Of a stretch of DNA of 34,025 bases, positions 1 to 34,025 are shown piece after piece; position 1 is the stretch's first letter; each line of letters starts with the position of its first letter. The translations under genes were made by a program, and so were the position numbers. Source of the stretch: an uncultured Pelagibacteraceae bacterium (lineage in GTDB: Bacteria > Pseudomonadota > Alphaproteobacteria > Pelagibacterales > Pelagibacteraceae); NCBI GenBank assembly GCA_902614835.1, contig CACMMU010000001.1:79944-113968 (forward strand), read 5' to 3'. A model generated the notes under the pieces. The model did not search any database. It had not been told where the DNA came from and saw only the letters and a list, made by a program, of their open reading frames with translations.

Positions 1-1
1 T

Positions 2-682
2 GATGATAGTGCTGTCAAAAATATAACCTTTGTTGCTCAAGGAGGTAAGGTTACTGCTTTAGTTGGACATAGTGGTGCAGGAAAAAGTACTATAATGAAT
101 CTCATACCAAGGTTTTACCAACCTCAAGGTGGAGAAATTTACATAGATGATCAAAATACAAAGAGTGTTTCTTTAAAATCTCTTAGAAGTAAAATAGCAA
201 TAGTAAGTCAAGATACTGTGCTTTTTGATGATACTGTTGAAAATAATATTAGGTTCGCAAAACCTGATGCAGGTGATGATGATATTAAAAATGCATGCAA
301 ATTAGCTGCTGCAGAGGATTTTATATTAGATTTACCACAGCAATATAAAACTTTGATCGGTGAAAATGGTTCAAGATTATCCGGGGGAGAAAAACAAAGA
401 CTTTCTATTGCTAGAGCTATATTAAAAAATTCTCCGATAGTTTTATTAGACGAAGCAACATCGAGCCTAGATACTGAATCAGAGGAAAAAGTTCAGAATG
501 CAATGTTCAATTTAACAAAGAATAGAACTACAATAGTTATAGCACATAGATTATCAACAATTAAAAAAGCTAATCATATTATAGTTATGAAAAACGGAAA
601 TATTGTTGAAAGTGGTACTCATGATGAGTTGTTAAAAAATTCAAAGGTTTACGAAAATCTTTACAAAAAACAAGTATATTAA
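2..682 (+). CDS. msbA: ABC transporter, ATP-binding domain (MsbA-like lipid A exporter), 5'-truncated by window edge
   Basis: The reading frame is open from base 2, so the window cuts into the protein and only the C-terminal ~226 residues are visible. They form a complete ABC nucleotide-binding domain: Walker A GHSGAGKST at visible residues 22-30, a Q-loop (VSQDTVLF), the signature RLSGGEKQR, Walker B IVLLDEATSSLD and the H-loop AHRLST. The D-loop and export-type signature fit the MsbA/LolD-independent exporter class with fused membrane and ATPase domains. MsbA flips lipid A-core across the inner membrane. The assignment rests mainly on context: waaA starts 3 bp downstream, followed by lpxK and an LpxL-type acyltransferase. 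The membrane domain is outside the window, so another type-IV ABC exporter cannot be excluded. Confidence 0.8.
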   Translation, partial: DDSAVKNITFVAQGGKVTALVGHSGAGKSTIMNLIPRFYQPQGGEIYIDDQNTKSVSLKSLRSKIAIVSQDTVLFDDTVENNIRFAKPDAGDDDIKNACKLAAAEDFILDLPQQYKTLIGENGSRLSGGEKQRLSIARAILKNSPIVLLDEATSSLDTESEEKVQNAMFNLTKNRTTIVIAHRLSTIKKANHIIVMKNGNIVESGTHDELLKNSKVYENLYKKQVY

Positions 683-685
683 TTA

Positions 686-1966
686 ATGCTAAGATTTTTA
701 TACAGTCTTCTATTAATTTTAACTTATATACCCTATTCGATTGCAATATTAATAAGAATCTTTTTTAAAAAAGAACATAAATCAAAATTTAAAGAAAAAT
801 TATTTTTTAACAAAATAGAAAGGCCAAGTGGTTTTATTTTTTGGTTTCATGTGGCAAGCCTAGGAGAATTTAATAGTATTTTGCCAATAGTGGACTATTA
901 CATTAAAAAAGATGAAAAGTATAAGTTCTTAATCACTACTGTTACTCTTAGCTCATATAATGAATTAAAAAAAAAATATGGAAAAAATAAAAGAATATTT
1001 CATCAATTTCTTCCTTACGATTTAAACTTATTTACAAATTATTTCCTTAATTCTTGGAAACCTGACATAGTCTCTTTTGTTGACTCTGAGATTTGGCCTA
1101 ATTTTATTTTTAATATAAAAAAAAGAAACATACCCATTGTTCTTTTGAATGCAAGAATAACAAAAAAAACTTTTAAAAGATGGTTGTTTTTGAAAAAATT
1201 CTCAAAAACTTTATTTGGGCTCTTCTCTATATGTATTGCCTCAAGCAAAGAAAGCCAAGAATACTTAAGTTTATTACAAGCTAAAAAAATTAAATACTAT
1301 GGGAATATTAAATTTTGTTCAGCCTCTCAAGATGATGTAAAAATTGATGAAGAACAATTCCAAAATATAAAAAATAAAAAAATTTGGTGCGCAATTTCAA
1401 CTCACAATGATGAAGAAATATTTTGTTCGAAAGTTCAGGAAATATTAAACCGAAGTGAAAAAAACTCTATGTGTATAATTATTCCAAGACACGTACATAG
1501 GAATAAAGGAATTTTTTCAAAACTTAGTAAAATGGGTTTTAAATTACAAATCAAAAATGAAAATGATAAAATTGATAAAGCAGCTGAAATCGTGCTTATC
1601 AATTACTACGGTGCGGTAAATACATTTTTAAGAAAAATCAAAAATGTTTTTATTGGAAAATCTTTAGTTAAAAAGTTAATTAAAGTTGGTGGTCAAAATC
1701 CAATTGAAGCTGCAAAAATGGGTTGTTATATTTTTCATGGCCCTTATGTTTATAATTTTGCTGAAATATATCGTGATCTTAAAAATAAAGAATTTTCTGA
1801 AGAAATAAATTATCCTGAAGAATTAGCTAATAAATTATTAAGAAACTTTGGTAATGATAAAAAGCTTGTAGATGGGGAAAAAATAAAAGAGTTAGAGATT
1901 TATAGTAATTCTATTTTTAAGAATACTATTAATGAATACGAAATTTTAATTAATGAAAATACTTAA
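686..1966 (+). CDS. waaA: 3-deoxy-D-manno-octulosonic acid (KDO) transferase
   Basis: WaaA/KdtA transfers KDO from CMP-KDO to the lipid A precursor on the cytoplasmic face of the inner membrane. The 426-residue protein has the family's N-terminal membrane anchor (about residues 4-25), then FHVASLGEFNS with Glu61 at the place of the family's catalytic base. Next come the TTVTLSS segment, VDSEIWPN, and the GGQNPIEAA donor-site motif near residue 335 (GT-B fold, GT30). Length is normal for the family. The ATG lies 3 bp after the upstream exporter stop, and the 3' end overlaps lpxK by 14 bp, indicating one operon. The donor-making gene kdsB is also in this window, at 25766-26500. Mono- or bifunctionality cannot be told from sequence. 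Confidence 0.93.
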   Translation: MLRFLYSLLLILTYIPYSIAILIRIFFKKEHKSKFKEKLFFNKIERPSGFIFWFHVASLGEFNSILPIVDYYIKKDEKYKFLITTVTLSSYNELKKKYGKNKRIFHQFLPYDLNLFTNYFLNSWKPDIVSFVDSEIWPNFIFNIKKRNIPIVLLNARITKKTFKRWLFLKKFSKTLFGLFSICIASSKESQEYLSLLQAKKIKYYGNIKFCSASQDDVKIDEEQFQNIKNKKIWCAISTHNDEEIFCSKVQEILNRSEKNSMCIIIPRHVHRNKGIFSKLSKMGFKLQIKNENDKIDKAAEIVLINYYGAVNTFLRKIKNVFIGKSLVKKLIKVGGQNPIEAAKMGCYIFHGPYVYNFAEIYRDLKNKEFSEEINYPEELANKLLRNFGNDKKLVDGEKIKELEIYSNSIFKNTINEYEILINENT

Positions 1967-2882
1967 GCCTAAATTCTGGGATAAAGAAGAGCGAGGCATT
2001 ATCGCTTTACTTTTATCGCCTATTGCAGTTTTTTACAGTGTTTTAATTTACTTAAAAGAAACTTTTTCAAATAAGAAAAAATTTTCAATACCGATTATAT
2101 GTGTGGGCAATATTTATATTGGTGGAACTGGAAAAACACCTGTCTCAATTAAAATTTATGAAATTTTAAAAAAGTTAAATATGAAACCCGTGATAATTAA
2201 AAAAAATTATAGAAATCAAATAGATGAGGTGCGCTTAATAAAAAAATATTGTGAGATAATTTTATGTGATAAAAGAGATGCTGGAATTAAAATAGCTGTA
2301 GAAAACAAATTTAATATAATTATTTTAGATGATGGATTTCAAGATTTTGGTATAAAAAAAAACATAAATATTATTTGTTTTAATTCAAACCAAAAAATTG
2401 GAAATGGGCTAGTGATACCCGCTGGACCCTTAAGGCAAAACTTAAGATCACTTAAAAATTGCGATATGATTTTATTTAATGGAACAAAAGATGTGAATTT
2501 CGAAAAAAAACTTAGAGAAGTAAATAATAAATTAGATTTCATTTATTATAAATATTTATCAACGGAACTAAATCCATTTGTGAATAGAAAACTGGTAGCA
2601 TTTGCTGGAATTGGAAATCCAAATAATTTTTTTAAATTTCTTAAAGAAAATAATTTAAATGTTGTTAAAGAAATAAGATACCCTGATCATTACAGTTTTT
2701 CTGAAAAAGAATTAGATGATTTAAATCAATTAAAAGAAAAATATGGAGCAACATTAATAACAACTGAAAAAGATTATATGAGGATTGATATTAATTATAG
2801 ACAAAAACTTAATTTTGTTCCAATTAAAATAGAGTTTGAAAATAAAAATTTTTTTGAAAATATTCTTAAAAATAAAATTTGA
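1953..2882 (+). CDS. lpxK: tetraacyldisaccharide 4'-kinase
   Basis: LpxK phosphorylates the 4' position of the lipid A disaccharide to give lipid IVA. The 309-residue product has a membrane-proximal N-terminus with a hydrophobic helix (about residues 17-34), the P-loop GNIYIGGTGKTP at 52-63, and the DDGFQ motif near 126-130, which belongs to the LpxK catalytic core. Length is typical (about 310-340). The ATG at 1953 lies inside the end of waaA, and the TGA overlaps the next gene's ATG by one base (TGATG), so translational coupling on both sides is likely. The order exporter-waaA-lpxK-acyltransferase makes it a lipid A operon. Confidence 0.94.
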   Translation: MKILKPKFWDKEERGIIALLLSPIAVFYSVLIYLKETFSNKKKFSIPIICVGNIYIGGTGKTPVSIKIYEILKKLNMKPVIIKKNYRNQIDEVRLIKKYCEIILCDKRDAGIKIAVENKFNIIILDDGFQDFGIKKNINIICFNSNQKIGNGLVIPAGPLRQNLRSLKNCDMILFNGTKDVNFEKKLREVNNKLDFIYYKYLSTELNPFVNRKLVAFAGIGNPNNFFKFLKENNLNVVKEIRYPDHYSFSEKELDDLNQLKEKYGATLITTEKDYMRIDINYRQKLNFVPIKIEFENKNFFENILKNKI

Positions 2883-3757
2883 TGAAAATAATAAAATATA
2901 CTTTTGAAGCATTGTTTGTTTATTCATTATTTTTAATTGTCAGAATTTTGGGATTAAAAATAGGTAGAAAATTAATTGCATCATTATTTTTAAATATAGG
3001 TTTTGTATTTAAGTCAAAAGAAATTGTTAAAAAAAATATTTCTTATGCTCTTGGACAGCTTAATGAGAACGAAATAAAAAATATAACAGAATTTATGTGG
3101 AAAAATTATGGATTTATATTTGCCGAATATTTATATCTTGATAAGTTTCGTCATAATAAATTTCCAAAACCACAAATTAAAATATTTGGTAAAAAAATTT
3201 TAGAGAATTTAGTTAAGTCTAATAAACCTGCTGTTTTTATTTCAGGTCATTTTGGAAACTTTGAGCTTATGGCGATGGAACTTGAAAAAAATAATGTAAA
3301 TTTAGGCGCTATTTATCGTCCATTAAATAATTTTTTTTTAAATCCATTTATGGTCTCTTTAAGAAAAAAATACATTTGTAAAAAACAAATTCCAAAAGGG
3401 AAAGCGGGTGTAAGAGAAGTTATTGAATTGATGAAAAAAAATTGCAGTATTGCATTAATGGTTGATCAAAGACTTGGTGAGTCTGAAAGATACCCTTTTT
3501 TCAATAAGCCCGCGCACACAACTACCTTGCCAGCCCAGCTAGCATTAAAATTTGGCTGTGAAATAATCCCAGTTTATATAGAGAGAAATTTAGATAATAC
3601 TTTCGATATAAATATTTATAGTCCTTTAAAAATAAATAGAACTGATAATTTTCAGGAAGATAAGAATAGGATAACTGTAGAAATAAATAGAATTATTGAA
3701 AAAATGATTCTTAAAAATCCAAAACAATGGATTTGGACACACAATAGATGGAAATAA
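2882..3757 (+). CDS. lpxL: lipid A biosynthesis lauroyl/myristoyl acyltransferase family protein
   Basis: This is an LpxL/LpxM (HtrB/MsbB) family inner-membrane acyltransferase, which adds secondary acyl chains to KDO2-lipid IVA. It has an N-terminal hydrophobic anchor (about residues 8-24), the catalytic H-x4-[DE] motif as HFGNFE at 123-128, a VDQR segment near 190, and an IWTHNRWK ending typical of the family (QW.W.H.RW). I chose the ATG at 2882, which overlaps the lpxK stop as TGATG, rather than a TTG one codon upstream. It is the last gene of the lipid A cluster, and its stop abuts a convergent gene at 3758. The exact acyl chain (LpxL or LpxM type) cannot be decided. Confidence 0.88.
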   Translation: MKIIKYTFEALFVYSLFLIVRILGLKIGRKLIASLFLNIGFVFKSKEIVKKNISYALGQLNENEIKNITEFMWKNYGFIFAEYLYLDKFRHNKFPKPQIKIFGKKILENLVKSNKPAVFISGHFGNFELMAMELEKNNVNLGAIYRPLNNFFLNPFMVSLRKKYICKKQIPKGKAGVREVIELMKKNCSIALMVDQRLGESERYPFFNKPAHTTTLPAQLALKFGCEIIPVYIERNLDNTFDINIYSPLKINRTDNFQEDKNRITVEINRIIEKMILKNPKQWIWTHNRWK

Positions 3758-3958
3758 TCACTTTTCTTTATTAATCTGTTCAAACCTGATTTTTACTTCT
3801 TTGGGAGAAAAATAAGCTTCTTGTAAATCAACATTCCAATAACAAAGTTTATTTAAAGGTATATCTTTTCCAGAAACAGCGCATACAACATAATCTCCTT
3901 CTTCAACAACTTCAAACTTGTTTGGAAAAAATTTAAGTTTTGCTTTATTTCGGTTCAT
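3758..3958 (-). CDS. DUF2093 family small protein
   Basis: A 66-residue protein matching the pattern of the alphaproteobacterial DUF2093 family: FxVxxxGxxVxCAVSGKxIxLxxLxYWxVxxQEAY, seen here with VCAVSGKDIPL and YWNVDLQEAY. The family's function is unknown. One Cys is in the conserved VCAVSG stretch and another is near YW. It lies on the opposite strand between lpxL (stops adjacent) and purD (31 bp from its start). It is thus an antisense-oriented gene between two plus-strand genes, and a purD promoter would have to lie in or next to it. The ATG at 3958 is the only sensible start. It is the right length for the family and contains no membrane segment. Confidence 0.8.
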   Translation of the reverse strand: MNRNKAKLKFFPNKFEVVEEGDYVVCAVSGKDIPLNKLCYWNVDLQEAYFSPKEVKIRFEQINKEK

Positions 3959-3989
3959 GCTAATTTAATAATTGATTTAACCATAATAT

Positions 3990-5258
3990 ATGAATTTAGC
4001 TGTTATAGGAAGTGGTGGTCGAGAGCACGCTCTCTGCTATAAACTTAGGCAATCAAAGGAAGTAAAAAAATTATATTGTATTCCTGGAAATGCTGGCACA
4101 AAAAAATTCGCTGACAATATAAATCAAGATGTTTCAAATTTTGAAGAAGTTTATAGAGTTTTAAAAGATAAAAAAATTGATTTAGTAATAGTTGGTCCCG
4201 AGGAGCCTTTGGTAAATGGTATTGTTGATTTTTTAACTGAAAGAAAAATTAACGTATTTGGCCCAAATAAATTTTCTTCGCAACTAGAGGGGTCTAAAGC
4301 TTTCATGAAAAATTTGTGCAAAAAGTATGACATCCCTACTGCTAATTTTGGTATTTTTGATGAATTAAATACTGCATTCAATTTCTTAGAAAAAAGCGAA
4401 CTTCCAATAGTCGTAAAGGCTGACGGTCTTGCCGCTGGTAAAGGAGTATCTATATGTAAATCAAAAGAGGAAGCTAAAACAAAAATAAAAGAGATTATTG
4501 AAGGAAAGTTTAAATCATCTAAAAAAGTAGTGCTTGAAGAATTTATTGAGGGAGAAGAATTAAGTTATTTTTGCGTAGTAGATAAAAATACTTTTCGTTT
4601 TTTTGGATCTGCTCAAGACCATAAAAGAGTTGGGGAGGGTGATACTGGACCGAATACAGGTGGCATGGGCGCATATTCTCCTGCAAGTTTATTAACAAAA
4701 AAACTTGAAGAAAAAATTATAAAAAAAATTATAGAACCTACTCTTAAGGCTTTAAAAGAAATGGGTAATTCTTATAAAGGATTTCTTTACGCCGGACTAA
4801 TGATTAAAGAAAATGAACCTTATTTAATAGAGTACAATATAAGAATGGGTGACCCTGAATGCCAAGTTTTAATGATGAGACTAAAAACAAGTTTGTTTGA
4901 TGTTGTAAAGTCAGTAATTAACAATGACTTAAAAAATCTTTCAATTGAGTGGAGTGATGAGAATTGTATGACAATTGTTCTATGCTCTAGGGGATATCCA
5001 GATAAATATGAAAAAAATATTGAAATTAAAAATTTGGATAAAGTTATAAATGATGAAAAAAACCAAATTTTTCATGCTGGTACAATTGAAAAAAATAAAA
5101 AGATTTTTTCAAATGGTGGTAGAGTTTTAAATGTGACCTCGCTAGGTAATAACCTGATAAATACTAGAAAAAAGTGTCTGTATAATTTGAACAAAATAGG
5201 ATGGGGAGATGGATTTTTCAGAAAAGATATTGGCTGGAGAATTATAGAAAAAAAATGA
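3990..5258 (+). CDS. purD: phosphoribosylamine--glycine ligase (GARS)
   Basis: PurD catalyses the second step of purine synthesis: 5-phosphoribosylamine + glycine + ATP to GAR. The 422-residue protein shows the N-terminal GSGGREHAL motif, IVGPEEPLVNG, the ATP-grasp core VVKADGLAAGKGV, LEEFIEGEE, the DHKRVGEGDTGPNTGGMGAYSP signature region and the metal-binding YNIRMGDPECQ. Length matches E. coli PurD (about 429). There is no clear Shine-Dalgarno sequence before the ATG; the upstream sequence is an AT-rich tract ending in ATAATAT. It overlaps rsmD by the ATGA junction. It is not adjacent to other pur genes here. Confidence 0.96.
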   Translation: MNLAVIGSGGREHALCYKLRQSKEVKKLYCIPGNAGTKKFADNINQDVSNFEEVYRVLKDKKIDLVIVGPEEPLVNGIVDFLTERKINVFGPNKFSSQLEGSKAFMKNLCKKYDIPTANFGIFDELNTAFNFLEKSELPIVVKADGLAAGKGVSICKSKEEAKTKIKEIIEGKFKSSKKVVLEEFIEGEELSYFCVVDKNTFRFFGSAQDHKRVGEGDTGPNTGGMGAYSPASLLTKKLEEKIIKKIIEPTLKALKEMGNSYKGFLYAGLMIKENEPYLIEYNIRMGDPECQVLMMRLKTSLFDVVKSVINNDLKNLSIEWSDENCMTIVLCSRGYPDKYEKNIEIKNLDKVINDEKNQIFHAGTIEKNKKIFSNGGRVLNVTSLGNNLINTRKKCLYNLNKIGWGDGFFRKDIGWRIIEKK

Positions 5259-5824
5259 GGGTAATAAGTGGTAAATTTAAAAACAAAAAACTTTTCTTTC
5301 CTAAGAATTTTAGAACTAGACCGCTAAAGGACAGTGTAAAAGAAAATATCTTTAATATTTTAGAGCATTCAAACAAAATTAATATAAAGTTTAATGAGTC
5401 GGTAATCTTGGATTTGTATTCGGGTAGTGGATCCTTTGGTTTGGAATTTTTATCTAGATATAAATCAGAAGTATATTTTGTAGAAAATAATAAAGATGCC
5501 ATAAAAAGTCTTGAAAAAAATATTCAAAATCTTTCACTTAATAATAGAGTAAATTTGTACGAACAAGATGTTTTTGATTTTTTTAAAAAATTAAATAGTA
5601 AAAAAAAATTTGATATTATTTTCTTAGATCCGCCTTTTGCTGATTATAAGTATAAAGATGTTATAAAAATTATTATAGAAAAAAAAATACTTAACAAAAA
5701 TCATTTAGTTGTTATACACCGGGAAAAAAGTGCATTGGATAGCAATATTCATGATGATTTAGATATAATTGAAAATAGGGTTTATGGAAGATCTAATATT
5801 TTTTTTTGTAAATTTTTAAGCTAA
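5255..5824 (+). CDS. rsmD: 16S rRNA (guanine(966)-N2)-methyltransferase
   Basis: RsmD methylates G966 of 16S rRNA in the 30S subunit using SAM. I placed the start at the ATG overlapping the purD stop (ATGA), which gives the typical N-terminus MRVISGKFKNKKL and 189 residues; an upstream in-frame ATG inside purD adds no family sequence. The fold shows motif I LDLYSGSGSFG at 53-62 and the catalytic DPPF at 125-128, as in N2-guanine methyltransferases. The TRPLKDSVKENIFNIL stretch is the RsmD family signature. The 3' end overlaps the convergent pgi gene by 9 bp. Confidence 0.92.
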   Translation: MRVISGKFKNKKLFFPKNFRTRPLKDSVKENIFNILEHSNKINIKFNESVILDLYSGSGSFGLEFLSRYKSEVYFVENNKDAIKSLEKNIQNLSLNNRVNLYEQDVFDFFKKLNSKKKFDIIFLDPPFADYKYKDVIKIIIEKKILNKNHLVVIHREKSALDSNIHDDLDIIENRVYGRSNIFFCKFLS

Positions 5825-6928
5825 AAATTTTTTTGTTAGAACTTTAACTCTTTCTACGGCTGGTTGATCAAAAGGATTAATTTTTAATACCTTGCCAAGT
5901 GTTAATGTCTCGCAAATAAATAAAAAGAATAATTTACCAAGAGTATTTTCATCGAATTTTTTGATAATTATTTCTCTGACTGGTATTTTTTTTTCTTTTA
6001 AAATTTTTATAAAAGCATTTTTTTGGGACAATTTAACTTGTTCATAGTTTTTCTTATCCAAAAATTTAGCTTCTTTACCAAATATTTTAGAGTTTATCTT
6101 TAGATTGTTTTTATCTTTTGAACTAAAAACATAAAAAGATAAATTTTTTGGTCCATCTAAGTAAAGCTGTAGTAAACTGTGATGATCCTTTGGAGCATTT
6201 GATATCACCGGTAAAAAACCCTTTTTATTTTTACCTAAACTTTCTGCTAAAAGCTGCTGAGACCAAAATAAGAAGTGTTTTAACTCTGGTACATAGTTGA
6301 AAAAAATTAAAACTTTATTTTTTATATTTAAACTTTTTTTAATATTTTTGTTTAATTCTGTTCTTTTGTTAATTAAATTTGGAATACTTTTTTTAAATTT
6401 ATAGGGATCCAGACCCATAATGTAAGCTGGAAGCATAGCAACTTCAGAAAAAACTGAATACCTTCCTCCAATATTTGAATGATGTTTAACAAAATTTATA
6501 TTTTTATTTTTTGAAAAGTTTCTTAAGATATTTTTTTTATTCTCTGAAATTATAATTGTATTTTTCTTGCTAAAAAAAGAACTAAAAAAACTCGCATTTA
6601 CCAATGTTTCGGTTGTGTTTCCTGATTTAGAAATAATTAAAAATAAAGATTTTTTTAAATTATTTTCTTTTTTTACTTTATTTAAAAATGCTTGATCTAG
6701 ATTATCTATAAAAACAAATTTCTTTTTTATTTTGTGTCTTAAAAAGTAGTAGATTGATTTGGTAGCTAAAATTGAACCACCCATACCAATTACAATGATA
6801 GTATTAAATTTTTTAAACTTTTTGAATTTTTTTAAATTTAAATTATATTTTGATTCTGGGAAAAATGATTTAAATAAAATATATTTTTCCTTGGATACTT
6901 CCTCTAAGATTTTACTAGTTGAAATCAC
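5816..6928 (-). CDS. pgi: glucose-6-phosphate isomerase, short form
   Basis: Interconverts glucose-6-P and fructose-6-P in the cytosol. Seen: GMGGSILATKS at 48-58 (first SIS domain), the phosphate loop ISKSGNTTET at 99-108, NIGGRYSVFSEV at 152-163 with the catalytic-site Arg, Glu229 in LLAESLGK, and KDHHSLLQLYLDGP (248-260) with the ring-opening His. At 370 residues it is far shorter than E. coli Pgi (about 550); the N-terminal arm is reduced. The start is GTG at 6928, 1 bp after the upstream gene's TGA, with no ATG nearby. It ends the lspA-lipoprotein-pgi run and converges on rsmD with a 9-bp overlap. The strongly conserved SIS motifs make loss of function unlikely. Confidence 0.92.
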   Translation of the reverse strand: MISTSKILEEVSKEKYILFKSFFPESKYNLNLKKFKKFKKFNTIIVIGMGGSILATKSIYYFLRHKIKKKFVFIDNLDQAFLNKVKKENNLKKSLFLIISKSGNTTETLVNASFFSSFFSKKNTIIISENKKNILRNFSKNKNINFVKHHSNIGGRYSVFSEVAMLPAYIMGLDPYKFKKSIPNLINKRTELNKNIKKSLNIKNKVLIFFNYVPELKHFLFWSQQLLAESLGKNKKGFLPVISNAPKDHHSLLQLYLDGPKNLSFYVFSSKDKNNLKINSKIFGKEAKFLDKKNYEQVKLSQKNAFIKILKEKKIPVREIIIKKFDENTLGKLFFLFICETLTLGKVLKINPFDQPAVERVKVLTKKFLA

Positions 6929-6929
6929 T

Positions 6930-7241
6930 TCAATTTTTCTTCCTCAATTCCTCCTCTATACTTCTTTCCACTGAAGACTTATTTGATGTGTTTCCCTCGG
7001 AGTTACTATCTCCACTAATGATATTTTCAATATTAAGATTTTCTTCTCTGTTACTTGTTTTGCTGCCAGGCAAAGGAAGTTTGTCATAATCAGGTGGTAA
7101 AATAAGGGGATCCTTTTTTTTTATTAAGTATTCGTCAGTTGTTTTTTTTTTTGCACCTGTTACTGCTGACTCAAAATCTTGCCAGCCTCCGCATGAAATG
7201 GGTAATAAAAAAATTAGAAATAAAAAAAATTTTTTTAGCAT
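6930..7241 (-). CDS. BamF-like (DUF3035) outer-membrane lipoprotein
   Basis: A 103-residue predicted lipoprotein: basic N-terminus MLKKFF, a hydrophobic stretch, then the lipobox-like LLPISC with Cys as first mature residue. The mature part carries DEYLIKKKDPLILPPDYDKLPLP, which resembles the DUF3035 family, described in Caulobacter as BamF, a component of the beta-barrel assembly machine. The remaining C-terminal half is low-complexity and polar. I chose ATG 7241, one base after the lspA stop, over a GTG at 7259 that would put charged residues before the signal peptide. Its position directly after lspA, the peptidase that would process it, is suggestive. Family assignment is by motif recall only. 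Confidence 0.72.
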   Translation of the reverse strand: MLKKFFLFLIFLLPISCGGWQDFESAVTGAKKKTTDEYLIKKKDPLILPPDYDKLPLPGSKTSNREENLNIENIISGDSNSEGNTSNKSSVERSIEEELRKKN

Positions 7242-7242
7242 T

Positions 7243-7737
7243 TTAATCTTTTTGTTCACTCTGTAATAATTGTTTTAGTATTATCATAATTATTCCAACT
7301 GAAATAAAAATATCAGCAAAATTAAAAGTGAACCAATGAAAACTACCTAAATGAAAATCTATAAAATCTGGAACTGCATAATAATTGAGTCTGTCATACA
7401 AATTGCCAAGTGCGCCCCCAATAATTAAGGAGAATATAATTTTTTCAAATTTATCTGATTTAACCATTAAATATATTAGATAAATAATTATTAACAAAAT
7501 TAAGGCAGAAATTAAATGATAGATAAGACTGGCATTAAAACTTAATAAACCAAATGCAATTCCTGTATTCCAATTTAGTGTCAAATTTAAAAAATCGAAC
7601 AAAAAAATTTCTCCGCCTTGCGATTGTATTAAATCAATAACATAAATTTTTGAAAATCTATCTAATAAAAAAATAATTAATACTGAAAAAAAACTATAAA
7701 CATCTATTTTTTTAATATTTATTTTATTTTCAAACAT
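7243..7737 (-). CDS. lspA: lipoprotein signal peptidase (signal peptidase II)
   Basis: LspA is the inner-membrane aspartic protease that cleaves prolipoprotein signal peptides. The 164-residue protein has four hydrophobic segments, the N-terminal DRFSKIYV region, the NWNTGIAFGLL motif, and the two catalytic Asp motifs GGALGNLYDRL and FNFADIFISVG. I took ATG 7737 as the start; a GTG at 7746 would add three residues. Either start overlaps the 3' end of ileS (by 19-28 bp), indicating coupled translation. The order ileS-lspA is widespread in proteobacteria. The next gene encodes a predicted lipoprotein. Confidence 0.93.
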   Translation of the reverse strand: MFENKINIKKIDVYSFFSVLIIFLLDRFSKIYVIDLIQSQGGEIFLFDFLNLTLNWNTGIAFGLLSFNASLIYHLISALILLIIIYLIYLMVKSDKFEKIIFSLIIGGALGNLYDRLNYYAVPDFIDFHLGSFHWFTFNFADIFISVGIIMIILKQLLQSEQKD

Positions 7738-10439
7738 CTCGGACACTTTTCATCTTTTACTGCTTCTACTATCTTCCAGCACCTTATACACTTTGTACCT
7801 TTTGCTTTTTCAACTTTTATTTCTATATTATTTTCTTTAGAAATTTTTTGAATAACATTAGAGGTGATAAAAAGTTCTTTTGCGTCTATCTCTTTTAAAA
7901 GTTCAAATTCTATTTTAGGCAGAGAAATTTCTACCTCCGCTTCTAAACTAGAGCCAATTACTTTCTTTGATCTCTTTTCCTCAATTGCAATGTTAACCTT
8001 TTGTCTAACATTTAATAATTTTTCCCATTTTTTAAATAATGCTTCATTTTTCCAACTTTGAGGGATTTCTGGAAAATTATCTTCATGAATACTTGTTGTT
8101 TTGTTTTTTTGACTAAGTTGGCTAATCTCCTCCGTTGTAAATGAAAGAACAGGAGCATACCATTTGATCAAACATTCTAAAATTATATTTAATATATCAA
8201 TACAATTTTTTCTTTTTTTGGAATTTATATCATCACAATATAAAATATCTTTTCTTATATCAAAATAAAAAGATGAAAGATCTAAAGCACAAAAATTTAA
8301 AAGCTCTTTTTGAAGTTTGTGAAAATTATATTCTTTTAAATTTTTCTTAATTTGTTGATTGAGTAAAAAGATTTTGTGTAAAATTAATTGCTCAAGTTCA
8401 GGATATTCACTGTTTTTTATTTGTTTAAAATTTTTAGGACTATAATCATCTCTTAGATTGCCTAAAATAAATCTAAAAGTATTTCTTATTTTTCTATAAG
8501 ACTCAGCGTGTTGATCAAGTATTGAGTGATCTATTCTTAAATCCTCGGCATAGTCTGAAGATGCTACCCATAATCTTAATATATCAGCTCCATATTTTTT
8601 CAGAATATCTTCTGGAGAAATAATATTTCCAGCAGATTTGGACATTTTCATTCCTTTTCCGTCAACAACAAATCCATGAGACAAAATACTATCGAAAGGT
8701 GCTCTTCCCCTTGTTCCACAAGACTCAAGCAATGATGAATGAAACCATCCACGGTGTTGATCAGAACCTTCTAAATACATTGATGCGGGCCACTTCAAAT
8801 CTTTTCTTTTTTCCAAAACAAATGAATGAGTGGAACCACTATCAAACCATACTTCTACAATGTCATTTGACTTTATAAAGTCTTCCTTTTTATATTTTTT
8901 TCCTAAAAATCTTTGTGGATCATCATCAAACCAACAGTCTGAACCTTCTTTTTCATAAATCTTAGCTATATTTTCTACAACCTCCTTGTCTCGCAAGGGT
9001 TCGTTTGTTTTTTTATTAACAAAAATTGGTAAAGGAACCCCCCAGGATCTTTGTCTGGAAATACACCAATCTGGCCGAGTTTCAATCATAGCTCTTATCC
9101 TTGCTTTTCCTTTTTCTGGAAAAAAAGCAGTTTGATCGATCGACTTCAAAGCTTTATTTCTTAACTTATGGCTTTCCATAGAAATAAACCATTGCGGTGT
9201 CGCTCTGTGAACTAAAGGAGCTTTAGATCTCCAAGAATGAGGGTAACTATGAACTAAACTTCCGCTTCCCAAAAGATTTTTTTGTTCAGTTAAATTTTTT
9301 ATAATAATTTCATCTGCTTTAAAAACATGTATTCCTTCAAAAATAGGAATATTTTTAGTGTATCTACCATCATTATTAACTGTCTCTATGGCCTTCATGC
9401 CGTGTTTTAAACACAAATTAAAATCATCTGGACCATGACTAGGGGCGCAATGCACTATACCGGTACCTTGTTCTAGAGTAACAAAATCTGCCTCGAACAT
9501 AGGAACATCAAACTTATAACCCAAGTTTTTGAATGGGTGTGAACATATTGTGTTTTTAAATATTTTTCCTTCAAAGGTTTTTAGGATTTTAAATTTACCT
9601 AAACCACAATTATCTACTACAGAATTAATTAATTTTTCTGCAATAACAATTTTTTTATTATCAAATTGTAAGAGAGAATAATTAAGGTTTTGGTTATAGG
9701 CTAAGGCTTTATTTGCTGGAATTGTCCAAGGGGTAGTAGTCCAAATAACTAATGAAGCATCATTTAAAAAATCTTTATCAGTTTTTTTTATCTGGAATTC
9801 TGCATAAATAGTATTTGATTTATGGTCTTTGTATTCTACTTCAGCATCTGCTAAAGCTGTTTTTTCAACAGTTGACCACAAGACTGGTTTAAAGCCTCGG
9901 TACAAGCTTCCTTCGATTAGAAATTTTCCCAACTCCCTAACAATTTGGGCTTCTGCATCAAAACTCATCGTGGAGTAATAGTTGTCCCAATCCCCAATAA
10001 CACCTAATCTTTTGAATTCGTTTTTGTGAATACCAATCCATTTTTGTGCAAAGTCTCTACACTCTTTTCTAAAATCTTTTGTTGGAACTTCGTCTTTATT
10101 TTTTTTCTTCTTTTTATATTCTTCTTCAATTTTCCACTCTATTGGTAGCCCATGGCAATCCCATCCAGGAACATAAATTGAATCTTTGTTATTCATTTGA
10201 TGAAACTTTGTTACAATATCTTTTAGAATTTTATTTAAAGCTGTCCCCATATGTATATGTCCATTCGCATATGGTGGTCCGTCATGAAGCACAAACTTTT
10301 CTTTTCCAACTGATTTCGCTCTGAGTTTTTCATATAGTTTTGATTTATCCCAATTTTCCAAAATTTTGGGTTCTTTAGTTGGAAGGTTCGCCTTCATAGA
10401 AAAGGATGTTTTAGGAAGATTTAAATTGTTATCAGCCAT
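7719..10439 (-). CDS. ileS: isoleucine--tRNA ligase
   Basis: Charges tRNA-Ile. The 906-residue class Ia synthetase contains the HIGH-equivalent HIHMG at 61-65 within DGPPYANGHIHMG, the CP1 editing domain (WTTTPWTIPANKAL, FVTLEQGTGIVHCAPSHG), DWCISRQRSWGVPLPIF, and KMSKS near residues 597-601. The C-terminal tail has a zinc-binding pair C884-x2-C887 and C899-x2-C902. Full length for the bacterial type. It starts one base after the end of ribF (10440) and overlaps lspA, so ribF-ileS-lspA form one unit, as in many proteobacteria. Nothing unusual was seen in the active-site motifs. Confidence 0.97.
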   Translation of the reverse strand: MADNNLNLPKTSFSMKANLPTKEPKILENWDKSKLYEKLRAKSVGKEKFVLHDGPPYANGHIHMGTALNKILKDIVTKFHQMNNKDSIYVPGWDCHGLPIEWKIEEEYKKKKKNKDEVPTKDFRKECRDFAQKWIGIHKNEFKRLGVIGDWDNYYSTMSFDAEAQIVRELGKFLIEGSLYRGFKPVLWSTVEKTALADAEVEYKDHKSNTIYAEFQIKKTDKDFLNDASLVIWTTTPWTIPANKALAYNQNLNYSLLQFDNKKIVIAEKLINSVVDNCGLGKFKILKTFEGKIFKNTICSHPFKNLGYKFDVPMFEADFVTLEQGTGIVHCAPSHGPDDFNLCLKHGMKAIETVNNDGRYTKNIPIFEGIHVFKADEIIIKNLTEQKNLLGSGSLVHSYPHSWRSKAPLVHRATPQWFISMESHKLRNKALKSIDQTAFFPEKGKARIRAMIETRPDWCISRQRSWGVPLPIFVNKKTNEPLRDKEVVENIAKIYEKEGSDCWFDDDPQRFLGKKYKKEDFIKSNDIVEVWFDSGSTHSFVLEKRKDLKWPASMYLEGSDQHRGWFHSSLLESCGTRGRAPFDSILSHGFVVDGKGMKMSKSAGNIISPEDILKKYGADILRLWVASSDYAEDLRIDHSILDQHAESYRKIRNTFRFILGNLRDDYSPKNFKQIKNSEYPELEQLILHKIFLLNQQIKKNLKEYNFHKLQKELLNFCALDLSSFYFDIRKDILYCDDINSKKRKNCIDILNIILECLIKWYAPVLSFTTEEISQLSQKNKTTSIHEDNFPEIPQSWKNEALFKKWEKLLNVRQKVNIAIEEKRSKKVIGSSLEAEVEISLPKIEFELLKEIDAKELFITSNVIQKISKENNIEIKVEKAKGTKCIRCWKIVEAVKDEKCPRCLKIK

Positions 10440-11351
10440 TTACTTTTTCGAATTATCTATGTCTTTTTTAATTTGTTTTTTTAATTGAATAATATTTTTA
10501 AATTTTTTTTCTTTTCTTATAAATTTTGTTAACATTACTTTTATACTTTTATCATATAAATTTTTTTTCAAACCAAAAATATGCGCTTCCAATAAGAGTT
10601 TATTTTTTCCAAAAGTTGGCTTATATCCTATATTTACAATGGCCTTTTTTTTAATCTTTTTATTTACTATGACTATTGAAGAATAAACGCCCACTTTTGG
10701 AACTATATAGTTTTCTAAATCTAAATTACACGTGGGAAATCCAATTTTTTTTCCTCTTTGCTCTCCCTTTCTAACTTTCCCTTCAATCGCCCAATATCTA
10801 CCTAACATTTTATTTGCAAAATCTATTTCACCGTTTTTAATTTTCTTTCTTATTAATGTTGACGAAATTATTTTTTTTCTTTTATTTAGAGGTGAAACAG
10901 TTTGGGTTTTATAATTATAAAAAATTTCTTTTCTTTTCAGTAGGTTTATATTACCAGCTCTATTTTTGCCAAATTTAAAATTTTTACTTATAAAAATAAA
11001 TTTTGCTTTCAATTTTCTATGAAGAACTTTTTCTATAAAATTTTCTGCATTCGTTTTTGAGAAATTTTTATCGAATTTTTTAATTATTAAAAAATCAATT
11101 CCAAGCTTTTTCGATGATTCGATTTTCTGTTTTAAAGAATCTATCCTAAAATTTTTTATTTTTTTATTAAAAAACATCACTGGTAAAGGATGAAAAACTA
11201 GCAAACCAAATTTAATCTTATTTTTCTTTGCAATATATTTTCCTGTCTTCAAAACTCTTTTATGTCCTAAATGAAAACCATCAAAATTACCAATAGCAAT
11301 TGCTGAGTTTTTATATTTTTTTGAAATATTAAAATTTTTAAAAATTTTCAT
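10440..11351 (-). CDS. ribF: bifunctional riboflavin kinase / FAD synthetase
   Basis: RibF makes FMN and then FAD. The 303-residue protein has an N-terminal nucleotidyltransferase domain with AIGNFDGFHLGHKRVL (residues 18-34, the HxGH-like motif). The C-terminal flavokinase domain begins about residue 178 with NKMLGRYWAIEGKV and includes the RGKKIGFPTCNL motif, whose PT(A/C)N is the family's metal and nucleotide site. The Ser-Thr-Leu-Ile-Arg segment (SSTLIRKKI) links the domains. Length is typical. The Lys content is very high, in line with neighbouring genes. Start and stop abut the HAD gene (11352) and ileS (10439) with no gap. Confidence 0.93.
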   Translation of the reverse strand: MKIFKNFNISKKYKNSAIAIGNFDGFHLGHKRVLKTGKYIAKKNKIKFGLLVFHPLPVMFFNKKIKNFRIDSLKQKIESSKKLGIDFLIIKKFDKNFSKTNAENFIEKVLHRKLKAKFIFISKNFKFGKNRAGNINLLKRKEIFYNYKTQTVSPLNKRKKIISSTLIRKKIKNGEIDFANKMLGRYWAIEGKVRKGEQRGKKIGFPTCNLDLENYIVPKVGVYSSIVIVNKKIKKKAIVNIGYKPTFGKNKLLLEAHIFGLKKNLYDKSIKVMLTKFIRKEKKFKNIIQLKKQIKKDIDNSKK

Positions 11352-12164
11352 TTACCAGGTCAGTTCCTTTTGAAAATATTTTGATGAAACATTATACTCC
11401 TTTAGTAAATTTTCTATTAACTCCTCATCAAATATTTTGGCTTTATGAACGCCTTCAGTTATAAATATTGAGTCTATTCCCATATTGTTTGCTCCTTTAA
11501 TATCAGTTTTAAGATTATCTCCAATGACTAGAGTTTTTTGATCTGCTTTTAAACATGAAAGGTAAACTTCTTTATGAGGTTTGCCAAAATAGATAACTTC
11601 TCCTCCCAGATTTTCAAAAATTTCAGCTATCTTGCCGGCACAATATTCTTCTTCGCCTCCTCTATGAACTACTAAGTCTGGATTCGTACATACAAATTTT
11701 TTATCTGTATATTTTTTTAGCAGCTCCTCATAATATTTTAGATTTTCCTCTTGTTCATCAAAAAGCCCTGTGCAAAGAATAAAGTTGCATTTCTCAAGAC
11801 TAGTTTTGTTTTTTTTAATATCATAAAATAAAGAATCGTCCCTTTGGGGGCCTAGGTGGAAAAATTTTTCTCCGAATGTATTTTTTTTTAGGGAATTCAT
11901 TGCTGCCTCACCAGAGGTTAAAACATTTTTAAGTAATTTTTCATCCATTTTCATTTTTTTTAAAAACTCTACAACTTTTTTAGTTGGACGAGGAGCATTG
12001 GACAAAAAAACAACTCTTTTACCATTTGCTTCAAGTTTTTTTACTGCATTGATCGCCGAAGCATTTAATTTAATGCCATTATGCATTACACCCCACAAAT
12101 CAACAATAAACGCATCATATTCATGAAAAATTTTTGAAAGATGCTCTAATTTTTTAGTTTTCAT
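11352..12164 (-). CDS. HAD superfamily IIA hydrolase (NagD-like phosphatase)
   Basis: A 270-residue HAD-fold phosphatase with motif I DLWGVMHNG (nucleophile Asp22; the DxWGVxxxG form is typical of subfamily IIA), motif II VVFLSNAPRP, a IIA-type cap, GKPHKEVY, and motif III/IV as LVIGDNLKTDIKGANNMG. It looks like the alphaproteobacterial hypothetical HAD-IIA group often placed beside ribF. The substrate is not predictable; pyridoxal-P and sugar phosphates are used by relatives. It is the first gene of the ribF-ileS-lspA run and is divergent from groES, with 99 bp between start codons shared by both promoters. Confidence 0.85.
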   Translation of the reverse strand: MKTKKLEHLSKIFHEYDAFIVDLWGVMHNGIKLNASAINAVKKLEANGKRVVFLSNAPRPTKKVVEFLKKMKMDEKLLKNVLTSGEAAMNSLKKNTFGEKFFHLGPQRDDSLFYDIKKNKTSLEKCNFILCTGLFDEQEENLKYYEELLKKYTDKKFVCTNPDLVVHRGGEEEYCAGKIAEIFENLGGEVIYFGKPHKEVYLSCLKADQKTLVIGDNLKTDIKGANNMGIDSIFITEGVHKAKIFDEELIENLLKEYNVSSKYFQKELTW

Positions 12165-12207
12165 AGGAAATACAAGCTTTTTAAGGCAAATTTTTTATTA
12201 TCATACT

Positions 12208-12235
12208 CTTGCAAAATTCTAAATACATACCATAT
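12208..12235 (+). promoter_or_regulatory. sigma32 (RpoH)-like heat-shock promoter of groESL
   Basis: The -35 element CTTGCAA (12208-12214) is separated by 13 bp from a -10 element TACCATAT (12228-12235). This compares well with the sigma32 consensus CTTGAAA-N13/14-CCCCATNT. The predicted start near 12242 leaves a ~22-nt leader holding the AAAAGGAG ribosome site at 12251-12258, 5 nt before the groES ATG. No CIRCE inverted repeat is present in this gap, so control by RpoH rather than HrcA is inferred. Confidence 0.7.
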
Positions 12236-12263
12236 TTCATTATTATAAATAAAAGGAGTTTTC

Positions 12264-12557
12264 ATGAAATTTAGACCGCTACACGACAGGGTTTTGATTA
12301 AAGTGCTTGATAGTGAGGAAAAAACCAAAGGTGGAATAATTATTCCAGATACAGCAAAAGAAAAGCCTCAAGAAGGTGAAATAGTTGCCGTTGGAAATGG
12401 TGCAAAAACTGAAGATGGAAAAATTATAAAAATGGACGTAAAAGTTGGTGATCGTGTTTTGTTTGGAAAGTGGTCTGGAACAGAAGTTAAAATCGATGGT
12501 AAAGAATACAGCATAATGAAAGAATCGGACATTATGGGTATTACTAAAGGAAAATAA
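12264..12557 (+). CDS. groES: co-chaperonin GroES
   Basis: GroES forms the heptameric lid of the GroEL chamber. The 97-residue protein has the family start [12 protein letters not shown], the mobile loop region around [19 protein letters not shown], and the [23 protein letters not shown] core; length matches the family (94-97). A strong ribosome binding site AAAAGGAG lies 5 nt upstream. Such clear Shine-Dalgarno sites are rare in this window, which suggests high expression. It is first in the groES-groEL operon behind the sigma32-like promoter, with groEL 19 bp downstream. Confidence 0.97.
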
Positions 12558-12576
12558 TATTTAAAAGGAGATCTAA

Positions 12577-14229
<1,653 letters not shown>

Positions 14230-14255
14230 TCCCCATTGTTCTCAAACAAAAATTC

Positions 14256-14287
14256 AAAAAGGGCAGTTTTTACTGCCCTTTTTTTTT
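14256..14287 (+). terminator. intrinsic terminator after groESL (bidirectional)
   Basis: A perfect GGGCAG / CTGCCC stem (14261-14266 and 14273-14278) with a 6-nt loop is preceded by five A and followed by a run of nine T. Because of the A-run it can also work on the minus strand for the gene ending at 14343. Confidence 0.9.
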
Positions 14288-14306
14288 ATTTATACGAAAA
14301 TCATTA

Positions 14307-14339
14307 GTGATGAAGGAGTGATGAAGGAATGATGAAGGA
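14307..14339. repeat. three tandem copies of an 11-bp repeat
   Basis: GTGATGAAGGA at 14307-14317 and 14318-14328, and ATGATGAAGGA at 14329-14339: three exact-register copies with a single mismatch. They lie between the gro terminator and the stop of the secreted-protein gene. The same word recurs on the far side of that gene at 15050-15060, with a partial copy GTGATGAAAA at 15040-15049. Confidence 0.85.
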
Positions 14340-14343
14340 TTTT
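14330..14343. repeat. left direct repeat flanking the 14343-14972 gene
   Basis: TGATGAAGGATTTT is identical, in the same orientation, to 15051-15064. The pair brackets a ~710-bp segment holding one gene and its upstream region. It overlaps the last unit of the 11-bp tandem repeat and the TAA of the gene. Confidence 0.8.
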
Positions 14344-14972
14344 TAAAATTTACTTTCACAAGTAAAATCAACTAACTTAAAACCGCTAACATCAGTAGGT
14401 AATATTTTTAAGTTTTTACTATCATATTTCATAGGTTGAATCACAACTGAAAATTTATCTGATCCTAAAGTGATCTTTGAAACATATGAAAACGCTTCTG
14501 TTTTAAATTTAGTTTCTTTAGTTTTTTCATCAATTTCTGGATAACTCCAAACATTTCTTGATTCAAAGAATAAGTCATCATTACGAACATTAGTAGGTTC
14601 TTCAGTTTGAGGATTAAAACTTAATAAAAATAATGCTTGATCTATTTGAACTGGTTTTTCTGGAAGTAAATTTTTTTTTTTAAGTTCAGTTCTTTCTTTA
14701 GTATGTTCGTGTATATAAGTTAATGGTATTAATTCTCCCATTGTTGGCAAAAGATAAGTAAAATCATAATCATAATTGTTAATGAATTTAATTGTCTTAT
14801 TATCAACATTAAAATCAATATCTATTTTTTTTCCAATTAGTGATTTATCTGCTAGGTCAGAAACAAAATGTGAATAACCTTTGTGGAGACTACAAGTAAT
14901 TTTTTTTTCCATAGCAAAACTTAGATTATTAAATATCAAAACTAGAAAGATGTATAGAGATAGTTTTTTCAT
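14343..14972 (-). CDS. unrecognised secreted (periplasmic) protein
   Basis: I do not recognise this 209-residue protein. It begins MKKLSLYIFLVLIFNNLSFA, a good Sec signal peptide with likely cleavage after the SFA tripeptide. An upstream in-frame start at 15008 would place 12 extra residues before it and was rejected. The mature part has only two cysteines, one near the start (KKITCS) and one four residues from the end (FTCESKF), which could form a disulfide joining the termini. The rest is rich in beta-type alternation (IDIDFNV, FSVVIQPM) with no membrane segment or known enzyme motif. It lies alone between groEL and hisG, bracketed by short direct repeats, so it may be an accessory insertion in a core region. 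Confidence 0.7.
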   Translation of the reverse strand: MKKLSLYIFLVLIFNNLSFAMEKKITCSLHKGYSHFVSDLADKSLIGKKIDIDFNVDNKTIKFINNYDYDFTYLLPTMGELIPLTYIHEHTKERTELKKKNLLPEKPVQIDQALFLLSFNPQTEEPTNVRNDDLFFESRNVWSYPEIDEKTKETKFKTEAFSYVSKITLGSDKFSVVIQPMKYDSKNLKILPTDVSGFKLVDFTCESKF

Positions 14973-15050
14973 TAAACCCAGTTTAACTCCACTCCTCAAT
15001 AAAATCATCTTTTGAATTGCTTTGTAATTGCTTTAAATAGTGATGAAAAG

Positions 15051-15064
15051 TGATGAAGGATTTT
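15051..15064. repeat. right direct repeat flanking the 14343-14972 gene
   Basis: TGATGAAGGATTTT is identical to 14330-14343. It is preceded by a degenerate copy GTGATGAAAA at 15040-15049. It lies 79 bp upstream of the gene's start codon, so it could alternatively be a regulatory site. Confidence 0.8.
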
Positions 15065-15122
15065 CAGATATGTTAGATAAATCAATACTTACTGAATACC
15101 AGTATGAGAATGTAATTCCCAA

Positions 15123-15800
15123 TCACTTTAAAGAATTTAAAAAAGGCTGCAGTTTAGCAGCCTTTTTTTTTGAATAAAACACACAAGCTTGTGACTTTAA
15201 AATCAAACCATCTTTTAAAATTCTAAGGTTGTTGTCTCTTAAAGTTTTTCCAGTCGAAGTGATGTCGGTAATAATTTCTGAAGAACCAATAAAAGGATAA
15301 GTTTCTGTTGCTCCAAGGCTGGCGACTAATTTGTATTGAGTAACGCCTTTTGAAACCAAAAAATTATTAGTTAAATTCGGGTACTTTGTTGCAACTCTCA
15401 ATCTAGTATTTTTTTTATCTCTAAAATCGAAAGATACTTCCTCTAAATCAGCAACGGTTTGTACATCTATCCAATCATTTGGAATAGCAACCACAACATT
15501 TGCTGAACCAAAATCTAATTTTTTCTTAACTTCAATTTTTTGTTTCAGGCTTGTGGCGGACTCATTTAAAAGATCCAAACCTGAAATCCCTACATCAAGG
15601 GTGCCATCACCAATTCTTTGAATGATCTCTTTTGCATGTAAATAAATGATTTTAATATTAGGAAAATTTTTCACCTCAGCAAAATAGTTTCTCTCTCCTC
15701 CATTTGGAGTTAATTTTAAATTGTTTCTAGCAAGAAAATTTATTGAGTCCTCTTTCAATCTGCCTTTGCTTGGTAACCCTATAGTTATTAAATTTTTCAT
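15123..15800 (-). CDS. hisG: ATP phosphoribosyltransferase, short form catalytic subunit
   Basis: HisG condenses ATP and PRPP in the first, feedback-controlled step of histidine synthesis. At 225 residues it is the short form (HisGS), which lacks the C-terminal regulatory domain and needs HisZ; hisZ is directly upstream, overlapping by ATGA. Seen: IGLPSKGRL near the N-terminus, GDGTLDVGISGLDLL, and the PRPP-binding loop region EIITDITSTGKTLRDNNL. Oddity: the last ~13 codons contain a perfect GGCTGC/GCAGCC hairpin followed by six T, that is, an intrinsic terminator within the reading frame (15139-15162). The residues there (KKKAAKLQPFLNSLK) may be partly dictated by that structure. Confidence 0.94.
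   Translation of the reverse strand: MKNLITIGLPSKGRLKEDSINFLARNNLKLTPNGGERNYFAEVKNFPNIKIIYLHAKEIIQRIGDGTLDVGISGLDLLNESATSLKQKIEVKKKLDFGSANVVVAIPNDWIDVQTVADLEEVSFDFRDKKNTRLRVATKYPNLTNNFLVSKGVTQYKLVASLGATETYPFIGSSEIITDITSTGKTLRDNNLRILKDGLILKSQACVFYSKKKAAKLQPFLNSLK
15139..15162 (-). terminator. intrinsic terminator embedded in the 3' end of hisG
   Basis: On the minus strand, GGCTGC-TAAACT-GCAGCC (15162 to 15145) is followed by six T (15144-15139), while the hisG stop is only reached at 15123. On the plus strand the same stem is followed by nine T, so it may also work in that direction, but I see no plus-strand gene that needs it. Confidence 0.75.
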
Positions 15801-16846
15801 GTATTTAAATTGTTTAAATTAATTGCAGCACCTACTGCTGAAATATTTTTCTTAGATCCGAGACTCTTCAATAAGCTATCGTATCTACCACCTCTTGCTA
15901 GCTCTTTTTTTGAAGAATCGTATATCTCGAATACAACTCCAGAATAGTACTCGATATCTCTACCAAAATTTGTAGAAAAAGTAATTTTAGAATTTAGCCT
16001 AGATAAATTTTTCAAACTTGATAGATCTTTAAAAACACTTTTGCTTAACTGATTTTTGTTAATAAAATTATTTAATGTTTTTTCTAATTTAACTAACGGG
16101 CAATTAATTTTTAAAAAATCTTTAATAATTTTCACCGTTTTTTTATTTTCTTTAAATGATCGTGGATCTTTAATTTTTCTATCAAATCTAGATATGATTT
16201 CTGAAACTTTTCGGTTTGCAACTTCTTTGTTCTGATCAATATTCTTCATTTCGAAAAACTTTTTCTTATCTAGTTCTACTGTAGAGGGATCAACATCAGA
16301 ATTTGTTTCAAGCCTGTTAAGCAAATCCTCAAAATATTTTGGACGCCAAAAGTGTCTTTTTAATCTCATTTTCCATCTTTCTGGTATTTTTAAAGAATCG
16401 ATCAATTGCTTGAACAAACTTACATCTCCAACTTTAATCGATATATTTTTAATTTTTATTTTGTTGATTGAATTAGTTATTGTTTTTAAAACTTTTAAAT
16501 CATCCGAGGATTTATTTTTAGAACCAAAAATCTCTAAACCTAATTGATAATTAACAACTTTCTTTAAACTTTTCGACCTTCTATAAGCTTGTCCGGAATA
16601 ATATATTTTTGAATTTCCTTTAGAGTTATCTTTTAAATATTTAATACATGAAGCAACTGTCAAATCTGGTCTTAAACACATGCTTTTTCCAGTATCATCC
16701 TCAAAAGTAAGCATTATCTTCCTAAAATTCTCTCCAGATCTTTCAATGATATAATCCGAATCTAAAAGTACATCTGGTTCTGACAAAACAAAACCATCTT
16801 TCTTAAATACTTTTATTATATTTTCAGAGTAATTTTTTGATTTCAT
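15797..16846 (-). CDS. hisZ: ATP phosphoribosyltransferase regulatory subunit HisZ
   Basis: HisZ is a HisRS paralogue without synthetase activity. It forms a hetero-octamer with short HisG and confers histidine feedback control. The 349-residue protein has class II-like motif 2 and 3 remnants (MCLRPDLTVASCIKY, YYSGQAYRRS, STNFGRDIEYYSGVVFEIYD, ARGGRYDSLL) but lacks the full anticodon-binding domain. It overlaps hisS by 23 bp upstream and hisG by 4 bp downstream. The middle (about residues 150-260) is lysine-rich and poorly conserved, normal for HisZ. Context with a short HisG makes the call firm. Confidence 0.9.
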   Translation of the reverse strand: MKSKNYSENIIKVFKKDGFVLSEPDVLLDSDYIIERSGENFRKIMLTFEDDTGKSMCLRPDLTVASCIKYLKDNSKGNSKIYYSGQAYRRSKSLKKVVNYQLGLEIFGSKNKSSDDLKVLKTITNSINKIKIKNISIKVGDVSLFKQLIDSLKIPERWKMRLKRHFWRPKYFEDLLNRLETNSDVDPSTVELDKKKFFEMKNIDQNKEVANRKVSEIISRFDRKIKDPRSFKENKKTVKIIKDFLKINCPLVKLEKTLNNFINKNQLSKSVFKDLSSLKNLSRLNSKITFSTNFGRDIEYYSGVVFEIYDSSKKELARGGRYDSLLKSLGSKKNISAVGAAINLNNLNT

Positions 16847-18158
16847 TTTCTAGCTCCTCGATTTTAACTGAACTCTCATTTCCGCTTTCTAAATTTTTTA
16901 AAGTAACTTTTCCTGATTTTATTTCATTTTCACCATACAAAATAACTGCTGGGGATCCTAACTTGTTTGCATATTCCATTTGTTTTTTTAACTTGCCCTC
17001 TCCTGGATAAATTTCTGAACTGATATTCGAGACTCTAAGTTTATTTAGTATATCTACATATTCCTTAATTTTGCTCTTATCAAAAACACATATAACGACT
17101 GGCCGTGTAGAATTTATTTTAAAATCTTTTTTCTGCATCAAAGCAAATACAAGTCTATCTAGACCGATTGATATTCCGGTTGAGGGACAATCTAAATTTC
17201 CAAAATTACTAACAAGATTATCATACCTTCCTCCTCCGCCTATCGATCCAAATTGAATGTTCTGTCCTTTTGAATTTTTTACTTGAAAATTTAAATTAAC
17301 CTCAAAAATAGGTCCCGTGTAGTATTCCAGTCCTCTTATAACTGATGGGTCAAATTTATAATTCTTAAAATTGTAAGCCTCGAACACTTTTAGAATTTCT
17401 AAAACATCTTCGCTATCAGGAATTTTAGACCTCAAAGTAGACTCGATTGTTTTGATCTGGTCATCACTAAGATTTGCTCCCTTTGTGTAATCTCCCGATT
17501 TATCTTTCCGACCTTCGCCGAGAAGTTTTTTTGCCTCCTCCCAACCAAGTCTGTCAATTTTATCTAGGGCTCGCAGCGTAGTTGAAATTTTATCTCTCGA
17601 TGTAATTTTCAACTTTTCGAATAATTTATCTGTTAATTTTCTAGAAGAAATTTTTACAGTATAATCTTTTTTATCTAAACCACACTTTTCTAATATCTCA
17701 GAAATTAATACACAAAGCTCTGCGTCTGCTTGTAAATTTTTTGTTCCCACGTAGTCAGCATCAAATTGTAAAAATTCTCTAAATCTTCCCGGCCCAGGTT
17801 TCTCATTTCTCCAAACAGAACCTAATTGGTAACGCTTGAATGGTTTGGGTATTTCAAGATAATTTTTTGCAACATATCTTGCTAAAGGAGCAGTAAGATC
17901 ATAACGAAGTGACATCCATTTATTTTCATCTTTAAAAGAAAATACTCCAGAATCTGGCCTTTCCTTATCAGGTAAAAATTTTCCAATACTATCCGTATAC
18001 TCGAAGCTAGGTGTTTCGAGATATTGAAAACCGTACTTAATCATAACTTCTTTAATTTTAGAAATTACAAAGTCACGGATTAATAATTCTTTTTCTTGTC
18101 TGTCTACAAAACCTAAAGGTAGTTCCTTAGAAGGTTTTATTTTTTTATCTTTTACCAT
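16824..18158 (-). CDS. hisS: histidine--tRNA ligase (divergent alphaproteobacterial type)
   Basis: Charges tRNA-His. The frame stays open upstream to 18188, but that part is the tRNA-His gene read through. The ATG at 18158, 3 nt after the tRNA CCA end, gives a 444-residue protein starting MVKDKKIKPSKELPLGF. Motif 2 reads VWRNEKPGPGRFREFLQFDADYVG-like rather than the usual FRHERPQKGRYRQFHQ, the mark of the divergent HisRS that recognises tRNA-His without G-1. Also seen: SLRYDLTAPLARY, the histidine-site GLEYYTGPIFEV, GGGGRYDNL, and the C-terminal anticodon-binding domain from about residue 345. No Shine-Dalgarno site is possible in the 3-nt gap, so translation either reads a pre-tRNA leader or starts leaderless. 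Confidence 0.95.
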   Translation of the reverse strand: MVKDKKIKPSKELPLGFVDRQEKELLIRDFVISKIKEVMIKYGFQYLETPSFEYTDSIGKFLPDKERPDSGVFSFKDENKWMSLRYDLTAPLARYVAKNYLEIPKPFKRYQLGSVWRNEKPGPGRFREFLQFDADYVGTKNLQADAELCVLISEILEKCGLDKKDYTVKISSRKLTDKLFEKLKITSRDKISTTLRALDKIDRLGWEEAKKLLGEGRKDKSGDYTKGANLSDDQIKTIESTLRSKIPDSEDVLEILKVFEAYNFKNYKFDPSVIRGLEYYTGPIFEVNLNFQVKNSKGQNIQFGSIGGGGRYDNLVSNFGNLDCPSTGISIGLDRLVFALMQKKDFKINSTRPVVICVFDKSKIKEYVDILNKLRVSNISSEIYPGEGKLKKQMEYANKLGSPAVILYGENEIKSGKVTLKNLESGNESSVKIEELENEIKKLL

Positions 18159-18161
18159 TTT

Positions 18162-18238
18162 TGGTACAGCAGGGTGGATTCGAACCACCGACCCCTAGTT
18201 CCACAAACTAGTGCTCTAACCAACTGAGCTACTGCTGC
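18162..18238 (-). tRNA. tRNA-His (anticodon GTG)
   Basis: A complete cloverleaf of 77 nt with encoded CCA: acceptor GCAGCAG/CTGCTGT, D-stem GCTC/GAGC, anticodon stem CTAGT/ACTAG around TTGTGGA (anticodon GTG), T-stem GGTGG/CCACC with TTCGAAT loop. The first acceptor pair is G1:U72, the discriminator is A73, and the base at -1 is T, so the usual bacterial G-1:C73 pair is absent. Caulobacter-type alphaproteobacterial tRNA-His shares these traits, with U72 and A73 read by the divergent HisRS. Its own synthetase gene starts 3 nt downstream on the same strand. Confidence 0.97.
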
Positions 18239-18296
18239 ATAACTCCTTTTTATATTAATTGTTTATAAAATTATATTTTAAATATGTAGTGATTTA

Positions 18297-18332
18297 GCTA
18301 AGCAATAGCTTAGCGTGCACTCTATGAGAGTG
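18297..18332. other. two adjacent perfect hairpins upstream of tRNA-His
   Basis: GCTAAGC-AATA-GCTTAGC (18297-18314) is followed 3 nt later by CACTCT-ATG-AGAGTG (18318-18332). Both stems are perfect and much richer in GC than their surroundings. Neither is followed by a T-run on the minus strand. They sit in the 240-bp gap between csp and tRNA-His and may belong to the leader of the histidine unit or to a small RNA. Confidence 0.5.
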
Positions 18333-18421
18333 TGAATGAGATTTGGTTGTGTTTATTCTCGTTAACATTTTCAATTCTTTTAACAAATTATAAATTAATT
18401 TCAACCCTAGATTATTGGGAC

Positions 18422-18440
18422 AAAAACCTAAATCTTAGGT
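18422..18440 (-). terminator. possible weak terminator after csp, inside a larger stem
   Basis: On the minus strand ACCTAA-GAT-TTAGGT is followed by four more T, about 38 nt after the csp stop. An outer stem ATTGGG (18414-18419) / CCCAAT (18450-18455) encloses it. The stem is short and AT-rich, so efficiency is uncertain. Confidence 0.4.
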
Positions 18441-18478
18441 AACCATTGCCCCAATTAATTTTGTGCTGGTAATAAGAT

Positions 18479-18688
18479 TTAAGATGTTTTCTGTAGATTT
18501 ACCGCGGCAGGTCCCTTTTCGCCGTTCTCCACATCAAAAGTAAGTTCATCACCTTCGTTTAAATATTTTAAACCGGCTGCTCTTACTGCTGAAGAATGAA
18601 CGAAAACGTCTTTCTCTTTATCTTCCCTTTCAATAAAACCATAACCTTTAGTTCCATTGAACCACTTTACTTTGCCTTTTAGACTCAT
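18479..18688 (-). CDS. cold-shock domain protein (CspA family)
   Basis: A 69-residue single cold-shock domain: [17 protein letters not shown] contains RNP1 (KGYGFIE), DVFVHSSAV holds RNP2, and the ending GPAAVNLQK is typical. It binds single-stranded RNA/DNA and acts as an RNA chaperone. The RNP1 form with Glu and two Lys-Glu pairs is standard for alphaproteobacteria. A weak site (AAGGAA) precedes the ATG. The promoter at 18746-18772 and a perfect 25-nt palindrome at its predicted start point suggest control through the 5' leader. Whether it is cold-induced cannot be told. Confidence 0.93.
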
Positions 18689-18714
18689 TTGTTTTTCCTT
18701 ACTTAGTTTAACTT

Positions 18715-18739
18715 AATATTAGTGAAATTCACTAATATT
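18715..18739 (-). promoter_or_regulatory. perfect 12-1-12 palindrome at the csp transcription start
   Basis: AATATTAGTGAA and its exact complement flank a single central base. It begins about where transcription should start and ends 26 nt before the csp ATG. As RNA it would form a ~10-bp 5'-terminal stem with a 5-nt loop; as DNA it could be a dimeric operator. Confidence 0.65.
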
Positions 18740-18745
18740 GGCTCT

Positions 18746-18772
18746 TTAATATAATAATGTGTAAATTGTCAA
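18746..18772 (-). promoter_or_regulatory. sigma70-type promoter of csp
   Basis: On the minus strand a perfect TTGACA (18772-18767) is followed after 15 bp by TATTAA (18751-18746). The spacer is 2 bp shorter than ideal. The predicted start falls near 18739, the first base of the palindrome. Confidence 0.5.
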
Positions 18773-18825
18773 GCTAATGATTGGGTTTTAAATAAAAAAA
18801 TTCAAGAAATAACCAATTTGTTACA

Positions 18826-19929
18826 CTAAATCATAAATATTGTGCCCAAAACAAGAATGCTTAAAAGAATAAAAATAATAATTTTTTTGTTTTTGAAGTA
18901 GCTAAATATATTGAAAAATTTGGTTTCGGTGTATCCTAAACCTTTTCCCGTTGTTTCAGCTGATCCTTTAAAGCCTTGATCCCGACCTATTTTTAAAAAC
19001 TTAGTTTTTCTTTGATTATAAATCTGATCACCGGAAAGATTTTCAAAGCTTTTTAAATTTTCTAAAATTGATTTTTTAACATCTGATGCTATTTTATCAT
19101 TATCTCTATGTGCCCCACCAAGTGGTTCTTTTATTACTTCATCGACTACTCCAATTTTAGTTAATTCTTTCGCCGTAAGTTTCATGGCTTCAGCTGCTTC
19201 TAAAGATTTACTTGGGTCACGCCATAAAATCGATGCACATCCCTCTGGCGATATAACTGAATAGATAGAATGCTCTAACATTATAACTTTGTTTGACGAT
19301 GCTAAAGCTATAGCTCCGCCTGAACCTCCTTCTCCGATTATAATTGATATGTTTGGAACCTTTAAGGACATGCAGCATTGTATTGAATTTGCAATTGCTG
19401 CTGCTTGACCTCTTTGCTCTGCACCAATCCCGGGATAAGCTCCTGGTGTGTCTATAAAAGATATTACCGGTATTTTAAAACGATCGGCAAGCATCATGAG
19501 TCTAATACATTTTCTGTAACCCTCAGGTTTCATCATGCCAAAGTTTCTATCTAATCGTGAGTTTAAATCTTCCCCTTTTTCTTGTGCTAAAACTAGTACT
19601 GATTTATTTTCAATAAATCCTAACCCCGCAATAATCGACTTATCCTCTCCAAAAAGTCTATCGCCTGAGAGCTGGGTAAAATCTGAAATAATTTTTTTTA
19701 CATAAAAATTTGCTCTAGGTCTATCTTCATGTCTAGCTACTAAAGTCTTTTGCCAACTATTTAAGCTAGTGTAAATTTCGGATAATTTTTCATTTACTTC
19801 TTCTTCAATTTTTTTTATTTTTTTTGTATCTACTTCTGATATTCCATCTTTATCGAACGGATTTTTCGATGCCTCTAAATTATCTTCTAAAGACTTAATT
19901 TCTTTTTCAAAATCTAAATAATTTCTCAT
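18826..19929 (-). CDS. accA: acetyl-CoA carboxylase carboxyltransferase subunit alpha, with C-terminal membrane segment
   Basis: AccA, with AccD, transfers the carboxyl group from biotin to acetyl-CoA to make malonyl-CoA. The core is standard: an N-terminal coiled helix (DFEKEIKSLEDNL), RPRANFYVKKI, GDRLFGEDKSIIAGLG, NFGMMKPEGYRKCIRLM, FIDTPGAYPGIGAEQRGQ, IGEGGSGGAIAL and ISPEGCASILWRD. A normal AccA ends near KFLKIGR (about residue 317). This one runs to 367, with a linker and then KKIIIFILLSILVLGTIFMI, a clear hydrophobic helix that would anchor it in the inner membrane. It has no promoter-like signal in common with csp, and its start is divergent from glcB across 97 bp. No Shine-Dalgarno site was seen. 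Confidence 0.94.
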   Translation of the reverse strand: MRNYLDFEKEIKSLEDNLEASKNPFDKDGISEVDTKKIKKIEEEVNEKLSEIYTSLNSWQKTLVARHEDRPRANFYVKKIISDFTQLSGDRLFGEDKSIIAGLGFIENKSVLVLAQEKGEDLNSRLDRNFGMMKPEGYRKCIRLMMLADRFKIPVISFIDTPGAYPGIGAEQRGQAAAIANSIQCCMSLKVPNISIIIGEGGSGGAIALASSNKVIMLEHSIYSVISPEGCASILWRDPSKSLEAAEAMKLTAKELTKIGVVDEVIKEPLGGAHRDNDKIASDVKKSILENLKSFENLSGDQIYNQRKTKFLKIGRDQGFKGSAETTGKGLGYTETKFFNIFSYFKNKKIIIFILLSILVLGTIFMI

Positions 19930-20026
19930 AAATTCGAAGTAAAAATAATATTAAGAAATTGAATAAAATTCAAATGTGTCAATAAATTGGTAGCAAATTA
20001 CTAAATATCTGGTTTATTATGAGATT

Positions 20027-22171
20027 ATGAAAAAAACCAGAGTTGGAAACCTTAATATTGATGATCGATTTATCAAATTTATCGATGATGAGGCTATTAA
20101 AGGCACAGGTATAGATAGAGATAATTTCTGGTCTGGCTTTGATAAAGCAGTTCATGAATTAGCTCCTATAAATAAAAAATTACTACAAAAGAGAGATGAA
20201 ATTCAAAAAAAAATAGATGAATGGCATTTGTTAAATAAAGGTAATTCTTTTGATGAAAAGAAATACTTTAATTTTTTAAAATCAATAGGATATATGGTTG
20301 AACAAAAAGAAGATTTTAAAATTAATACATCAAACGTTGATGAAGAAATTGCTACTATAGCTGGACCTCAGTTGGTTGTTCCTGTTGATAATGCTCGTTA
20401 CGCATTAAATGCTGCAAATGCTAGATGGGGAAGTTTGTACGATGCGCTTTACGGGACTGATGCCACTCCAGGAAATAAAGGTAAAGAATATAATGAGGAA
20501 AGAGGTTATGCGGTTATAAGTTATGTTAGAAATTTTTTAGATGAATCTGTCCCTATTTCAAATGCAAAATGGAATGAAGTAAAAAAATTTAAAATAGAAG
20601 ATGATAAACTTGTTTTATTTTTTACAAGTGAAAAATACTTTCTTAAAAACAATGATCAATTTATTGGCTTTCAGGGAGAAAAAAATAGTCCAAAATCAAT
20701 TTTGTTAAAAAATAACAATCTGCATATAGACATAGTAATTGATTCAAATAGTAGAGTTGGAAAGATGGACTCAGCAAATATAAGTGATGTTATTATTGAA
20801 TCCGCAATTTCTACTATTGTGGACAATGAAGATTCTGTAGCTGCCGTTGATGGAGAAGATAAAATTAAATGTTACCGTAATTGGTTAGGGTTGATGAAAG
20901 GTGATCTAACAGCAAATATGGAAAAAAATGGAAAAAAGATTGTAAGGAAATTAAATCCTAATCGAAACTATATATCTAAAGATGGAAAAAAAATAAGTTT
21001 GCATGGAAGAGCTCTCCTTCTAAATCGAAACGTGGGTCACCTAATGACAAATCCCGCAATAATTTTGCAAGACGGATCCGAGATTCCCGAGGGTATTTTA
21101 GACGCTTTTGTATCTACCCTATGTGCTATTCATGATTTTAAAAATAAAAATAATTCACGAACCGGATCTTTTTATATTGTCAAACCAAAAATGCACGGCC
21201 CAGAAGAAGTTGCTTTTACTGATAATATTTTTGAAAAAGTTGAGTTGGTATTGGGTTTGAAAAAAAACACTATAAAAGTAGGAATAATGGATGAAGAAAG
21301 AAGAACCACGGTAAATTTAAAAGAATGCATAAGAAAAGTAAAAGAAAGAATTGTTTTTATAAATACTGGCTTTTTAGATAGAACTGGAGACGAAATGCAT
21401 ACCTCGTTTGAAGCCGGACCAATGATTTTCAAAGGAGCAATGAAAAAATCTACATGGCTAAACACATATGAAGACTGGAATGTTGACGTTGGTTTATCTT
21501 GTGGTTTTTCTGGAAAGGCGCAAATAGGAAAAGGAATGTGGGCTATGCCTGATAGGATGGCAGACATGATGAATCAAAAAATATCTCATCCTGAGTCAGG
21601 TGCTAATTGTGCTTGGGTACCTTCCCCTACAGCAGCAACTCTTCATGCTACCCACTACCATAAAATTGATGTTTTTCAGAAACAGAACAAAATAAAATCT
21701 AGAAAAAAAGCCAACCTCGAAAATATATTAAAAATACCAAAAGCAGACAGGCCTAATTGGTCAGTTGAGGATATCAATAAAGAATTAGAAAATAATGCTC
21801 AAGGTATTCTAGGATATGTGGTTAGATGGGTTGATCAAGGAGTTGGTTGCTCCAAAGTACCAGATATAAACGATATAGGTTTGATGGAAGATAGAGCAAC
21901 TTTAAGAATATCATCTCAACATATGGCAAATTGGTTACATCACAATATATGCTCAAAGGATCAGGTTATGAGTGTTATGAAAAAAATGGCAGCAATTGTG
22001 GATCAGCAAAATAAAGAAGATAAAAATTATTTGCCTATGTCCCCAAATTTTGAAAAGTCTGTAGCTTTCACTGCAGCTTGCGACTTGGTATTTAAAGGAA
22101 GAGAACAGCCATCAGGTTATACTGAGCCTATACTTCACAAAAAGAGGTTAGAAAAAAAGTCTAATCGTTAG
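20027..22171 (+). CDS. glcB: malate synthase G
   Basis: Condenses glyoxylate with acetyl-CoA to malate, the second step of the glyoxylate shunt. The 714-residue protein has the type G size (E. coli 723) and motifs: [77 protein letters not shown], and [20 protein letters not shown] with the catalytic Asp of the MEDRATL motif. The 97-bp upstream gap shows neither a clear Shine-Dalgarno site nor a glycine aptamer, although in Pelagibacter ubique this gene is reported to be under a glycine riboswitch. It converges on recR with an 11-bp overlap. Confidence 0.97.
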
Positions 22172-22769
22172 ATACTGGAACTCTGTTTTTAAAAGCTGAA
22201 ATCAAGGTGCCGTCATCTAGCTGTTCTATTTCACCACCAACAGGCAAACCTTGTCCAAGCTTTGAAATCTTTATTTTATCATTTTTGATAATATCCTCTA
22301 AATAATGAGCCGTAGTTTGCCCTTCGATTGTAGCGCTTGTTGCAATTATAACTTCTTTTATGTTGTTACTTTTAATTCTCTTCACTAGAGAATTTATTAA
22401 CAAATTTTTTTGATTATAATCTTCATTAGGATTTATTGTTCCTCCCAAAATATGAAAGTGGCCTTTAAATATGTCAGAAGAATCTATAACCCACATGTCT
22501 GCTAAATTTTCTACTACACAGATTTTGTCATAATTTTTTTTATTTTCTTCACAAATACATTTATTTTGAGATAACTTGAGGTTTCCACAACTGTCACAAC
22601 GCATTATATTTTTGTAAACACCTGCTAAAGACTTGGCCAAAGGCTTTACCATGTTTTCCTTATTGTTTATTAGTTTTAAGATAATTCTTTTTGCTGATTT
22701 TGGTCCAAGACCCGGCAGTTTGGAAAATTGTTTAATAAGCTCTTCTATCTCTGGAATATGATGTACCAT
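22161..22769 (-). CDS. recR: recombination mediator RecR
   Basis: RecR works with RecO/RecF to load RecA at gaps. The 202-residue protein has the N-terminal helix-hairpin-helix ([16 protein letters not shown]), a four-Cys zinc finger ([16 protein letters not shown]), a Toprim domain ([14 protein letters not shown], the [15 protein letters not shown] segment) and the C-terminal [22 protein letters not shown]. Length is normal. It follows ybaB with no gap (22769/22770), giving the classical dnaX-ybaB-recR order. The 3' end overlaps glcB tail-to-tail. Confidence 0.95.
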
Positions 22770-23090
22770 TTAAAAAGGAAGCTTTATATCAAAAGGTAAA
22801 TTAGGCATTCCTGTTGCCTTGGCTATTTCTTCAGATGTTTTTTTTTTTAGTTTATTTTTTGCATCATTGTAAGCTGCAATTATAAGATCGTTTATAATTT
22901 CATCTTTTTCTTTTTTTGCATCTTTATCTACAAATATAGACTTCATTTCATAATCTCCTTTAAGAGTAACTTTGACAAGGCTTCCACCAGAAACACCCTC
23001 GACTTCAATATTTTTTAGATTTTCTTGAACCTCACTCATTTTTTCTTGCATTTTTTTTGCTTGGGATAACATATCATTAAAATTACTCAT
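22770..23090 (-). CDS. ybaB: YbaB/EbfC family nucleoid-associated protein
   Basis: A 106-residue DNA-binding protein of the YbaB/EbfC family, a dimeric tweezer-like fold. Seen: an N-terminal helix MLSQAKKMQEKMSEVQENLKNIEVEG, the GGSLVKVTLKGDYEMKSI strand region, and DLIIAAYNDAKNKL. The length fits (E. coli 109). It overlaps the 3' end of dnaX by 8 bp and abuts recR, as in most bacteria. Its exact role is unsettled; a link to recombination or nucleoid organisation is inferred from the conserved neighbourhood. Confidence 0.93.
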   Translation of the reverse strand: MSNFNDMLSQAKKMQEKMSEVQENLKNIEVEGVSGGSLVKVTLKGDYEMKSIFVDKDAKKEKDEIINDLIIAAYNDAKNKLKKKTSEEIAKATGMPNLPFDIKLPF

Positions 23091-24768
23091 CTTTTTTTCC
23101 TATATTGGTCAAGTCTGCGTCAGGAAATACGCTAAGCATTTCTTTAAATGTTTCACTATTCTTTTCCTGATCCAAAGTTTCTTTTTTTTTATCTAATTTT
23201 TCTTGAAAATAGGTCTTCAAATTTTCCTCTTTACTTAAAGTAATTATCCATCTTGTTTCTGTCCATTTGTGGAGGCATTGGGATAAATTTTTAATAAAAT
23301 TTTTATTTAAATTCTCATTAAAGTTAATCTCAATTTTACCATTTTCAAACTTAGCAACTTTAACATTTCGTTCTAAATCATACTTTAGTTCAATTTCTTT
23401 TTTTTCTTCAGCAATTTTAATTAAATCTGCAAAAGAATTTATTTTAAAATTCTTGATCTCATCTAATTTTTTGAGAGGTTCATTTTTTGTAATTGTTTTT
23501 ACTTGATCGACACTTTTGAGTTGATCTGCCGCAGTATTTCTTGATGCAATAGATTTGTTATTTTTTAATTCACTTTTATCTTCAGCAATATTTTTATTTT
23601 TTGTATTTTCTTTTAAATCTGTTTCTTTATGCATTTCATCAATTTCCTTTACGTGAATTAACTGAATAATATACATCTCAAGTGCAACATTTTCGTTGGA
23701 AACAGTATTTAGATCTTCAATAGTCTTCAAAGTTAATTGCCAAAATAAAGTTAGGTCTTGGATTTTTAATCCTTTGCATGCTTCCTCTATTAAACTTAAT
23801 TCCGACTCGGATATAAATAGCTCTTTATCAATCGGACCAAGATTTATTCTTCTGCTAAATAAATAAATTAGTTCTAAAATATCATTTAAAAAATTTTTAG
23901 GATCAAGGCCTTCGTCAATTAATTCGCCTAAAATTTTTAAAGCTTTATCCTCGTTACCAGCAAATACATGTTGAAGCAATTTTATTGTTTTAGATTTATC
24001 TGCTAGACCTAGCATTTTTCTAACATCTATGTCTGTTATAGTTTCTGATGGTTTCAGGCTTTGAAAAATTAAAGCTCTATCCAATAATGATACAGCATCT
24101 CTCACGGAACCCTCTGAGGCTCTAGCCAATAAATGTAAAGCGTCATCTGATATTTTACCTTTTTCGATTTCTAAAATTTGTTTTAAGTGTTTTGTAATTT
24201 TATCTAAACTTACTCTTTTTAAATCAAATCTTTGGCATCTTGATAATATTGTAACCGGTATTTTTCTGGACTCTGTTGTAGCTAAAATAAACTTTAGTTT
24301 TTGCGGAGGTTCTTCTAAGGTTTTAAGCAAACCATTAAAAGCTTGTTTTGAAAGCATATGAACTTCATCGATTATAAAAACTTTATATTTAGCACTGGTT
24401 GGATTATATTTCGAGCTCTCAATTAGTTCTCTTACATCATCAATTCCAGTTTTTGATGCGGCATCCATTTCAAGAACATCGATATGATTTGAGTTTTCTA
24501 TTTCATTACAATGGTTGCATGGATCTTTTTGATCGCACAAATAATTATTATTTTTATTCTTTGTACAATTTAATGCTTTGGCTATTAGACGAGCTGTTGT
24601 TGTTTTTCCAACACCTCGAATACCTGTCAAAAGATATGCGTTGGGGGTTTTGCCTAGATTAATTCCATTTAAGATGGTTTCGGCTAAAACCTCTTGTCCC
24701 AGTAAATCCTTAAATACTTTCGGTCGATATTTTAAGGCTAAAATTTTAAATGTATTTTTATTTTCCAT
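23083..24768 (-). CDS. dnaX: DNA polymerase III subunit tau/gamma
   Basis: DnaX is the ATPase of the clamp loader and, as tau, links polymerase and helicase. The 561-residue protein has Walker A GIRGVGKTTTAR at 49-60, a zinc module (C68, C78, C84, C87), Walker B IIDEVHML at 132-139, the SRC box at 176-178, domain III to about residue 365, then a charged lysine-rich linker and a divergent tau region. The start is the only Met before the conserved FKILALKYRPKVFKDLLGQ. The ATG lies 4 nt after the SRP RNA 3' end, with no separate promoter or clear ribosome site. At codons 456-457 an A8 tract forms a -1 slippery heptamer with an immediate -1-frame TGA, which would give a 459-residue gamma form. 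Confidence 0.95.
   Translation of the reverse strand: MENKNTFKILALKYRPKVFKDLLGQEVLAETILNGINLGKTPNAYLLTGIRGVGKTTTARLIAKALNCTKNKNNNYLCDQKDPCNHCNEIENSNHIDVLEMDAASKTGIDDVRELIESSKYNPTSAKYKVFIIDEVHMLSKQAFNGLLKTLEEPPQKLKFILATTESRKIPVTILSRCQRFDLKRVSLDKITKHLKQILEIEKGKISDDALHLLARASEGSVRDAVSLLDRALIFQSLKPSETITDIDVRKMLGLADKSKTIKLLQHVFAGNEDKALKILGELIDEGLDPKNFLNDILELIYLFSRRINLGPIDKELFISESELSLIEEACKGLKIQDLTLFWQLTLKTIEDLNTVSNENVALEMYIIQLIHVKEIDEMHKETDLKENTKNKNIAEDKSELKNNKSIASRNTAADQLKSVDQVKTITKNEPLKKLDEIKNFKINSFADLIKIAEEKKEIELKYDLERNVKVAKFENGKIEINFNENLNKNFIKNLSQCLHKWTETRWIITLSKEENLKTYFQEKLDKKKETLDQEKNSETFKEMLSVFPDADLTNIGKKDE
23398..23405 (-). other. candidate programmed frameshift or slippage site (A8) in dnaX
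   Basis: The zero frame reads GAA GAA AAA AAA GAA, containing the heptamer A-AAA-AAA followed by G. A -1 shift (or one extra A in the mRNA) gives Lys-Lys-Arg-Asn then TGA. The shortened product would be 459 residues against 561. I see no strong downstream stem, and A-runs are common in this genome. Confidence 0.35.
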
Positions 24769-24772
24769 ATCA

Positions 24773-24861
24773 GGAGACCAGACAACCCGCTTTCAAAAGT
24801 CCGTGCTGCTGTTTTTACACCCTGACACATTAAACATATCAAAATCGCCTGAATGGCCTCC
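24773..24861 (-). ncRNA. ffs: bacterial small signal recognition particle RNA (4.5S)
   Basis: The minus strand holds an ~89-nt RNA with an 8-bp terminal helix (GGAGGCCA with TGGTCTCC, one G:U pair). The SRP signature follows: GTCAGG and AGCAGC separated by exactly 10 nt, as in E. coli 4.5S RNA (UCCGGAAGGA there, a divergent GTGTAAAAAC here). These form the Ffh-binding internal loops of domain IV. A perfect TATAAT sits 5 bp before the 5' end, placing the transcription start at about 24861. The apical loop is unusually A-rich and not a clean GNRA tetraloop. The gene ends 4 nt before the dnaX ATG with no terminator between them. Confidence 0.85.
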
Positions 24862-24866
24862 AATTT

Positions 24867-24896
24867 ATTATACCAACATAAAATTGAATTCTACAA
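24867..24896 (-). promoter_or_regulatory. promoter of SRP RNA (and probably dnaX-ybaB-recR)
   Basis: On the minus strand TTGTAG (24896-24891) and a perfect TATAAT (24872-24867) are separated by 18 bp. Transcription would begin at about 24861, matching the first base of the SRP terminal helix. No other promoter could fit between the RNA and dnaX. Confidence 0.65.
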
Positions 24897-24920
24897 GCGT
24901 TGAATTAGAATTTTTGTGGA

Positions 24921-25766
24921 CTATTTTTTTTGTCTAAAAACCGATGCTTCGTAAACCCCTAAAATATTTAAACTTTCTGTGTGAAAACCCAATTCTTCTA
25001 AAGCTTTTTGAACCTGTGACTGTTCAATATGGCCCTCTAAATCTAAATAAAAGTTAGTTTGATCAAAAGTATTTTTTACAGAAAAACTTTCAAGCTTTGT
25101 TAGATTTACTTGATTAGTGGCAAATCCGCCCAAACATTTGTACAAGGCTGCGGGAATACTTTTCAATCTGAAAATACAAGATGTGATATATTTTTTACTT
25201 TTATCATACTCAGGTTGATTCACATTCTTTGACATTATAACGAAACGTGTAGTGTTTTGTGTTTCATCTTCAATATTTTTCATTAAGATTTTAAGATCAT
25301 ATATTTTTGCAGAAAGTCTTGAGGCAATTGCTCCGATTGATTTATCATTACTTTTTGAGAGATCTTTTGCTGATCCAGCGGTGTCGGCTGAAATAATAGT
25401 TTTAAATTTATTTTTAATAATAATTTTTTGACATTGATCTATGGCTTGCGCATGACTTCTTACAAACTTAATATCTTTAAGCTCTGCACCTTTCTTGACT
25501 AATAAATTATGCTCAACTTTTTGAAAATGTTCTGCATGTATTTGTAATTTGTATTTTGGGAGCAAATAGTGAATATCAGCTACTCTTCCTGCTAAAGAAT
25601 TCTCTATAGGTATTATAATTTTATAATCTTCGTTATCATAAGCTATCTTAAAGGTTTCCTCAAAAGTGGGACATGCTTTTATTTCTGATCCTGGAAAAAT
25701 TTCTTCACTTGCTATATGTGAATATGCACCCATTTCACCTTGGAATGCAATTTTAGCCTTACCCAT
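24921..25766 (-). CDS. pheA: prephenate dehydratase
   Basis: Converts prephenate to phenylpyruvate in phenylalanine synthesis. The 281-residue monofunctional form has the catalytic domain (IAFQGEMGAYSHIASEEIF, PIENSLAGRVADIHYLL, the conserved NTTRF motif with the catalytic Thr/Arg) and a C-terminal ACT domain from about residue 190, with KLESFSV standing where Phe-binding enzymes have ESRP. No chorismate mutase domain is present. The ATG overlaps the kdsB stop by one base (TAATG), so the two are co-translated. Phe feedback is probable from the ACT domain, but the altered ESRP motif leaves its strength open. Confidence 0.93.
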   Translation of the reverse strand: MGKAKIAFQGEMGAYSHIASEEIFPGSEIKACPTFEETFKIAYDNEDYKIIIPIENSLAGRVADIHYLLPKYKLQIHAEHFQKVEHNLLVKKGAELKDIKFVRSHAQAIDQCQKIIIKNKFKTIISADTAGSAKDLSKSNDKSIGAIASRLSAKIYDLKILMKNIEDETQNTTRFVIMSKNVNQPEYDKSKKYITSCIFRLKSIPAALYKCLGGFATNQVNLTKLESFSVKNTFDQTNFYLDLEGHIEQSQVQKALEELGFHTESLNILGVYEASVFRQKK

Positions 25767-26500
25767 TATTTCTCCATAATTTTTTTAATTTTTATTAAAT
25801 CTTTCTGTGTATCTACGCTAAGTGGTTTAGTTTTAGTAAAACCAACATGAATTTTCATTTTGTTCTCTAAGGCTCTCATTTGTTCTAATTTTCTCTCAAT
25901 CTCTAATTTACTTCTTTTCAAGTTTACATATCTTATTAAAGCTTCTTTAGTAAAGCCATAAATTCCGATATGATGGTAAATATACTTGCTTTCTTTTGCT
26001 ACATCCTCTCTTTTAAAATCAATCGCTTCGAAAAAATCTGAATTTTCAATGCTTTCTTTTGTTATTACCTTAACAATATTTTTATCATTAACCTCTAATT
26101 GACTTTCTAGAGTAGATGCTAAAGTTGCAATATCACATTTTTTTTTATTTAAATAATCTTTTAATTTAATAATATCTTTAGTATTTAAATTTGGCATATC
26201 ACCTTGCAAATTAATAATAAACTCTGGTTTATTAGAAAAAAATTTATTAAACCCTTCAAAAACTCTATCTGTACCTGTCTCATGAAAATCTTTTGATAGA
26301 AAAGACTTTCCTCCATAATTTTCTACTAATTCAAAAATGGCTTTATCTGGTGTAACAACTAAAACCTCACCGATACTCGATCTGATTGCCAAATCATAAA
26401 CGTGTAATATCATTTCTTTTTGATTGATGAGTTTTAATGGTTTGTCAGGAAGTCTTTGAGCCTGGAGTCTGGATGGTATTATGATGACGGTGCTACTCAT
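25766..26500 (-). CDS. kdsB: 3-deoxy-manno-octulosonate cytidylyltransferase (CMP-KDO synthetase)
   Basis: Activates KDO with CTP, producing the donor used by WaaA (686-1966). The 244-residue protein has the CTP-binding N-terminus VIIIPSRLQAQRLPDKPL, then DLAIRSSIGEVLVVTPDKAI, the ETGTDRVFEGF motif, FIINLQGDMPNL, YHHIGIYGFTKEALIRY, and a C-terminal LEQMRALENKMKIHVG. The family's LEQLR and HIGIY motifs make the call secure. No Shine-Dalgarno site is visible; a perfect 6-bp hairpin lies 10 nt before the ATG (26510-26526). It is first in a two-gene unit with pheA, a common alphaproteobacterial pairing. Confidence 0.95.
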   Translation of the reverse strand: MSSTVIIIPSRLQAQRLPDKPLKLINQKEMILHVYDLAIRSSIGEVLVVTPDKAIFELVENYGGKSFLSKDFHETGTDRVFEGFNKFFSNKPEFIINLQGDMPNLNTKDIIKLKDYLNKKKCDIATLASTLESQLEVNDKNIVKVITKESIENSDFFEAIDFKREDVAKESKYIYHHIGIYGFTKEALIRYVNLKRSKLEIERKLEQMRALENKMKIHVGFTKTKPLSVDTQKDLIKIKKIMEK

Positions 26501-26509
26501 AAAAATTAA

Positions 26510-26526
26510 TGCGTCTCAAGGACGCA
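26510..26526 (-). promoter_or_regulatory. hairpin in the kdsB leader
   Basis: On the minus strand TGCGTC-CTTGA-GACGCA is followed by TTAATTTTT and then the kdsB ATG. The shape resembles an intrinsic terminator or attenuator placed where a ribosome binding site would normally be. Confidence 0.5.
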
Positions 26527-26595
26527 ATAATGCTAAATTTATTTAAAGTTTTTTTTATCAACTCGTGATATATCTATACTTTAATTACCAAATTT

Positions 26596-27126
26596 ATGAA
26601 CGGTTTTGAAATAAATAAAATAGTTGCATCAATTATACTTGGGGTTTTGCTAGTTTTTGGAGTTGGTAAATTTACTGATTTTCTTTTCTTTGTAGAAAAA
26701 CCTGCTGAACCTGCTTACACAGTAGAGGCTCCTGTTGTAAAAACTGTAAGCTCATCTGGATCTTCTGGAGCCATTGATATAGCTCAATTGCTATCGATGG
26801 GATCAATAGAACATGGTCAAAAGGTATTTAAAAAATGTAGCGCATGTCACGTCGTTGCAAAGGGAGGAAAAAATAAGATTGGGCCTGTTCTTTACGGTGT
26901 TATGGGAAGAAAATCCGGAGCAATATCAGATTATAAATATTCAAAAGCTTTAATAGCTCACGCTAAAACTTGGTCATACGAGGAAATGAATTTATATCTA
27001 ATTAAACCTCAAGCACACATTAAAGGAACTAAAATGGCTTTTGCCGGATTAAAAAGTGAAAAAGATAGAGCGTCGGTAATGCTCTATATGAACAGCATGA
27101 GTGATAAACCGATCCAAAACCCTTAG
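26596..27126 (+). CDS. membrane-anchored cytochrome c (CycM/c552 type)
   Basis: A 176-residue c-type cytochrome with an uncleaved N-terminal membrane helix (about residues 9-32), a Pro/Ala/Val/Ser linker (residues 34-60), and a class I cytochrome c fold. Heme attaches at C81-S-A-C84-H85 and the axial Met is M147 in GTKMAFAG. The GPVLYGVMGRKSG segment is typical of mitochondrial-like cytochrome c. It probably carries electrons from the bc1 complex to the terminal oxidase in the periplasm, as CycM does in rhizobia. It stands alone, convergent with argF with 2 bp between stops. Confidence 0.9.
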   Translation: MNGFEINKIVASIILGVLLVFGVGKFTDFLFFVEKPAEPAYTVEAPVVKTVSSSGSSGAIDIAQLLSMGSIEHGQKVFKKCSACHVVAKGGKNKIGPVLYGVMGRKSGAISDYKYSKALIAHAKTWSYEEMNLYLIKPQAHIKGTKMAFAGLKSEKDRASVMLYMNSMSDKPIQNP

Positions 27127-27128
27127 GA

Positions 27129-28052
27129 TTATTTAAAACACCATTCAATTATACTTTTCTGAGCGTGAATTCTATTAAATGCCTGTAACCAAACAACCGA
27201 TTGTTTTCCATCCATAATATCACTCGTAACTTCCTCATCTCTACTCGCGGGTAAACAATGCATGAAAATAGAGTCTGGTTTAGCGTAACTCATAAGTTTT
27301 TTATTTACTTGAAATTTTCTTAAGGCTTTTTTCTTAGTATTTTTGTTACCTTTATCGCTCATTGAAATCCATTTATCAGTCATTATGCAGTCAGCTCCCT
27401 CGACAGCTTTAAGAGGATTATCAGTTATTAAAAGTTTACATTTATTTTTTTTCGCAAAATTAATTATTTTTTTATCTGGTTGATATTTTTTGGGACAAGC
27501 AATATTTAGTTTAAATTCAAAGCTTGTGGCTGCCTCAATAAATGAGTTAGCGACATTGTTTCCATCACCAATCCAAGCTATAGTTTTTCCTTTTATTTCA
27601 CCTTTCAGCTCTTCGAAAGTAAGAATGTCAGACATCACTTGGCAGGGATGACCTTTGTCTGTAAGTCCATTGATAATAGGAATCTCTAAATATTTTTTAA
27701 ATTCATCAACATTTTTATGTAAATCTGTTCTTATCATTAGAATGTCTGCATATTGAGATAAAACTTTTGCTGTATCTTTTATGGTTTCATCACCTTTTCC
27801 ATAATGAAATTCGTCCTGATTTAGAATTATTGATGAACCTCCTAATTGTTTAACTGCTAAGTCAAATGATATTCTGGTTCTTGTCGATGTTTTTTCAAAA
27901 ATCATAATCATAGTTTTTCCATTAAGAGGTTGATCTTCATCTGGCTGCGAGTGAGGTTTTTTTCCTCTTTCAGATTTTCTTTTTTTTGCTTTATCTATGA
28001 TTGATCTAAGTTCATCTCTTGATAAGTCCGATATATTTATAAAATTTTTCAT
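27129..28052 (-). CDS. argF: ornithine carbamoyltransferase
   Basis: Makes citrulline from ornithine and carbamoyl phosphate in arginine synthesis. The 307-residue protein has the carbamoyl-P loop FEKTSTRTRISFDLAVKQLGG, the DILMIRTDLHKN region, GLTDKGHPCQVMSDILT (HPCQ motif), WIGDGNNVANS, the TDKWISMSDKG loop and the HCLPA ornithine site. Length is typical. A lysine-rich insert near residues 230-240 (GNKNTKKKALRKF) is normal for the loop. The ATG overlaps the argD stop by 4 bp, so argD-argF are coupled. Confidence 0.96.
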   Translation of the reverse strand: MKNFINISDLSRDELRSIIDKAKKRKSERGKKPHSQPDEDQPLNGKTMIMIFEKTSTRTRISFDLAVKQLGGSSIILNQDEFHYGKGDETIKDTAKVLSQYADILMIRTDLHKNVDEFKKYLEIPIINGLTDKGHPCQVMSDILTFEELKGEIKGKTIAWIGDGNNVANSFIEAATSFEFKLNIACPKKYQPDKKIINFAKKNKCKLLITDNPLKAVEGADCIMTDKWISMSDKGNKNTKKKALRKFQVNKKLMSYAKPDSIFMHCLPASRDEEVTSDIMDGKQSVVWLQAFNRIHAQKSIIEWCFK

Positions 28053-29221
28053 AAGTTACTTTCCTGATTACAGGTATTTCTAATAATTTTAATTGCTAAA
28101 TCTATCTCTTGTTTTCTTACATTTAAAGGAGGTAAAATTCTAATAACATTTTCACCCGCTTTAATAGTAAGTAATTTGTTTTTTTCTAGTTCTTTTATAA
28201 ACTTAGTTTGATCTCCGTGAAGTTGCAAGCCCAGTAGCAAGCCAATTCCTCTAACCTCTTTTATTATTTCTGGATAATCTTCTTTAATTTTTTTTAGTTC
28301 AACCATGAAATATTTAGATATTTTTTGAACATTTTTTAAGAAGCCTTTTTTAAAAATTAAATCCATTACTGCATTGCCTACACTCATAGCAAGAGGATTG
28401 CCTCCGAAAGTACTACCGTGGGATCCTGCTGTTAAAGTAGACGCTACTTTCTTATTCATTAAAACAGCTCCTAAAGGAAAGCCGCCCCCAATTCCTTTAG
28501 CAATAGGTACAATATCAGGTTTTATTTTGGCGTAATCAAATGCAAAGAATTTTCCTGATCTTCCTACTCCACACTGAACCTCATCTAAAATTAATAATAT
28601 TTTTCTTTTGTTGCAAATTTTCCTTAATCCCTTCAAACACCACTCAGGTATAACTTTTATGCCTGATTCACCCATGGCTGTTTCGCACATAATTGCTGCT
28701 GTATTTTTGGTGATTGCTTTTTTTAAACCATTGTGATCACCAAATTTAAAATGATCAAAACCAGGTACTTTGGGTCCAAATCCTTCGGTCATTTTTTTAG
28801 AGCCGCTTGCAAATATTGCTCCCAAAGTTCTTCCGTGAAATGAGTTTTTAATACAAAGAATTCTATTTTTGTTAGGTTTTCCAATTGCATAGAAGTATCT
28901 TCTAGCTGCTTTAATAGCAGCCTCTGTTGCTTCGGCTCCACTATTTTGAAAGAGCACGTAGTCAGCAAAAGTTTTTTGTGTCAATCTTTTGGCAAGTTTT
29001 TCACCTTCGGGAATAATAAAAGCGTTAGAGACATGCCAAACTTTTTTAGTTTGCTTGTTGATTGCTTTAGATAAATATGGATTAGAGTGCCCAAAAGAAT
29101 TAACGGCTATTCCTTGGACAAAATCTAGGTATTTTTTTCCATTGGTCGAATATAAATAACTCCCCTTTCCTCTTTTAAAAGCTATTTTCCTTCTATTATA
29201 GTTTTTGACTAAATGACTCAT
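28049..29221 (-). CDS. argD: acetylornithine aminotransferase
   Basis: A PLP-dependent class III aminotransferase that converts N-acetylglutamate semialdehyde to N-acetylornithine; many also act in lysine synthesis as DapC. The 390-residue protein shows YLDFVQGIAVNSFGHSNP, VLFQNSGAEATEAAIKAARRY, SFHGRTLGA, LLILDEVQCGVGRSGKFFA, the PLP lysine in PIAKGIGGGFPLGA, GSHGSTFGGNPLA, and RGIGLLLGLQL. Directly followed by argF with a 4-bp overlap. The upstream ABC-2 permease ends 4 bp before its start. Confidence 0.95.
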   Translation of the reverse strand: MSHLVKNYNRRKIAFKRGKGSYLYSTNGKKYLDFVQGIAVNSFGHSNPYLSKAINKQTKKVWHVSNAFIIPEGEKLAKRLTQKTFADYVLFQNSGAEATEAAIKAARRYFYAIGKPNKNRILCIKNSFHGRTLGAIFASGSKKMTEGFGPKVPGFDHFKFGDHNGLKKAITKNTAAIMCETAMGESGIKVIPEWCLKGLRKICNKRKILLILDEVQCGVGRSGKFFAFDYAKIKPDIVPIAKGIGGGFPLGAVLMNKKVASTLTAGSHGSTFGGNPLAMSVGNAVMDLIFKKGFLKNVQKISKYFMVELKKIKEDYPEIIKEVRGIGLLLGLQLHGDQTKFIKELEKNKLLTIKAGENVIRILPPLNVRKQEIDLAIKIIRNTCNQESNL

Positions 29222-29224
29222 TGA

Positions 29225-30037
29225 TCAAGATTTAATTTTATATCCTTTTTTGTAAAGCTGATAAGAAATAAACCAAAAAAGTATTGCTAATATACTAAGG
29301 TATATCGACCCTATTAGGATCGAACCATCGGACTTTTCTAAAAAACTATATCTAAAACCATCAATCATGTAAAAGAAAGGGTTGCATTTACTGATAGTTT
29401 GAAGAAAACCTGGTAGCTTTTCGATCGTATAAAAAGTCCCTGATAAAAATGACAATGGTACAATGAAAAAATTTGTAATTGATGCCATGTGATCAAATTT
29501 TTCAGCCCATAAGCCTGCGATTATACCAATTGAGCCTAGAATAAATGATGAGATAAAAGTGTAAAAGATTAAAGAAGAATAACTTTTAATTTCTATATCC
29601 ACTAGAAAGTAAAAAACTAATAATGAAAAAGCACCAATCATAAAACTTCTAGTTGTGGCAGCTAAACTTATTGCAAAAGTAACCTCGCCTGGTGAGAGTG
29701 GCGCATACATTATATCAACAATATTTCCTTGAATTTTCCCGATCATAAATGACGACGAAGAGTGTGAAAAAGATTGTTGTATAATTTGCATTGCAATCAA
29801 TCCTGGCGCGAGAAAGTTTATAAAACTTACACCAAGCACATCTGATCTTTCATTGCCAATTGCAACTGAAAGAACCAGTAAAAACAAAAGAGATGAAACA
29901 ATCGGAGATAGAAGAGTTTGAATCCAAACAATAAGAAACCTTAAAACCTCCTTCTTATAGAGTGTCCAAAAACCAACCCAATTAATCTGACCAAATCTTC
30001 TTATGCCAATTTTATATTTTGTGCTTATTTCAACCAT
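29225..30037 (-). CDS. ABC-2 type transporter permease
   Basis: A 270-residue inner-membrane protein with six predicted helices and the ABC-2 (YadH/NodJ-like) layout: an amphipathic N-terminus (FWTLYKKEVLRFLIVW), LLSPIVSSLLFLLVLSVAIG, FLAPGLIAMQIIQQSF, MYAPLSPGEVTFAISL and FFIVPLSFLSGTFYTIEKLPGFLQ, followed by NPFFYMIDGFRYSFL. The family exports drugs, polysaccharides or lipids with a separate ATPase subunit. No ATPase gene adjoins it in this window. It lies 4 bp upstream of argD, so it may be co-transcribed with the arginine genes without functional relation. The start at 30037 is the first Met; the gap upstream is AT-rich. Confidence 0.85.
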   Translation of the reverse strand: MVEISTKYKIGIRRFGQINWVGFWTLYKKEVLRFLIVWIQTLLSPIVSSLLFLLVLSVAIGNERSDVLGVSFINFLAPGLIAMQIIQQSFSHSSSSFMIGKIQGNIVDIMYAPLSPGEVTFAISLAATTRSFMIGAFSLLVFYFLVDIEIKSYSSLIFYTFISSFILGSIGIIAGLWAEKFDHMASITNFFIVPLSFLSGTFYTIEKLPGFLQTISKCNPFFYMIDGFRYSFLEKSDGSILIGSIYLSILAILFWFISYQLYKKGYKIKS

Positions 30038-30148
30038 ACGTAGTCTTATAACTTCAAAAAATAAATTTTCTGTGAAAAACTTTTTTTTTTAGCAAATTTT
30101 TAACTATTTTATTTTTACACTACTAAATAATGTAATAACTTGGAATAT

Positions 30149-30168
30149 GAAAACTATATGTAGTTTTC
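30149..30168 (+). promoter_or_regulatory. perfect hairpin/palindrome just before gcrA
   Basis: GAAAACTA-TATG-TAGTTTTC is an 8-bp perfect inverted repeat that ends 7 nt before the gcrA ATG, in the place of a Shine-Dalgarno site, which is absent. It could be an operator overlapping the start region or a translation-controlling stem. Confidence 0.55.
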
Positions 30169-30175
30169 AACTTAA

Positions 30176-30676
30176 ATGAGCTGGACCCAAGAAAGAGAAG
30201 AAAAACTAAAAGAACTTTGGAAAAAGGGGCACACAGCCAGTCAAATTGCTGAAATCCTCGGTGGAACAACTAGAAATGCTGTTATCGGTAAGGCCCATAG
30301 GCTTAAACTAGCAGCCAGAGCGGCATCAAAAACATCAAGAATAGTAAAAAAAGAAGCGTCTGAGAGCAGCAATAATAAAGATGAAAAATTTGTAAGCAGA
30401 AAAGCTAGGTTTAAGTCTTTAATTTTAGATAAAAATTTTGAACCTGAAAGTCCTAAATCTTTGGAACAGCTTGATGATAAAGACTGTAGATGGCCCATAG
30501 GACATCCTGATGAAAAAAATTTTTACTTTTGTGGAAGAACTCCTGTGGAAGGCTTTTCATATTGCAAGCTTCATGTTTTGTATGCTTTTCAGCCTAAAAA
30601 TCAAAAAGAAGATCTCATCGATAAAGAGGATGACGTTCCAGATTTTATAGAGAAAAAAGTAAAAACCGCTAAATAA
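30176..30676 (+). CDS. gcrA: GcrA-family cell-cycle transcription regulator
   Basis: GcrA is an alphaproteobacterial regulator that binds RNA polymerase sigma70 and activates promoters carrying CcrM-methylated GANTC sites. The 166-residue protein starts with the diagnostic MSWTQEREEKLKELWKKGHTASQIAEIL DNA-binding helix-turn-helix, followed by GGTTRNAVIGKAHRLKL (residues 28-44). It then has a basic variable linker and the C-terminal conserved CRWPIGHP-x-FYFCGRTPVEGFSYCKLHVLYAF zone (residues 103-140) with its cysteines. Length is normal (about 170). It begins a plus-strand run with an unrelated membrane protein, arsC and an aquaporin. No clear ribosome site; see the hairpin upstream. No CcrM gene lies in the window. 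Confidence 0.94.
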   Translation: MSWTQEREEKLKELWKKGHTASQIAEILGGTTRNAVIGKAHRLKLAARAASKTSRIVKKEASESSNNKDEKFVSRKARFKSLILDKNFEPESPKSLEQLDDKDCRWPIGHPDEKNFYFCGRTPVEGFSYCKLHVLYAFQPKNQKEDLIDKEDDVPDFIEKKVKTAK

Positions 30677-30729
30677 TCTTTTTAATAAAACCTTAACATT
30701 ACTTTAATATAATAATTAGGAGACAAAAT

Positions 30730-30957
30730 ATGAATAAAATAACTATAAAATATCTTAAATGGACAAGTACGTTTTTAACCTTGTTTGGAATATTAGCATT
30801 CTATTTAGATTACTATCCTTACAGCATGATACCTCACGGACTTGGTATTATTGGATGGACAGTTGTTGGAACCATAACAAAGGATAAACCGCTACTTACA
30901 AACTTTGCATTGCAAATACCTATAATGTTTGCGGGTATAATAAAGTATTCGATATAG
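30730..30957 (+). CDS. small hypothetical membrane protein (two helices)
   Basis: A 75-residue protein that I do not recognise, with two hydrophobic helices (about residues 12-26 and 34-50) and a third weaker segment (58-73). Its middle has the motif PHGLGIIGWTVVGTITKDKPLL, which looks constrained rather than random. A good AGGAG site 8 nt before the ATG supports real expression. It sits 53 bp after gcrA and 4 bp before arsC, so it is probably co-transcribed with arsC and the MIP channel. Confidence 0.75.
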   Translation: MNKITIKYLKWTSTFLTLFGILAFYLDYYPYSMIPHGLGIIGWTVVGTITKDKPLLTNFALQIPIMFAGIIKYSI

Positions 30958-30961
30958 ATTT

Positions 30962-31396
30962 ATGAGGAATATTTTGTTTGTGTGCACGGGCAATTCAGCA
31001 AGAAGTATTCTTGCAGAAGCTTTGGTCAATAAAAATTATAGTTTAAAATTTAAAGCTTTTAGCGCAGGTAGCAATCCTACAGGGAAAATAAACCCTAATA
31101 TAAAAAAATATTTAGAAAAAAAAAATTTCGATATATCAAATTATTCTTCAAAGAATTTTGACCAGTTTTTAAAAAATAAAATAAAAATTCATCAAGTTAT
31201 AACAGTTTGTAACAATGCCCATAATGAGGTCTGTCCGGTCTGGCCTGAAAAAAAAGATATAATTCATTGGGATATTGAAGACCCAGTTGAAAAAATTAAA
31301 TCTGCTACTTCTGATACAGAGATTGAAAAAGTAATTGATGAAACTTATGAAATATTATCTAATAAGATTAAAGAATGGGTCGCAAATGAAGAATAA
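30962..31396 (+). CDS. arsC: arsenate reductase (low-molecular-weight phosphatase/thioredoxin type)
   Basis: Reduces arsenate to arsenite in the cytosol. The 144-residue protein has the P-loop C8-TGNSARS at its N-terminus, the SAGSNPTGKINP stretch, then C83 and C91 in VCNNAHNEVCPVW, and WDIEDP with the catalytic Asp. The three Cys match the C10/C82/C89 relay of S. aureus ArsC, so the thioredoxin-coupled class is likely rather than a plain tyrosine phosphatase. It overlaps the following MIP channel gene by 11 bp, a pair recalling aqpS-arsC of Sinorhizobium, where the channel lets arsenite out. Confidence 0.9.
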   Translation: MRNILFVCTGNSARSILAEALVNKNYSLKFKAFSAGSNPTGKINPNIKKYLEKKNFDISNYSSKNFDQFLKNKIKIHQVITVCNNAHNEVCPVWPEKKDIIHWDIEDPVEKIKSATSDTEIEKVIDETYEILSNKIKEWVANEE

Positions 31397-32039
31397 AATA
31401 TTTGTTGGTGAATTTATAGGAAGTTGTTTTTTAGTCATGATAATTGTTGGCTCAGGTTTAATGGCTGAAAACTTAAGTAATGACGTTGCTGTGATGTTAA
31501 TTGCAAACACAATAGCAACAGGAGCAGGTTTATTTGTGCTTATTACAGTATTTGCTGATGTATCAGGAGCTCACTTTAATCCATTTGTAAGTATTGCCAT
31601 GACAATAACGGGAAAATTAAAAAAGAAACTGCTACCCTACTATATCATTGCTCAATTGATTGGTTGCTTGATTGGTGTTGGTTTAGCCAATTTCTTTTTT
31701 GAACATGACATTTATGAATTATCTACTAAATCAAGAGATGGAATTTACATATTCACATCTGAAGTAATAGCAACATTAGGGCTTATAATAATAATTTTTG
31801 GCTCTATGAAGTCAGGAAAAATTGCTGTTGCTGCTAGTGTTGGTCTTTATATTACAGCTGGTTACTGGTTTACTTCGTCTACTTCTTTTGCAAATCCAGC
31901 TGTTGCGATTGCTAGAACTTTTACAGAATCGTTTACTGGTATTAGTTATTTAAACACTCCTTATTATATCTTAGCTGAACTTGTAGGAATGTTAATTGCT
32001 GTATTTATTGTTAAAAAGTTATTTTTAGTGAAAAATTGA
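31386..32039 (+). CDS. aquaporin/glycerol facilitator (MIP) family channel, probable arsenite exit channel
   Basis: A 217-residue membrane channel with six helices and the two MIP half-loops: NPF at 65-67 (AHFNPFVSI) in place of the usual first NPA, and NPA at 170-172 followed by R177, the constriction-site arginine. I set the start at the ATG at 31386, inside the end of arsC, giving MKNKIFVGEFIGSCF; the longer frame adds only arsC antiphase sequence. Overlap with arsC suggests joint action: ArsC makes arsenite and the channel lets it leave down its gradient. A water or small-solute role cannot be excluded. Confidence 0.87.
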   Translation: MKNKIFVGEFIGSCFLVMIIVGSGLMAENLSNDVAVMLIANTIATGAGLFVLITVFADVSGAHFNPFVSIAMTITGKLKKKLLPYYIIAQLIGCLIGVGLANFFFEHDIYELSTKSRDGIYIFTSEVIATLGLIIIIFGSMKSGKIAVAASVGLYITAGYWFTSSTSFANPAVAIARTFTESFTGISYLNTPYYILAELVGMLIAVFIVKKLFLVKN

Positions 32040-32139
32040 AAAATACAAAACTTGCCAATCGGATAAGTTTAATTAAAAAATATTAAAAATTTGTAAACTA
32101 CAGGTTGTATAAAATTAACTTTTAGATTTATGAATTCTG

Positions 32140-32154
32140 TGATTAAATTAATCA
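32140..32154. promoter_or_regulatory. perfect 7-1-7 palindrome before the lysine-rich gene
   Basis: TGATTAA-A-TTAATCA lies 21 bp before the ATG at 32176 and just before the GGAGG ribosome site. It is a possible operator or leader stem; AT-rich palindromes of this size can also arise by chance. Confidence 0.35.
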
Positions 32155-32175
32155 TCTAATAATCTGGAGGTAAAA

Positions 32176-32385
32176 ATGGGAAAAAAACTAAAAAAAAATG
32201 AGAAGAAAAAAACAAAAATTTTAAAAGCAATTGATAGACTGAAAAATAAAATTAAGGCCAAAGAAAAAAAATTGTCAAAAGTTAATATTAAAATTGCTGG
32301 TTTAGAAAAAAAGGTTGCAGAAAAAAAAGCAAAAAAGCTTGCTAAGAAAAATGCAGAGAAGTCTCCTGCATCTATAAATAATTAA
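32176..32385 (+). CDS. lysine-rich small coiled-coil protein
   Basis: A 69-residue protein, 26 of them lysine (38%), with no Cys, Trp, Phe or Tyr. Heptad-like hydrophobic spacing (I, L, I, L, V, I, L, V across residues 16-52) predicts one long, very basic helix. A strong GGAGG ribosome site lies 8 nt before the ATG and makes it credible as a real gene. The tail AEKSPASINN is non-helical. Function unknown: such proteins could bind nucleic acids (H1-like) or membranes, but nothing here proves it. Base composition alone (A-rich codons) could favour lysine, hence the caution. Confidence 0.7.
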   Translation: MGKKLKKNEKKKTKILKAIDRLKNKIKAKEKKLSKVNIKIAGLEKKVAEKKAKKLAKKNAEKSPASINN

Positions 32386-32740
32386 TATCAAAAAATTGTC
32401 TTTCTCCCTTCTCTTAAATAAGAGGGAGAAAGTAGTGAATTAACAAGATTTAACGGGGATAATGACGATTTAAACATCAAATTTTGTTAAGACTTCTTTT
32501 AAAGAAACTAAGTAACAAAATTTTTTAATTATTATTAAAGTTTTATGAATTTAAACATTATATCTTATAAAGAGATATATATTTGATTTATAATGAAATA
32601 CGCTCGATAAATTTTACCAAGCGTATTTTGAGGGAAACGTAATAAATTAATTAAAATAAATATTAAGGAAGTCTCATAATTAATTAATAATATAGAAATG
32701 CTAAAAAAATATTTAAATTAAGTTAAAGATTTATTAATTT
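32386..32740. other. 355-bp intergenic region without a gene, carrying three hairpins
   Basis: No credible coding frame was found on either strand. It contains a 9-bp stem CTTTCTCCC/GGGAGAAAG at 32400-32432 (with an inner 4-bp extension), ATATCT/AGATAT at 32560-32578, and AAATACGCT/AGCGTATTT at 32596-32628 with a 15-nt loop. None has a clear plus-strand T-run, so none is a plain intrinsic terminator in that direction. It is the longest gene-free stretch in the window. Confidence 0.6.
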
Positions 32741-33112
32741 TCAAGAATAAATGATATTAGAGTCGACATTCATCTCTCTTGCCAGGTTTTTAAGTCTTTT
32801 AGTTACTTGTTTTGAGACTATATCACTATGATTGTTAGGTATTTTCAAAAAAATAGTCTTATTTCGTTTATAAATTTTAAATTCATCTAACAACAACGAA
32901 GACATGCTAGTAAGTGACTCTGCTAATCTTAAAGCAGATCCCACTTGCTTTGAGGATAAAATCTCGTTGTTATTTAATAAGGATAGAAACTTATAATCCG
33001 GGTTATATTTTAAGCCACAATGTCTCCAAAAACTTGCTGATGCAACTTTTACCCTATCTTTATGATTTCTCAAAACTCTTTCCATAGTCCCCTTTTTTAA
33101 ATGATATACCAT
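32741..33112 (-). CDS. C-terminal remnant of Ppx/GppA in a shifted frame
   Basis: A 123-residue frame directly after the Ppx/GppA frame, overlapping its end by 53 bp. Its VKVASASFWRHCGLKYNPDYK resembles the LRxAAxLLxDIxWxxHPDYR part of the C-terminal domain of Ppx/GppA. The SALRLAESLTSM segment resembles the usual GxALRLAxxLS. About 50 residues normally found between and before these motifs are missing. Deleting one base in the AAAAAAGGGG tract (33087-33096 zone) would join it to the upstream frame. No ribosome site precedes its first Met. I take it as the displaced 3' part of one gene rather than an independent protein. Confidence 0.6.
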   Translation of the reverse strand: MVYHLKKGTMERVLRNHKDRVKVASASFWRHCGLKYNPDYKFLSLLNNNEILSSKQVGSALRLAESLTSMSSLLLDEFKIYKRNKTIFLKIPNNHSDIVSKQVTKRLKNLAREMNVDSNIIYS

Positions 33113-34025
33113 CAGTTTTTAATTTGAAAATTTCATCCTCGCTCACTCCTTGGTTTATAATTGTATTCATATGCCCCTCTCTCAGTCCACTGATTGAGCA
33201 AATAACTTTTGAGGGGCTTGCTGCTTCAATTATTTCGTTAAGTATTATAGAGCTAAAAGGTAAATAGGGGGTTCTAGATTTAGTAATATATTCCAGTGAT
33301 TTCAAAGATGATTTATTAAATTTTGAAATCCTATTTAAGTAATTAACTGCTACATCTTTTGAGAGTTTGTATTGATGTAAAATATGTAATGGGTGTTTTT
33401 CTTTAAAGAGATGATATTTAAATAATGATCTCCAAGTCCCTCCTACCAAATAAATATTTTTAAATTTCTTTTTAGAAAGCCATTTTTCATCTCTTAAAAG
33501 TTTTCTAACATATTTTCCCAAACTTTTTTTTTTTATAATAGGATTATTTTTAAGTCTTAATACTCCAAGAGGTAAAGAGGTTGTTTCAATAATTTGATTT
33601 TTAGAAACCCTGGCAAGTTCTAAACTTCCACCTCCTAAATCCGCAACTAGTCCATCTACTTCATCAAATCCTATTATTACACCGTTTGCTGATGTTCTTG
33701 CTTCTTCCTCGCCAGATAATACTAGTGGTTTTTTATTAAATATTTTTTCAATTTCTCTTAAAAATTCACTTGCATCAGTAGCCTCTCTAAAAGCTGCTGT
33801 AGCAATAATTTCTAAATCTTGAACGTCTGAAATATCTAAAATTTCTTTAAATCTATTTAAAACTTTTAAAGAACTTTTAATTCCATCAGGATTTAATTTT
33901 TTAGATTTATCTAAATTTTTTCCAAGTTTGCAGACTGCTTTTTCATTAAAAACTGGAATTGGAGAAATTTTAAAATTGTCATATATGAGCATTCTTACTG
34001 AGTTTGATCCAAGATCTATTATGGC
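33060..34025 (-). CDS. Ppx/GppA family exopolyphosphatase/guanosine pentaphosphatase, cut by window edge
   Basis: The frame runs off the window; visible residues begin AIIDLGSNSVRMLIYD, the family's N-terminal phosphate-1 motif. Next come IIATAAFREATDASEFL, PLVLSGEEEARTSANGVI, VADLGGGSLELA (phosphate-2), the SLPLGVLRL segment, YLVGGTWRSL and ISGLREG. These cover both ASKHA domains (about 300 residues), so the catalytic part is whole. Enzymes of this family hydrolyse polyphosphate or pppGpp. The frame then ends 38 residues after GLREG, where alphaproteobacterial homologues continue for ~150-200 residues; the continuation lies one frame over at 32741-33112. Either a short enzyme or a frameshifted gene. 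Confidence 0.82.
   Translation of the reverse strand, partial: AIIDLGSNSVRMLIYDNFKISPIPVFNEKAVCKLGKNLDKSKKLNPDGIKSSLKVLNRFKEILDISDVQDLEIIATAAFREATDASEFLREIEKIFNKKPLVLSGEEEARTSANGVIIGFDEVDGLVADLGGGSLELARVSKNQIIETTSLPLGVLRLKNNPIIKKKSLGKYVRKLLRDEKWLSKKKFKNIYLVGGTWRSLFKYHLFKEKHPLHILHQYKLSKDVAVNYLNRISKFNKSSLKSLEYITKSRTPYLPFSSIILNEIIEAASPSKVICSISGLREGHMNTIINQGVSEDEIFKLKTDGISFKKGDYGKSFEKS

Follow-up and report, generated by a model that had tools for sequence, protein, structure and literature searches.

A short, conserved junction between the SRP RNA gene and dnaX in SAR11 bacteria and its possible role in forming a near-leaderless message

RESULTS

Gene order and spacing at the SRP-dnaX junction

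In a 34,025-nt stretch of DNA from a Pelagibacteraceae bacterium, hereafter called the window, the SRP RNA gene runs almost directly into dnaX. The minus strand carries, in this order, pheA, a promoter, the SRP RNA, a 4-nt linker, dnaX, ybaB and recR; these parts, their order, their spacing and their conservation among relatives can be read from the sequence. The best explanation of the whole, which we consider fairly probable, is that one transcript is made and that its cleavage frees the SRP RNA and leaves a near-leaderless dnaX mRNA. The observation made in a preliminary description of this DNA is correct and conserved, and its reading as a streamlining device is unproven and faces a simpler rival.

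The dnaX gene (DNA polymerase III tau/gamma; 23083..24768, minus; Pfam DNA_pol3_delta2, E = 1.2e-38) begins with an ATG at positions 24768-24766, its sole usual start codon. It overlaps by 8 nt with ybaB/ebfC (22770..23090, minus; Pfam YbaB_DNA_bd, E = 2.4e-26), which is followed with a gap of 0 nt by recR (22161..22769, minus; Pfam Toprim_4, RecR_HhH and RecR_C). Upstream of dnaX, the SRP (4.5S) RNA extends from closing helix to closing helix at 24773..24861 (minus), the first G of the helix being at 24861 and the last C at 24773. The linker TGAT (24769..24772, minus) is the only sequence outside the RNA gene before dnaX, and dnaX is not preceded by any Shine-Dalgarno (SD) stretch of at least 4 nt. 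The RNA had been described as ending 4 nt before the dnaX ATG with no terminator, and a scan for terminator-like sites between the two genes indeed found none. The proposal that one promoter serves ffs-dnaX-ybaB-recR is supported in that these genes form one likely transcription unit; their co-transcription with the SRP RNA is very probable.

Identity of the RNA upstream of dnaX

A permissive Rfam search of the window matched RF00169 at 24769-24862 (minus), where an SRP RNA had been placed at 24773-24861. The match covers the full length of the model (1-97 of 97), but its score of 25.1 bits (E = 0.0027) is below the membership threshold, the gathering cut-off being 40 bits. At gathering level, the Rfam results for the whole window lacked RF00169 and reported tRNA-His alone. 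The GUCAGG...AGCAGC internal-loop core is present within a long hairpin, as judged from the alignment and the fold of the genus. The apical hairpin at 24811-24820 (minus), with its loop at 24814-24817, lacks a GNRA tetraloop; by our reading of the alignment, the corresponding loop is UAAA, and the loops of same-genus sequences are UAAA, UAAC or UAAU. The low Rfam score thus fits a diverged RNA. The UAAC loop also occurs in other SAR11 loci (e.g., L031). URRC is an alternative SRP apical tetraloop, and a literature search for URRC-type SRP tetraloops gave nothing. Departures from the core (e.g., CCCAGG...AGCAAGG) were seen upstream of dnaX at loci L092, L107, L138 and L146; to our knowledge, the GUCAGG/AGCAGC core is rarely varied elsewhere.

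Folding of the single sequence gave a z-score of -1.79 relative to shuffles, which is weak by itself. The fold of the genus alignment comprises 31 pairs, and as only one of them shows a two-sided change, it is not proven by covariation. A 36-sequence alignment across genera yielded a poor consensus fold, and the structure was therefore taken from the genus alignment.

We compared 61 genomes, 31 of which, including that of the window, belong to the window's genus, six to other genera of the family (one each) and 24 to the sister family. RF00169 matches above the cut-off were obtained in 28 of the 61. A score under the gathering cut-off and the missing GNRA loop would both suit an SRP-like cis-regulatory leader of dnaX that is not SRP RNA at all. 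However, the above-cut-off matches sit at this very site upstream of dnaX, and the window element has the GUCAGG...AGCAGC core in common with them. Furthermore, the window's own genome, incomplete as it is (858 kb, 79% complete), contains no second RF00169 match at E values up to 10. We regard a cis-regulatory leader as extremely improbable, and on its position and core, rather than on the Rfam threshold, we take the window element to be an SRP RNA orthologue.

Conservation of the junction in SAR11

A dnaX match was found in 27 of the 31 same-genus genomes, own included, and in all 27 loci the RNA lies directly upstream with the promoter and a junction of 4-11 nt. The ATG is in each case the sole in-frame ATG, GTG or TTG start for dnaX, and in 10 of the 27 loci an in-frame stop between the end of the SRP helix and the ATG fixes the start. 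In other genera of the order, dnaX follows the SRP RNA in 30 of 30 fetched SRP loci (28 above and two below the Rfam cut-off). Chance is thus a very unlikely explanation of the arrangement. Single genomes from each of six further genera of the family have junctions of 7-9 nt, so that the range across 33 genomes of the family is 4-11 nt; in the sister family (24 genomes) it is 16-27 nt. The sequence of the linker varies, and its length stays short.

Among named dnaX loci, we also considered the 80 nearest. Of these, 69 carry the label Pelagibacteraceae or Candidatus Pelagibacter, which places the organism in SAR11; the best match is labelled Alphaproteobacteria only. One locus (L129) begins inside dnaX and was dropped, leaving 79 loci, 70 from SAR11 relatives and nine from other alphaproteobacteria. 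This collection and the genome set are not independent, as they may share genomes (e.g., L084 and G008:C6, both with a contig of 51,561 bases). The first regular expression for the core missed most SAR11 SRP RNAs and was replaced. With a permissive helix definition, the RNA was detected in 66 of the 70 SAR11 loci at 0-17 nt from the ATG (median 8, these distances being lower bounds), and a stricter helix reduced the number to 59, with distances of 4-17 nt. Five of the 79 loci gave no RNA (L102, L105, L107, L150 and L159), including one, L107, whose SRP-like RNA is visible by eye and was missed by the core expression. By comparison, the distance to the first in-frame ATG was 53-257 nt in the eight of nine non-SAR11 loci with a result. 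By this difference, the short SRP-dnaX junction is typical of SAR11; it is tightest in the window's genus.

Promoter and upstream region

The pheA-like gene for prephenate dehydratase (24921..25766, minus; ORF list; Pfam PDT, E = 1.9e-51) ends with a stop codon located 59 nt upstream of the SRP helix. Between the two lies an extended -10 element, TGGTATAAT (24867..24875, minus). This TGG-TATAAT sequence, at 24875-24867, is placed such that the helix begins at the sixth base past the -10 (5 nt between), and it matches the earlier description of a TATAAT-type promoter aimed at the 5' base of the helix. The -35-like TTGTAG (24891..24896, minus; read from 24896 to 24891) is poor, with three of six consensus matches and an 18-nt spacer, and the promoter was missed by a simple sigma-70 consensus scan. 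Nevertheless, CTTGTAG and TG-N-TATAAT are invariant over 23 distinct same-genus upstream sequences, and a TG-preceded -10-like hexamer was present in all 66 named SAR11 loci with a detected RNA.

Another sequence, TAGTCCACAA (24914..24923, minus), lies over the pheA stop codon and is invariant in the 27 same-genus loci. Its spacing is nearly fixed, its TCC being 57-59 nt upstream of the SRP helix in all 27. It was also seen at L003, a locus from another genus. The element resembles the DnaA box consensus, with 7/9 positions in agreement. A looser pattern, TNRTCCACAA, occurs four times in the window for 0.57 expected, and shows no genome-wide excess, with 19 occurrences in the own genome versus 29 for the reversed control. 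On these grounds we rejected TAGTCCACAA as a proven DnaA box. Farther upstream on the minus strand, the scan reported a terminator-like site at 26510-26526, consisting of a small GC hairpin and, after it, a T-rich stretch, with 9 nt separating it from the start of a kdsB-like gene (25766-26500).

An alternative to a common transcript is that dnaX has a promoter of its own inside the SRP gene, giving two separate, overlapping units. Borrelia burgdorferi, in which the SRP RNA is likewise followed by dnaX and ybaB/ebfC, provides a precedent: on the evidence of reporter fusions, the promoter of dnaX-ebfC was placed just inside the end of srp (PMC9879097). However, the Borrelia leader is predicted to be about 179 nt long, with binding sites for DnaA and EbfC (PMC9879097), and a promoter in the window would have to sit wholly within a conserved structural RNA. 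The consensus scan, limited to sigma-70-type sites and one that also missed the proposed SRP promoter, found no minus-strand site inside the SRP gene. An internal promoter therefore seems quite improbable to us.

Tight junctions downstream of tRNA genes

A second fusion of an RNA gene with a coding gene had been noted at tRNA-His/hisS, and this was borne out and extended. The tRNA-His gene (GTG anticodon, encoded CCA; 18162..18238, minus; ARAGORN; Rfam 71.9 bits) precedes hisS (16824..18158, minus; Pfam tRNA-synt_His, E = 2.6e-35), the ATG of which lies 3 nt past the CCA of the tRNA. In the own genome, five of 24 tRNA matches have a Pfam-matched gene 3-7 nt past the encoded CCA, namely His/hisS (3 nt), Gln/CCA-adding-type enzyme (6 nt), Met/glycosyltransferase 61 (5 nt), Leu/trigger factor (7 nt) and Leu/AMP-binding enzyme (5 nt). 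With SRP/dnaX, 6 of 25 RNA genes in this genome abut a same-strand coding gene. One tRNA-Arg side (L043), where a short ORF alone follows the tRNA, was not counted. The 24 matches include a weak one (L055, G000 C1:9997-10067; 32 bits) that was not called by ARAGORN; it lies about 1 kb from the tRNA-Met of L035, with which its 3' part is identical, and it looks like a partial tRNA copy.

Two of the five junctions are conserved in the genus. All 27 tRNA-His/hisS loci have a gap of 3-5 nt (hisS being found in 27 of the 31 genomes, with frames of more than 400 aa), and all 23 tRNA-Gln/cca loci have one of 4-8 nt (a match in 23 of the 31 genomes, frames of more than 380 aa). Both linkers vary in sequence and are constantly short and A+T-rich. 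The hisS of G014 matched in two segments (L277 and L278; 78% and 54% identity) within one long open frame, the second of which was left out, and that of G012 (L276) shows 56% identity versus 88-95% in other relatives; these sequences possibly reflect recombination or a different hisS copy. In the window itself, tRNA-His, hisS, a hisZ-like gene (15797-16846, the second with a tRNA-synt_His domain) and hisG form one head-to-tail run (15123-18238, minus) that brings together tRNA-His, its charging and the synthesis of histidine.

In two other genomes, ORFs of at least 60 aa begin within 12 nt of a tRNA in 7 of 30 loci (G032; 30 of 33 matches) and 3 of 28 loci (G037), the partners being ORFs only, and the two shortest of those in G032 (83 and 93 aa) doubtful. 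A Hyphomicrobiales control genome gave 2 of 28, one with a TTG start; for G061, 30 of 42 tRNA matches were taken as loci and two were then skipped for length. Across three SAR11 genomes, an SD-like stretch was found in none of 16 gaps of up to 12 nt versus 8 of 16 gaps of 13-120 nt, in a comparison where longer gaps favour chance SD stretches and where one of the short gaps is an artefact (L034, whose 6-nt junction arises from a TTG; secE begins 15 nt after the CCA).

Compaction and the accessibility of the dnaX start

We compared these junctions with the general spacing of genes using 33 window genes chosen by hand, with predicted starts. Sixteen of the 21 same-strand pairs that have no RNA between them are at most 10 nt apart, and the RNA-gene junctions are not tighter than this ordinary spacing. 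The special streamlining device proposed in the preliminary description was thus not borne out, and spacing by itself was rejected as evidence of a dedicated device, as compaction alone predicts tight junctions. For the tight SRP-dnaX spacing, our preferred interpretation is that general compaction has affected a gene neighbourhood, SRP RNA next to dnaX, which also exists outside SAR11.

Nor is the missing SD at dnaX special, because 23 of the 33 genes also lack an SD stretch of at least 4 nt. A 16S 3'-end pattern with the anti-SD was found in 23 of the 31 same-genus genomes, own included. At the 24 sister-family junctions of 16-27 nt, there is likewise no SD stretch of at least 4 nt, and SD-free initiation at these junctions therefore need not be leaderless. 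The dnaX start is ATG in all 27 same-genus loci, which is a weak test of leaderless initiation since most of the chosen window genes also start with ATG.

The folding of the start region was calculated for 30 of the 33 genes. If the SRP RNA is still attached, 12.3 kcal/mol would be needed at 37 C to open the region from -15 to +12 around the dnaX ATG, more than for any other of the 30 genes (median 6.25); at 20 C the figure is 16.4 kcal/mol (median 9.4). A 4-nt leader lowers it to 1.4 and 2.5 kcal/mol at 37 C and 20 C, respectively, a comparison that is not strict because a smaller region is opened. The starts at the five tRNA junctions would require 8.8-11.7 kcal/mol at 37 C, values that take or would take 1st to 6th place in the ranking of the 30. 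An RNA in front differs from a protein gene in front in the mechanism that it imposes: protein-coding neighbours can share ribosomes, but a structural RNA has to be excised, and its fold covers the ribosome site.

These values bear on the simpler rival, plain compaction. It holds that the genes are co-transcribed, that there is no specific cut and that the small amount of DnaX required comes from the read-through RNA, with ribosomes melting the end of the SRP helix or using partly degraded RNA. The spacing of window genes and their frequent lack of an SD agree with it, as does a linker that varies in sequence and stays short. Against it, the dnaX start is the costliest of the 30 to open with the RNA attached, and a mature SRP RNA would have to be cut from the read-through transcript in any case. 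We consider plain compaction as the full account unlikely.

DISCUSSION

A model for dnaX expression

We favor a model in which transcription would start from the extended -10 promoter, the start site being the first base of the SRP helix or a neighbouring one, and RNA polymerase would continue into dnaX, ybaB and recR. The short A+T-rich linker would then be cut by an endonuclease, for which RNase E is a candidate, and exonucleases would trim to the stable helix to yield mature SRP RNA. This cut would leave 0-4 nt before the AUG, 4 nt being the maximum leader that the sequence allows after SRP excision, and the dnaX mRNA would be translated as a near-leaderless message.

We infer the single transcript, the cut, the nuclease and the leaderless initiation from several lines of evidence. 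The model is favored by the presence of promoter, RNA and junction in all 27 same-genus loci, by the lack of a terminator in the scan, and by the same layout at His/hisS and Gln/cca. Leaderless translation of dnaX, a step towards which we lean slightly, is suggested by the cost of opening this start with the SRP RNA attached, by its low cost with a 4-nt leader and by the absence of an SD. It counts against the model that SRP RNA should far exceed dnaX mRNA in abundance, which would require attenuation or fast decay, and we saw neither. Of the 31 same-genus genomes, 28 encode RNase E/G. In Escherichia coli, RNase E is reported to cleave a tRNA precursor 2 nt past metU (PMC4191395). Leaderless messages are found in alphaproteobacteria: a study of Sinorhizobium lists 171 such start sites, all at AUG (PMC3616915).

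Relation to known systems

In Bacillus subtilis, an SRP RNA gene also precedes dnaX-ybaB-recR, in the order scr-dnaX-yaaK-recR. The B. subtilis SRP RNA is longer and is separately processed.

The closest precedent is Candidatus Pelagibacter ubique HTCC1062, of the same bacterial order, for which Table 1 of a 2009 study of structured RNAs gives pheA, SRP RNA and dnaX in this order and on the same strand, the SRP RNA lying in a 144-nt gap between pheA and dnaX (PMC2704228). The portion of that study available gives the gene order; the promoter, the length of the junction and translation are outside its text (PMC2704228). At the two loci labelled P. ubique (L098 and L133), the junctions are 7 and 11 nt, versus 4 nt in the window.

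The Salmonella yifK locus shows a related arrangement, in that a 2.0-kb RNA spans a coding gene and runs into a tRNA operon, and a 1.4-kb mRNA was inferred by the authors to be its processing product (PMC3879156). There, however, the tRNAs apparently come after the gene, such that the cut makes the 3' end of the mRNA, and yifK is transcribed from a promoter of its own, with a leader of 64 nt and a Shine-Dalgarno sequence (PMC3879156). Mitochondrial tRNA punctuation is alike in that structural RNAs flank messages and their excision sets mRNA ends. It is an organelle system, whereas the arrangement in the window concerns some junctions only, involves a bacterial promoter and is known from sequence alone.

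The order pheA-SRP-dnaX, in P. ubique, and the succession SRP-dnaX, in Borrelia, are thus already known. In contrast, the tightness of the junction and its repeated occurrence after tRNAs appear to be new as far as one open-licence library shows, in which we found no paper on tight RNA-to-start junctions in SAR11.

Significance

SAR11 bacteria belong to the most abundant cells of the ocean, and the wider question is how their compacted genomes make separate, translatable messages. The conserved junctions of 3-11 nt after structural RNAs are testable candidates for leaderless housekeeping mRNAs made by processing, and a cultured strain may be suitable for such tests, as the P. ubique-labelled loci also have a short junction. 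As a tentative and on balance doubtful extension, excision of structural RNAs might be the normal route by which 5' ends are formed in this SAR11 family for dnaX, hisS, cca and tig. The resulting mRNAs would be leaderless, with a 5' monophosphate, and their supply would be tied to maturation of the upstream RNA, which would make the layout the equivalent, in a free-living bacterium, of mitochondrial tRNA punctuation. As messages made by processing, dnaX and hisS would also couple replication and tRNA charging, respectively, to RNA maturation.
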